Below are positions 1-64,000 of a DNA stretch of 64,000 bases, one piece after another. Origin of the DNA: Sycon ciliatum (Eukaryota; Porifera; Calcarea; Leucosolenida; Sycettidae); NCBI RefSeq assembly GCF_964019385.1, contig NC_088645.1, forward strand, positions 34,969,720 through 35,033,719, written 5' to 3'. Both the position numbers and the translations under genes were made by a program. Position 1 is the first letter of the stretch. Each line of letters begins with the position of its first letter. The notes below the pieces were generated by a model. It searched no databases and was not told where the DNA came from. It saw only the letters and a program-made list of their open reading frames with translations.

Positions 1-1300
1 TGACCTGATACTCGTACCAGGATCGTAAGTGGCAGATCCTTTCCAATGCATAACATGCAGGTGTACGTTACACGCATGGACAAAGTCTGACCGTGTCGCC
101 AGCATACAATGTCATCACAAGTATACCCCACAACTTACACACATGAACAGTAGAAGCACAATGATAGCAATGGAAAAGTACGATGTGGTTGCTGAAGCAT
201 CTTCACACTTCAAATTTAGACTTCAATGTGGTCGTCACAGGATGATATACCTGCAAGATACAAGTGATGCAGAAAGAAAGCAGAAGGTCATGACGTAGGC
301 TATGAGACACCACAAACGGGTCACCTACATGTTTGTTCAGGGCTAGTGCACTCACATGCAGAATTATCATATTCGAGCATTTCCCAAACTGAGAAGTGCA
401 ATGAAATCCACTTGCATGCAGAGGAGCAATTTTGCAGTGTGATGCGTAATTTGACACGATCTGCGATGCTGCATGCGATGCAAACTCGCGCAAAATATCA
501 TTCACGGAATGACTGCAAGAGGTCAGTGATGCAACAACGCCCTGCTGACATGTGTCTCAAAGCTCAACAAGAACCTGCGTTTGTCACCATGGCACTCGCA
601 TAGCCGGTACAACTGGTACAAATGTGCAAGCAATTCATGAGCCTTTCTCGCCTCCTCAGATAACCACTGCAAGGCTGCGACGACAACCTTCGGCCTGACA
701 AGGTGCTTCCAGACAATCTTCGCAATATTTTTAGACAAGGTGCATCCAGACAATCTTCGCACTGGTTGGTACACAGTTCACTATGATGTTTGTATTGTCA
801 GCACACAAGTCATGCATGAGATGCGGGTTGTCGTCAATTGGCAATGGAAGGTGGAGTATTTTGTTCGTGGCACCTCACTCGCTTTGAATGCGGTCGACTG
901 CCATGCTTTGTGTCTAGCTTGTAACATGTCTGGAAGGGTTCCACTTTTTGAATGAGTAATTTTTCGAATGAATTTAGTCGCGACAAGCACTGGGATACAG
1001 GGTGAAGGTGCAAGTCATTGAGAACGCAAGATGGCGGCATGCTGTCTTTCTTCACGTATAGTTTGCAAACCCTGCAAATGAACATGGCGTCTGTAGCGTG
1101 CGACTGTACACCATTAAATATTGGCAAGATATACACACACACCTTAAACGGAACGAACTACAAGAATAGAGTGAGTACAATGCGCTGTCGACCTGATAAC
1201 GTGTTGGAAGATAACAGGTATACCGTCCCACCTAACCGTACCCTTCATCATTCCTCATTCACCATCGCGCGATATCATGGCACACACTGGCAACATATCA
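1..1300. other. Left flank, no gene seen
   Basis: Open frames here are under 170 codons, overlap on both strands and show no recognisable domain, so I call no gene. The only local structure I see is a short direct repeat: a roughly 25-bp phrase ending in CAGACAATCTTCGCA occurs near 700-725 and again near 738-763. Confidence 0.5.
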
Positions 1301-1302
1301 AG

Positions 1303-1947
1303 GGATGCCTTACCGTCGCCTATAGGGGACGTCTTCGCAGCAATGTTTTTCGTCCTGCGCATACAGTCCGCCGACGCGACAGAGTTTACGGGCCCGTTCC
1401 AGTTGTAGAAGACATTCGATTCATCGGGCCAGTGCAGCAACAGGGCCGTGGGCACACAGGGGCAGAGGAAAGACATTGTGAGTGGACAAGAAATATGCAG
1501 TGGCAAGTGCCATGAATGTCAAGTTCTCATTTCTAATTGAGCTATTACTTACAGTCCTGCCATTGCTCGCTCGTCCTGATTCCTCCTCGTTCGTCTGTGT
1601 CCACTTCTGCCGTTCTCCTTCCCGTCACAGCGTCAGGTCAGTGCATTCTCATTAATTTCTCAATGGCACTTTTCGGGACGGGGTACGATAAGGCAAAGGC
1701 CTAGAGCGAACGTCTTTGCAGCAATATTTTTCGTCGGCGGACGGGACAGCGTTTACGGGGCCGTTCCAGTTGCAGAAGACATTCATCAATGGCACTTTGC
1801 GGTACGGGGGTACCGGAAGGAGTTCGCATCGTGTCTCCAAAGGCCTAGAACGGACGTCTCTGTAGCAATATTTTTCGTCCTGCGCATTCAGCCCGCTGAC
1901 GCGACAGCGTTTACGGGGTCGTTCCACTTGCAAAAGACATTCATCGA
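1303..1947 (+). repeat. ~158-bp tandem repeat, left part of array
   Basis: Degenerate units lie at about 1303-1450 and 1664-1789, with a good unit at 1790-1947. A unit starts TGGCACTTTGCGGTACGGGG, runs through GACGTCTNTGCAGCAATNTT and a CGCGACAGCGTTT block, and ends AGAAGACATTCATCGA. The same unit resumes at 6251 after LINE-A. The segment 1560-1640, rich in CCTCCTCGTTCGTC, resembles 6440-6530, so the flanking array is built of the same modules on both sides. Function unknown. Confidence 0.75.
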
Positions 1948-2856
1948 TCATCAATGTGTACCAGTACCCGCATCTGCACCAACAGGGCTTGAATCCGCAG
2001 CTCCGGGCGAGACGTACGCTAGTTGTACCCTCTCTACACCACGAACAAGCAATGCCAGTCGTACTACTGACAAGCCTGTCAGTACCAAGTACGACTGGTC
2101 GATCGTACTTGAAGCCGCCAACCGCCACAGGAAGCCCGCAGATCTGCGTGGAGGTAAGAAAATAGCACGCAGAGTTGTATTCGTTGGGGGCATCAATATC
2201 AACTGCAGTGCTGATGATCTTGTTGCGTACTGTAGAAAGAAGAATGTGGAAGTTAGGCTGTGTTTACATGAAGCGTTTCAACCCGGGTTGAGTTCGACCC
2301 GGGTCAGATTTCAACCCGCCATGTGCACAAAGTGAATGGCGCGTTTACATGACGCATTGCGCTTGACCCGGGTTGAAATTTCGCCCCGGGTTGATTTCAA
2401 CCCTCCCCCCAAGGGGAGGGTTGAAATCAACCCGGGTCAAGAAAATCGTACAAACGTACTTCTGTGCGTATCTCGCGCCAGGTTTGAACGGCACTGCAGA
2501 TGCAAATTTCGCGCGAACGGATTCACGTGACCATACAGGACTGTAGAAGTGGACTTTTGGCGGCATATCAGTATTTGACCCGGGTCAACTGTCTTCATGT
2601 AAACGCTCACCTCTTTTGGCTATCGTACAGACTTTCAACCCGGGCTGAACTCGACCCGGGTTGAAATTTCTCATGTAAACACAGCCTTACTGGCTGTAGA
2701 CTGATCCCCTCCAGAACAGTGTACGGCACGTTGTACGCACATCTGACAGTTGCTGAGCATGACGAAAGAAATGTTCTGGAAAACGATTTCTGGCCCGAGC
2801 ATGTAACAGCACGAGAATGGAAGTTCAAGAACCCACCCCTCCCCAAGAAATCATAA
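1948..2856 (+). pseudogene. LINE-A ORF1 (3' part), split by a MITE
   Basis: The left part (to 2255) is a Ser/Thr/Pro-rich stretch followed by a basic segment and the phrase RRVVFVGGININCSADDL, which looks like the RNA-binding fold in ORF1 proteins of CR1/L2-type LINEs. The right part (2689-2853) continues with TGCRLIPSRTVYGTLYAHLT and ends FWPEHVTAREWKF before TAA at 2854. Between them lies a 431-bp MITE with a TTA duplication. Removing the MITE and one TTA copy brings the two parts into one frame, so the insertion is clean and later than the LINE. The family role is RNA binding and chaperoning in the retrotransposition complex. The N-terminus is missing. Confidence 0.75.
2256..2686. mobile_element. 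Harbinger-like MITE (431 bp) inside LINE-A ORF1
   Basis: Terminal inverted repeats begin GGCTGTGTTTACATGA on both ends, flanked by a 3-bp TTA duplication (2253-2255 and 2687-2689). A TWA target duplication is the hallmark of the PIF/Harbinger superfamily. The interior has nested palindromes built on AACCCGGGTTGAA and a central hairpin around CCCTCCCCCCAAGGGGAGGG (about 2400-2425). No coding capacity, so it is non-autonomous. Confidence 0.85.
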
Positions 2857-2862
2857 ACTGTG

Positions 2863-5800
2863 ATGTTGAATCCACACGCACCCATCTTTTTTCCCACATC
2901 ACCACACGCTTTTACTCTTAACCCAAATGCAGCCCCGTTCTCTCCCGGCCGACAATCGCAAGTTACCGCACTGAACCCTCTTGCTCCACCATTCCAACCG
3001 TCCCCTTTGACTTTCAACTTTTCACCTTGTATTCCTGATATGAAGTCTCCGTCGAGTATCAGGATCTGCACAGTTAACGCATGCAGCTGGCTGAAGCGGG
3101 CTGATGAGATTAAAAACTTATTCTGCACATCTCAACTAGATATCTTGGGCATAACCGAAACCTGGTTGACTCCTGATATCACAAGTTCAATATTAACACC
3201 GTCAGCTGAATACAAAATTATCCGGCATGACCGTCACAACAATACCGTGCGACATGGAGGTGGAGTGGCATTCCTCCTCCACCCTTCCATTTCCCATACT
3301 ACCAAACATCGTCCAGATTTTCAGCCTGCTGATCCAACCATTGAAATTGTGTGCATAGAACTAGAGCATCGCCCCAACTCCACGTTTGTGTTCTGTTGTT
3401 ACCGTCCTCCTTGGCAGCCACCTGATCAGTTCTGCAGCGCACTCCGGACCTGCATTCAATCAATATCTTGTCCTCAAGCTTCCATATTTGTCATTGGCGA
3501 CTTTAACGCTCGCCTCTCGAAATGGCTTGCATCCGATCCTGATACACCTGCTGGTACATGCATGTATGACACCCTGGATGATCTGGGCTTATCGCAACTT
3601 GTGGATCAACAGCCTACCCGCTACTCCGCAAGTGGTAAGAGTTCATCACTACTCGACCTAGTTATCACTAATGCTCCAATAGCAGTCTCCCATCTCACCA
3701 TCCTCCCACCGGTATCTGATCACTGTCCTGTAGTTTTCGATGTCGTCCACAACCGATCAGCAGGCTCCACAGCCCAAATATCTTCTGCACAAAACACCTG
3801 GCTCGACTTTGCCCACACGGACTGGCAAGCATTTAACAACCACGTGTGGCAACTACCCTTGCTAGATGCCGTCCAAAATGCGCAAACAGTTGATGAGGCC
3901 TGGTCATTGTGGCGCACAGCGCTGGAAGACTCTGTATCGTTGTTTGTTCCCGTTGTCCGGAGAAGCACATTTCCATCGAACAAGCCTTGGTACTCTGCTG
4001 TTCACCATCGTCAGAGGCGGCTTCGGGATCGCCTCTTCGCCAAGGCCAAACGTCTCGGATCTACAGATAGTTGGATAGCGTATAGACTCTCACGTAACTG
4101 TCTTACTTCCTTGCTCCGGAAGGCGAAACGCCATTATCACGAGAGGATGGCGAGAGACATGGCTCAGCATCATGGAACCCGTACATGGTGGCGCAAAGCA
4201 AAGATCCTTTGTAATGGGAATCGCCCGTCTCCGGTTATCCCTGACCTCTACCATGACAACCAAGCCTACCCAGCCACGAGTAATACGGAAAAGACGAATC
4301 TCCTAGCCAAAGTGTTTGCGAGCTACAGCCAGGCGCGACTGCTAACACCTGACCTGCACTCAGCTGGTATTTTAACACCCACGTCCACTGTGAAGTTCTC
4401 CATACAACCATTCTCTGTGCAGTCCGTATTTGACACGCTATCCAGACTTCCCATTCAACGTAAAACCGCTGGACTGCTGAACAATCGCATCCTCCGTGAA
4501 ACAGCTGAGGTCACGTCACAGTCTCTTTCCGCCCTTTTCAACCGCTGCTTGCTGTCCAGTACTCAGCCCAGGGAGTGGAAATCTGCCGTTGTTGTACCTG
4601 TGTTCAAGGGAAAAGGTAATCCTTCTCACCCAGTCAATTACCGTCCTATATCGCTGTTAAATGCAGTTGCCAAATTGTATGAGTCTATGATTAGCCGTCA
4701 GTTTTACTCGTTTGTTGAGAGCCATACAATTATCAGTTCCAGCTAGTTTGGCTTTTGTCGAAAGAGATCAACAGTTGACCAATTGGTACAGCTTACCTCA
4801 ATTGTTTCGCGTGCATTTGACTCTAAGTCTTCTTGTGACCAGCTGTTTCTTGATTTTTCTAAGGCCTTTGACAGAGTTAGTCATCACTTAGTTATTCAAT
4901 CTGTTTCAGGTTGGTGTTCTCTTTCTGCCTGTTCTTGGGTGAAGGACTTCATCAGTGATCGTAGTATTTGCGTTCGCATTGGCCAAACTCTTTCTGACCC
5001 TTTGCCCATCACCGCTGGCGTACCCCAAGGTTCCCATCTCGGCCCGCTTCTTTTTAACCTGTGCATCAACTCCTTTCCTGATGCCCCTGTTTCTAGTACC
5101 CTATCCCTTTTTGCTGATGACTCTAATTTAATTCTTGTTTCTCCAGCAAACACCTCACTTCCTATCCATCATGCATTGCTCCAGACTGATATTGATAAGT
5201 GTTGTCAATGGTCATCAGCTACTGCCATGACGTTTAACACCAGTAAATGCGTCCACCTACCCTTTCAAAAATATTCATTAGCCCCCGGCCCGTCATCCCC
5301 CTTGACAATGAACGGTGTGCCTATTCAGAAAGGTGATAGCCACTGTCATCTCGGCGTGACTATCACTCCTTCACTAAATTTTTCTGACCATATAAAATCT
5401 ATCACCCATAAGTTTCGCAGTCGTGTTTTTCTGTTGCGCCATATGGCCCATTTCCTTTCTGCTTCAACCGTGAATTTGCTCTACAAGTGTTACGTACGAC
5501 CACTGTTAGAATACGCAGTCCCTGTCTGGTCATTCGCCGTATCCCATTCAGATTCGCTTACGTTAGACCGACTGCAAGCCGTTGCTGCTCGTTCATATCT
5601 GCTTTGTAAGACCCGGCACCCTCCTGAGTGGGAAACCCCGAAGCAGATTCTTAATCGTACTTGTGACTGGTCATCCCTGAAGTGGCGTCGTCAGATTCTG
5701 TCCTTGCTGTATTTTCATCATGTCTTTTACCAGTTTCCGTCTTTGCTAATTCGTTTCAAATTCAATGTATCCCTTAGTTGTCGTCACCCGTCCTCTATAG

Positions 5801-5982
5801 TTTTACCTCGTTCTGGCGCCCATTTCCTTAAATCCCCTCTCGTCAGTTTATCTGTGGAATGGAACAAACTTCCAGAACACATCCGCTGCGTTCAGTCCTC
5901 TGTCAATGTTCGCATTGCTCTAAAGGCTCATTACTCACAGCATAGATATTCTCTGACTGGTATTCCGAACTTTTCCGTTTGA
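2863..5982 (+). pseudogene. LINE-A ORF2: three PAM2-like motifs + APE endonuclease + reverse transcriptase
   Basis: ATG at 2863 starts MLNPHAPIFFP. Three PAM2-like motifs (LNPHAPIFFP, LNPNAAPFSP, LNPLAPPFQP) occupy residues 2-11, 19-28 and 37-46. The APE domain follows, with ITETWL, then RHGGGVAFLLH, VIGDFNAR and SDHCPVV. The RT has YRPISLL, FLDFSKAFDRV, GVPQGSHLGPLLFN and FADDS, and a C-terminal region ending near WNKLPEHIR. A single TAG at 4744-4746, where LINE-B has a glutamine, interrupts an otherwise continuous frame between fingers and palm. ORF1 ends TAA only 6 nt upstream and in the same frame. Role in the family: target nicking and target-primed reverse transcription. Confidence 0.9.
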
Positions 5983-6250
5983 GAAATTTTTTTCCTTGAA
6001 ATTTATCCTTGCTGGGTTCTTTTTCATCTAAATGTCCCGCTATTATCTGCAGAGGTGATTTCTTCCCTCGTCGATTTCTTTCCTGCTTTTATACCTCGAT
6101 ACTTAGGCACTTGTTTCCCTTCTTCCCATGCTTCATCTTCCACTCTCCTCTCCCCCATTTCCCCATTTTTCTTGCGATATTTATATGGGAGACTTCCGTG
6201 ATAAGCATCCATTTGCTTTTGGAGAATCCTTTTAAATAAATACAATACAA

Positions 6251-6560
6251 TGGCACTTTGCGGTACGGGGGTGCCGGAAGGAGTTCCCACGATGTCTCCA
6301 AAAGCCTAGAGCGGACGTCTTTGCAGCAATTCTTTTTGCCCTGCGCATTCAGTCCGCCTACGCGACAGCGTTTCCGGGGAGTTCCAGGTGCAGAAGACAT
6401 TCATCGATGGCACTTTGCGGTACGGGGTACGGAAAGGGGCCTCCTCGTTCCACTTCGTCGACTTCTGCAGTTCTCCTTCCCGTCAGGGGTACCGAAAGGG
6501 GCCTCCTCGTTCGTCTTCGTCGACTTCTGCATTGCACTTTGGCACAAAGCAGACCGCTGA
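6251..6560 (+). repeat. ~158-bp tandem repeat, right part of array
   Basis: A complete unit lies at 6251-6407 and a second begins at 6408 before changing into two copies of a GGGGCCTCCTCGTTC module (near 6436 and 6498). The unit matches 1790-1947 closely, which shows that LINE-A interrupted an existing array. Confidence 0.75.
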
Positions 6561-6889
6561 CGGGGTCACGTGTCAAAAAAGTATCAACAACGTGTCGACT
6601 ACGTGTCGACCACGTGTATAGCGGTACAATCAGCGGTAAACTAATTCTCGTGCCATTCTCGTGTCACAAAACTGGAACATCGAATACCAGTGTATCGGGG
6701 GAAGCATGCAGGGCGCGCGATAGTGCAGGTTCGAATCCGAGGTTATGTCTTAAAAAAAAATACTTTTTTTAATAATTTATAACATCCCTATGTTTTTTTG
6801 TCCAAGTCATCAAGGCAAAAGAAGCATAGCGTAGGGCCCTGAGCTTCCAAGCTCTCTCGTTAGCATTGCGAATCGGGCGATATGCACTG
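6561..6889. other. No gene; possible isolated Pol III B box
   Basis: No coding signal. GTGTCGACCACGTGT-type short repeats lie at 6590-6618. GGTTCGAATCC near 6728 matches a Pol III B box and is followed by an A-rich run, as in a SINE 3' half, but no matching A box or cloverleaf is apparent. Confidence 0.3.
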
Positions 6890-7297
6890 TCTTTGGCTTC
6901 CCACCCTCTGCCTCCAACCCATCTTAGCTAGACAGCACCTAACACCGTTAAATATTCGTTATTCTGCTAACCTCCTACATAGATGCATAAAATGTTCGTG
7001 CTAGTGTAGTATCCCCTATTTTGCCGACTTTTCCCTCCTCGTGCTGTCTCATCATCCCGCACTGCTAGAATTACTCGTTTTCAGGAATCGCTCGGCCTGG
7101 TACTGCCCCATGCCAGATTGTATTTTGGCTATCACTCTGTATCTTATCTTGGAGCTGACCGATGGAACTCCCTCCCTGCAGCGATTCGCACCATATCCCT
7201 GCCTGCTCCATTTCGCTCCGCTACCCTCACGTGGCTAGGGCACCCTGTAAGAGGACCATAGGTCTGTGGGAACTCCCCTAGTAAAATATGAATAAAT
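6890..7297 (+). mobile_element. LINE-D: 3' terminal fragment of a LINE ORF2
   Basis: One frame reads YHSVSYLGADRWNSLPAAIR, the typical C-terminal block of LINE reverse-transcriptase proteins (a hydrophobic patch, then W-N-x-L-P), followed by a short tail, a stop and AATAAATAATAACAA. Upstream pieces such as IANRAICTVFG resemble the region after the RT thumb but are broken by stops. This is a 5'-truncated, decayed copy different from LINE-A. Confidence 0.55.
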
Positions 7298-8407
7298 AAT
7301 AACAATGGAAATGGATTTGCTCCCACACTGGAGCTCGCGCTATTCCGCCGACGACTTGACACTTGACTGACTCACGACTGCCATCCAGAGAACACAAGAA
7401 ATCCCTCGAACCTTCGACTCAGCAAACCTGCAAGAAAGCACCACTCTCTGCTCAGTACACAGTGTTTCGGGGAATTCACCCCTCATCAGTTGAGTTTGAC
7501 CTCAGACCTCAGACATGCCCATCGCGGAAGCGATGATAGTGAACAGCTATGTTAGACATAGCAACTTGTGCTGGGATTACACCATTCAACAGCTTGCAAG
7601 GCTGATGAATTGGCCGCCACTATTTTTAGCCTGGTATCCACCACACGGCTGTTTGAAGTGACTTTTTCTGGCCAGTGAATCCCTATTTTTCATTTTTCCA
7701 TTTTTTTCTACACACACACCACACCACATACTCCGGCATACACTGGCTGTTGGTAACCACCCAGGAGAATGAAAGAAAAGTCAGGAAGAGTGCGAGAAAG
7801 AGAAGAAAGACGTGTGCGACCATAATCGTCGGGAATTGAGCTTGAGTAGGCTGAGGAAGATTGTGCCTGAAGAGCACCACTTATATAGTGTTGTCCAGGC
7901 ACAAACATCACCAGGGATACACATTTACAGATAAACTCCGTTTCCAGCGTGACAAACATCTCGTGAACACCAAATAGCAGCGTGAGTCAGTTATCGCTCC
8001 TGGACGGTGAGAACAGACGTAGAGGACCCTGGTCATTCACAACGCTCTCACCTCCAAACCAGCTAGTCGCACGCCCGCGCTGGGCACAACAGTATGAAAT
8101 AGAGGTTGCGACTTCGGCGTTGATTTTGGTTTAGGAATGGGTTTGCTCTCACACTGTAGCTCATGCTATTCCGCCGACGACTTGACACATGACTGACTCA
8201 CGACTGCCATCCAGAGTCGCAACCTCTATTTCGTAAATAATAGTAATAATGACAATTATGGTATCCGAGATCAGAGTGGTAACGCCATGAGTGCCAGCTC
8301 CAGAGTCTGACAACCGTGCCAATGCCTTCTCAAAGACAACAGCATCAAATGCTCCGGTTGAGTTTATTGGTGCCGCAGGGTATTTCCAGTCACTCTAACT
8401 GGGCACC
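7298..8407. repeat. Gene-free stretch with dispersed direct repeats
   Basis: An ~82-bp phrase (CGCTATTCCGCCGACGACTT within it) occurs at 7309-7390 and again at 8135-8216. A ~100-bp block at 7512-7612 is the inverted counterpart of 14157-14262 in the type-1 gene intron, and a weaker copy lies near 21200-21290. No open frame with recognisable content. Confidence 0.5.
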
Positions 8408-8762
8408 TTGCTTGTCATGAGCAATGCTCTAACAACTGAGCTATGGGACCAGGCTGAACCTAGAAGGCCTAAAAGATAGAGAACCTAGAAAACCTAGAAC
8501 CTTTGAAATTGAAGTTCTCCCAATCCTTCCAGAAAGTAATCATTTTCTTTCATTTCTTGTAGGGTCCAGAAACTGACCGTGGTTGGTCCCTGGTGGAGGG
8601 AAAAAGACCCAAGGGCCATCAGTATGTGCGGCACGAGTTGTGAGCTGGCTTTGGAGTGAAAAGGGTTTCAGCGCCTTCTAGGTTCAGCCCGGTCCCATAG
8701 CTCGGTGATTAGAGCATCACTCTTGACAAGCAACTTCCCAGGTTCGAGTCCTGGTGGGTCTA
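8408..8762. repeat. Inverted pair of tRNA-like SINE heads
   Basis: Left arm 8408-8470 and right arm 8671-8732 are reverse complements sharing GGTCCCATAGCTC and CCTTCTAGGTTCAGCC. On the plus strand, 8691-8762 has a tRNA-like A box (TAGCTCGGTGATTAGAGCA) and B box (GGTTCGAGTCC) with a perfect CCAGG/CCTGG T-stem. The anticodon stem is poor, so this is a tRNA-derived repeat, not a working tRNA. The left copy has a degraded B box. Confidence 0.6.
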
Positions 8763-9164
8763 GCGATTGGTTCTCTTTTCAGGCAGTTCACTTTCCCCAC
8801 TGATCCACGTTATTTTACTAGTTTTTTTGTTGGTGAGAAGACCAACTCTAGTCCAGCTCTGGACGACGAACCACCCGAACTATACAGAACAAGTCCGTTG
8901 TCGTAGATCTACGTATCTGCGCTGGCTCCGTTCATCCTGGGCTCCGTCAGTCCCAGGATGTCAAGTATGTCTTGTTCGAAATGTTTTATTATAGTAATTT
9001 TCTGTATGATGAAGAAAGGAAATGGACAAAATGTTACGAGTTATGACAAACTGTCCACCGACGTAACCAGATCTTGTACAGTCAGCGAGTGCGACAAAAT
9101 GGCACAAAACTGACAAGGAGTACTGAGACATTCGGCAACCTGACATCTAACTCCAACACCTCTC
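8763..9164. other. No gene seen
   Basis: The segment near 9075-9135 (AGTCAGCGAGTGCGAC onward) is repeated in diverged form near 63160-63215. Nothing else is recognisable. Confidence 0.4.
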
Positions 9165-9850
9165 CTACACTTGTCCATTTCCTTTCTCCATAATAACGAT
9201 ATATGCTTGGTCCTCAGTACCTTCAGTGCCAGTTTTTTTAGTTTTCATCTCTTCTCGCTCCACATAAACCGACATAACGACATGGACCCAGACAACAGCG
9301 GCAGGAGCACACAGAGTGAGGGTAGTAGGCCGTAGCCAGATGTGAACCGGAATGCAGAAGAAAACTAGGAGCAGCAACAGGTGGAGAGCCCTCAGGAGGA
9401 AAGAATGAGTACATTCTACTAACATAAATAAGCCAGGACAAGCACCACTTGGGACCGTCAGATTAATTTCTCTGGACCGAGCCAGCCGGGAAAAAACCCT
9501 CGCGCCGACGGACGTACGAATGAGGGAAAAAACCGGGTGCATAACCCCAAGTGGCAACATGGCAGCATAAAATTAGGCACAACATATCTACAGCCGATAA
9601 AGAAATGGAAGAAGATGGGCAGACATGAAGGGTGGAGGGTGGAGACACTGGTGAGACACAAAACACTGACTGAAGGAGTCAGGCAAAAAGAACAGCAACA
9701 AAAAGAGAAAACATCAGATTCCATATTCGCAAGAAAACGAATTTTGCTGCGCGAGAAATCATTTCTAGCCTCACTCGCTCCGCTCGGCCAGCGAGAAATT
9801 ATAACATCACTGCTTAGCGTATCATACTGATTCAGGCTGGCCGGACACAT
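9165..9850 (-). CDS. Type-1 gene A: 3' region with conserved overlapping ORFs, one with a TM segment
   Basis: Two overlapping minus-strand frames follow the body exon. One (9850-9458, 130 codons) starts M-C-P-A-S-L-N-Q directly after the body stop. The other (9560-9165, 131 codons) carries a strong hydrophobic segment (LLLLLVFFCIPVHIWL) and then the charged tail VYVEREEMKTKKT. Related DNA with the same TM and tail lies at 45299-45484 and 56497-56793. A good splice acceptor (pyrimidine-rich tract, then CTTCAG) sits inside all three copies. Frames differ between copies, so this may be a 3' exon or a conserved 3' UTR. No known family recognised. Confidence 0.4.
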
Positions 9851-9857
9851 CTGTACT

Positions 9858-10719
9858 TCACCTTTGATTTGGCCCCGGATGTTCGTTGGGAGTCTTGTTC
9901 GGCGTACTCACCACTTGCACATGTCCAGAAAACAGTGTGGACTGATCCATTTTCAAGGTTTCGTTCTTCGCGTGTACCTCAGTTACAAGGCCGAGTAGCG
10001 CACCCTGAAGCCCTGCAAAGCGTTTGGATTCAGGCTTCTTTCGTGCATGGAGGGACGGTGACTTACTCGATGGAAACGACGCAGTCAGCAACGAATCACT
10101 ATCACTATCCCTCATCTTCTTCTTGGATTCAGGTTGTTCGGTGGGAGTCAACGTCATTCGTCCATATGTCGTAGTATGCGGCCCTGTTGATGCTCCAACT
10201 TTTCCAACACCAGCCATGTTTGGAGGCTGTGCTCGGCCTCTTCCGCGTCCTTTTGGCGGGAGACGACAACGAGCATTCCCCGCAGACTGGAGTTGTCTCG
10301 AGGATATGGTAGAGGTTAGACTTGGTGGCTGTGACCCAGTTGATGCTCCAACATTACCATCTGACGCTTGTTTCTACGACATTCAAGAGAAAACAAAGGG
10401 CAAAGACAGGCAATTCAGTGAACCAGTTCAACATTCATTGCATCACTTTACTACATTGGTTGCGATGACGTCATAGTGACAGTGATTCTCTTACCCTCAT
10501 GATATCAGTCAAAACTGTGCAGAACTATGCAGAAGTACTCATAGATTATAATTTATACAGTCATGTACATATTCTGCCTGTTTGCATGTGTATTGTTGCG
10601 AAAGTACATTCTACAAGACCTTTAAAAGTGTACGTTGTACTGTTAAGACAGCGAAATGAAACCATGAAAACCAAAGCAAAGAAGAGTGTGTGTCTGTGTA
10701 GGTTTGAGTGTGTGTGGGC

Positions 10720-10773
<54 letters not shown>

Positions 10774-12658
10774 GTCTGTATGTGTGTGTGTTTGTGTGTG
10801 TCTATGGTCTATTAGTGTTATACATACTAGTACTGCATACGCATAATTGTAGATAGGCCATCATTGACATTGGTCACATAACCAAACCAAATTTCGGCGT
10901 AGTGAGTGGAATACGTGCTGGCAACTACGCTATAGTCATTTCTAGACTTGGACCTGCACACAAGTTGAGCAGGTGCTTATAATTATGGTAACTAGTGGGT
11001 GTAGGGTGTAGCACATCAGTGTTGAATTATCCAAGGACAATAAGTCTACAGTCGCTGCGGGTTACGGCGTCAAGATGCTGGCAGTACAATTGCCAAAAAT
11101 TAACAGCAGTACTGGGTGAATGGTACACACTGCATACAACCAATTCTGTTGCCTTTGGTGAAGCGCTAATACGTACACGGACAAACAGGCACTCCACTTC
11201 TGAGTCAGCCACTGGTACTCTCACTGAGTGAATGTCAGAATGGACGTAGAGGGAAACTCCACCAGGATGTAAATCTCGGTCCCCGCCGTACAGATTTTAG
11301 CCTGGAATATGCACGCTGAGGTCGGGTATACTGCTATCAAGATGAGTTTCGTTAATAGATGAGATATGAATTTTATGAGCATACAAGAGGCGATGGATGT
11401 GGTGTACTTTATGGCGAAGATACAGACTTGAGTAATAATTATATTGATTGATTGATTGATTGATTTTTATTTCACGGATCCTCCAGAGGCAAATAGATGC
11501 CTATCGAAGGGAGTGTCCTAAGTAAGTATGAAAAATGAGAAAGTATGTTCGTAAGGGAGAAGAGGTAGAAGATACATTAGAATATAGAGTACAGAAGAAG
11601 TAAATTCAATACTTCGGGTAGTGCATTGCATGCTAATCATAATGAGAATTAGAAAACCAGCATTGCGGACTACAAAACTGACATATACACAAACTATTGA
11701 AACTATCTTTACTTATAAAGAAGAGGCACCTGTGACGTGTGTCTGTGTGTGTGTGTCACGCTCCTTATAAAGAAGAGGCACCTCTGACGTGGGGGTGTAT
11801 ATCACGCTGAAGCGCTGCCCTGAGCACGCGAAGCGTGCGAACAGTGTAGCACATTGTAGCTAGTGGCCGCAGAAGCACTGAGCACGCGAAGCGTGCGAAT
11901 CGTGTAGCTAGCGGAGGCAGCCACAGAAGCACTGAGCACGCGAAGCGTTCGAATCGTGTAGCCACCACCACGTGCTGAGCACGCGACGCGTGCGAACAGT
12001 GTAGGTGGTAGCGCTTAAGTTAAAGCAGACACGATCAGTACGAGTAGCAGTAGCAGCCGCGCGCAGAAGCACTGAGCACGCGAAGCGTGCGAATCATGTA
12101 GCCACCTAGCCTAGGCCATAGGTAGCACTAGCAGCCGGACCACGTGAACCGTTCTCTGCAAATAGAAACATCTGCAACAAAAGGATACAAAAGATCTGCA
12201 CTGACTGCACTCTGCATCTGATCTGCAGTGAAGAGCGCATCGCACTTTTGTTCGTAAGTTTATGAATTTTTTGAGCCGCTTCATCCGCCACCAGATGATG
12301 GACAACCCTGACCAGCCTCCCGAAGGCGTAACAGACGTCCCTCCTTCTCCTTCCAACCATGAAGAACCTTCCTCGCCAGGACTTCAGCGGTCTGGCCACC
12401 ACCACGTGCTGAGCAAGTGTGCTGTTCATGTACTTGCTTCACCCGCATGCCACATTCGGCCAGGCAACGCTGGCCTGGGGTGCTGCTAGTCATAGATATG
12501 GTATTGATATGAGTAATTGTGTGGTAGCTTACCGTAGGTGGGTCTGGTGCTCTCAGTACGCGAGGAACAAATGACGCTGCATTTGGATTCAGCGGTACGT
12601 GTGACTTGGCTGACGCGCTCTTCGACAACAAATCTCTCACACCCGAAACGCCACGCTC
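9858..12658 (-). CDS. Type-1 gene A, second exon set: PAM2 exon + body exon
   Basis: Minus-strand exon 12658-12533 (126 nt, phase 0, acceptor CTAAG, donor CGGTAAGC) encodes 42 residues with LNPNAASFVP. The body exon, 10373-9858, opens AAACAAGCGTCAGATG after a TTTTCTCTTGAATGTCGTAG acceptor and runs 171 codons to the stop. The body is Gly/Ser/Arg-rich with PPKGRGRGR, a MAGVGKVGASTGP phrase, a SDSDSL acidic patch and a C-terminal GLQGALLGLVTEVHAKNETL helix. The intron holds a LINE-C fragment, a LINE tail, Helitron H1 and a TG tract. No separate first exon is visible, so it may be spliced to the exon at 15463 as an alternative to the upstream set. Function unknown. Confidence 0.5.
10466..10473. 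promoter_or_regulatory. CRE-like TGACGTCA in intron, 93 nt before body exon
   Basis: A perfect palindrome matching the CREB/ATF site, at the same 93-nt distance upstream of the body exon as in the other three type-1 bodies. Confidence 0.45.
10722..10805 (+). repeat. (TG)n microsatellite
   Basis: About 80 bp of nearly pure TG in the type-1 A intron. The same intron carries TG/CA tracts in the other gene copies. Confidence 0.9.
10950..11435 (-). mobile_element. LINE-C fragment: APE endonuclease part
   Basis: The minus-strand frame 11224-11027 reads VVCSVYHSPSTAVNFWQLYC and then CRLIVLG, the phrase that leads into the GDFN catalytic block of LINE APE domains. It is orthologous to 42830-43262 on the plus strand, so the fragment was present before the cassette was duplicated. 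Helitron H1 and another LINE tail separate it from its own 5' part at 12490-12615. Confidence 0.7.
11436..11704 (-). mobile_element. LINE 3' tail with (TCAA)n end
   Basis: Read on the minus strand, the segment ends CTGGAGGATCCGTGAAATAA followed by AAATCAATCAATCAATCAAT, a typical LINE 3' end with a short tandem tail. It is absent from the paralogous LINE-C fragment at 42.8 kb, so it is a later, strongly 5'-truncated insertion. Confidence 0.6.
11706..12489 (+). mobile_element. Helitron H1, non-autonomous (784 bp)
   Basis: The 5' end begins TC (TCTTTACTTATAAAGAAGAG) after an A at 11705. The 3' end is the hairpin GGCCAG-GCAACG-CTGGCC, then TGGGGTGCTGCTAG, followed by T at 12490. TC start, 3' hairpin, CTAG end and insertion between A and T with no duplication are the textbook Helitron signature. 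Inside are five near-identical GAGCACGCGAAGCGTGCGAA units and a short frame (from 12262) encoding the N-terminus also seen in H3, cut off at GLQRSG. The 5' terminal module is partly repeated (11706 and 11761). Confidence 0.93.
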
Positions 12659-13114
12659 CTTAGATTGGATCATAAAAAGAAACAAACGCAAAGAGATCAT
12701 CAAAATCAACTACAGGCGCTTGTGTATGCTCACCCTCACCTGCTATTATACCAGTTGCTAGCGTCGGAGATACGGATCTACAGTTGCAATTCGCCTATTT
12801 CGCTGTTCAGTCACCCGGACCGTTGGTTCAAGGCCGAGTAGCGCACCCTGAAACCTTGCAAAACGATTGGATACCGGCTTCTTTCTGGCCTGGAGGGACG
12901 GCGACTCACTCGATGGGCACGACGCACTCTGCAATGAGTCACTATCACTATCCCTCATCTCCTGCTTGGATCCAGGTTGTTCGGTGGGAGTCTTGTTTGG
13001 CTTAGTCACCACTTGGATCTGACCAGAAAAAAGTGTGGATTTATCCTTTTGCAACGTTTCGTTCGTTTCATTGGATACAGGCATCTTGCTGGCCTGTAGA
13101 GACGGCGACTCACT

Positions 13115-15463
13115 CTATGGAAACGAAGCAGTCTGCAAAGAATCACTATCACTATCCCTCACCTTCTGCTTGGATTCAGGTTGTTCGGTGGGAGTCAACG
13201 TCATTCGTCCATATCCGGTTGTATGCGGCCCTGTTGAGGCTCCAACATTTCCAGCACCAGCCATGTTTGGAGACTGTGCTCGGACTCTTCCGCGCCCTTT
13301 CGGCTGGAGACGACAAACAGCATTCCCCGCAGACTGGAGTTGTCTCGAGGATATGGTAGAAGTTTGACTTGATGCCTGTGACCCAGTTGATGCTCCGACA
13401 TTACCAACGACAGCCATGTGGGAAGACAGTGGTCGTATCCTGGCTCGTCCGTTTGGTGAAAGAGGACCACAAGCGCTCCCGGCAGACTGGATTTGTCCAC
13501 AGGACATACCAAACGTTTGAATGGATGGCGGGGACATTATTCCGGGCTTGCTTTGACTTTGAGCACACCCAGCGCCGTAAGAAACGTTGGGTCTGGAGGT
13601 CTGCGTGCTACGTGGGGAAGAACTGAATGAGGCACCCACGGCAGCAGCAGCGGCACGATCTCGTTGAGCGATATCGAATTTCCGTTGAATCTCTTCGTTC
13701 TTCTTTGCCATTTTCTGGAGGATATCATCTGTTTCATAATCATCTGACGCTTGTTTCTACAAAATTCAAGAGAAAACAAAGGGCACAGACAGGCAATTCA
13801 GTGATCCAGTTCAAAATTCATTGCATCACTTTACTACATTGGTTGCGATGACGTCATCTTGAGAGTGATTCTGTAGCCCTCATGTCATGATATCAGTGAA
13901 AACTATGCAGAACTGTGCAGAAGTAATCATGGATCTATTAAGTATTATACAGTCATGCACATGTATTTGCATATAACGCATGTTTGCATTATGTATTGAT
14001 GCGAAAGTACACTGTACAAGACTTGAGTGTACATTGTACTGCTGAGGCAGCGAAATGGAATAATAAAAACCAAAGCAAACAAGAGTGTGTGTGTGTGTAT
14101 GTGTGTGTGTGTCTGTGTGTGTGTGTGTGCGTGTGTGTGTGGTGTGTGTGTGTGTGTCAGCCTTGCAAGCTGTTGAATGGTGTAATCCCAGCACAAGGTG
14201 CTATGTCTGTCATAGCTGTTCACTATCATCGCTTCCGCGATGGGCATGTCTGGGGTCTGAGGTGTGTGTGTGTGTCTATACAGTCATACTAGTACTGCAT
14301 ACGTATAATTATTGTAGACAGGGCATCATTGGTTACATAACCAAACCAAATTTTGACGTAGCGTGTGGAATACGTGCTGGCAACTACGCTATAGTCATTT
14401 CTAGACTTGGACTTCTTTTCAGCAAGGTTATAAAACTCCCCCAGTCATTCTTTGAAAAGGAAATACATAATTGAGGGTTAGAAAACGTGTTTTTTCGAGG
14501 ATGCTTAGTCAGAACGGGCCGCTTACCTTGGGGTACTTAGCGTTCTTCGACAATATATTCCTCAGACTTGCAACGCTGCGTTCCTATGATTGGACCATGA
14601 AAACAAACAAAACGCAAAGACATCATCAGAATCAACTACATGCGCTTATGTATGCTCATTCTGAATGCCGTTATACCAGTTGCTAGAGGTTGATATACGG
14701 ATCTACAGTTGCAAGTCGCCTGTGTCGCTGTTCAGTCATCCGGCCAGTTGGTTCCCCAACAGTACACTGATAGTTCATTTACACTGTAAAATTTGCAGGC
14801 CTACTTCCAGTGTAAATGTGGAAAGGGGGCATTGTGAACGTTGCTGTTATGCAGCATTACGACTCGCTCTTACAAGTCAGTCTTTATACAAAGTCTGGCC
14901 TTGGAAAATTTATAATTTCATTGCTATCACGTTCGGTCTCATTTTCTCTGTGCTGCTCTGATGAGCCCACAAATTGCGCAACAGTTCTGTACGCAGATTC
15001 CGTACAATGTTATGTACATTTAGATGAGCACATTGACCATCTAACTCTAAAACTAGCAAATTAGTAATACTGCAACATACTCAGATACGTATGGTGCACA
15101 CTTCTTTTCAACTGTAAGCACAAGATGGTCACTGGCTACATAGTGTCAGTAACCAAGATTATTCATTTATTCAAAAGCATTCGATCTCGAGGGCACCAGA
15201 TAACTGACACGCATCTGCTAAATATCTTATTGGTGACAACATCTTCCCATGGGCCATTTTGGAACATAAAAATACACGGCAGCAGAGTGCAAGATATGAA
15301 CACGAAAAAAAGCTGAGCCTCAAACTCATGAGAGTCAGATGACGTTTGAATACTCAATAAAAGCAGTCGCTGAGAAACTTGTTTGAAGGAATGAAAATGT
15401 ACTCACCTGAAGGCGGGGACGGTCAATGTCACTATTCCGCGGTGTTCTCTCCCATACGTCCAT
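13115..15463 (-). CDS. Type-1 gene A, first exon set (body cut by premature stop)
   Basis: Exon 1 coding 15463-15407 (57 nt) reads MDVWERTPRNSDIDRPRLQ and ends CAG before GTGAGT. Exon 2a 14583-14527 (57 nt) reads ERSVASLRNILSKNAKYPK with donor GTAAGC. The body exon starts at 13756 after CTTGAATTTTGTAG. All junctions are phase 0. The body begins KQASDDYETDDILQKMAKKN, a likely coiled coil, then Ser-rich modules of the type QSAG-x5-PKGRGRVR and NVGASTG. TAG at 13117-13115 truncates it at 213 codons. Homologous sequence runs on to 12758 and is then joined directly to the intron before another exon 2, which suggests unequal recombination. Function unknown. Confidence 0.55.
13849..13856. promoter_or_regulatory. 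CRE-like TGACGTCA in intron, 93 nt before body exon
   Basis: A perfect TGACGTCA palindrome. Spacing to the acceptor is identical to that in the three other type-1 bodies. Confidence 0.45.
14083..14262 (+). repeat. (TG)n tract and conserved block in intron
   Basis: TG repeats at 14083-14157 are followed by a ~105-bp block (from CAGCCTTGCAAGCTGTTGAA) that recurs inverted at 7512-7612 and in diverged form near 21200-21290. A second short TG run is at 14262-14274. Confidence 0.7.
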
Positions 15464-15777
15464 TTCGAAATACCTGCTGCTGCCGAAGGGTCTGTTTAAA
15501 CACTTCTTCGAGGTGGTCACACACACGGAGTAAGTTGTAGCTTAGAAAACCGTGATTTCCAGGAGTAAAGCAGCAGTGAACAAGGACTCTTTCAAATAGC
15601 AAAGTGCACGTAGATCAGCTCTATACACGCTGTAGATCTACAACAAAACTTGTCTCATGAAACTACAGGTCAGAACTGTAAAGAGCTAATATCGTACCGA
15701 CACCAAACGGAACCGATTTCTTCTTCACTACTGACTTGTGTAACGTAACTGCGAGAATGCTAGTTCCCGCGCTCACC

Positions 15778-15969
15778 TTTATACCAGGTTTTAGGTGTGG
15801 GTGAAGCACGTGAAATGGCTTCACGATCCGTGACGCTTAGAATCTGAGCGTACATGTACGTGCAAGCCATAGAGAGGATCAAGATTACCGTATCCAGCTG
15901 GGTCTCGCCACCATTGTTTTTCCACTGTGCTCTGCTTGTCCACGCGTAGCCAAGGGCCCATTGACGTCA
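15778..15969 (-). promoter_or_regulatory. Type-1 gene A promoter: TATA box and CRE-like site
   Basis: On the minus strand TATAAA lies at 15783-15778 in the context CCTGGTATAAAGGTGAGCGC, and TGACGTCA at 15969-15962. The same two elements in the same order occur at 41380-41554 and 53404-53599 before the other type-1 first exons. Distance from TATA to ATG is about 0.3 kb. Confidence 0.6.
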
Positions 15970-16365
15970 CACTATTAACTTAACAGCCCCATTTTAATAG
16001 TTATAAAACTAATTATTATTATTACACTAGCAGCACCCCAGGCCAGCGTTGCCTGGCCGAATGTGGCATGCGGGTGAAGCAAGTACATAAACAGCACACG
16101 TGCTCAGCACGTGGTGGTGGCCAGACCGCTGAAGTCCTGGTGAGGGAGGTTCTTCATGGTTGGAAGGAGAAGGAGGGACGTCTGTACTGTTACGCCTTCG
16201 GGAGGCTGGTCAGGGTTGTCCATCACCTAGTGGTGGCGGATGAAGCGGCTCAAAAAATTCGTAAACTTACGAACAAAAGTGCGAAGCGCTCTTCACTGCA
16301 GATCAGATGCAGAGTGCAGTCAGTGCAGATCTTTTGTATCCTTTTGTTGCAGATGTTTCTATTTG

Positions 16366-16855
16366 CAGAGAAAGGTTCACGTGGTCCGCAGCGCTTGTGC
16401 GGCTGCTAGTGCTACCTACCTAGGGCCTAGGCTAGGTCACTAGGTGGCTACATGATTCGCACGCTTCGCGTGCTCAGTGCTTCTGCGCGCGGCTTCTACC
16501 GCTACTCGTGTATACTGATCGTGTCTGCTATAAGTAGGGACTTCAGACCATTTTTTCAAATCGGTTTTCTGTGGCTTATGTTTTGCTTTTTGGATAGGTT
16601 AGAGCCTCCTGAGAGAAAGGTTCACGTGGTCCGCAGCGCTTGTGCGGCTGCTAGTGCTACCTACCTATGGCCTAGGCTAGGTCACTAGGTGGCTACATGA
16701 TTCGCACGCTTCGCGTGCTCAGTGCTTCTGCGCGCGGCTTCTACCGCTACTCGTGTATACTGATCGTGTCTGCTATAAGTATTGACTTCAGACCATTTTT
16801 TCAAATCGGTTTTCTGTGGCTTATGTTTTGCTTTTTGGATAGGTTAGAGCCTCCT
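16366..16855. repeat. 245-bp tandem duplication inside H2
   Basis: 16366-16610 and 16611-16855 are near-identical direct copies. They differ at a few sites, for example AGGGCC against ATGGCC and TAGGGAC against TATTGAC. The unit spans the junction between Helitron sequence and the left end of the nested hAT-like element, so it arose after that insertion. Confidence 0.85.
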
Positions 16856-17876
16856 GAGGAGTTTGGTCTTTAGTTTTTCTAAATCGGACAGAGGAAACTA
16901 AAGTTACAAGCAAAATAGTCATCGCCTATCACCGGATTTGTCCGACAAACGTCCCACACATTTGAGATCAGAGAGATAATGTCAAACTGAGAGAACCCAC
17001 TTTCCTTCGCAACGCATAGCAACCGCACACCAGATCCAAAAACAATCTTGATTCTCCGCATGAAATAGCTCAATACTAGGTATGGTTTACAATTTAGTGG
17101 TTAGTAACAGGAGACATTGATAATACAGTCCTGAGATAGCTTCGGACTGTTGGTGTCAAGAAAAAGAATGATCACGGAAGAGGCACTGACTAAGCTCAAC
17201 ATGTACATGTACATGACATTGGCTGGGGTACTCGTAGCACGCACATCATCATCAGCAGAGATACAGCAAATAGCAACAAGAGTATACAGCACATCTCCCA
17301 GTTCGGCACTCTTTCAGCTATTCTTGCGGAGCTCAACCAGATCGAAACAGCATTGGAGACAAGAATCGAGGCATGGACCGAAACAGCCAAGAGCAATTCA
17401 ATTTGTACATCAGCATCATTTAGCGCAGGATACTTCTCGCTGCTTTCCATACTGTGACTATGGCGGCGCTGCACGGCAAAGTACAAAGAGGAATAATGCA
17501 AGAAATAGGTCTTCTGGAAAGTGAAAACAATAAAGATTACCTTCTATCTAGACTAATTCGAGGTCGTAGAATACGAATATCACATTTTCAAGAAGGGGAC
17601 CCGGACGGATCATATGGTTTCTCACCTTTCCCTTCCATCCGCATACGTATCTCCGTCAAAAATGAACGTAACAGCTCCATTCTTGCTGGTCCCAAACGAA
17701 GGCAAGCTCCAACAAGACGAACCGAAACTTTCTTCAACTGTACAAGACTTCCTTCATTTCGAAAAACGGTTCCACATTTCTTTACACGACTTGATGACAT
17801 ATGCCCATCACACGATTTGTGCAGGCGTCGATTTGCACGCTTTTGGGCCATAAAGTCACGTGGTCTGAAGTCCCTA
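16535..17876. mobile_element. hAT-like DNA transposon nested in H2
   Basis: Inverted ends TAGGGACTTCAGACCA (16535-16550) and its complement (17861-17876) are flanked by CTATAAG on both sides (16528-16534 and 17877-17883). TAGGG termini and a 7-8-bp duplication fit hAT. Because of the 245-bp duplication the left end is present twice, and the copy joined to the interior starts at 16780. The interior has no recognisable transposase. Two phrases look exon-like: SIQHISQFGTLSAILAELNQ (near 17277-17340) and a frame at 17614-17853 containing DFLHFEKRFHISLHDLMTYA. These may be captured host sequence. I cannot name them. Confidence 0.7.
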
Positions 17877-18400
17877 CTATAAGCGCTACCGGTACCACCT
17901 ACACTGTTCACACGCTGTTCGCACGCTTCGCGTGCTCAGCACGTGGTGGTGGCTACACGATTCGCACGCTTCGCGTGCTCAGTGCTTCTGTGGCTGCTTC
18001 CGCTAGCTACTCGATTCGCACCCTTCGCGTGCTCAGTGCTTCTGCGGCCGCTAGCTACACTGTGCTACACTGTTCGCACGCTTCGCGTGCTCAGGGCAGC
18101 GCTGCTCCGCAGCGCTTCAGCGTGACACAAAAACACACGTCACAGGTGCCTCTTCTCTATAAGGAGCGTGACACACAGACACACGTCACAGGTGCCTCTT
18201 CTCTATATAACTAGTATAGGAGCGTGACACACAGACACACGTCACAGGTGCCTCTTCTTTATAAGTAAAGATGACATGTACATGTGCTGACGGCTGACCT
18301 CCCACGTGTACGTGCGCGGTACGGTCACTCATGTGTAGTGGCTGAGTCACGTAAAGCTATTGTAGATGTACGTGAGTTTGACTTTGACTCGTTTGAGCGC

Positions 18401-18510
18401 GTTATGCAGTCTATGTCAGCTCGCGCTGCACTTCACCCTCTCAGAAAACAGATCCATCATGACTGCATCATGCATGTAATGCGAAATGTTTGTGGTGATG
18501 GGGATGCTTA
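18401..18510 (+). other. Conserved divergent block (ORF-like), copy 1 of 3
   Basis: The frame reads MQSMSARAALHPLRKQIHHD and continues CIMHVMRNVCGDGD. The same phrase is open on the minus strand at 41188-41295 and 53154-53256, always upstream of the paired promoters. It could be a first exon of an unrecognised divergent gene or a conserved regulatory block. Confidence 0.35.
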
Positions 18511-19046
18511 TGCGTAGGGGGATGTGCTGATCTAGACTTTTGCTATACCGGTAATCGCTTCAATGCACGTGCAGATTCTAAGCGTCACTGTATTGTACGT
18601 GGCTTGCACGACCTCGGGGTCCACAAGTCAAACGTGGCAAAAAAAGTCGATTGTAGAAATTAGGCTTCTGGCAGATCATTTTCACAAACGAAGGACTCAA
18701 GGAGTCAAGAAGAAGACAGTCTTGTTTCGTGTTGAGTTATTCCAGTACTACTTCTGTACTATCCGTGCGTGTACTTGTGTACGAGACTAGTTTTCCTGTA
18801 CATCTACAGCGTGTGTAGAGTAGATCTACGGCCCGTGCATACATCGACAGTACAGACACTCTTCACCAGCCACGCTACGAATGCCAACCATTTAGCTTTC
18901 GAAGTCCCCGTAGTACCACTGTTTCATCTCGCAACGATCATTATAGTAGTAGTTTATGCTACAACTAACTACTCGGTCTTAGTGACACCTTGCAACAAGA
19001 GACCTTCCGCAGTCGATTTGTCAGCAACACGTACATGTAGTTCGAA

Positions 19047-19103
19047 ATGAAAGGATGGGAGACACCAACGCGCAGAAGCGATAATGACCAACCTGGGCCT
19101 CAC
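19047..19103 (+). CDS. Type-2 first coding exon, copy D (donor damaged)
   Basis: 57 nt, 19 codons: MKGWETPTRRSDNDQPGPH. It has the same length as the type-1 first exon and the same style (basic, Thr/Ser/Asp-rich). The intact copy at 40667-40611 ends CAG before GTAAGG. Here the junction is CAC before ATAAGT, so the GT is lost. The only body nearby (20860-19601) is on the opposite strand. Function unknown. Confidence 0.4.
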
Positions 19104-19600
19104 ATAAGTAAAGTTCATTTCATTAACTAACGTTCTCAGCGAGTATATTTAGAGCTATTGCAGTAATCACTGCTGTTCGGTAGCATACCCGGATACCTAT
19201 ATACGTGTGCTCCCCTAAGAGCCTAGGATTATTTCAGCAGACGCTTTAATTCACAAACTCACATTTTCATCTGACTGTAATTTCGATATCCTTTGGAGTA
19301 TTCCAACGATCTCGGGCTCTATAGAAAGCTCTCTCCAAGACGAATATGCAGCATTGCAAGCACATCACGGAAAAATATATAAAAGAAATAAAAAGATGCA
19401 CAGAAAGGAAAGGTGGGAGGGCAGGGACACTAGTGAGATTCATAACTGACTGAAGAAGTCAGGAAAAGAAACTACGATAAAAAACAAACCAGATGCCATA
19501 TTTGCAACCGACAGTGAATTAAGAATTGCGAGTCTCCTTGGCTTCTTATCTGGCCTCTGATTACCACGTTGATCAGGGTGAGTGGATTGTCTGCTTTAGC

Positions 19601-20860
19601 TTAGGCTACACACTTAGGCACCACGGTCGCCTTACCTGACAAGAGTTTTGACTCATCTCGTTGAAAATTCTTGTTCTTGGCGTGTACTTTCTTCGGAAGA
19701 CCGACTAGTGCAATCTGAAAGCCTGCAAAGCAAATGGATAAGGACCTCTTTGTCGTCTGGAAGGAAGGTGACCCACTGGCTGGAAACGACGCTATCTGCA
19801 ACGCGCTTCTATGGTTCACTTTGTCTAGCCTACTAGGCAACAATGATGGCGAACAGTTCACATCTCTACCTACTACAATCACTGGTTCAGGCTTGGGAGA
19901 TATAAAAGTTTCAGGCTTGGCAGCCATCTCAACTTCAGATTTGACGGAGGTCACTGTTATAGAGGCTACTTGTTCCGGGCTATCCCTTGCCAATCCTCCA
20001 CACACACACTGGTTGTCTTCCCAGTTGATGCTCCACTATTACCAACAACAGTCTTGCTGGACGGCTGTACTCGGACCCTCCCGCGTCCTTTTGGCGGAAG
20101 ATGACAACGAGCGTTCCCCTCAGGCTGAATTTGTCTGGAAGACGTAATAGATGTTTCACTGGATTGGATTTGTGTTGAGGATGTTCCACTAGATGGCTGC
20201 GACATTAACCTGGCGTGCTGCTCCACACTGGCAATACTTTCTACAGGTGAGTGTGTGTCAGGCTTGCTCTGCGCACACACCGCGCTGTCGGAAACGTTAT
20301 TGGGTCTGGAGACTGGCGTGTTACCTGTGGATGATCTGAACGAGGCATCCTCGGCAGCAGCTTCTTTACGATCACGTTGAGCAATCGTATATTCCCGCCA
20401 AACCTCTTTCCTTTTTTGGCAATTTTCTTGAGGAGATCTTCATTATCTACCCGTTGCGTGATTATAGATGCTCCAACACTAGCAACAACAGCCTTGCTGG
20501 ACGACTGTACTTGGACCCTCCCGCGTCCTTTTGACGGAAGATGACAACGAGCATTCCCCTCGGACTGGATGTGTCTTGTGGAGTTAATAGATGTTTCACT
20601 GGATGGTTGCGACATTATCCTGGGATGCTTCTTCACACCGGGATTACATTGTTTAGATGAGTGTGTTTCTGGCTTGCTCTGGCGAGTTGCACACACAGCA
20701 CTGTCGGAAACGTTGGGTTTGGAGACTGGCGTGTTACCTGCGGATGAACTGAATGAGGCACCCATCACAGGAACGTCGTCACGCTCACGTAACCGTTGAG
20801 CCATCTCTTATTTTCGCCGCATCTCTTCGTATATCTTCTGTTCATTCTATAAAATTATAG
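19601..20860 (-). pseudogene. Type-2 body D, decayed
   Basis: On the minus strand, after acceptor TAATTTTATAG, the frame opens NEQKIYEEMRRK but hits TAA at once. Downstream, frames at 20804-20241, 20280-19966 and 20005-19601 together cover a protein like the type-1 body: PVSKPNVSDSAVCA, repeated SSRQIQSEGNARCHLPPKGR modules, VVGNSGASTGK, KPETFISPKPEPVIV, and a C-terminus ICFAGFQIALVGLPKKVHAK that aligns with the type-1 end. Several frameshifts are needed, so it is probably non-coding now. It keeps the empty target site (20857/20858) of Helitron H3/H4. Confidence 0.6.
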
Positions 20861-21350
20861 AGAAAACAATGGAAAAGATAGGGAAAACATTGACCGAGGT
20901 AGAAGTATAATTTCATTACTTTACTACAGTGGGTGGGATGACGTTAAATTGACAGTGATTCTGTCTCCTTCATTATGTGAATGTCAGCTGTGTAGAACTG
21001 CGTAGAACTGATCACTGGGCACTGCATAAGTACACGCATCAATGCAGGTGTGTATGTATAATGGATGTGCATGCATACTGTACCATGTCCAGTTCAAATT
21101 TCACAGTGGAAAGGGGTTGCGTGCTGGCTATTTGATCCACAACAATATCGCCCGTTTTTCAACACATGACTTGCGTTTTTTTAATACTTAGTGGTGGTCA
21201 ATTCCTCAGCCTTGAAAGCTGTTGAATGGTGTATTTACCAGCACAAGTTTGTTCGCTATTATCGCTTCAGCGACGGGTATGTGGAAGTAAAGGGAGGGAA
21301 GTGAATTGTGTCGTGTTGTTTTGCATTTGCGTGTGTTGTTTCACTGGTAG

Positions 21351-21890
21351 GTGTGGTTTCTGAATCGCCGTGTGAGGGACAAACACAGCCTCCGAACACC
21401 TCCGCTGTTCGTCGAGGCCCAGGCACTAGCTCCTCGCTTCGTTGTGAAAATCAATTTGAATTTTTCTTTCTTTCTGGACACATGTTTCGATTTCGCTGAC
21501 GTACAAGTACCGTCAGAGGATGGAAGAAAAGACGATCGTTTCGTCGCAACCAGTCGCAGTGGTCAAAAGACCCCTCTAAAGTCGCTGATAGCTTCATGGC
21601 TAGACGAGCCAGTAGAGGAATTGTGTGAATTAGCAAAAATTGATCAATCGCTGAAGAAATGGAATGAACTGCCATTTGCTGAAGAAAATGGCAGCGCTTC
21701 AGATGGCGAGTCAGACACCGATCAGGAACCGGAATGGACTAGTGATAGGCGTATTGTCGATTTGTCTGCTTTGAATACTCTACTGCGGTCGGCTACTCTA
21801 TGTAGTGCTAGCCACGAGCTGTATTTGAGAATTGTGGAGAAGAAACGGAGTAGATTTGTTCCTGTTTTGTGCATGGAGTTCAGCATATGA
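21351..21890 (+). CDS. Hypothetical ORF, weak likeness to Mutator-like transposase N-termini
   Basis: One continuous 179-codon frame. The first third looks non-coding. From about residue 75 it becomes protein-like (SLIASWLDEPVEELCELAKI), with an acidic linker and then RRIVDLSALNTLL and SHELYLRIVEKKRSRF. R-I-V-D-L followed by a hydrophobic, Lys/Arg-rich block is reminiscent of the N-terminal region of Mutator-like proteins in invertebrates, but the expected paired cysteines are incomplete. It could equally be an exon of an unknown gene. Low confidence. Confidence 0.25.
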   Translation: MWFLNRRVRDKHSLRTPPLFVEAQALAPRFVVKINLNFSFFLDTCFDFADVQVPSEDGRKDDRFVATSRSGQKTPLKSLIASWLDEPVEELCELAKIDQSLKKWNELPFAEENGSASDGESDTDQEPEWTSDRRIVDLSALNTLLRSATLCSASHELYLRIVEKKRSRFVPVLCMEFSI

Positions 21891-23443
21891 CCACAAGGTA
21901 TCTGGAATTCTAAGAAAGAACCATCTTGCGTTATGATCTGAACAGACCTCCACAATATGATGTACATTTTGACTCCATCCCACTAGCTGTGCTTCAAGCC
22001 ATACACCCAGTCCACCATCATTAATTTTGGTTTCCATACCGACAATTGTCGGAGCGCTGTTGCCGCGGTGCCACCCAAAATCAGAACGATGCCCTGAATG
22101 GTATTCTAATCATGGCACTGATAAATTATTGTGTGCTCGAACTCGCCTTCTTCAAACTGTTCTTTCTCACACTGATACAGTACATGTAGCAGAAGATGCT
22201 GAGTGAATCCGCCTTTATCAGGTATCCTGGGGCGGACGAGATAGTGAGGGGTAGTCCGCGTACATGTAATAATGCAGGTTACGAAGTCCTAACCTGGCTC
22301 TGGATTTTAGCAGCTGTGAAGGCTATGGATATTGCTCTAATAATAATAATAATAATAATAAATTGAGGTATAGTTGATGTTCGGTCATGATGGAAGGAGA
22401 GGTGAAGCTACGGGACAGATGAGCTTATTCGCAGGGTGAGGGTGACATCAGTTGGACGGGTATGACGATTATGAAGACAGTTGAACATGATAACTGAATA
22501 TTCAAAGGTAAATCAAACTAATTCGGCAATGAAAAATTCTTTTTACTGATGTACAAAAGAAGTCAACTAATGAATTTATAGAAGTAATATTTTCCCTTTT
22601 CCATGTTGATCTCTACATGTAGCATGCATGACACCTTGGTATGGGGATACTCGTGTAACATTTTGTTGTACTTATGGCCACTTGCAAGTACGAAAAAGTC
22701 ACAATTTTCCGAACTTTGGGGCTCCATAAGTACAACAAAGTGAATATGTATCCCCGCGTGCCAAAGCAGAATATGAGGATTTTGTGAGTATAATCCGAGA
22801 ATCCATGAAAGCATAATTCCATGATTTCGCGAGCATAATCCGCCGGAGCCTACCCGGGAAGAGAGTGTCCGCGACTCAAGTCCCAAGGTCGCATAAAGTA
22901 GCAAATGTAGCATATCGTACCAAATGTAGCATATTTTGCTACAAGGAGCAAAGAATTCGCATAATTATCACTGATATCAGTTCTGGTAATCAAGCTTATG
23001 CTGACCTTTCATACAAACTTCCAGTCAACTTGCCCATCATGCCGGCGGTTTATACTGGGCATATCAACCTCATACAAACCCCATATAGACCACCACCATC
23101 CAAACTCCTTTTTAGAGATTGAGAAGAATTTTCGAGCAATATTAATCTACTTTTGTGTGATTTCGAAGCATATTTTGAAGCAAATGGCCAATATGCGAAA
23201 AGCATAATATGCGAAATTTTGGAGCATATTGGGGCCCTCCCTAATCCCTATCGTAGAAACGTGGTCACATTTGGCCGTAGTCTGAATAGCCTATATACAT
23301 GTAATTGAAAACACAATAATTTTTAGTTCGCGCTTGTCCAGTCGTGCTTCGTATTTGCTGCAGCTCGAACGATCATGACATGAGGATTGAGGAGTCTCGC
23401 GAGATGTTGACAGGCTAGTCGCGTGCGACATAACTCAAAACTA
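21891..23443. other. No gene seen; (AAT)n and GCATAAT-rich repeat DNA
   Basis: An (AAT)n run lies at about 22342-22366. From 22760 to 23230 the words GCATAAT and GCGAAA recur (an ancient dispersed repeat also glimpsed near 50560-50630). Short frames on both strands lack recognisable features. Confidence 0.4.
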
Positions 23444-23494
23444 CAGTGCTGGCAACTGAAATCCAAGGGGATCGGATTTCAGTTGCCAGCACTG
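23444..23494. repeat. Perfect 21-bp hairpin
   Basis: CAGTGCTGGCAACTGAAATC plus C (23444-23464) is exactly complementary to 23474-23494, with a 9-nt loop. Similar half-sites (AACTGAAATCCAAC, GGATTTCATTTACCAGCACT) appear near 28816 and 28921. Confidence 0.85.
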
Positions 23495-23517
23495 AAGTTA
23501 GTTTCCGTGCGTAGTTG

Positions 23518-23755
23518 TACTACTGTCGTGGACATGGAAATCCGGTCGCACGTCTAGCGGCCCCAGGCCAGGGCGCTGGCCATGCAGCCGCGGATAAGCG
23601 GTAAACACATGCATTGTGCGCTGAAGCGCGCTGGCCGCATCGGATCAACATGACTCGACTACTCTTAGTCGCCTGTGAACTGCGCGCAGCTTTCCGTAAG
23701 CGCTGAGTGCGCCGGCCCGGGTCAATCAACTGGATTTCCATGTCCGCTACACTGA
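23518..23755. mobile_element. MITE family M1, copy 1
   Basis: Inverted ends ACTGTCGTGGACATGGAAAT and the complementary GGATTTCCATGTCCG enclose a GC-rich core (GTCGCACGTCTAGCGGCCCC). Copies 2 and 3 are at 24676-24875 and 31740-31922. About 195-240 bp, no coding capacity. Target duplication not clear. Confidence 0.75.
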
Positions 23756-24675
23756 GCCTACAGTACTGCAGTAGTTAGTAGTCTCCAGGGAGTCGACTTT
23801 ATACGACTCCCCGGGCGTCTCATGCTGACGAGTTCTGTGGCTGTCATACTCAGAGAGTTACTGCCAAAATACTGTTTGGGCGAATGCTTTCCTGCACTTG
23901 CATGCTGCTGCATGCATCGCCTAGACGGACCGCTCCATGACTGCGACCACAAAAGAAAACAGACTCAGTGCAAGTATGCCATGGCATAGGCAGCGTTTGT
24001 GTGCTGTTTGCGTCTCAAGAAAGACAGAACACTATTAATTTTTTTGCTTCATGAACTCAGTTGCCGGCGTTGGCTCAGTGTATTCTGGCGAGAAGACATT
24101 TGTCTCGCTTTCGAAGATAGTTCTCCTGCAGTTAATTCCTGGCCGTACTTCTTCCTGGGGTACGCTCATTGTCCCTTCAGCTTGAGCAAGTTCAGGACGA
24201 CGTGAAAGAGATTTCCTATCTTCCCAGATTTGCGAAGCACACCTCGAGTCAGGGTAAGCGAGAGCGATATAGGTTAGTTCAGTTGAGATTTCAGTTAGCG
24301 TGGCGTTAGCACGAACCTATGTTGGACTGAATCAGTGATTGTTTTGGTTTTGTTTACCCGTGAGTACGGTCGTTCATGTTTGCGCGAGGTAATTTAGTTA
24401 TTGAGTGTAGAATGAACACGTGGAATCCTGAAAATTTGAACGCCAAAATGACGCGGAAAAAAACTTCTAAACACCAGTAGGGATTCCAAGATATAATTCA
24501 AATTCATAATTCAAGCTAGCCTGTTCTTGGACAATGTCACCCAGGTAATAAGAAATCCAATGGTACCAATTTTTTTATCAAAATCGGTCCAGGCATTCGA
24601 AAGTTATAGCCATTTTTCTCTGGCGATCAAACGTGAAATCGGCTCAAAACATGGTCAAACTACTGCATACCCGCC
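23756..24675. other. No gene seen
   Basis: Short frames on both strands without recognisable domains. No repeat found other than the flanking M1 copies. Confidence 0.4.
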
Positions 24676-24875
24676 ACCTACTGTCGTGGACATGGAAATC
24701 CGGTCGCACGTCTAGCGGCCCCAGGGCGCTGGCCATGCAGCCGTAGCACGTTTTATCATGCACTGCATGCTGCTGGTCGCATCGGATCAACGTGTGCACT
24801 GCATGCTACGTTCTGTACGCGCTGAGGGCGCCGGCCCGGGTCAATCGACTGGATTTCCATGTCCGCGACAGTAGC
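24676..24875. mobile_element. MITE family M1, copy 2
   Basis: The best preserved copy: ends CTACTGTCGTGGACATGGAA and the complement finishing CCATGTCCGCGACAGTAG. The core is shorter than in copy 1 and contains a duplicated CACTGCATGCT phrase. Confidence 0.8.
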
Positions 24876-24991
24876 AACATACATTTTCACACGAATTAGA
24901 TGAAATTTGGTTTACAGTCAGCCTCTTATCCTTGCCTTGAGCGGATGGCATATGCACACTTCGATTTGGCAAACCTACCCCTCTTCTTCAC

Positions 24992-25130
24992 ACGGCTTTG
25001 GCCGACAAGGACGTCAAGTCACCAGCACGGCTTTGGCCGACAAGGACGTCAAGTCACCAGCACGGCTTTGGCCGACAAGGACGTCAAGTCACCAGCACGG
25101 CTTTGGCCATTGCCGACAAGGAGGGAAAGT
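24992..25130 (+). repeat. 35-bp minisatellite
   Basis: Units starting ACGGCTTTGGCCGACAAGGA begin at 24992, 25027, 25062 and 25097. The last is interrupted by ATTG. Thirty-five is not a multiple of three, so the open frames running through it cycle between frames and are unlikely to be coding. Confidence 0.9.
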
Positions 25131-25237
25131 CACAAACACGCCAATGTTGATGTTGCCGATGCCGTCTTCTGCAGAGAGCTTGCAAGTTGCGAACCAAATC
25201 CAGAAGACGCTGTCGATGGGAGCTGGGATCAGGCTGA

Positions 25238-25960
25238 TCATGATGAGAGATCTCCGACACCAACCAGTTCGATCGGTAATGACGGCAGCTCACTGTTCTC
25301 CGCCAGCGCACGAGTCGTACTTCCGAAGTAAATCCAAGCCGCCGCCTGTTCTCCTTGTTCCTGGCAAACAGGAGATAGTACAGAATCGTGTACTACGTCG
25401 TGCTCACTAGGCAAAGCGCAATCCTGGTCTTCGTGCTGCTTGATACTCGCGACCAGCTGACTGTGCTGCGGGTAACATCCTGTTGAAATGCATTCGAAGC
25501 CTTCCGTGGACCACGTTGTACACGTCACATTGAAGTTAACACGTGATGTATCAAGATCACTTAGGTCGTTCACAATCGTTTGATCATTCAACTGGAAGGT
25601 GAAAGCGGAATGCACTATCTTCGGAGCGTTCGTCGTCCAAACCTTTTTATTAGTTGAAGAATACTTTGATGCAGGTAATACAGAGCGCACCGTCACCCTT
25701 GACATCGCTGTCAAGTCTGCAGTCTGATGATGAAGATGATTGACAGGGCAAATACGACGACACTACATACACTTCCAATTCCAATAGCTGTTCCAAGCTG
25801 CAAGCCTTCCTCTGCAGAATTATCAGTCGTTGAAGAATATGCGGGTGAGGCAGAGCTCACCGTCACGCTTGACATCGCTGTCAAGTCTGCAGTCTGCATC
25901 GCTGATGTTGCTGATTTAGGCGTTGTGGTGACTGTTGATGTAGTTGTGTAGGAACCGCAT
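25238..25960 (-). pseudogene. Membrane-protein exon paralogue (stalk + TM), left copy
   Basis: The minus-strand frame 25899-25711 reads MQTADLTAMSSVTVSSASPA, then a TM-like stretch (GIGSVCSVVVFALSIIFIIR). It is a close paralogue of 31255-31514 on the plus strand. A second minus frame (25714-25238) starts again with the TAMSRVTVRS phrase and continues for over 100 residues with CTTWSTEGFECISTGC, suggesting a duplicated stalk exon next to an extracellular segment. The exon donor seen in the right copy is absent, so this copy is probably dead. Ser/Thr-rich stalk plus one TM is typical of type I cell-surface proteins. Family unknown. Confidence 0.4.
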
Positions 25961-26024
25961 GTTTTTAGAGCAACAAAATGGCAAACAATAAAGAGGAATT
26001 CAGTAGCAGAGGTCGAGCATCAAG

Positions 26025-26110
26025 TTACAGTCAACTTGGCTAATAACGACTGCGGATTTAACTTCGTGAACAACGACAGAATTTCCATGCCCAGAACAAA
26101 AGACAGTTCT
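26025..26110 (-). mobile_element. Remnant of pogo-like MITE P1
   Basis: TACAGTCAACTTGGCTAATA starting near 26027 is the inverted counterpart of the right end of the element at 31000-31186, next to the paralogous TM exon. Only one end is recognisable. Confidence 0.5.
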
Positions 26111-26394
26111 GGATAGTGGCCCAGAAGCCTGACCACATCTTTCGGCCACACGCTGTGGACGCGGAGGGGTTGATCCTGCTTCATGTCAAGTGCTGGTGTT
26201 GATGTCCAGGAAGCGTTCAGATTTGAACTACCACTCGACATGCGCGGTATCGTACTACTGGCATCACGCGAAATTAGTCGCTGGGATGTGGGGAACGCTG
26301 ACCGGACTTGTTGAGCTGTGCAGGAAAAAGGACACAATAATGGAAAGAGTGAAGAATAAAAAAAAAAACTGATCAGATTGAGCTGCAATTTCAA

Positions 26395-26600
26395 AATTTT
26401 GGACTTCACGGAGAGTTTCAAAGTATTAGGAAATTAGGCCACGTGCCTTGTACTGCTCTTCTTCTCTCCGAACGCCAACACTTGCAAATCAGACACGAAA
26501 GAAAGAAAAAACTCATCAGTCACGCCACCAGGACTCGAACCAGGGATCCTCACGAGCAAGGTGCCTGGTTCGAGTTCATAGTCCCAAATGGGCTGCAGTG
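26395..26600 (-). repeat. tRNA-like SINE family S1, single diverged copy
   Basis: Shares TTTGGACTTCACGGAGA, the CTGCTCTTCTTCTCTCCGAA block, GAAAGAAAGAAAAAA and GACTCGAACCAGGGATC (B box complement) with the palindromic copy at 35.7-36.16 kb. Confidence 0.6.
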
Positions 26601-27460
26601 CGTGAAAGCGAGAACTGCGAAAACAAGCGTCCTACATCAGAGCATCCGGACACAAGTCCATGAATGGAAGGTGTACGGGAAGCATACCAGGTGCACTGCC
26701 AGGCGTACAGAAGAACGTCGTAGGGATGCGGCATTTATTTCGATCAACTTCTCTGCGATCTCTTCTGTGATCTTGATTCGTCGGCCGCCGCATCGTGAAC
26801 GACTGCGAGAGAGATCAGCAAACTGTCATAACAATGCATGGCAAGGCAGGGTTGCCACTTGCTCCGATTTTTCGGAAATCGTCCGATTTTGATCGCCTGT
26901 CGGACAAACCGACCGATTTTGTTCCCAAAGAGGGACAACCGACTATTATATTTTGAGCGCTTTTTAGTCCAGTTGGCCATTCTGCACTTCCAGGTCACGT
27001 TTGGCCAGTCATTGTACATGTACATGTACCTGTAGGTTTAAAATGCACGCATGCTTGCATGTGTGTGGACAGTTAAAAATGTGTTCTGGGGCCCCAACAG
27101 CAAGCCATTTTCCTTAAAAAATATTCCACGGCGGACAACCCAGGACTCCCGTCACATTTTTCTCCCTCGAAGTGTGGCAGCCCTGCAATGAATCCTGCGC
27201 TTTCAAGCCCTCTCGTTCATAACCGAATGTTTATAATAATAATCGACAGGCGATGGCCTGTCGAGGGGATCTCCTGATGCAAATCAAGCAAAAGAAATAA
27301 ACAGTGCGTATTATAGAGATATGATAAACTTCTTGGGTATGATAACCAACCGAACAAATCTGTAATAGTTTCACCTCTACTTTCAATGCAGCACTAACCC
27401 AAGCAAAGTCCTGCATGTAGAACCAAAGCCGGCACACATACAGAAAATACAATCACACAC
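26601..27460. other. No gene seen
   Basis: Short unrelated frames only. TACATGTACATGTACC at 27015-27030 is an example of the TACATGTA words scattered through the window. Confidence 0.4.
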
Positions 27461-27461
27461 A

Positions 27462-27753
27462 TCACACACACACACACACATGCACGCACGTATGCAGACA
27501 TACGTATCCCTGGACGCACTCGCACACACACACGTGCACACACACACACACACATACACATACACACACAGAGTCTTTCCGCGTTGCGACGCATTGGCCG
27601 AGTCACAGGACATTGCATGTTGCACCAATTGTTGGAATCCAGCACTCCACGTACCCAGCTAAATGCAGCCTGACATCCTTTCGTGTGTGCTGATTCATGC
27701 GCGCTTGTCCTCATGTCTGCACATGTCCATGTCCGTGTGTGTGTGTGCGCATG

Positions 27754-27786
<33 letters not shown>

Positions 27787-27860
27787 ATGTCCGTGTGTGT
27801 GTGTGTGTGCATGTCCGTGTGTGTGTGTGTGTGTGCATGTCCGTGTGTGTGTGTGTGAAG
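27462..27860. repeat. CA/TG microsatellites with punctuated GCATGTCC units
   Basis: (CA)n runs at 27462-27570 are followed by (TG)n at 27735-27857 in which GCATGTCCG interrupts the TG runs four times. Long open frames here are microsatellite artefacts. Confidence 0.9.
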
Positions 27861-28097
27861 CACGGGTTCATGGTGAACCCCTCCGCGTCCACAGCGTGTG
27901 ACCAAAAGATGTGGTCATGCTTCTAGGCCAGTCTCCAGAACTGTCTCGGTCACTGTCGAAGAAGGTTTGTTTGTACATGTATTTAGAGTCACTTTGCGTA
28001 TGTCTAAAATAATCTTGAATGGCGCTCCACGCAGCTTCATTGTAAAAAATATGATGGTTACCAACTACAGTGGCCCTGACTCGACTGCTGCATTTAA

Positions 28098-28699
28098 CCC
28101 TTTAAGAGCCGCCCCATACTTGAATGCGTCGTAAACGACGCATTCAAATGCAAAACTTCAAAAGATCGTAACTCAGTCTAATCTCGCTCAAATCCATCGA
28201 TCGAAATATCTAGGGCGAAGAGAAAACTCTCACCTGTCGGGAGAAACAATCCGCGAAGCGCTGCGAGCAACGGTTCCCGAGATAAATCACTCGTAAGTTG
28301 AGCCGCGATCGCGGCAATTTCAAAAGCGCGCAGTGCAACTTTAGTATTGAGATTTTTGAGACTTTTCGTCACGCTGGTTTACTCGAATTTGCACGGGTTT
28401 CACTGTTGATATTGTCAAGAGTACACAGCAAAAAAATTCGAACTCCACGATCGAGTAGAATGAAATATCTGGAGCGGGACGCAATTGGACGCATTTGGGG
28501 CATTTTTCGTACTGTCGCTGCGATCTAGCGCTGGATAGACGGTGTTCTGGCTATCATGATCGACCTCATTCTCTTCCTCTCGCGGAGACCGTTCCAGGAA
28601 GCCCTAGATTGTGAGGATTGAGTGAGTAGAACTGAAGCTATGATCCGAGGAACATGAAAAAATGCAGATTTTTGAAAATTTCCTGTGGCTCTTAAAGGG
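28098..28699. mobile_element. piggyBac-like MITE (602 bp)
   Basis: Ends CCCTTTAAGAGCC and GGCTCTTAAAGGG are flanked by TTAA at 28094-28097 and 28700-28703. The TTAA target plus CCC terminus is typical of piggyBac. A subterminal hairpin TGAATGCGTCG-TAAA-CGACGCATTCA lies at about 28120-28147. No transposase. Confidence 0.85.
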
Positions 28700-28703
28700 T
28701 TAA

Positions 28704-29320
28704 GACAAAAGGAGGGATATAATGATGGTCTTGATGATCAAAACCTAAATGTACTGACCTAAAGAATTCTTCTGTGTGTAATGTAGCTGCTCAGTGTTAC
28801 AACAAGGTGGTGCGAACTGAAATCCAACAACCATGAATAGAGTAGAGTCACGGTTCACTGCACAGTCCACTGTTCACAGTGCAGGGATTGTACAGTCCGG
28901 GACTGGTATTTCCACAAGGCTGGATTTCATTTACCAGCACTGTATCTGTATTGTACTGGTACATGCTGCATCATTGATGTGCTGATTGCACATTTTTTAA
29001 ATGCCTTGTACCAATACTGGGGGACTTCTCAGTGTGCATCGTGTTCTAACCGTGAAGTATACACTACAATTATTTCCCTAGGGTTCCCTGGAAGAAGGTC
29101 ATGCATGTTGGGACTCCCCTAGTCAAATAATACACTCTACTACTCCACTAAGTACAGTCATTAAGTTTTATTCATGCCACAGATTAATTGCTGATCCTCT
29201 GATCATTTGGGAGACTAAAATCCGTCTTCATTTATATTATGACTTATGGTATGAATTCTGGAGCTGAGTTTTTGATTCCTTTGAGCAACTGGCTTGAATT
29301 TTTGCTTCCTTTGTCTCCAG
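28704..29320. other. No gene seen; presumed intron or intergenic
   Basis: AT-rich, without open frames of note, ending in the pyrimidine-rich acceptor of the sushi exon. Confidence 0.4.
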
Positions 29321-29506
29321 AACGGTGCCCTGATCTAGTATCAGCGCACTTCAATTACAAACCCATAGCAGGTTTCAACAGGGCGATTGGTGCGCAGGTA
29401 TCGATAAGATGTCAAACGGGATACGTATGGAGCAACGGTCTGGCTATCACCATCTCTACGTTCCATAGTGGCGGAGTATCGCACCCAAGTCCACCAAGAT
29501 GTGAAA
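29321..29506 (+). CDS. Sushi/CCP-like exon of a cell-surface protein
   Basis: An acceptor (CTTCCTTTGTCTCCAG) precedes the exon and a strong donor (GAAA then GTAAGT) follows. It is 186 nt long with phase 1 at both ends, the classical symmetrical module arrangement of extracellular domains. It encodes RCPDLVSAHFNYKPIAGFNR, GAQVSIRCQTGYVW, then a Gly-Gly stretch and PSPPRCE, matching cysteines 1, 2 and 4 of a sushi domain. Cysteine 3 and the usual tryptophan before the last cysteine are missing, so the domain is degenerate or unusual. The downstream TM exon on the same strand (31.2-31.5 kb) may belong to the same gene. Confidence 0.5.
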
Positions 29507-29699
29507 GTAAGTTTGTACAATATGAGGGCTTTTTCAGGACTTTAGGAGTATCGAGAATTGAATTGTTTTGGAACTTTAATCTGGGTGTGCTGAGTTGCCG
29601 TACAAGAACAGCGGTTTCAAATGGACGTGAAGTTGTGGACAGGTCGTTGGTGTCTCAAAGTGTTGACTGGTGTTGGATGTTCCGGCTTTGGTGCTTAAG

Positions 29700-30425
29700 C
29701 CTAATTCACATTCGACGCAACGATGACGGTACGGGACGTAAGCGCCTGTTCGGACGGCTGGGGTGAGCTGTAAAATCCTGTACGATTCGAACGACACGAC
29801 GTGCAGCAGTCGTTGCGATGTTCAACGTCGAACGGCGCGAGTCATAAGGCATGGTCCGTGACGGGGTGACTTTCGGACCTAATTTCTTGTTTTCGGGACT
29901 TCTATTAAAATTGATTATTTCTCCTTGAATGAAGCGGAATCGAGTTCACAATACCAGTTTTTCATCAAAACCAAAAAAAGGTGCCCTGAAAGTTGTGGCA
30001 TTCAAATATTAGCCCCAGGAAATGATAGAACAGTTCCTCTGTCACGCTCCTGAACTGTCTCTAAATCCAATGAAGTAACCTGAGATCTTATCTTGAAAAA
30101 TTTCAACTCAAGCCGTGCTAGCCATTCTGTGAGTTATCGTGGAAAGCGTAATGTTCACAATGCTAAAAATCTCCTCTTGTACGAATCGGGAGTTGTCGGC
30201 GCACGACGACGTCTCCTGTTCACACTCGAATTGCAGCCGTTTTGTATGCTTGCGTTCCCGTATACTGTATGGGAAGTTGAATCGATTCAACTTTTCACAT
30301 AGCTTCCCGATGGTACGGTTGTGTTCCCGTTCCGGGTATTCACGTTGCATGTCGTCAGACCGTCCAGTCGCTTCCCGTCGATCATTGCGTCGCGTCCCGT
30401 CTCGCCCAGTCGAATGTGAACTAGG
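29700..30425. mobile_element. MITE with 17-bp inverted ends (726 bp)
   Basis: CCTAATTCACATTCGAC at the left and the complement of CCTAGTTCACATTCGAC at the right. Subterminal GTACGGGACG/CGTCCCGT-like words repeat. No transposase. Superfamily not assignable because the target duplication is unclear. Confidence 0.65.
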
Positions 30426-30803
30426 AGTGAGCTAGGCGGTGAACACTAATGCCACTGGCGTGGTTTGAGTGCACACTCATGTATGGGACTGTCTATGTGC
30501 ACTTCAGATGTCTATAATACATGTGCTGGTCTGTTGCTATCTGTGTGCGTGTTATGTGCTGTGTTCTATTTAGAAGTCTCTTCTACAAGTCCTGATATTG
30601 ACGGTACGTTCCACTTCTGTTTCTCTTTGCCTTGCACTTTCAGTGAGTGCATCAAGCACTGAAGTGGGTTTTGAAAACACTGTATGACCACTGTGTTGCA
30701 TCTACCGGTGCAGAAATGACCATTAGAGCAGTGACAACACCTTTCTGCAGAATGTACTAGAAAGACTTGTGGCAGGATTTGTTCTAGTCGGGCACAGATG
30801 CAG

Positions 30804-30964
30804 TTGTCTTTCATGGTAGGCTGGATGTGCAGTCTGTATACGAATAGCAGTGCAAAGATGTATGTGTCTTTCAGGGTAGTCTCGGTGTGTACTCTATATA
30901 CGACTAGCAGTGCAAAGATGTGTCTTTCATGGTAGTCTCGGTGTATACTCTATATACGACCAGT
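30804..30964 (+). repeat. ~58-bp minisatellite, three units
   Basis: Each unit contains GTCTTTCATGGTAGTCTCGG, then a TATACTCTATATACGACTAG-like stretch and GCAGTGCAAAGATG. Confidence 0.75.
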
Positions 30965-30999
30965 ATGTCTGTACCACACCACTCAGCATGTCAGAAGTA

Positions 31000-31186
31000 C
31001 AGTCAACTTTGCGTATAACCACACTCGGCCGGGCATCAGAAAAGTGTCCCTATTCGCGAAGTGTCGTTATACCCGAAGTCTCATTACATGTCTACAGGTG
31101 GAATGAACTTTGCTCTGGGCATGGAAATTCTGTCGTTGTTCGCGAATTGTCGTTATATCCGCAGTCGTTATTAGCCAAGTTGACTG
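31000..31186. mobile_element. pogo/Tigger-like MITE P1 (187 bp)
   Basis: Ends CAGTCAACTTTGCGTATAAC and the complementary AGCCAAGTTGACTG, flanked by TA on each side (30998-30999 and 31187-31188). CAGT-starting ends with a ..ATAAC.. motif and a TA target are typical of pogo-type Tc1/mariner elements. Internal GTCGTTATACCCGAAGT-like words repeat. Confidence 0.75.
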
Positions 31187-31254
31187 TAACTTGATGCTCG
31201 ACCGCTGCTACTGAATTCCTCATTTTTGTTTGCCATTTTGTTGCCCTAAAAACA

Positions 31255-31514
31255 TGCGGTTCCTACACAACTACATCAACAGTCACAGCAACGCCTCAAT
31301 CAGCAACATCAGCGATGCAGTCTGCAGACTTGACAGCGATGTCAAGCGTGACGGTGCGCTCTGCCTCACCTGCATCAAAGTATTCTTCAACTACTGATGA
31401 TTCTGCAGAGGAAGGCATGCAGTCTGCAACAGTTATTGGCGTTGGGATTGTATTCGGTGTCGTGGTATTTGCCCTGTCAATCGTCTTCATCTTTGCAGTG
31501 AGGAGGCATTGCAG
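31255..31514 (+). CDS. Stalk + transmembrane exon of a cell-surface protein, right copy
   Basis: The frame reads CGSYTTTSTVTATPQSATSA, a Ser/Thr-rich stalk with MSSVTVRSASPASKYSSTTD, then GVGIVFGVVVFALSIVFIFA (one TM helix) and the stop-transfer RRHCR. It ends at a donor, GCAG then GTAGGA (phase 2). No convincing acceptor lies just upstream, and the frame is open from 31195. The inverted paralogue at 25.7-25.96 kb shows the segment was duplicated together with MITE P1. It may be a downstream exon of the sushi-like gene. Ligand and role unknown. Confidence 0.45.
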
Positions 31515-31739
31515 GTAGGAACTTCTTATTGATTCCTAGTTTATATCAGGGTGGCATGTGTACTCTTTTCCCTTGATCTGTTCGGTAAAGTACTGCTAGA
31601 GCGCTCCGTCTCGCAAGAGCATCGCACCTTGATTTCACAGACAGGGAAAATGATAATCGTATGGCAGAGTGCAACTAAGTGTCCAAAGTGTGAGAACCTT
31701 AGTGAAGTTAGGGCACCCTTTTTGAAGCAGGTTTTTGTG

Positions 31740-31922
31740 TGACGGTCGTGTCCGCTCGGAGAAATTTCCACACACTGCGTGCAGTGCACAGAGTCATGTT
31801 AATCCGATGCGGCCAGCACGCTGCAGCGCACAATGCATGTTCCGCTATCCACGGCGGGCTGCATGGCCAGCTCCCTGGGGCCGCTAGACGTGCCACCAGA
31901 TTTCCATGTCCACGACAGTAGA
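31740..31922. mobile_element. MITE family M1, copy 3
   Basis: The left end is degraded (GACGGTCGTGTCCGCTCGGA). The right end is the good complement of CTACTGTCGTGGACATGGAA. The core is inverted relative to copies 1 and 2. It lies in the right arm of the large inverted duplication. Confidence 0.7.
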
Positions 31923-32449
31923 TGGGGATTTGTTAGCAAAATGCCACCAACTGCGGCATTTCTTTTTTCTAAATGCATGGATGAACGCAAATGACCCTTA
32001 TGTTGTAGTCGTTTGGACCCTGATTCGACTGGTTTTGGTCCGAGAAGGCTGCAATGCAACGTTTAGCTATTATTCCCAATTGAACACGGATGAGTAAGTT
32101 ATCACGTAATCAGGCATGCACCAGTCACCTGGTCACCGTCTCTGCAGGCTAACACGTGAAGATTGTTAGGGCGCTTTCCTGTCAATCGAGTTGAACCTTA
32201 GTGCGAAACGTGTAGCCTGCAGGCATGGTTACCAAGTGACTGGTCTACACATGAGCACGTGACCGCTTACTCAACCGTGTTCGATTGAGAATACTGGCCG
32301 AACGCTGCATCCCAGCCTTCTCGGACCAAACCCAGTTGACTCAGCGTCCAAGAGACTACAACATAAGGGCAAACCGCGTTCACCCATGTATTAAGAAAAA
32401 GAAAATGCCTCTTTTAGTGACATTTTCCATAAAAATCCCCATGTAGTAG
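31918..32449. repeat. Imperfect ~248-bp inverted repeat (foldback)
   Basis: The left arm 31918-32166 and right arm 32203-32449 are imperfect complements along their whole length, for example CCCTTATGTTGTAGTC, GGTCCGAGAAGGCTG and GCCTGCAGGCTACACGT-like blocks on both sides, with a ~37-nt loop. The arms have diverged, so this is old. Confidence 0.75.
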
Positions 32450-32845
32450 GGCGCAATCACCCGGTTTCTGTGAAAGTGGCGCGTTCGATCAGGTGAATTG
32501 TGTACACATCTCTAGCTTTACACGGATTTGACTTGCTTGTTTGACAGAGACAATGCAATGTTGTGAGAAGATGTCAAGTGACAGGCTCAGTGCATGTTGT
32601 CATCTTCGGCCTTGTTCTCCGTCTGCACCACTCCTACTATCTCATTCTGTCTGTCTTTCCGTGTTTCTTTCTCTCTTCCTATCCATTTTCCCGTACTCCA
32701 GGGCCTGGGGCAAGCATGTCATAAACTAGGCCACGGTTCTTCTCGCTGACGTGCTCACCTGTACAAGACTTCTTCATCGTAACTGGAAGGTTTACTGGTA
32801 TCGCCATGCTGCCCTGTGTCTGTGCATCATGACTATCAGCTTACG
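32450..32845. other. No gene seen
   Basis: A T/C-rich stretch at 32640-32700. No recognisable coding content. Confidence 0.4.
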
Positions 32846-33010
32846 CACGCGCACACAAACACACACACACACGAACACACACGCGCCTGCCCGCACCCAC
32901 CCACACGCCCTCGAACACACACACACGCACGCGCACACATAAACATGCACGAACACACATGTGCGCGCACGCGCATACACTCGCATGCGGCCACAAACAC
33001 CCACCCACGC
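32846..33010. repeat. (CA)n/(CACG)n microsatellite
   Basis: About 160 bp of interrupted CA and CGCA repeats. Open frames on both strands through it are artefacts. Confidence 0.9.
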
Positions 33011-34689
33011 GCGTGTTGCGTGCTATTCTCCCCACTGTTAATGTTGCTGTGCATAATTGAGCGTCGCAGCTTCCGAAGTACCTGTGCAAATTCTTCGGCA
33101 GGGGATGCTCAATCGGCACGTAGTTCGACACACACCTGCATGCCGCTCTCCTACTGTTTGGTATCAAATGCAAAATCCTTAAAAAAATGCCCTTTGCTCG
33201 TGTATTAAATATTGGTCATGCCCGCATTACACAATTCATCATGATTAGTCTTAGTTATCACCCGTCCACTTGCATGCATCCCTGGTCACCAACTGCTAGC
33301 CAACACCCTTCCTCAGCAAAAGAAAAATATAGGACAAATTAGTGTTGTATTCTCTCCCTCCGCAATTGATCCCGTGTCCTTGTTTTTGTTTTTAGCTCTT
33401 TCGGTTTTTCGTTAAGCTTTTCAACTTGCTTCTTACATGCGCTTACCTCATCTTGCGCAAACAACTGTAGAGTTGGTATTGCTCGTTTCTTGGGGACAAG
33501 TTACCTAGTTTAGCAGGCTGTATGCATTTTTTTCTTTAAAAAAATAAATGACCGTATTGTATGCTTCCATGCCATGTTTTGTGACCGATTCTGAGCAGTC
33601 CCTAGTTTCGGTTTCCTTGCAGCTCAAGAAGTACATGTACTTCCTTTTGCTCTTTTCTTTGTGATGTACTTTGTATAGATCTGCTGCGCCTTTCATAGTA
33701 CGAGGCAAGTTGCTGTTTTTGCTATTCGCTGCATTGCCAATTTGCCATTTTCTTAACCGCTTTAGCGCTAGCAAAGGTGCCGGTGCATTGTTTTTCAATT
33801 TTATCATCAGATTTTCAAAATTATATATTTTGTGCATTGCAGGAATTCGACCCAACCTTATGTAACTACTTCTTGAGCCGAGGAATAGATACTCAACGGG
33901 AGTAGATAGCATGGTATATATTTTGGGGGAGTACTAGGCACTGTACTAGCTCTGCCCACATCTGAACTGAGCATTGTCATGAGCAACCATAACTCTCTCC
34001 CAGTGTAGGGGGGGGGGGGAGCATAGGTGATAGCTAGCAAACTGCAATTGTTGACGATGTACATTTAGGTGCGGCTATCCACAGTCTATTGACAGTTGAA
34101 TCAAAATGTATACATGGGCACGCTATGCTTGGTGAAAATCTAGCCGTTTTGCTCTTCAGTGCTCCGTTCTTCGGAGAATTTCTATTGCTCGCCGCCAGAA
34201 AAGAAATACAGCGCATGCCAGACTGCATAGAAACTAATGAGTGATCTAAGGCTCTTTGTGCCTTGCCCCGGGTGCATGTCTTGTGACCAGGTGCAGTCGC
34301 CCGGAGCTGGTACAGAGACTTAAGAAGAGGACTAGCAAGATGTTTGGCCAAGAAGCTGCGCAGAAAAAAAACATAGAGCTTGAGGCTAATACTATGTTGT
34401 AAAGAATAGAGACATGGTGAAGTTCAGTAGGTGTGGTTCGATCGAATCCAAAAACTCTCTCTTCACCCCCGACAATACAGTGGCATAATTTCGAAAAGAG
34501 TCGAATGCCTTATCGCTGCCAATTGCAAGCTCGATTTTTCCTGAACGTGTACATCCCTCTGGAACCACTCCGGTGCTCAAAAACATGCATCGTTCGGATA
34601 CCAGCGAATACAGCTTCCGAGATGAATGCAAGAGCCGCAGACGATTCCAGATTGCGGCAAAATAGACACATAAACTGCATTTTACACAC
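33011..34689. other. No gene seen
   Basis: 1.7 kb with only short frames. A G11 run lies at about 34009-34019. The 135-codon minus frame at 33912-33505 has no recognisable motif and I do not call it. Confidence 0.4.
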
Positions 34690-35165
34690 GCTCGTCATGG
34701 GGTCCACAGCGCTGCAAGCCGAATCCAGGATACCCTCAACAATCGGCAAAAACTACCACTCACGTTCCACTACTGCCTAGTACTGAATCCCTGACTTCTT
34801 GACACGATTCAAATTTGCCAAAGTCACTAAATCAACGTCAATTACAATAATCAAGCCACATATCTGCAACGTCACGAGGGTGCTGGCAAAAGTCCTGCTG
34901 CAAGGCGGCGGGCGAAGCCCGCCACCGGCCGTGCAGCCCAATACGTGGCTAAAAAACGTGATTATTTGGATTTTTGGACAGCATGCAACAAAAAAATCTT
35001 TGCGAGCAAGGGCACATTTTCGGCCATAACTCTTGAACGGCTGGTCAGATCGAGACAAAATTTTCAGAGATTTTGCAGCTGTTCATGCTCTTTCAACTGA
35101 TATAGCACTCGATATGAATTTACAAATTTGATGTTTCAGGGATTTTACGACCAGGCTGGCACCAT
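34690..35165. mobile_element. TTAA-element family T1, diverged partial copy
   Basis: Aligns by eye with the right half of the element at 62066-63119 (CCACTCACGTTCCACTACTG, GTGCTGGCAAAAGTCCTGCT, GCGGGCGAAGCCCGC, AACTCTTGAACGGCTGGTCA). The terminal repeat is degraded to GGCTGGCACCATTAT. Confidence 0.7.
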
Positions 35166-35732
35166 TATCCGAAATTGCCTGAATAGCGAGGTTTTGCATT
35201 CCGAAATTCGGCAAAAAGATTCGGCACGCGGGAGCGAGGTCGAAAATGCACACGAAGATTCGGCATGTTTGTTCGGAAAAAGCTCACTTTGCCGAAAATA
35301 TTTTTCGGATGCATTTTCTTGTAGAAGAGCGCCAGAGCGTGATTTAATCAAAGAGGTTTCTTATGTCGGCACCGCTTGGCAGGCGTCTTTGGCGACATAG
35401 CATCGTCAGCTACCTCTGATTGCTCCTCTCCACGGCCAGTCTACTCTCTTTCGCCTGGAGTGTCCTCACCGTCATCTGTGTGGCTGAAAAGACTATGCCG
35501 ACACGCATAAAATTTGACTTGGCCATGGAGTTGGTTTTTCTGAGGCGACTGAGGAGGCAGGTTTGGCCCTCGACTCTTTGGCCGATCAAAGTTCGTTGGA
35601 ATCAGCAAGAAAGGGAGCACGGGACAGGACGTTGCTGATGTTGGGGCTCACGAAATGAAAACACATCATTTTCGACTTGCAAAACAAACGTTATTTCAAA
35701 TTTGGACTTCACGGAGAATTTCAAAGTTTTTA
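35166..35732. other. No gene seen
   Basis: Short frames only. Some phrases (CGAAATTCGG, GCATTCCGAA) recur around 36190-36245 on the far side of the SINE palindrome. Confidence 0.4.
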
Positions 35733-36159
35733 GGAAAATTAGAGGCCACATGCCACCTACTGCTCTTTTCTCTCCGAAACTCAACACTCGCAAGCCAGAT
35801 ATGAAAGAAAGAAAAAATCATCAGTCACACCACCGGGACTCGAACCAGGGACCTTGCTATTCGCGAGCAATGCTCTAACCAACTGAGCCACAGTATGACT
35901 CTTTTCCACAGTGATGGTAAATCTATCCTTCTTCGATCAATTCATATCTGGCTTGAAGAAGAAGGATAGATTTACCATCACTGTGGATAAGAGTCATACT
36001 GTAGCTCAGTTGGTTAGAGCATTGCTCGCGAATAGCAAGGTCCCTGGTTCGAGTCCCGGTGGTGTGACTGATGATTTTTTCTTTCTTTCATATCTGGCTT
36101 GCAAGTGTTGAGTTTCGGAGAGAAAAGAGCAGTAGGTGGCATGTGGCCTCTAATTTTCC
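35733..36159. repeat. Palindrome of two tRNA-like SINE S1 copies (202-bp arms)
   Basis: Arms 35733-35934 and 35958-36159 are near-perfect reverse complements with a 23-nt loop. Each arm contains a tRNA-like unit (plus strand about 35995-36066): A box TAGCTCAGTTGGTTAGAGCA, B box GGTTCGAGTCC, D stem GCTC/GAGC and anticodon stem TTGCT/AGCAA. The anticodon loop CGCGAAT lacks the universal U33, so it is not a canonical tRNA. The palindromic form suggests inverted duplication or paired insertion. Confidence 0.75.
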
Positions 36160-36336
36160 AAAAAAAACAAACGTTGGTGCGAAAATTCGACATTTTGATG
36201 TTCGACAAATGACCGAAGAACGCTGTACCGAAATTCGGAATGCAAAACCTCACTAATATTTTTTAGTTTTCGAAGAAGTACTGGTGAGTGTTCAAAAAAG
36301 TGGCGAAGCGCAAGTCATATTTTTGTTAACGAACTG

Positions 36337-36512
36337 CAGTAAAACCTGGTGTAAGCGACCTCTGGTTTTAACGACCATCTGCTGTTAACGACCGTTTCTC
36401 CGTGCACCCACAGTTCTACACAGATACTGTGGGATCTGGTTCTAAAGACCACCTGGCTTTAACGACTGCTTATGCTTGCACCTTGGGGTGGTCGCTTAAC
36501 CAGGTTTTACTG
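36337..36512. mobile_element. pogo/Tigger-like MITE P2 (176 bp)
   Basis: Ends CAGTAAAACCTGGTGTAAGC and the complement of CAGTAAAACCTGGTTAAGCG, with TA following the right end. Internal TTTTAACGACC words repeat. The left flank is TG instead of TA. Confidence 0.7.
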
Positions 36513-37262
36513 TATAATTATTGTGGATCAAATATCCAACACGCATCCTCCTTTCCATTGTCAAATTTGAAATCGAAATGGTACAATGTGCATGCACATC
36601 CATATACCTACACACCTGCATTGATGGGTGTACTTATGCAATGCCCTGTGATCAGTTATACCCATTTCTACACGGCTGGGGTTCACATAATGAAGGAGAC
36701 AGAATCACTTTCAATTTGATGGCATCTCACCCACTGTGGTAAAGTAATGAAATTATACTTCTACCTCGGTCAATGTTTTCCCTATCTTCTCCATTGCTTT
36801 CTCTATCTTTACTTATAAAGAAGAGGCACCTGTGACGTGTGTTTGTGTGTGAGTCACGCAGAAGCGCTGACGTGTGTTTGTGTGTGTGTCACGCAGAAGC
36901 GCTGCGGAGCAGCGCTGCCCTGAGCACGCGAAGCGTGCGAATCGTTTAGCTAGCGGAAGCAGCCACAGAAGCACTGAGCACGCGAAGCGTGCGAATCGTG
37001 TAGGCACCACCACGTGCTGAGCACGCGAAGCGTGCGAACAGTGTAGGTAGCAGACACGATCATATCAGTACGAGTAGCAGTAGCAGCCGCGCGCAGAAGC
37101 ACCGAGCACGCGAAGCGTGCGAATCGTGTAGCCACCTAGCCTAAAAAATGTTACAAAAGATCTACAGCTTCCTTTTCCACGTGAACCGTTCTCTACAAAT
37201 ACAAAAAACTTGAAGACTTGACCAAGGCGACGCTTTGCACTTTCACTTTTGTTCGTAAGTTT

Positions 37263-37661
37263 ATGAACGTTTTGAGCCGCTTCATCCGCCACCAGGTGAT
37301 GGACAACCCTGACCAGCCTCCCGAAGGCGTAACAGACGTCCCTCCTTCTCCTTCCAACGATGAAGAACCTCCCTCACCAGGACCTCAGCGGTCTGGGAAA
37401 AGACGCCGCCGGTCCTCATCAATAACGTCGTCCGACGATGAAGAGGCCATTGCCCGCAGACGCGAACAAGCCAGGGTTCGAAAGCAGAGGGCAAGGTCAC
37501 AGGAAACTGAAGAACAGGCTGATCGCCGCAGACTTCTAAATCGTCGACAAACTGCTGCGACACGCTCTCAGGAGACGCATGAACGAACTCAAGAACGTAG
37601 AGACCGTAACTGCCGCCGAACTGCTGAGGCACGTTCGCATGAGACACTCTCTAATAACTGA
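37263..37661 (+). pseudogene. Helitron-encoded protein, N-terminal remnant
   Basis: ATG 37263 (or the conserved internal ATG at 37299, MDNPDQPPEGVTDVPPSPSN) opens 132 codons. An acidic/Pro-rich leader is followed by KRRRRSSSITSSDDEEAIAR and an Arg/Glu/Gln-rich repeat (RRREQARVRKQRARSQETEE and onward). Arg-rich repeats of this style are common at the N-terminus of animal Helitron Rep/helicase proteins, which act in rolling-circle transposition. The Rep and helicase domains are missing: the frame ends ARSHETLSNN before the foldback. H1 and H2 keep only the first ~45 codons and share the same deletion point. Confidence 0.55.
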
Positions 37662-37838
37662 GAACTCTATACGTGATTCCATTCACTCACCATGCTGCGC
37701 ATTACTGTTCGCATTATTGTTCGAGGATGAAGCATCCCATCATCCCATATGCTGAACACAAGTACACTCTCTATGTCCAAGCTGCCACATGTACATGTAT
37801 GTACATGTCTCAAAATACCTAAGGCATAATTTCCCAAT

Positions 37839-38391
37839 AATTGGATGAGCAATAAATAAGATAAATTGTGCACTCATAACAACAGCAAAAATGAAGAAAG
37901 TCAAGTTCCATAACGTTTTCTTGTGACTGTCATCAGTGGAACGCCGTCACATAAAAATGTAATAACTAAAACACACACTTATATACATGTAGCTAATATG
38001 GTTTCAGGTAGAAATACAGCAGCTAACAAGTACAAAAAGCGAAGTTTGCACCTTTGCAATGTGTGAATATAGTGTATGTGAGAAAGGTAGTGGCAGATGA
38101 ATGTGATACTGTGTGAATGACTATATTCACACATTGCAAAGGTGCAAACTTCGCTTTTTGTACTTGTTAGCTGCTGTATTTCTACCTGAAACCATATTAG
38201 CTACATGTATATAAGTGTGTGTTTTAGTTATTACATTTTTATGTGACGGCGTTCCACTGATGACAGTCACAAGAAAACGTTATGGAACTTGACTTTCTTC
38301 ATTTTTGCTGTTGTTATGAGTGCACAATTTATCTTATTTATTGCCATTTTACGACTATTGTCTCCTCGTCGACTGTTTAAATTGGATGAGC
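37839..38391. repeat. Foldback with perfect 225-bp arms in H3
   Basis: 37849-38073 is the exact reverse complement of 38120-38344 as far as I can check by eye, with a 46-nt spacer. The 12-bp phrase AATTGGATGAGC is present on both sides (37839-37850 and 38380-38391), like a target duplication or the footprint of a template switch. Confidence 0.85.
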
Positions 38392-38535
38392 CTTCACTAT
38401 TGTAAATCTAAGTTCTATAACTGCTGATAAACAACTACCCGGTCATGCGGTGTTACACAGCACGTGTGCTGTTCATGTACTTGCTTCACCCGCATGCCAC
38501 GTTCGGCCAGGCAACGTTGGCCGGGTGCTGCTATA

Positions 38536-38841
38536 TCTTTACTTATAAAGAAGAGGCACCTGTGACGTGTGTTTGTCTGTGTGTCACGCTCAGGCCATGC
38601 TGCGGAGCAGCGCTGCCCTAGCACGCGAAGCGTGCGAACAGTGTAGCTGGCGGCCGCAGAAGCACTGAGCACGCGAAGGGTGCGAATCATGTAGCTAGCG
38701 GAAGCAGCCGCGAAGGACTGAGCACGCGAAGCGTGCGAATCGTGTAGCCACCACCACGTGCTGAGCACGTGTGCTGTTCATGTACTTGCTTCACCCGCGC
38801 ATGCCACGTTCGGCCAGGCAACGCTGGCCGGGTGCTGCTAG
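38536..38841 (+). mobile_element. Helitron H4, minimal (306 bp)
   Basis: It has both Helitron ends (TCTTTACTTATAAAG and the GGCCAGGCAACGCTGGCC hairpin before GGGTGCTGCTAG) and three mini-hairpin units, one mutated to GCGAAGGG, and almost nothing else. It is followed by T at 38842 and lies 20 nt upstream of the body-E acceptor region. Confidence 0.92.
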
Positions 38842-38861
38842 TAATCTTATAAAATCAACAG

Positions 38862-40013
38862 AAGATATAAGAAGAGATGCGGCGAAAATATGAGATGGCT
38901 CAACGTGAGCGTGAGGACGTTTCTGTGATGGGTGCCTCATTCAGTTCATTCGCAGGTAACACGCCAGTCTCCAAACCCAACGTTTCCGACAGTGCTGTGT
39001 GTGCACCTTGTCAGAGCAAGCCTAAAACACACTCATCTAAACAATGTAATCCCAGTGTGAAGCAGCAGGCCAGGATAATGTCGCAAACATCCATTGAAAC
39101 ATCTATTACCTCCTCCAGCCAAATCCAGTCTGAGGGGAACGCTCGTCGTCATCTTCCGTGAAAAGGACGTGGAAGGGTCCGAGTACTGTCTTCCTGAAAG
39201 GCTGTTGTTACTAGTGGAGCATTTATTATCACGCAACGGGTAGATAATGAAGATCTCCTCAAGAAAATGGAAAAAAGGCAAGATGTTTGGCGGGAGTACA
39301 AGATTGCTCGGCGTGATCGTAAAAACGCTGCTGCCCTAGATGCCTCATTCACGTCATGCTCAGGTAGCACGCCAGTCTCCAGACCCAACGTTCCCGACAG
39401 CAGCGAGATGGTTAATGTCGCAGCCATCTAGTGAAACATCCTCGACACAAATCCAGTCCAGTGAAGCATCTATTACGTCCTCGAGACAAATCCAGTCTGA
39501 GGGGAACGCTCGTTGTCATCTTCCGTCAAAAGGACGCGGAAGGGTCCCAGTACAGTCGTCCAGCAAGGCTGTTGTTGGTAATGTTGGAGCATCAACTGGG
39601 AAGAAATGCAGTGTGTGTGGAGGACTGGCCAGGGATAGCCCGGAACAAAGAGGGTCTATAACAATGACCTCCGTCGAATCTGAAGTTGAGATGGCTGCCA
39701 AACCTGAAACTTTTATAACCCCTAAGCCTGAACCAGTGATTGTAGCAGGGAGAGATGTGAACTGTTCACCATCATTTTTGCCTAGTAGGCTAGACAAAGC
39801 GAACCATAGAAGCGCGTTGCATAGAGCGTCGTTTCCAGCCAGTGGGCCACCTGCCTCCCAAACGAGAAAGAGGTCCTAATCCATTTGCTTTGCAGGCTTT
39901 CAGAGTGCACTAGTCGGTCTTCTGAAGGAAGTTCACGTTAAGAACAAGACTTTGCATCGAGATGAGTCAAAACTCTTGTCAGGTAAGGCAACCATGGTGC
40001 CTAATAGTGTAGC
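38862..40013 (+). pseudogene. Type-2 body E, decayed
   Basis: Frame 1 part (38877-39161) starts MRRKYEMAQREREDVSVMGA, with PVSKPNVSDSAVCAPCQSKP and SSSQIQSEGNARRHLP, then TGA. Frame 2 part (39340-39879) continues with two QIQSSEASITSSRQIQSEGN-type modules, CHLPSKGRGRVPVQ, GNVGASTGKKCSVCGG, KPETFITPKPEPVIV and SQTRKRS, then TAA, with the ICFAGFQSALVGLLKEVH tail beyond. It is homologous to the type-1 body but has lost continuity. The preceding acceptor differs from copy D (TATAAAATCAACAG against TTTATAGAATGAACAG), and Helitrons H3/H4 lie immediately upstream. Confidence 0.6.
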
Positions 40014-40048
40014 CTAGCTGAGCCAGACAGTCCACTCACCGTGATCAA

Positions 40049-40226
40049 CGTGGTAATCAGAGGCCAGATAAGAAGCCAGGGACACTGTTGAGATTCATAA
40101 CTGACTGAAGAAGTCAGGAAAAGAAGCAACGATAAAGAACACACCACATGCCATATTTGCAGCCGATAATGAATAATCGAGAATAACGAGTCTCTTTGGC
40201 TTCTTATCTGGCCTCTGATTACCACG
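40049..40226. repeat. Inverted-repeat-flanked segment, flipped relative to copies D and F
   Basis: GTGGTAATCAGAGGCCAGAT (40049) and its complement (ending 40226) bracket the type-2 3' exon region. In copies D and F the content between them reads on the same strand as the body. Here it reads on the other, so the segment has inverted. Confidence 0.65.
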
Positions 40227-40610
40227 TTGTTCTACAACTAACTGGCTAACAGCGCTAGCATATCTTGGTTGCGCACTCCAACAGCCTTCCAACTAACTGT
40301 TACTTGCAAGATTCTAAGTTATGGAAACAACATAAGGAGTGTTGGAGTGGGCATCCAAGATTAGATGTCACGCACAGCTCATGAACTGTTACTTTTCGTA
40401 GTGGTTTGACGCTGTGGAGCCAAGAAAAGGAGTTGAAAAATATTAGAATTTCAATACTCTTGGGGACGAAAAACATTTTCATAAATCTGGTCTGTTTCGG
40501 TCGCATTTGGACAGATCTTTGAAGCAACTTTCGTTAATCGAACCGGGACGATTGAAATCTTACGAATCTTAGTTGTGAACAACCTCTCTAATGAAAAGAA
40601 CTTTCCTTAC

Positions 40611-40667
40611 CTGATGCCCAGGTTGGTCATTGTCGCTTCTGCGCGTTGGTCTCTCCAATACTTTCAT
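40611..40667 (-). CDS. Type-2 first coding exon, copy E (intact)
   Basis: Minus strand, 57 nt: MKVLERPTRRSDNDQPGHQ, ending CAG before GTAAGG. Exon length, ATG context (CGAAATG) and donor match the type-1 first exon, so the two gene types are paralogous. No acceptor-linked body exists downstream on this strand: the body E region is in the opposite orientation. Transcription from here would run antisense through body E. Confidence 0.45.
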
Positions 40668-41187
40668 TTCGAAATACGTGTTGATGACAAATCGACTGCG
40701 GAAGGTCTCTTGTTGCAAGGTATCACTAAGACTGAGTTAGTTGTAGCATAAACTACACTATGATCACTGGGAGATGAAACAGCGGAACTACGGACACTTC
40801 GAAAGCTAAATGGTTGGCATTCGTAGCGTGGCTGGTGAAGAGTGTCTGTACTGTCACTGTATGCAGGGGCCATAGATCTACTCTACACACGCTGTAGATG
40901 TAAAGGAAACTAGTCTCGTACACGAGTACATACACGGATAGTACAGAAGTAATACTGCAATAACTCTACACGAAACAAGACTGTCTTCTTCTTGACTGCT
41001 ACGTTTGTGAAAATGATCTGCCGAACGGCAGAAGCCTAGTTTCCAATCTCGACTTTTTCTGACACGTTTGACTTCTGGACCCTGAATTCGTGCAATCCAA
41101 GCACGATTCGGCAATGCTTAGAATCTTCACGGACTTTGAAGCGATTAAAGGCAAAAGTCAAGATCACCACATCGGCAGGTCGCCCTA

Positions 41188-41295
41188 GGATCCCCATCAC
41201 CACACACACTTCGCATTACATGCAGGATGCAGTCATGATGGATCTGTTTTCTGAGAGGGTGAAGTGCAGCGCGAGCTGACATAGACTGCATAACT
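41188..41295 (-). other. Conserved divergent block, copy 2 of 3
   Basis: Minus strand: MQSMSARAALHPLRKQIHHD and then CILHVMRSVCGDGDPR. Lies between the type-2 (minus) and type-1 (plus) first exons. Confidence 0.35.
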
Positions 41296-41379
41296 ATGAT
41301 AAAGCACTCAAGCTCACCTAGATCTACAATACTCAATAGATGTACGTGACTCATCAAGCTGTTAACTATTTTAATGGTG

Positions 41380-41554
41380 TGACGTCAATGGGCCCTTGGC
41401 AACGTAGAGCACAATGGACAAACAATAATGGCGAGGCCCAGTGGGATACTTTGATCTTGCTCCTTTCTATGGCTTGCACGTACATGTACGTTCAGATTCT
41501 AGTCGTCGCGGGTCGTGCGGGCGTGCTTTACCCACGCCTAAAACCTGGTATAAA
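41380..41554 (+). promoter_or_regulatory. Type-1 gene B promoter: CRE-like site and TATA box
   Basis: TGACGTCA at 41380-41387 and TATAAA at 41549-41554 (context CCTGGTATAAAGGTGAGCGC), with TACATGTACG between. Same order and similar spacing as in copies A and C. Confidence 0.6.
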
Positions 41555-41784
41555 GGTGAGCGCAGGAACTAGCATTCTCGCAGTTACGTTACACAAGTCA
41601 GAAGTGAAGAAGAAATCGGTTCCGTTTGGTGTTGATTCAATACCAGCTGTTTACAGTTCTGACCTGTAGTTTCATGAGACTAGTTTTGTTGTAGATCTAC
41701 AGCGTGTATAGAGCTGATCTACGTGCACTTTGCTATTTGAGAAATTTGTTTAGCAGACCCTCTGTCAGCACCAGGTATTGTGAA

Positions 41785-44700
41785 ATGGACGTATCCAAGA
41801 GAACACCGCGGAATAGTGACAGTGACCCTCCCCGCCTTCAGGTGAGTACATTTTCATTCCTTCAAACAAGGTTCTCAGCGACTGCTTTTATTGAGTATTC
41901 AAACGTCATCTGACTCTCATGAGTTTGAGGCTTTGCTTTTTTTCTTCTTCATATCTTGCACTCTGCTGCCGTGTATTTTATGTTCCAAAATGGCTCGTGG
42001 GAAGATGTTGTCACCAATAAGATATTTAGCAGTTGCGTGTCAGTTATCTGGTGCCCTCGAGATCGAATGCTTTTGAATAAATGAATAATCTTGGTTACTG
42101 ACACTATGTAGATAATGACCATCTTGTGCTTACACTTGAAAGGGAATGTGCACCATACGTAGTTTGGTGCAGTATTACTCCTTTGCTAGTTTTAGAGTTA
42201 GATGGTCAATGTGCTCATCTCCATGTACATGACATGTACATTGTACTGAATCTGCGAACAGAACTGTTGCGTAATTTGTGGGCTCATCAGCGCAGCACAG
42301 AGATAATGAGACCGAACGTGATAGCAATGAAATCATAAATTTTCAAAGGCCAGACATTGTATAAAGACTGACTTGTAAGAGCGAGTCGTATAACGGCAAC
42401 GTTCACGATGCCCCATTTTCACATTTACACTGGAAGTAGGCCTGCAAATTTTACAGTGCAAATGAACTATCAGTGTACTGTTGGAGAACAAACTGGCAGG
42501 ATGACTGAACAGCGACACAGGCGACTTGCAACTGTAGATCCGTATCTCCGACGCTAGCAACTGGTATAACTGCACTGAGGGTGAGTAAACACAAGCGGAT
42601 GTAGTTGATTCTGATGATCTCCTTGCGTTTGTTTGTTTTTCATGGTTCAATCATAGGAGCGTGGCGTTCAAGGTCTAAGAAATTTATTGTCGAAGAACGC
42701 GTTAGCCCAGTCACACGTACCGCTGAATCCAAATGCAGCGCCATTTGTTCCTCGCGTACTGAGAGCACCGGACCTACCTACGGTAAGCTACCACACCATT
42801 GATCATATCAACCCATGTAGTCTTAGCCATAAAATACACCACATCCATCGCCTCTTGTATGCTCATAAAATTCACATCTTATCTATTTGAAACGAAACTC
42901 ATATTGATAGCAGTATACATAACTCCAGCGTGCATATTCCAGGCTATAATCTGTACCGCAGAGACCTAGATTAACAGGTTGGTGGAGTTTACCTTTACGT
43001 CCATTCTGACATTCACTCAGTGTCAGTACCAGTTGCTGACTCAGGAGTGGAGTGCTTGTTTGTCCGTGTACGTATTAGCGCCAAAGGCCACGGAATTTGT
43101 TGTGTGCAGTGTGTACCGTTCACCCAGTACTGCTGTTCATTTTTCGGACCTGTACAGCCAGCATCTTGAGGTCGTAACAAGCAGCGACTGTAGACTTATT
43201 GTGCTTGGAGATTTCAACACTGATGTGCCACACCCTACACCCACTAGTAAAAATCATTATAAGTGCAGGTCCAAGTCTAGAAATGACTATAGCGTAGATG
43301 CCAGCACGTATTCCACTCTCTACGCCGAAATTTGGTTTGGTTATGTGACCAATGATGCCCTGTCTACAATATGCGTATGCAGTAGTAGTATGTATAGCAG
43401 ACCAAAGACACACACACACAATACACACACACATACACACACACACACAGAGTAACACACATCCACACACAAAAACACAAAACAGATACACACACTGACA
43501 CACTCACACATACACACACAGTCACACACACACACACACACACACACACAACCATACACTCACACGCACACACACACACTCACACACATACACGCACGCG
43601 CATACACACTCAAACCCACAAACACACACAAACACACACTCCTGTTTGCTTTGGTTTTTATTATTCCATTTCGCTGCCTCAACAATACAAAGTACACTAA
43701 AGTCTTGTTCAGTGTACTTTCGCAACAATACACATGCAAAAAGGCGTTATATGCAAATGCAGGATATGTACATGACTGTATAAATTATAATCTATGAGTA
43801 CTTCTGCATAGTTCTGCACAGTTTTGACTGATATCATGAGGGTAAGAGAATCACTGTCAATATGACGTCATCGCAACCAATGTGGTAAAGTGATGCACTG
43901 AATTTCGACTGGGTCACTGAATTGCCTGTCTTTGCCCCTTTGTTTTCTCTTGAATGTCGTAGAAACAAGCGTCAGATGGTGATGTTGGAGCATCAACTGG
44001 GTCACAGCCATCAAGTCTAACTTCTACCATATCCTCGAGACAACTCCAGTCTGCGGGGAATGCTCGTTGTCGTCTCCCGCCAAAAGGACCCGGAAGATGC
44101 CGAGCACAGCCTCCAAACATGGCTGGTGCTGGGAATGGTGGAGCATCAACAGGGCCGCCTACTACCGCATATGGACGAATGACGTTGACTCCCACCGACC
44201 AACCTGGATCTAAGCAGAAGATGAGGGATAGTGATAGTGATTCGTTGCAGAGTGCCTCATTTCCATCGAGTGAGTCGCCGTCCCTTCAGGCCAGAAAGAA
44301 GCCTGAATCCAATCGGTTTGCAGGGCTTCGGAGTGCGCTACTCGGCCTTGTAACTGAAATACACGCCAAGAACGAAACCTTGAAAGAGAGGCAACTCCAG
44401 TCTGCGGGGAATGCTCGTTGTCGTCTCCCGCCAAAAGGACGCGGAAGAGGCCGAGCACAGCCTCCAAACATGGCTGGTGCTGGAAATGGTGGAGCATCAA
44501 CAGGGCCGCCTACTACCGCATATGTACGAATGACGTTGACTCCCACCGACCAACCTGGATCTAAGCAGAAGATGAGGGATAGTGATAGTGACTCGTTGCA
44601 GACTGCGTTGTTCCCATCGAGTGAGTCGCCGTCCCTTCAGGCCAGAAAGAAGCCTGAATCCAATCGCTTTGCAGGGCTTCAAGGTGCGTTACTCGGCATT

Positions 44701-44829
44701 GTCAATGAGGTACACGCGAAGAACGAAACCCTGAAAAAGGGCCAGTCCGCACTGTTTTCTGGACATGTGCAAGTGATGAGTAAGCCGAACAGGACTCCCA
44801 CCGAACAACCCGGGCACAACCAAAGCTGA
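41785..44829 (+). CDS. Type-1 gene B: PAM2-containing, Ser/Gly/Arg-rich protein (3 coding exons)
   Basis: Exon 1 is 41785-41841 (MDVSKRTPRNSDSDPPRLQ, donor GTGAGT). Exon 2 is 42657-42782 (acceptor AATCATAG, donor GGTAAGC; starts ERGVQGLRNLLSKNA and contains LNPNAAPFVP). Exon 3 is 43963-44829 (acceptor GAATGTCGTAG). All are phase 0, giving 349 residues. Exon 3 contains an in-frame 351-nt duplication (44041 and 44392): each copy has QSAGNARCRLPPKGRGRGRA, MAGAGNGGASTGPPTTAY, SDSDSLQ and a helical RFAGL-x7-LGLVTEIHAKNE end. The PKGRGR motifs recall RGR/AT-hook-type nucleic-acid binding. Exon 2 is partly LINE-derived. PAM2 predicts binding to poly(A)-binding protein. Otherwise unknown. Confidence 0.6.
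42701..43268 (+). mobile_element. LINE-C fragment: PAM2 + APE N-terminus, partly exonised
   Basis: One frame runs from the PAM2 motif (LNPNAAPFVP) straight through the gene B donor into VSYHTIDHINPCSLSHKIHH and LLYAHKIHILSI, then after a TGA into THIDSSIHNSSVHIPGYNLY, the APE domain start. Further on are LYVHSDIHSVSVPVADS, VVCSVYRSPSTAV and LIVLGDFNTDV, in a shifted frame. Alignment to gene C, which lacks this block, places the insertion between AAGAACGC (to 42700) and GTCCAAGTCTAG (from 43269). It is a third LINE family, distinct from LINE-A and LINE-B. Confidence 0.75.
43405..43640. repeat. (CA)n microsatellite
   Basis: About 235 bp of interrupted CA repeats in the second intron of gene B, in the same intron as the TG/CA tracts of copies A and C. 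Nested open frames are artefacts. Confidence 0.9.
43863..43870. promoter_or_regulatory. CRE-like TGACGTCA in intron, 93 nt before body exon
   Basis: A perfect palindrome, 93 nt upstream of the exon 3 start, as in the other bodies. Confidence 0.45.
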
Positions 44830-44835
44830 AGTACA

Positions 44836-45484
44836 GATGTGTCCGACCAGCCTGAATCAGTATAATACGCAAAGCAGTGATGTTATAATCTCTCGCCGGC
44901 CGAGCGGAGCGAGTGAGGCGGTGAAATGATTTCTCGCGCACCATGTGAATGTGGAATCTAATGTGTTCTCTTTTTGTTGCTGTTCTTTTTGCCTGACTCC
45001 TTCAGTCAATGTTTTGTGCCTCACCAGTGTCTACACCCTCCCACCCTTCATGTCTGCCCATCTTCTTCCATTTCTTTATTGGCTGTAGATATGTTGTGCC
45101 TGTTTTCACGCTGCCATGTTGCCACTTGGGGTTATACACCCGGTTTTTTCCCTCATTCGTGCGTCTGTCGGCGCGAGGTTTTTTTCCCGGCTGGCTCGGT
45201 CCAGAGAAATTAATCTGACGGTCCCAAGTGGTGCTTGTCCTGGCTCTTTTATGTAAGCTGAATGTACTCATTCTTTCCTCCTGGGGTCTGTCCCCCTGTT
45301 GCTGCTCCTAGTTTTCTTCTGCATCACAGTTCACGTCTGGCTGCGGCCTACTACCATCACTCTGTGTGCTCCTATCGCTGTTGTCTGGGTCCATGTCGCT
45401 ATGTCGGTGTATGTGGAGCGAGAAGAGATGAAAACTAGAAAAACTGCCACTGAAGGTACTAAGGACCAAGCAGACTGCATATAG
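44836..45484 (+). other. Type-1 gene B 3' region with TM-coding ORF
   Basis: Orthologous to 9850-9165 and 56094-56793. The frame 45009-45218 (GCRYVVPVFTLPCCHLGLYT) follows an acceptor-like CTGACTCCTTCAG. The frame 45299-45484 encodes LLLVFFCITVHVWL and then VYVEREEMKTRKTATEGTKD. A GC-rich inverted phrase GGCCGAGCGGAGCGAGTGAG is at 44900. The first short frame after the body is closed early here, so coding status is uncertain. Confidence 0.35.
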
Positions 45485-46082
45485 GAAGTGTCTTCCACGC
45501 CTCCAGCAATGTCATCTATTTAGACAAGCAACCATACTGCTGTACTCTAGCCAGCAGACCACGCCATCAGGGGCATGCCAGTTTCCAGATTTGTCTGAAC
45601 GGCATAATTGGTTACCACTAATGTGCAAATGGAATCAAATTCCAGACTATTTGTCCAGGTCTGTTTACTGTCACCTGTGACTATTGATGCATGTCTATTC
45701 CTAGCTATGTGTTGATTACCAAGCTGTTTCTGGGTTTGCGCTCTGCTACCAGCGAATGAAAAAGGACGAAAGAAAAGAATGCATCAGCGGGGTGAAATTT
45801 TATCACTGTGTTGACCGTGGTTGGGAACGGCGAGATAAGCTAGCAAAAGAGGCGAGCCTGCCTACAAGGTGGCATGACATTTAACATGGTCTATGAACTG
45901 TCTAATATTGGATATTGCTTTCATTTTCATGGGCAGCTGGGGCCAATACGAGTATGCAGAGAAAATAGGAGATTTGGTAAGCATAGTTGACAAAGCTCTG
46001 GGAAGTACTATGCCATTGCGAGTGTCCCGTGCGAAAGTAAACCAATGACTTGCTGAGATGTTCAGGGACACTGTTCAGTTAA
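45485..46082. other. Type-1 distal 3' sequence, no ORF
   Basis: Matches 56794-57250 (AAATTCCAGACTATTTGTCC, GCTGTTTCTG, GGCGAGATAAGCTAGCAAAA), so it belongs to the duplicated cassette. No coding signal. Confidence 0.5.
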
Positions 46083-47108
46083 GGTGGCAGACTACCCAAA
46101 AATTCGCTGAAAAATCGAATTTGTAAATTAATATTGAGTGCTAGGTCAGTTGAAAGAGCATGAATAGCTGCAAATTCTCTGAAAATTGTGTCCCGATCTG
46201 ACCGGCCGTTCAAGAGTTATGGCCCCTGGCAAGGAAAGATTTTTTTGTTGCACGCTGTCATTTGTTGGCAGAACTGTATTTGAATGTGAGCAGACCTTGC
46301 GCAACTTGTCGTATCATGGAAACACATGAAAGTGTGCAGAATTTTGCTCCAAGTCCAAAAAATCAGGTATTTGAGCCACGTATTGGGCTGCACGGCGGCG
46401 GGCGAAGCCCGCCGCTGTGCAGCAGAACTTTTGCCAGCACCCTTGTGACGTTGCAGATATGTGGCTTGATTATTGTAGTTGACGTTGATTTAGTGACTTT
46501 GGCAAGTTTGAGTCGCGTCAAGAAGTCAGGTAGGATTCAATACTAGGCAGTAGTGAAACGTGAGTGGTAGTCTTTGCCGGCTTCTGAGGGTATCCTGGAT
46601 TTGGTGTGCAGCGCTGTGGAAATAGCTTGCTGTGGAGGTCCCAGCACTGGATGTTGTATCAAAGGTACGATCTCGTAGCACGTGCTAAACCTAAAAAAAT
46701 TCAAAAATTGACTTGGGTCTGTGGGAGTGTGTGAGAGAACGCCCACTCGTTCCGTTGTGACAGATTCCAGGGCCTCGTTCAGGGGCCCTACCCCATCACC
46801 CATGGCTGCTTCTGGACTTGTTCTAGGTTTGAGTCTCGCGCACGAACAGAACGAGCACGAAAATGTGAAAAAATTATAAATGCATTTGTTTGGCTCCTGG
46901 GTGGCTCGCACACCGTGGCACTATGCAGGAAATTTGAGTTTTTCCGGCCTGGAAAGCCTGTCAGTGAGGCGCAAGAACTTGTAAATCATGTACTGAGGGC
47001 CAGCATCGTGGCAGGAGTGTGTGGTCAAAATTTCACTCAAATCCATTGAGAAACACCAAAGTTACGGTCAATTGAATGCCATATGAAATTTATGGGTAGG
47101 CTGCCCCC
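46083..47108 (-). mobile_element. TTAA-element family T1, copy in cassette B (1026 bp)
   Basis: Left end GGTGGCAGACTACCCAAAAA after TTAA (46079-46082). Right end TGGGTAGGCTGCCCCC followed by GTAA, a damaged TTAA. Inverted relative to the copy at 62066. It contains GCGGGCGAAGCCCGC near 46399. No transposase frame. Confidence 0.8.
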
Positions 47109-47329
47109 GTAAAATACGATGGACCAGAACGCATGACTGTTTTGGCGACAGGATAGGGATGGGGCTGGTGGATGCCAAGCTATAGATCAGTAGAGGGGAA
47201 AAGAGAGGGTTTACAAAAAATAATTTTCAACACACGTTCATGATGTATTTCTAGTGCATGTACAGGAGATTTACTAAGCAAGAAATGCAAAGCAGTGGCC
47301 CCGTACAGAAAGATAGGAAGAAGGGAGCA

Positions 47330-48110
47330 TTTATAAAAGAGAGCGTGATCGTGAAGAAGCTGCTGCCCTGGATGCCTCATTCAGATCATCCACAGGTAGC
47401 ACCCCAGGCTCCAGACCCAAGTTTTCCGAAATCGCTGTGTATGCGCAGAGCCAGCGTGACACACACTCATCTGTACAAGCTATTGCCAGTGTGGACGTGA
47501 ACGCCGGGTGTATGTCGCAGCCACCCAGTGAAACGTCGTCGACATAAATCCTGTACAGTGTAACATGTAATACCTCCTCGAGACAAATCCAGTCTGTGGG
47601 GAACGCTCGTCGTCATCTTCCGCCAAAAGGACGCGGAAGGGCCCGAGTTCAGCTGTCCAGTAAGGCTGTTGTTGGTAATAATGGAGCATCAACTGGGAGA
47701 AAAACAGTGTGTATGGAGGATTGACCAGGGATCCCTTGGAATATGTAGGGCCTATAGCAATGACCTCAGTCAAATCCGAAGTTGAGATGGCTACCAAGCC
47801 TGAAACTTTTATATCTCCCAAGCCTGAACCAGTGATTGTAGTAGGTAGAGATGAGAACTGTTCATCATTATACCGTAGTAAGCTAGACAAGGTGAACCAT
47901 AGAAGCGCGTTGCAGAGAGAGTCGTTTCAAGCCAGTGGTTCACCTGCCTCCCAGACGAGAAAGAAGTCCTATTGATTAAATCTCTTTGCTTTGCAGGGTT
48001 TCAGAGTGCACCAGTCGGTCTTCTGAAGAACGTACACGCCAAGAACCATACCTTGCAACGAGGTGAGCCAAAACTCTTGTCAGGTAAGGTGACCGTGGTG
48101 CCTAAGTGTG
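47330..48110 (+). pseudogene. Type-2 body F, decayed and shortened
   Basis: Recognisable pieces: REREEAAALDASFRSSTGST-like coding at 47335-47400, SSRQIQSVGNARRHLPPKGR near 47580, VVGNNGASTGRKTVCM near 47670, then a frame 47709-47975 with KPETFISPKPEPVIVVGRDE and SQTRKKSY, then the GFQSAPVGLLKNVHAKNHTL tail before GTAAGG. Stops and frame changes separate them. The N-terminal coiled-coil start is missing. Confidence 0.55.
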
Positions 48111-48300
48111 TAGCCTAGCTAAGCCAGACAGTCCACTCACCCTGATCAACGTGGTAATCAGAGGCCAGATAAGAAGCCAAAGAGGCTCGTAATTCTTAAT
48201 GATTCATTGTCGGCTGCAAATATGGCATCTGGTGTGTTCTATATGGTCGTTTGTTTTCTTGACATCTTCAGTCAGTTATGAATCTCAACAGTGTCCCTGC
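48111..48300 (+). other. Type-2 3' region, copy F
   Basis: Contains GTGGTAATCAGAGGCCAGAT and an acceptor-like TTCTTGACATCTTCAG followed by TCAGTTATGAATCTCAACAG, orthologous to copy D (minus strand) and to the flipped segment in copy E. A short frame with a hydrophobic stretch (LVCSIWSFVFLTSSVSYESQ) is open here. Confidence 0.4.
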
Positions 48301-49860
48301 CCTCCCGACTTTCATTTCTGTGCATCTTATCATTACGCGCAGCTGAATACGATGGATGTGCCAATGAAGACCATGGAAGACGTGCCCAGGTGCTGACAAC
48401 AAGCAGCGGACAAGACAGACTGGAAGAAACTGTGCAGCTCGACACCCGAGTAGAAATCAGTATCAGCAGCTACTACACCTTGCTGATGATGCTCACAACA
48501 CCGAGGCGGAAAAACACTGGATTTCTTAATTTAGTGCTCTACTACGCGAAATAAGAATAACAGTTATAAAACAGGTCGCGTAATGAAGCAGCATAACGAT
48601 AGATGTGCAAAGGCATGATGCCTGGTCCGCTTCTGTCCTGGGTTCACTACCCCGTGCGTTGCAGCCGCGAACAAAACCAGCTCAGGCTGAGAGTTCCCTC
48701 CATGATTGCTTAGGCGAAATGTGCTATTATTAGTATTATTTTATACAAAAGAGAAAGACCAAGGAACTACAAGGAGCTACAAGTTACGCTATACTGTCCA
48801 CGTACACGACCAGTTACTAAACAATTAGCTCATGCGCTAACATTGCACGACACTGACCGACGGTACTGACGTTCTACAACTAACTCGCTAACAGCGCTCT
48901 TGCACATCTTGGATGCGCACTCCTACAGCCTTCCAACGTGGAAGGTTCTAAGTTATAGAAATAACAAAAGGAGGAGAAGTTGAGCGCAACCAAGATAAGC
49001 ACGAGCTGAAAGTCTCAGCTGTGAACGACGTTGGCGGATGTATATGCATGTCGATGACGATACTGGCAAGATCATTGGACAATACGGTCAAACCACGATT
49101 CAAGAACGCAAAGCAACATTCCACAGAACTTGTGTAGCTCAAAAGATGCAAAGATCAATAAAAGGGGAAGCTATGCAAACGAGAATCATGAAAAACCAAC
49201 CGCCTCGGTCAAACAGCACTGTACTTCGACTATGAAAATTTAGATGGACAATAAGCAGCGGTAACAAGCAGCAGGTTCACACGACGATCATTTCGCCGGA
49301 TAGATAAAGATGGCTCATCAGGTGTGCAGGAATGGATTCAGATGGAAAGCCAAGGTTTAATTTATACAAAAGAGAAAGACCAAGGCACTACAAGTTACGC
49401 TATACTGTCCACCTACACGATCAGTTACTAAACAATCAGCTCATGCGATAACATTGCACGACACTGACCGACGGTACTCGCCACTACGTTCTACAACTAA
49501 CTGGCTAACAGCGCTCTAGCACATATTGGATGCGCACTCCAACAGCCTTCCAACTAACTGTTACTTGGTAGGTTTTAAGTTATGGAAATAACATAAGGAG
49601 TGTTGGAGGTCGCATCCAAGATGTCACGCACAACGCGTGAACCTTTCGTAGTGTGTTGACGGGGCAGAGCCAAGAAAAGGAGTTGTAAAATATCAGTATT
49701 TCAGTAATCCAGGGGACAAACATATTTTAGTAGATCTGCTCTGTTTCGGTCGCGTTTTGGGCAGATCTTTGTAGCAACTTTCGTTTCTCGAACCCGGACG
49801 GTTGACAGTTTACGACTCTTCGTTGTGCGCAACCTCTATAGTGAAATGAACTTTACTTAC
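48301..49860. repeat. No gene; direct duplication of ~200 bp
   Basis: 48748-48945 and 49358-49562 are direct copies (ATACAAAAGAGAAAGACCAA, GTTACGCTATACTGTCCAC, GCACGACACTGACCGACGGT). The related CAGCCTTCCAAC phrase also occurs near 40280 and 63262. No convincing coding region. Confidence 0.6.
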
Positions 49861-49917
49861 AAGACGCCCAGGATGGCTATTATCGATTCTGCGCGTTGGT
49901 CTCTCCCTCTACTGTTT
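49861..49917 (-). pseudogene. Type-2 first exon, copy F (dead)
   Basis: The minus strand aligns over 57 nt with the intact exon at 40667-40611 (RERPTRRIDNSHPGRL) and keeps a GTAAGT donor, but the ATG is replaced by AAA and a TAG follows. It is in the same position and orientation relative to body F as in the other cassettes. Confidence 0.55.
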
Positions 49918-50947
49918 TTGTGGTGTTTTCGAGACACGGTTAGCAGTTCGGCTTCTTTAGTGATGTATGTATATTCCTACGGCATCACTGGTTTCTACAA
50001 ATGTGCAAGTGGAATCAAATTCCAGACTATCTGTCCAGGTCTGCTGAGGAAGCACTCTTGTTTGTTGTACTGTTCTAGGGATTGAGCGACCCTGATCTGT
50101 CATCTGTGACTAGTAATGTATGTACATTCTTAGATATGTGTTCATTACCAAGCTGTTTCTGTGTTAGCGCTCTGCTACCACAAAATTAGGCTTCTTTTCT
50201 CTTTTCTCTTCACATTCTTCTACTAGTGTTTACATTATTCCTGTTCACACACACCCATAGTACATTTTATGCATTTTCTGCTGGAGATACACACATCAGG
50301 GTATCATAATGTTCATTTTTATTTTATATTTAATTTCACCGTCAATTGGCTGAGGACAATGCAAAGGAGGGGGCGTTAGCAAGCCGAGGCAAGAGAAGAA
50401 AAAAGAAAGGAAGGAAAGAATGCATCAGCGGGGGGAGAAATTTTTCACTGGGTTGACCATTGTGGGGAGCGGCGAGATAAGCTAGTAAAAGAGACGAACG
50501 AGCCTACAACGTGGCACGACATTTTAACATTGTCTATGAACTGTGTAACTGCATAATTCTGCAATTTTTTCAGCAATGCGAAAAGCATATACATGTATTC
50601 ACGAAAATGTAGGCATAATCCGTCAAGGCCTAACGGTCGGTGTGTAGAGGGCGAGTCTACTGTTTTTGACGTGTTTTCGAGACACGGTTAGCAGTTCGGC
50701 TTCTGAGTCCTGACGCAAAGATAGACGTGTGAGGTAACCCTAGTTGGAATCTTACCGTTTCGTTCTCCCGCTAAAAAGAGCTTTCTATCGCCGAAACGGT
50801 ACCAAACTGATGGTATTTTGGGTTTGGGGTACGAGTGCCGTTGGATCTAGCGCGTGAACTGTAAAATGCAATGTCTACACACACAAAAAAAGGTGCAGGC
50901 CGACCGTCGGAAATAGCGTGAACGGTAAAATGCTAACCATGTCAGCC
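49918..50947. repeat. Cassette remnants, no gene
   Basis: 49985-50170 and 50410-50530 match the type-1 distal 3' region. A ~34-bp phrase (TTTTCGAGACACGGTTAGCA) occurs at about 49925 and 50670. GCGAAAAGCATA and GGCATAATCCG near 50578-50626 recall the repeat at 22.8-23.2 kb. Confidence 0.5.
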
Positions 50948-51925
50948 CTACCCGGTGAGAGCTGGCGTCCACCAGGGCAGCATCCTGGGACCGACACTGT
51001 TCATCCTGTACACAAATGACGCCGAGGACCATCTCCCTCCTGGAATGGACCTCGCAGCATATGCCGATGCCACTACGCTCTTCATCTTCATCACCTCAAG
51101 AGTGTCCATACCTGGCAGCTCTACTATCATGCAACAGGGTGTGGATGCACTGTCTCGCTGGGGCGTGGAGTGGAAGATCAAATTTGAGCCCTCCAGTCCA
51201 AGACCCAAGCCATGACAATCGCACATCATCGCCAGCCTTGGCAGCTCCCGGGAACCACTTTCGACGCTACGCCAGTCAGCGAGGCAGGCCACCTGAAGCT
51301 CCTGGGCGTCACCTTTGTCTCCCAGCTGACATATGCGCAGCACATCCACACGATCAACTCCAGAGCACAGCAACGCCTAGGCTTCCTGCGGAAGGCCTCT
51401 GCTATCCTAGAGCCCCCTGGCCGACTCCGAGCCTACAATGGGTTTGATCGACTTGTGCTGGAGTACTGTCCCCTGGTCTGGCTTGGTGCGCCACCTTCAC
51501 ACTTGGCCAAGCTAGACCAGATCCAGTGACGAGCCATCCACATCATCGGCTCCTGGCTCCCTAGTCGATCTCTGCGGCGGACAGTGGCCTCGCTTGCATA
51601 CTTGTACAAGCTATTCTGCCTAGATGCGGACAGCCCGCTAAAGAAGATCCTCCCCCCTGGTGCCCAACGTCGACCTCAGGACATACAGCCCACCCGCGTG
51701 TCTGCTCAGCCTACGCACCCACACCAGCTATCGACTAACCTGCCAGCACGCACCCGAAACAGCTGTCTTCGGGCATTTCCTGCCAGCGCTGTGCAGACAT
51801 GGAATGCTCTGCCCCAAAGCATACTGCTGAGACCCCCACACCTGGAGGGCCTGCAAGCCTTTAAGTGCCGTGTCCACCGTCACCTCCAGCTGCACCACTG
51901 GAGCTGGGCGACTGAGAGCCTCTAG
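50948..51925 (+). pseudogene. LINE-E: RT palm to C-terminus fragment
   Basis: The frame starting near 50955 reads GVHQGSILGPTLFILYTNDA and AAYADATTLF, so the catalytic YADD is changed to YADA. A frameshift near 51190-51215 leads to the frame of HLKLLGVTFVSQLTYAQHI, LVLEYCPLVWLGAPP, then a TGA at 51527-51529, then VASLAYLYKLFC and WNALPQSIL. It differs clearly from LINE-A and LINE-B. 5'-truncated inside the RT, no endonuclease, inactive. Confidence 0.85.
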
Positions 51926-52190
51926 CAGACCTCTCACACCCACCTCAGCCGTAGTGCACACACCGCGTCTGAGACAGTGTCTTTATTGAAGTTTTTTCGC
52001 TAGCTTATAATAATTATACTCTCCCTCGCTCTATGTTGCGGCACAGTAGCTCCCTTGTTCATGTAATAGCTGGCCTACAGTAACAATAATTATTATGACT
52101 TTGCCGGCCAAATAGCTGAGGCTGAATTCACCTCACCAATCATCTCATATTTCCAATGTTCCTTTTATTTTACTTTAACAATTTCGCAAC
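51926..52190. other. LINE-E 3' flank, no gene
   Basis: AT-rich with AATAATTAT words. No structure beyond a likely 3' UTR. Confidence 0.35.
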
Positions 52191-52191
52191 C

Positions 52192-52518
<327 letters not shown>

Positions 52519-53153
52519 CCCCACCCACTCTTGGTGCGTCTAGGTGGCTATGAAGTCGAGACCCTAGGTCGGCGGAGCTCCCTAAACCTCACCACCACGC
52601 CACGATTCAGGTTGTGCGTGTTTCCCCTAGCTGCATCTCATGTTTGGCATTAAGTGGTCTTTGTAAAAATAAAAAATAAAATGTCTAGTGACGCTTAGAA
52701 TCTGCACGTTAATGTACATTGACGCGACTATAGCGAACGTCAAGATACGTGACGTCACCACATCCCCCTACGCCCTAGGATTAAGGGTGGCCACATCATG
52801 CGAATTATTGTGTCCAAAATTAAAATTCAAAAAGCGAAAAAAACTGTCAAAATGTTTTAAGAAAATTCACAAAATCTCCCAAAATACAGAAAAAATTCGA
52901 TCCGTTGCCATCGTTTTTACAGTACATGTACTCGTACCCAATAGTTCCAAAAAAATCCACAAACTGCTTATCATGTGTGTCTGTCTGCTTCCAAATTCGG
53001 GGATGGGTGTCAAAAGATCAAAGGTCAAAGGTGTGTGTATTTGAAAGTACTGTTTTCACATGTCAAACTTGGTAATATAATTATTGAGCAGCACATGTAC
53101 TCTCTTGGTGTGACAAAAATAATTGAAAACATTTTTTGGACAAGCCTACCTAG
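52519..53153. other. No gene seen
   Basis: AAAATAAAAAATAAAATG at 52666-52683 may be the 3' end of an old retroelement. GACGCTTAGAATCTGCACGT near 52690 matches promoter sequence of the type-1/type-2 pairs. No open frame with content. Confidence 0.35.
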
Positions 53154-53256
53154 GATCCCCATCACCAAACACACTTCGCATTACATGCATGATGCAGTCA
53201 TGATGGATCTGTTTTCTGAGAGGGTCAAGTGCAGCGCGAGCTGACATAGACTGCAA
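53154..53256 (-). other. Conserved divergent block, copy 3 of 3
   Basis: Minus strand: LQSMSARAALDPLRKQIHHD then CIMHVMRSVFGDGDPR. The type-2 first exon that should follow is not present next to it. Confidence 0.35.
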
Positions 53257-53403
53257 CGCACTCAAACTCACGTAGATCTACGTGACCCAGCCACTACTGG
53301 CACTAGACATGAGTGACCGTACGTGGGAGCTCATCAGTCAGCACAGTCCACGCTTACATTTCATTGTAATAATAATAATAACGGGGCTGTTAATTTTATA
53401 GTG

Positions 53404-53599
53404 TGACGTCAATGGGTCCTCGGATACGCGTGGCAACGCAGAGCACAATGGACAAACAACAATGGCGAGGCCCAGTGGGATACGGTGATCTGGCTCCTTT
53501 CTATTGCTTGCACGTACATGTACGCTCAGATTCTAAGCGTCGCGGATCGATCGTGAAGCCCTTTCGCGTGGTTTACCCACGCCTAAAACCTGGTATAAA
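53404..53599 (+). promoter_or_regulatory. Type-1 gene C promoter: CRE-like site and TATA box
   Basis: TGACGTCA at 53404-53411 and TATAAA at 53594-53599. The uninterrupted Helitron-free A^T site matching the H2 flanks is at about 53363. Confidence 0.6.
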
Positions 53600-53829
53600 G
53601 GTGAGCGCGGAGGCTAGCCTTCTCGCAGTTACGTTACACAAGTTAGTAGTGAAGAAGAAATCGGTTCCGTTTGGTGTCGGTTCGATATTAGCTCTTTCCA
53701 GTTCTGACCTGTAGTTTCATGAGACTAGTTTTGTTGTAGATCTACAGCGTGTACAGAGCTGATCTACGTGCACTTTGCTATTTGAGAAAGTTGTTTAGCA
53801 GACCCTCTGTCAGCACCAGGTATTTCGAA

Positions 53830-56086
53830 ATGGACGTATCGGAGAGAACACCACGCAAAAGTGAGAGTGACCGTCCCCGCCTTCAGGTGAGTAAATTTCA
53901 TTTCTTCAACCAAAGTTCTCAGCGACTGCTTTTATTGAGTATTCAAACTTCATTCGACTCTCACGAGTTTGAGGATTTGCTTTTTTTCTTCTTCAAATAG
54001 TGGACTCTGCTGCCGTGTATTTTTATGTTCCAAAATGGCTCATTGGAAGATGTTGTCACCAATATATTGTCGCTGCGTGTCAGTTATCAGGTGCCCGCGA
54101 GACCGAATGCTTTTGAATAAATGAATAATTTTAGTTACTGACACTATGTAGCCAGTGACCATCTTTTGCTTACAGTTGAAAAGGGCTGTGCACCATACGT
54201 ATCTGAGTATGTTGCAGTATTACTAATTTGCTAGTTTTAGAGTTAGATAGTCAATGTGCTCATCTACATGTACATGACATTGTATAAAGACTGACTTGTA
54301 AGAGCGAGTCGTAATGCTAAATAACGGCAACGTTCACGATGCCACCTTTCCACATTTACACTGGAAGTAGGCCTGCAAATTTTACAGTGCAAATGAACTA
54401 TCAGTGTACTGTTCGAGAACCAACTGGCCGGATGACTGAACAGCGACACAGGCGACTTGCAACTGTAGATCCGTGTATCCGCCGCTAGCAACTGGTATAA
54501 CGGCATTCGGAATGAGCATACACAAGCGCATGTAGTTGATTCTGATAATGTCTTTGCGTTTTGTTTCTTTTCATGGTTCAATCATAGGAGCGCGGCGTTG
54601 CAGGTCTGAGGAATTTATTGTCAAAGAACGCTAAGTGCCCCAAGGTAAGCGGCCCCTTCTTAAATGAGCATCCTCGAAAAAACACGTTTTCTAACCCTCA
54701 ATATACATTATTATGTATTTCCTTTTCAAAGAATGACTGGGGGAGTTTTATAACCTTGCTGAAGAGAAGTCCAAGTCTAGAAATGACTATAGCGTAATTG
54801 CCTCTCTACACCGAAATTTGGTTTTGTAATGTGACCAATAACGCACTACGTACAATATGCGTATGCAGCACTGGTATGTATAGACCATAGACACGCACAC
54901 ACACACAAGCACACACACACACACACACAGACACACACTCTTGTTTGCTTTGGTTTTTATTATTCCATTTCGCTGCCTCAACAATACAAAGAACACTAAA
55001 GTCTTGTACAGTGTACTTTCGCATCAATACACATGCAAACATGCGTTATATGCAAATGCATGTGCATGACTGTATAATAGATCCATGATTACTTCTGCAC
55101 AGTTCTGCATAGTTTTCACTGATATCATGATATGAGGGCAACTGAATCACTCTCAAGATGACGTCATCGCAACGAATGTAGTAAAGTGATGCAATGAATT
55201 TTGAACTGGATCACTAAATTGCCTGTCTTTGCCCTTTGTTTTCTCTTGAATTTTGTAGAAACAAGCATCAGATGATAATAAAACAGAGGATATCCTCCAG
55301 AAAATGGCAAAGAAGAACGAAGAGATTCAACGGAAATTTGATATCGCTCAACGAGATCGTGAAGAAGCTGCTGCCGTTGGTGCCTCATTCCGTTCTTCCC
55401 CACGTAGCACGCAGGCCTCCAGAGCCAATGTTTCTTGCGGCGCTGGGTGTGCTCGAAGTCATAGCAAGCCCGGAATAATGTCCCCGCCATCCAGTCAAAC
55501 ATCTGGTATGTCCTGTGGACAAATCCAGTCTGCCGGGAGCGCTTGTGGTCCTCTTCTGCCTAAAGGACGAGCCAGGATTCGGCCACTGTCTTCCCACATG
55601 GCTGTCGTTGGTAATGTAGGAGCATCACCTGGGTCACAGGCATCAAGCCAATCTTCTACCATATCCTCAAGAAGACTCCAGTCTGTGGGGAATGCTCGTT
55701 GTCTCCCGCCAAAAGGCCGCGGAAGAGTCCGAGCACAGCATCCAAACATGGCTGGTGCTGGAACTGTTGCAGCATCAACAGGGCCGCATACTACCGCATA
55801 TGCACGAATGACGTTGACTCCCACGGAACAACCTGGATACAAGCAGATGGTGAGGCATAGTGATAGTGATTCGTTGCAGACTGCGTCGTCCCTCCAGGCA
55901 CGAAAGAAGCCTGAATCCAATCGCTTTGCAGGGTTACAGGGTGCGCTACTCGGCCTTGTCACTGAGGTACACGCCAAGAACGAAACCTTGAAAAAGGATC
56001 AGTCCACACTGTTTTCTGGACATGTGCAAGTGGTGAGTCAGCCGAACAGGACTCCCACCGAACAACCGCGGCACAATCAAAGCTGA
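53830..56086 (+). CDS. Type-1 gene C: Ser/Gly/Arg-rich protein without PAM2 (3 coding exons)
   Basis: Exon 1 is 53830-53886 (MDVSERTPRKSESDRPRLQ, donor GTGAGT). Exon 2a is 54588-54644 (ERGVAGLRNLLSKNAKCPK, donor GTAAGC). Exon 3 is 55259-56086 (acceptor TTTTGTAG). All are phase 0, giving 313 residues and the most intact copy. Exon 3 starts KQASDDNKTEDILQKMAKKN, a predicted coiled coil with an alternating basic/acidic pattern to about residue 90, then two QSxGxAR modules with PKGRARIR and PKGRGRVR, NVGAS phrases, TLTPTEQP, SDSDSL and the conserved C-terminal RFAGLQGALLGLVTEVHAKN helix. A possible donor (CAAGTG then GTGAGT) near the end could join the downstream TM region. No known family recognised. 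Confidence 0.6.
54891..54933. repeat. (CA)n microsatellite
   Basis: Short CA tract in gene C intron 2. Confidence 0.85.
55159..55166. promoter_or_regulatory. CRE-like TGACGTCA in intron, 93 nt before body exon
   Basis: A perfect palindrome at the conserved distance. Confidence 0.45.
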
Positions 56087-56093
56087 AGTACAC

Positions 56094-56793
56094 ATGAGTC
56101 CGGCCAGCCTGAATCAGAATCATACGCTAAGCAGTGATGTTATAATTTCTCGCCGGCCGAGCGGAGCGAGTGAGGCGGGAAATGATTTCCCGCGCAACAA
56201 AATTATTTTTCTCGCGAATGTGGAATCTGATGTGTACTCTGTTTGTTGCTGTTCTTTTTGCCTGACTCCTTCAGTCAGTGTTTTGTGTCTCACCAGTGTC
56301 TCCACCCTCCCACCCTTCATGTGTGCCCATCTTCTTCCATTTATTTATTGGCTGTAGATATGTTGTGCCAGTTCTCATGCTGCCATGTTGCCACTTGGGA
56401 TTATACACCCGGTTTTTTCCCTCATTCGTACGTCCGTCGGCGCGAGGGTTTTTTCCCGGCTGGCTCGGTCCAGAGAGATTAATCTGACGGTCTCAAGTGG
56501 TGCGTGTCGTGGCTTTTTTTATGTCAATTGAAGGGACTCTATCTTTCCTCCTGGGGTCTGTCCCCCTGTATCTGCTCCTAGTTTGCTTCTGCATTCTGGT
56601 TCACATCTGGCTGTGGCCTACTACCATCACTCGGTGTGCCCCTGCCTCTGTTGTCTCGGTCCATGTCGTTATGTCGGTGTATGTGGAGCGAGAAGAGATG
56701 AGAACTAGAAAAACTGCCACTGAAGGTACTGAGGACCAAGCAGACTGCATATCAGAAGTGTCTTCCACGCCTGAAGCAATGTCATCTATTTAG
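56094..56793 (+). other. Type-1 gene C 3' region with TM-coding ORF
   Basis: The frame 56094-56357 begins MSPASLNQNHTLSSDV. After CTGACTCCTTCAG (ending 56273) a phase-0 frame SVFCVSPVSPPSHPSC runs to TGA at 56485. The frame 56497-56793 has LYLLLVCFCILVHIWLWP and then VYVEREEMRTRKTATEGTED and SEVSSTPEAMSSI. The TM plus charged tail is the best conserved of the three across copies, so this last frame is the most likely to be coding, perhaps as an alternative 3' exon. Confidence 0.4.
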
Positions 56794-57289
56794 ACAAGCA
56801 ACCATACTGCTGTACTCTAGCCAGCAGACCACGCCATCCGGGGCATGCCAGTTTCCAGATTTGTCTAAAAGGCATAATTGGTTTCTAGGAATATGCAAGT
56901 CGAATCAAATTCCAGACTATTTGTCCAGGTCTGTTTACTGTCACCTGTGACTATTGATGCATGTCTTTTCCCACCTATGTGTTGATCACCAAGCTGTTTC
57001 TGTGTTAGCGCTCTGCTACCAGCGAATGAAAAAGAAAGAAAGAAAAGAATGCATCAGGGGGGTGAAATTTATAACTGTGTTGACCATGGCGGGGAGCGGC
57101 GAGATAAGCTAGCAAAAGAGGCGAGCCTGCCTACAAGGTGGCATGACATTTAACATGGTCTATGAACTGTCTAATATTGGATATTGCTTTCATTTTCATG
57201 GGCAGCTTGAGCCAATACGAGTATGCAGAGAAAATAAGAGATTTGGTAAACATAGTTTAGTTTCATGAGACTAGTTTTGTTGTAGATCT
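56794..57289. other. Type-1 distal 3' sequence, then a piece of type-1 5' leader
   Basis: 56794-57250 matches 45485-46030. The last ~36 bp before LINE-B (TTTCATGAGACTAGTTTTGT, then TGTAGATCT) matches the type-1 leader at 53716-53744, so the LINE-B 5' junction lies in a different piece of cassette DNA. Confidence 0.5.
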
Positions 57290-57300
57290 TTTTGGGTACG

Positions 57301-58604
57301 ATGGCGGGCGGGAGCAAATTTGTAGCTCCTGGCTCAGCAGCATCTGTTCTCTTCCCCAAGGATCCAGAGTGGCCCAAGGACCACGTTTTCTTCATTGAGG
57401 AGCTATCCAAGAATGGAGTGAAGCCAGAGGAATTGCTTCTAGTGGACTTACACGAAAAGCCAGGTTGGTGTGTAGTAACGTTGTCCTGCCCAGCTGTGAG
57501 AGATAGGATCGCGGCAAGTGGAGTCCGGATCGCCGGTAAGGATGTGCATGTAATTGTTGGAGGCAGGCAAGTCACTGTGGTGTCCTTGTTCGGCTGTCCC
57601 TTGCATTTACACGATGGAGCGTTAATCAATTCTTTGGAGGCACATGGGAAAGTTTTCGGTCAGCCGACGAGGAAAACAGTCAAGCATGGAGATTATGCTA
57701 TCGAAACAGGAACCAGGCAGATTCGAATCAGCTTGCAGAAAGGAGTACCGAGTACGCTGAGAGTAGGTAGTGTCACTGTACGTACATGGTACCCTGGCCA
57801 AGTACAGACATGCTACCTCTGTACACAGACTGGCCACGAGGCAAGGTACTGTCCAACACGCAAGAATAGCAACCAGGCGTACGCAGGGGCCGAGGGTCAA
57901 AGCAGCCAGACCCAGGCAACCCCAAACACGCATGCAGGAGAGAAAGCACTGTACTCACAGGTCACACAAGGTCAGAGCAATACGCAAGAACGGCATGGAA
58001 ATACCGTAGCGAGCACAAATGAAAGTGCTGAAGGCGGACAACAGGAAAAAGACGCATCAACCCCAGGCCGGGGAGAAATACACCCGACCGAACACAAGGG
58101 AAAGCACCCCCTCGACGGGATCTCAGAAACCTCACAGCAGGAAAACGATACCTCCAGCACAGAGCAGAATGAAGAGACAAACCGTACATATGCCTCCGCT
58201 GTTGATGAGCGGCATCACAGGCACCCTGACCCCAACAGCGCGGAACAAGCGACTGGCGATGAGTCTCTGCCCCAGGAAAGCCGGTCCGTGCAAGATGAAC
58301 AACAACTGTGGACTGTGCCAATCCTCCCCAAGGGCTGCAGCAGCAACAGCAGCAGGCCTCTACACCTGTTGCTCCATCGCTGCCACCACCATCCCGAGGT
58401 AAAGCCGCCCACTCATCTCCAGATGAAGAAGGTTTTACCCTAGCATCGGGAAAGCACACTTTCGCACCCCATGTCCTGACCCCCACCCAGCTGACCCCCG
58501 AGCAGCAGCCAGCATTCAATGTCGACATACAACAGCAATGGGCAAAGCAGGCCAGCGCGAAAGAGATGGCCGATGTTGCCAAACGAGTAGCCGCAAGTCA
58601 TTGA
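57301..58604 (+). pseudogene. LINE-B ORF1: Gag-like RNA-binding protein with zinc knuckle
   Basis: ATG at 57301 (MAGGSKFVAPGSAASVLFPK). An N-terminal RRM-like region (HVIVGGRQVTVVSLFGCPLH to RISLQKGVPSTLRVGSVTVR) is followed by a CX2CX4HX4C knuckle, CYLCTQTGHEARYC, at about residues 171-184, and a long Gln/Ser/Thr/Glu-rich hydrophilic tail. Near 58300-58330 the frame shifts: the original frame ends in 58443, while the downstream frame (58308-58604) continues with a poly-Gln run and DEEGFTLASGKHTF, typical of the ORF1 tails of such LINEs. Role: RNA binding in the retrotransposition particle. Confidence 0.8.
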
Positions 58605-58708
58605 CGGCACTTGAGTAAGTAAGCATCCTAGTAATAGTGGTCAGGAACATTTTTGCGCATATCAATCTGTATTCTACTACTGTGCTGATTCTGCCGACAC
58701 TCTTACAA

Positions 58709-61700
58709 ATGGCGTCTCTTAATCCCCTAGCACCCAGCTTTTTCCCCTCTAAGTCAAATCTAACCAGGCCTACCAGTATATGTCCTACTCACGATGCAGA
58801 ACCCCTCCCTGCCCTTCTTGCTGATGTGACATCTAGCCAGCCACCCTACACGCCCATAACACATTCATTCCACCTTAGGATAGGCCAACTCAACTGCCAA
58901 AGCGCCACTCATAAGATCCCAGTCATTGAGTCGCTACTACACACTGCGTCCCTTGACCTCCTATTCCTCTGTGAGACGTGGTTCTACCAATCACTGCCGG
59001 ATGCAGCCATCTCAATTCCCGGATACAGCCTCCTGCGTAAAGATAGAGACGGTGCCCGGCACTCCGCGATAGGCGGAGGACTTGCTGTTTATATTCGACA
59101 ATCGCTTATGTGCCATTTCCAACGGCGGACCGACCTTGAATGCAAACTGGAGCACATTTGCGTGGAATTTATAGAATCGCAGAACAGTCGAAAGAATACA
59201 TTCCACATGTTTTACAGGCCACCTCACCGATCATCAGCAGAAAAACACGACTTTTTGTGTCCTTCCAGTCCACCATTGCCAACGCACTGTCAGCCTCAGG
59301 CACGACAGTCATTCTCGGTGATTTCAATGCCAAACTCCGACAGTGGAACGCAACAGATGTTGATACGGCAGAGGGCAAACAGCTAGCAGGATTGTTAGAC
59401 GACCTTGCACTACAGCAAATTGTCCGAAACACCGCAACGCGATACTCAGCTACGGGTAGCCAGTCATCACTTCTCGACCTGGTTATCACAGACGCAGAGC
59501 ATCGTATATCCGACCTTGAAGTCCTAGATCCGCTATCAGACCACTGTCCCATAATCTTTAAATATCTCTCAGGAAAGCACACCCCAAAGCACCCGCCGCC
59601 CCGCTTTGTACCAGACTACGCGAACACTGACTTTCAATCTCTACGACAGAAACTTTCATCTCTTCCACTCCGGGAGTGTATGCTCGGTGCTTCCACCATC
59701 GAGAGTGCGTGGTGGGCATGGGAGTCATGCATCACACAAGCCATTGCCAGCTGCTTAGCGTACAGACGAGTTTCATCTCGAAGACAGCAAACCAAGCCTT
59801 GGTTCACCCCGCATCTGCATCACCTTCATCGCCAGAAGCAGCGCCTTTTCCGTGCCGCCAAGCGCCACCAAACAGTAGCATACTGGTTAACCTACAAGGC
59901 CCAGAGGAATGCATATCAGAACCAGTTAAGAAATGCCAAGACCCTGTACTTCAAGCGCCTCAGTGAGAATATTCACGATGAGCAAGATGCCCACCTTTGG
60001 TGGAAGAAAGCCAAGACACTTGCCAACATCTCCTGTAAGAAAGATAAAGTTCCTGACCTAACGTGTGAGGGCTACACGGCACAGAGCGAACCAGAGAAAG
60101 CAGAAATGCTCGCGAAGGTATTTGAGCGCCAGTGCACTCCTGCTCACGGTACAGGTACAATACCAGCACCAGCCGACGACTGTCCGAATGAATTATTCTC
60201 TCTGCCAGTCTTGGCCGAATCCTCAGTGTACCGGGTGCTCCGAAGGCTCCCGCAGCATAAGGCAACAGGCGGGAACATCTCGAACAGGATCCTCCGAGAG
60301 ATCGTACCATGTATAAAGTCCTCTGTTACCAACCTGTTTAACGCTAGCCTCACCTTAGGTGAGTTTCCTAGTGCCTGGAAGCTGGGAACAGTAATCCCCA
60401 TATTTAAAAATAAAGGTAACCCGTGTGATCCCTCCAACTACCGCCCTATAACCCTACTCCCAGCTATTGCGAAAGCACTAGACAAGATTGTCGCCACCAA
60501 ATTCGGTCACTATCTCGAGGTCAACAACATCATTGTCCCGGAACAGTTCGGCTTTGTCCGTGATCGCTCCACAGTTGACCAGCTGATACAGCTCACTACT
60601 AAGATCGCCTCGACCATGGATAAACGCATCCCTTACGATGCTGCATTTCTCGATTTTGCGAAGGCCTTCGATAAAGTGCCGCATGACGTGCTTCTCCAGC
60701 AACTCGGGACAATCTGCGATGCTCCGGCTACGAGTTGGTTTAAGAACTACCTCGATACGCGTACATTCAGCGTCCGAGTCCAACACCATCTGTCCTCCCC
60801 ACGTCCCGTCAAGTCTGGAGTACCCCAGGGTTCCCACCTCGGGCCATTTCTTTTCCTGGTACATATCAACAGCCTACCCAGTGCCTCGAAACGCAACCAG
60901 CACGCTGATGTTTACCTGTTCGCGATGACACCGCCGTCGGCCAAGCACGAACCAAAGGTACCAGCCCAATGGAGACTGCCCTGCAGGACACATTTGCCTG
61001 GGCCGACCGAGTAGGCGGAACCTTCAACCCATCGAAAACCGTTGTTATCTCATTCGCTGAGGAAGGAGCTGCAGAGACCATCCGCGGTATCCAGCCGTCA
61101 ACCAGTCACCGTCACCTGGGAGTGTTGTTGAGTGAAACACTTAGCTTCCAGGAGCATATTGAACAGACAATAAGCAAGTTTAGACAACGCTGCGTTCTTC
61201 TGTGCCATATGGCTGACCGTTTAACAGGAGACATCGTCAGGAAGCTGTACCTTACGTATGTCCGCCCCACAGCAGAATACACCGCCCCAGTATGGGAGTC
61301 CTCCCTCTCTGCTGCACAGCGGCTCACCCTTGAACGGCTGCAAGCCAGAGTAGCTCGCACAGTCATGCGGCTTGAGAGATGCCCTTGCCCATCAGACGAG
61401 CCCAAGTCATCATTGTTTAAACAGCTGGGGTGGCCAAGTCTATCCTGGCGCAGGAAGATCGCCTGCCTTATGGAATTCTTCCATTTGGTCACCACCCAAC
61501 CAGAACTTTTTGAAGCAGCGGGATACTGCCCCACGCGTAGTCGCCGCCGCCAACTCGCATTCACTCTGCAACGGGTTGGGAAACACGCCGGGAAGTCATT
61601 TCTCTTCCGCACCGCTACTGTCTGGAATGCCTTGCCCGCAGACCTGAGAGCCACAGCCTCGCAGTCCCTGTTTCACAGTCACATTTGCACGCACTTCTCT

Positions 61701-61730
61701 GACACCAAACACAATGCCACTCCTCACTGA
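58709..61730 (+). pseudogene. LINE-B ORF2: PAM2-like motif + APE endonuclease + reverse transcriptase, two frameshifts
   Basis: ATG at 58709 gives MASLNPLAPSFFPS: a PAM2-like motif at residues 4-13. The APE domain has RIGQLNCQSATHKI, FLCETWF and AIGGGLAVYIRQ, then a frameshift near 59250-59265, then VILGDFNAKLRQW and SDHCPII. The RT has NYRPITLLPAIAK, EQFGFVRDRSTVDQL, FLDFAKAFDKVPH and GVPQGSHLGPFLF. A one-base loss at 60922-60925 destroys the FADD motif and moves to the frame of HRHLGVLLSETLSFQEHI, LYLTYVRPTAEYTAPVW and WNALPADLR (stop 61728-61730). The copy is inactive as it stands. Confidence 0.88.
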
Positions 61731-62065
61731 CATGCCTCTGTCCTCCTTCTTTGTGCGTTGCGCTTATTCTTATTAATTTTTGTGTTTCTGTTTCGGTACA
61801 TTTCGTATTTCAAGTCATATCCCGAGGCTATAGGTATCATTGATTAAAGGACCATTCTGGAACATTCAGCATAATTGTATTTCTCTTGCTAGGCTGTTCA
61901 TTACGAATTATTAGCCCTCCACTGTCTGCTATCTCAACCCTACAGCCTCCCATTATAATGGAACTCCCTTCAATTTAGATTACGTCTTTGGGAAATCCTC
62001 AAATATATAATAATAATAATAATAATAATATGTGGAAGAGAAAAGGACATATCGATACGAGTTAA
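61731..62065. other. LINE-B 3' UTR and flank
   Basis: No ORF. (ATA)n tail at 61995-62030, then CGATACGAGTTAA leading into the TTAA element. Confidence 0.6.
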
Positions 62066-63119
62066 GGGGGCAGCCTACCCATAAATTTCATATGGCATTC
62101 AATTGACCGTAACTTTGGTGTTTCTCAGTGGATTTGAGTGAAATTTTGACCACACACTCCTGCCACTATGCTGGCCCTCAGGACATGATTTACAAGTTCT
62201 TGCGCCTCACTGACAGGCTTTCCAGGCCGGAAAAAACTCAAATTTCCGGCATAGTGCCACGGTGTGCGAGCCACCCAGGAGCCAAACAAATGCATTTACA
62301 TTTTTTTCACATTTTCGTGCCACTTCTGTCCGTGCGCGGGACCCAAACCTAAAACAAGTCCAGAAGCAGCCATGGGTGGTGGGGTAGGGCCCCTCAACGT
62401 GGCCCTGGAATCTGTCACAACGGAACGAGTGGGCGTTCTCTCGCGGACTCCCACAGACCCAAGTCAATTTTTGAATTTTTTAGGTTTAGGGTGTGCTACG
62501 AGGTCGTACCTTTGATACAACATCCAGTGCTGGGACCTCCACAGCAAGCCATTTCCACAGCGCTGCACACCAAATCCAGGATGCCCTCAGAAACCGGCAA
62601 AGACTGCCACTCACGTTTCACTACTGCCTAGTATTGAATCCTACCTGACTTCTTGACACGACTCAAACTTGCCAAAGTCACTAAATCAACGTCAACTACA
62701 ATAATCAAGCCACATATCTGCAACGTCACGAGGGTGCTGGCAAAAGTCCTGCTGCACGGCGGCGGGCTTCGCCCGCCGCCGTGCAGCCCAATACGTGGTT
62801 TTTTAACGTGATTTTTTGGACTTTTTTGGACTTGGCCAATTGGAGCAAAATTCTGCACACTTTCGCGTGTTTCCATAATACGACAAGTTGCGCACGGTCT
62901 GCTCACATTCAAATACAGTGCTGCCAACAAATGACAGCATGCAACAAAAAAATCTTTCCTTGCAAGGGCACATTTTCGACCATAACTCTTGAACGGCTGG
63001 TCAGATAGGGACACAATTTTCAGAGAATTTGCAGGTATTCATGCTCTTTCAACTGACGTAGCACTCAATATGAATTTACAAATTCGATTTTTCAGCGAAT
63101 TTTTGGGTAGTCTGCCACC
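62066..63119 (+). mobile_element. TTAA-element family T1, best copy (1054 bp)
   Basis: Left end GGGGGCAGCCTACCCATAAA after TTAA (62062-62065). Right end complementary to GGTGGCAGACTACCCAAAAA before TTAA (63120-63123). The flanks closed at one TTAA are found uninterrupted, in inverted orientation, at about 63490-63570 (TTAA at 63527-63530). TTAA targeting suggests the piggyBac superfamily, though the ends differ from the element at 28.1 kb. It contains GCGGGCTTCGCCCGC at about 62761-62775. Frames (for example 62264-62515) are short, so it is non-autonomous. Confidence 0.88.
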
Positions 63120-63580
63120 TTAAGAGTAACTCTCCATCACTGTAACATGATACTATATACAGTCAGAAAGTGCAATAACTAGGCACAAAACTGACAGAGT
63201 ACTGAAACATTCGACGCCCTGACACCTAGCTTCAACACATCTCCGTAGCGCTAACCGACAGCCTTCCAACTTGGAAGGTTCAAGGTTATGGAAAGACCAA
63301 AGAGGGGAAGGCAAGCGCAACGAAAACGAGCAAAAGCTACAGTCCCAACGGAACAAAGAATGTCGATTGTTACTGGACGATGACGAGACCAGTACGATAT
63401 TTGACAAAGCGGTCTAACTACAATTCGAAGCAGCAAAGCAGCACACCACCCAACTTGGGTGGGTCATAAATATCAAAGATAAATAAAGTGTATATAGTAT
63501 CATGTTACAGTGATGGAGAGTTACTCTTAACTCGTATCGATATGTCCTTTTCTCTTCTACATATTTATTTATGGCTCAAC
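63120..63580. repeat. Inverted repeat around the T1 insertion
   Basis: 62035-62065 plus 63120-63165 read as the reverse complement of 63490-63570 (GTATATAGTATCATGTTACA, GTGATGGAGAGTTACTC, TTAA, CTCGTATCGATATGTCC). The middle (63166-63480) has repeats shared with 9075-9135 and 48.9 kb. No gene. Confidence 0.75.
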
Positions 63581-63592
63581 ATCCGAGTTTCA

Positions 63593-63593
<1 letters not shown>

Positions 63594-63623
<30 letters not shown>

Positions 63624-63703
63624 TGAAGTTGGTTGCTCCAACGAGGAGCACACGCTTCTTGCCGAACTTACTTGACACTTGACCGCCGAAGTCGCAACTT
63701 CTA

Positions 63704-63741
<38 letters not shown>

Positions 63742-63745
63742 GGAT
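63594..63745. repeat. Two (AAT)n microsatellites
   Basis: Runs at about 63596-63623 and 63704-63740, separated by GAAGTTGGTTGCTCCAACGA, a short imperfect hairpin. The remaining bases to 64000 hold nothing I can recognise. Confidence 0.9.
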
Positions 63746-64000
63746 GCTTCCCGTGCTTCAGCCACACCGACAAGGAGCAGAGTTGATTACTCCATGATAC
63801 TAGGTGTGCATGAGGGGAGCACATGGATTTGAGATCCCAACGGCATTGATGTGTAAGTCCACTTCCTACAAACCAGTACTACTTGCACATGCAAAGCACA
63901 ATAGGGAAACTATGGTTCAGAATAGAAATCTCAGTACTCGTAGTCTTCAGAGTGCCGAGTCGAAATGCCTTGGACCGGGGAAGCGGAGACATTCCCTTCC

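Follow-up and report, generated by a model that had tools for sequence, protein, structure and literature searches.

The LINE retrotransposons of the calcareous sponge Sycon ciliatum encode ORF2 proteins in which a PAM2-type tail, carrying a match to the peptide motif that binds the MLLE domain of cytoplasmic poly(A)-binding protein (PABPC), is real and recurrent. The tail lies at the N-terminus, ahead of the APE-type endonuclease, in three kinds of LINE within one 64,000-nucleotide stretch of contig NC_088645.1 (positions 34,969,720 to 35,033,719; hereafter the window, meaning the whole stretch analyzed) and in further families across the same genome. As to its role, we lean somewhat towards the motif being a short peptide by which nascent ORF2p would grip PABPC on its own mRNA.

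Three PAM2-type motifs precede the endonuclease of LINE-A ORF2

The element that we call LINE-A occupies the first part of the window, where the following features were placed.

2256..2686, no strand assigned: insertion splitting LINE-A ORF1; its inverted ends, GGCTGTGTTTACATGA, are 16 bp long, and TTA flanks it on either side (from reading the sequence)
2687..2856, forward strand: C-terminal part of LINE-A ORF1, ending LPKKS, with TAA at 2854-2856, in the frame of ORF2
2863..3078, forward strand: N-terminal tail of LINE-A ORF2, residues 1-72, Pro/Ser-rich, before the APE domain (from translation; with the frame numbered from 2860, residue 74 is the first of the APE match)
2866..2895, forward strand: PAM2-type motif 1, LNPHAPIFFP, an exact match to LNxxAxxFxP
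2917..2946, forward strand: PAM2-type motif 2, LNPNAAPFSP, an exact match and the stretch that fits Pfam PAM2 best (the 23.8 bits are for the whole protein)
2971..3000, forward strand: PAM2-type motif 3, LNPLAPPFQP, an exact match
3079..3732, forward strand: APE-type endonuclease domain of LINE-A ORF2 (PF03372 over residues 74-288, PF14529 over residues 176-291)
4744..4746, forward strand: in-frame TAG that breaks the window copy of ORF2 (in other copies the open frame runs on to 1041 codons)
4747..5982, forward strand: downstream part of LINE-A ORF2, reverse transcriptase (PF00078, 74.1 bits)
6235..6250, forward strand: LINE-A 3' end, AATAAA then TACAATACAA ((TACAA)n also ends L010, L042 and L043)

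LINE-A belongs to the APE-type non-LTR retrotransposons (LINEs), as its ORF2 carries PF03372, PF14529 and PF00078; it is also multicopy, with an upstream ORF1 and a common 3' end. We take the LINE families described here to resemble the CR1/L2 elements of the Jockey superfamily. The ORF2 frame of the window copy starts at ATG 2863 and is stopped by TAG after 628 codons; with this stop inside ORF2 and ORF1 split by the 431-bp insertion, the copy is defective. The insertion is MITE-like, given its inverted ends and the TTA on both sides, and we presume that these 3-bp flanks recall Harbinger-type elements. ORF1 and ORF2 are in one frame, with TAA, two codons and then the ORF2 ATG, both in the window (2854-2865) and in L001-L030, a junction reading in which the ORF1 end is absent from L011 and L014. 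This arrangement suggests stop-and-restart translation.

The sequence-only reading of this DNA had placed L-N-x-x-A-x-x-F-x-P motifs at residues 2-11, 19-28 and 37-46, upstream of the APE domain. Each of the three is exact, the spacing of 17 and 18 residues is correct, and the domain that follows is recognized as Exo_endo_phos and Exo_endo_phos_2. Their PAM2-type nature was likewise borne out at the sequence level, since all key residues are present and the window LINE-A ORF2 scores 23.8 bits with Pfam PF07145 (PAM2), for which the curated cut-off is 20 bits. The contact residues of the refined motif are given as Leu (or a hydrophobic residue), Asn, Pro/Val, Ala, Phe and Pro (PMC2854688), and the key contacts Leu, Asn, Pro, Ala, Phe and Pro are found in 3/3 LINE-A motifs. 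The Glu preferred before Phe is absent, with I, P and P in its place; the same source calls this residue preferred, hence not a required feature (PMC2854688). A search of solved structures with the LINE-A tail returned no match.

The motifs were compared with chance expectation at two scales. When the 66-residue LINE-A tail was shuffled 1,000,000 times, 838 shuffles contained one match and none contained two or more, against three observed. Across the whole window in six frames, 6 strict matches were found versus a mean of 0.05 (maximum 1) in 200 second-order Markov sequences, and all 6 are situated at LINE ORF2 5' ends or their remnants.

Two other kinds of LINE in the window carry the motif

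Two further kinds, LINE-B and LINE-C, account for the remaining matches.

12563..12592, reverse strand: second LINE-C remnant, LNPNAASFVP, an exact match; its APE is interrupted and resumes near 11450
42723..42752, forward strand: LINE-C remnant with motif LNPNAAPFVP (Pfam PAM2 22.6 bits), followed by a decayed APE to about 43106
58718..58747, forward strand: PAM2-type motif LNPLAPSFFP at the N-terminus of LINE-B ORF2 (ATG at 58709; Pfam PAM2 14.1 bits); APE follows, and L083 is a second copy
59140..61014, forward strand: remainder of LINE-B ORF2, APE and reverse transcriptase, in another frame, this copy being frameshifted (PF14529, PF00078)
62009..62029, forward strand: (AAT)n, the apparent LINE-B 3' end (one copy)

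The motif is thus found in 3/3 window LINE kinds with a recognized ORF2 5' end (A, B and C). A tblastn comparison using ten LINE queries (E 1e-3) detected no further ORF2 5' ends in the window, and the stretch at 50946-51526 is reverse transcriptase only. Within about 0.5 Mb (contig C3, 34.6-35.1 Mb) there are eight PAM2 hits with LINE-C-like scores, including the two window remnants, so they are probably a duplicated segment and not independent insertions. This cluster ruled out treating the two LINE-C remnants as independent cases, and for this reason the window is counted as holding three LINE kinds. Near the cluster, a repeated unit with recurrent coding-like stretches was noted by eye, for example around 44000-44900.

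LINE-A copies across the genome

Searches of the organism's own genome covered 538 Mb in 313 contigs. The LINE-A protein gave at least 73 matches (70 of 10675 candidates were scored), many of them with the 1041-codon frame open. Among 30 fetched LINE-A loci, including the window copy, strict motifs in one frame number three in 24 and two in 6. In an ungapped alignment of 37 of 44 copies (six without an ungapped tail were left out, together with L045, which has a frame shift near codon 60), 29 keep all three motifs. The motif is therefore present in other copies of the same family, on which the sequence-only reading depended. An A-sister family, 66-67% identical to LINE-A, has one motif, LNPHAPVFTP, with a strict match in two of three fetched copies (L033 is the exception).

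We next compared codons. Among the three LINE-A motifs, key-codon comparisons (n=15) gave 4 identical, 11 synonymous and 0 nonsynonymous, a result biased by the fact that the motifs were picked by the strict pattern itself. Synonymous divergence of this kind fits each motif having been kept. Within the family, distinct changes were 8 nonsynonymous and 3 synonymous in the 18 key codons versus 9 and 4 in the 28 linker codons, and this dN/dS-type check did not reveal the purifying selection on key codons that had been looked for. Such a lack of within-family constraint is what drift of most copies, once inserted, would produce, yet it lends no support. The proposal that three copies imply selection for avidity is thus weakened: synonymous divergence is compatible with the motifs being kept, but among the tails read LINE-A is alone in having three strict motifs, and the within-family changes show no purifying selection on key codons. 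Since family F has two motifs and the other tails one, a single motif appears to be sufficient.

PAM2-type tails recur in many LINE families, including a motif-blind sample

A PF07145 search of the genome yielded 965 candidates, of which 150 were scored and all 150 exceeded the cut-off. We read 30 of these, namely, the best ten (L048-L057) and twenty spanning score and frame classes (L058-L077); two of the other 120 are the window LINE-C remnants. All 30 hits read are LINE ORF2 tails. By eye, 25 of them lead in frame into an APE start (with an intervening stop in L066 and a break soon after in L076), and the other five are decayed or truncated (L058, L060, L065, L072 and L077). Six tail types were distinguished, D/E, F, G, H, I and J. 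Of six representatives scanned with Pfam, D to I, every one has APE and five exceed the PAM2 cut-off, the sixth, I, reaching 18.6 bits. Because families D to J were found through the motif, they say nothing about its frequency.

A motif-blind sample was therefore taken upstream of eight PF14529 hits (150 scored of 4165 candidates), chosen as class representatives and not at random. Strict tails were found in L080 (LNPHAPIFFP and LNPDAPTFTL), L081 (LNPLAPPFLP) and L083, the LINE-B copy. Tails one residue off the pattern were found in L082 and L086, which are one family (LDPNATPFYP), and in L084 (LNPLALPFRL); these may be weakened or lost motifs. No recognizable LINE ORF2 tail was seen in any frame upstream of the APE in L085 and L087. 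Counted as distinct tails, 3/5 are exact and 2/5 are one residue short. The motif is thus commoner in LINE N-termini than chance predicts, at least in its own genome, as its recurrence in other LINE families attests.

Scores varied among the tails. PF07145 exceeded its cut-off for D (23.5 bits), E (22.7), F (21.3), G (21.2), H (21.6), L080 (23.3) and C (22.6), and stayed below it, despite a strict motif, for A-sister (19.3), I (18.6), L083 (15.9), L081 (15.3) and the window LINE-B (14.1); scans of the L082 and L084 tails gave no PAM2 match. Shuffled tails of B, C, L080 and L081 contained at least one strict match in 29-46 of 200,000 cases. A Met lies 1-7 residues ahead of the first motif in 10 of 16 tail rows compared (two of the ten being family F); four rows (A-sister, I, J and L081) have their closest upstream Met at a distance of 11-26 residues, and the other two (C and H) have no in-frame Met ahead of the motif. 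Second, often weaker PAM2-like peptides were seen in the tails of L063, L074 and L076 (LNTSAFPFFP, LNRHAPVCLP and SNVHAPTFCP), hinting that motif repeats are common in other tails.

The motif lies on both sides of 5' module exchanges

Across eight families 28-40% identical to LINE-A, the invariant tail columns before APE are L2, N3, P4, A6, F9, P11, P25 and S27, the first six of which are partly circular because most of these families were picked by motif. Outside the motif, tails of different families are barely alignable. Several elements nevertheless have 5' sequence in common. Families D and E have a common 5' part, with identities of 97.7% across 131 nt and 98.0% across 151 nt, that extends to 12-17 nt beyond the motif, while the APE start of D is that of L081 (100% over 96 nt), whose tail is different and has its own PAM2. 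The 5' part of L080 is that of LINE-A until 12 nt past motif 1 (97.7% over 128 nt), after which it continues with its own sequence and a second, imperfect motif. In L067, an F tail is fused to another APE (by eye). From these comparisons of L052, L061, L081, L080 and L067, the elements are chimeric, the 5' module that includes the ORF1 end and PAM2 seemingly moving in one piece, and the motif is found on both sides of the exchanges.

LINE-A and LINE-B insertions end in short repeats

The 3' flank was seen in five LINE-A copies. Four of them (the window copy, L010, L042 and L043) end in AATAAA-(TACAA)n, with a nine-A run soon after (TACAA)n in L042, and the sequence of L019 diverges immediately before AATAAA. 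The window LINE-B, a single copy, ends in (AAT)n. Insertions ending in (TACAA)n and (AAT)n have not retained a long poly(A), which makes a tether on the mRNA likelier than priming on poly(A). The earlier suggestion that the enzyme holds on to its own poly(A) or A-rich RNA and so gains template preference is weakened to this extent, and its remaining part, a tether to the polyadenylated mRNA, could still operate.

The host encodes two PABPC-like MLLE domains

A six-frame MLLE search of the same genome, which an intron-split domain could escape, returned two domains at 102.7 and 100.6 bits, both containing KITGMLLEID. For L079, the one compared with the PDB, the best matches are PABPC1 MLLE chains, and UBR5 and HYD MLLE chains match too. 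With the pocket residue lists of PMC7356810 placed by hand reading, pocket A (Q560, E564, L566, F567, K580, T582 and L586) is identical at 7/7 positions in both host domains, and pocket B (L569, T576, L597, P600 and L603) is identical to human at 2/5 positions in L079 and 3/5 in L078, the latter with Lys for L569. The two PABPC-like MLLE domains of the host are candidate partners for the motif, and binding of the ORF2p tail to PABPC MLLE is predicted from the motif match.

Discussion

We infer disorder of the tail, its binding, co-translational capture, cis-preference and repeat gain from the features described above. With the motif near the first Met in most tails, it would exit the ribosome early, while PABPC is still on the tail of the message. 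ORF2p would thereby be captured co-translationally on its own mRNA, which is cis-preference, and the captured protein would stay with its own RNP, held near the RNA 3' end for target-primed reverse transcription. Repeats of the motif can raise affinity modestly, as in eRF3, where single PAM2 sites bind at 3.9 and 3.1 uM and the pair at 1.3 uM (PMC2854688). Several observations speak against this reading: the missing Glu, the motif-blind places with a near-miss or no tail, the strict tails that score under the Pfam cut-off, the tails with a distant Met or none in frame, the divergence of pocket B, insertions that keep no long poly(A), and key codons without signs of within-family purifying selection.

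Human L1 offers the closest comparison. On the basis of predicted structures and of mutants, a 2025 study proposed that a segment of its ORF2p, PIE, binds RRM1 of PABPC1 and that this contact sets cis-preference during translation; activity and co-localization are lost in PIE mutants (PMC7617806). The likeness is that an ORF2p segment is proposed to contact PABPC directly, with co-translational cis-preference as the outcome. The two differ in place and in partner surface: human PIE comprises residues 272-297, in a linker, with a predicted RRM1 contact (PMC7617806), whereas the LINE-A segment is at the extreme N-terminus before APE, with an expected MLLE contact. The PAM2 tail would therefore act through MLLE and earlier in the chain than PIE. 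The term PAM2 does not occur in the main text of that article (PMC7617806).

Among cellular proteins, PAM2 is known from eRF3, Paip2, Ataxin-2, Tob and PAN3, and the LINE-A motifs carry all the refined key residues of this class; unlike these, their carrier is a retrotransposon endonuclease/reverse transcriptase, and the Glu before Phe is missing (PMC2854688). The PAM2w of LARP4B is similarly a PAM2-class motif near the N-terminus that binds MLLE, but Trp replaces Phe and the carrier is a cellular RNA-binding protein (PMC7356810). Jockey-superfamily (CR1/L2-like) LINEs are alike in having two ORFs, an APE-RT ORF2 and a variable ORF1; their ORF1 evolution is described as reticulate, ORF2 of one subgroup probably begins with a PHD domain, and neither PAM2 nor PABP occurs in the main text of that source (PMC4120745).

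Other collections were also scanned. Scans of a viral contig collection found no relatives, and of 22 stretches in it that fitted the motif pattern none was a LINE relative. A scan of a genome contig collection found a single LINE, L088, on a Poribacteria MAG contig (JAAXGN010000151.1) that is probably eukaryotic contamination, presumably host DNA. By eye, L088 is near complete, with a PHD-like ORF1 and an APE-RT ORF2 that begins at APE, without a PAM2 tail, which counts against the PABPC reading. Among the papers listed by searches of the open-licence PMC literature, judged mostly by title and the start of the abstract, none linked PAM2 to LINE ORF2; the motif and the protein are each known, and it is their combination for which those papers showed no precedent.

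Four other explanations were weighed. The one that survives best, though we consider it unlikely, is that the PAM2 tail binds PABPC for translation or protection of the bicistronic mRNA, such that, emerging shortly after the ORF1 stop, it would fold the PABPC-bound tail of the message back to that stop and so antagonize nonsense-mediated decay (NMD) and/or aid re-initiation at ORF2. The single frame of LINE-A, with the ORF1 stop two codons upstream of the ORF2 ATG, is consistent with this, as is the finding that tethering a PAM2 peptide to the RNA shortly after a stop suppresses NMD, an effect that its authors read as tail fold-back (PMC5118804). However, two or four PAM2 copies gave no extra suppression in that system (PMC5118804), which leaves the LINE-A repeats unexplained, and the effect required RNA tethering, which a nascent chain would provide only briefly.

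Distinctly less probable is that the tail is inherited baggage, an ancestral LNPxAPxFxP 5' module spread by recombination and having no present function. Such an origin would agree with a 5' module common to otherwise different elements and with recent LINE-A copies in which the motif is not under purifying selection. Yet tails hardly align outside the motif even though the APE-bearing proteins are 29-40% identical to that of LINE-A, the key codons mostly differ synonymously (a comparison biased by choosing families by motif), and the presence of three motif copies in LINE-A also speaks against baggage. We rate slightly lower still a partner other than PABPC, either a non-PABPC MLLE of the UBR5/HYD type or another protein, serving ORF2p turnover, localization or granule targeting: although UBR5 and HYD MLLE chains match the host MLLE query in the PDB, so that type is homologous, both MLLE matches from the six-frame search of the organism's own genome look PABPC-like, and L079 has PABPC1 as its best PDB matches. 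Finally, a chance origin of the matches in Pro/Ala/Asn-rich, low-complexity tails, which are indeed short and Pro-rich, was rejected on the shuffles (0/1,000,000 with two or more matches for LINE-A and 29-46/200,000 with one or more for B, C, L080 and L081) and is opposed by motif recurrence across LINE families, which makes it extremely improbable.

Returning to the capture of ORF2p through PABPC, a broader version of this reading is possible, and we advance it tentatively, as falling a little short of probable. In most of the LINE families present here, ORF2p would open with a tail dedicated to docking on PABPC and thereby capture its own mRNA during translation. This cis-preference device would have arisen independently of human PIE, use another face of PABPC and be retained through 5' module swaps. 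How a LINE enzyme selects its own RNA is a long-standing question, and if this proposal is true, a compact motif would make cis-preference testable by single-residue changes. Human L1 and these LINEs would then represent two routes to one host hub, PABPC. Retrotransposon proteins would join the users of MLLE, and the region before APE would gain a functional label in repeat annotation.
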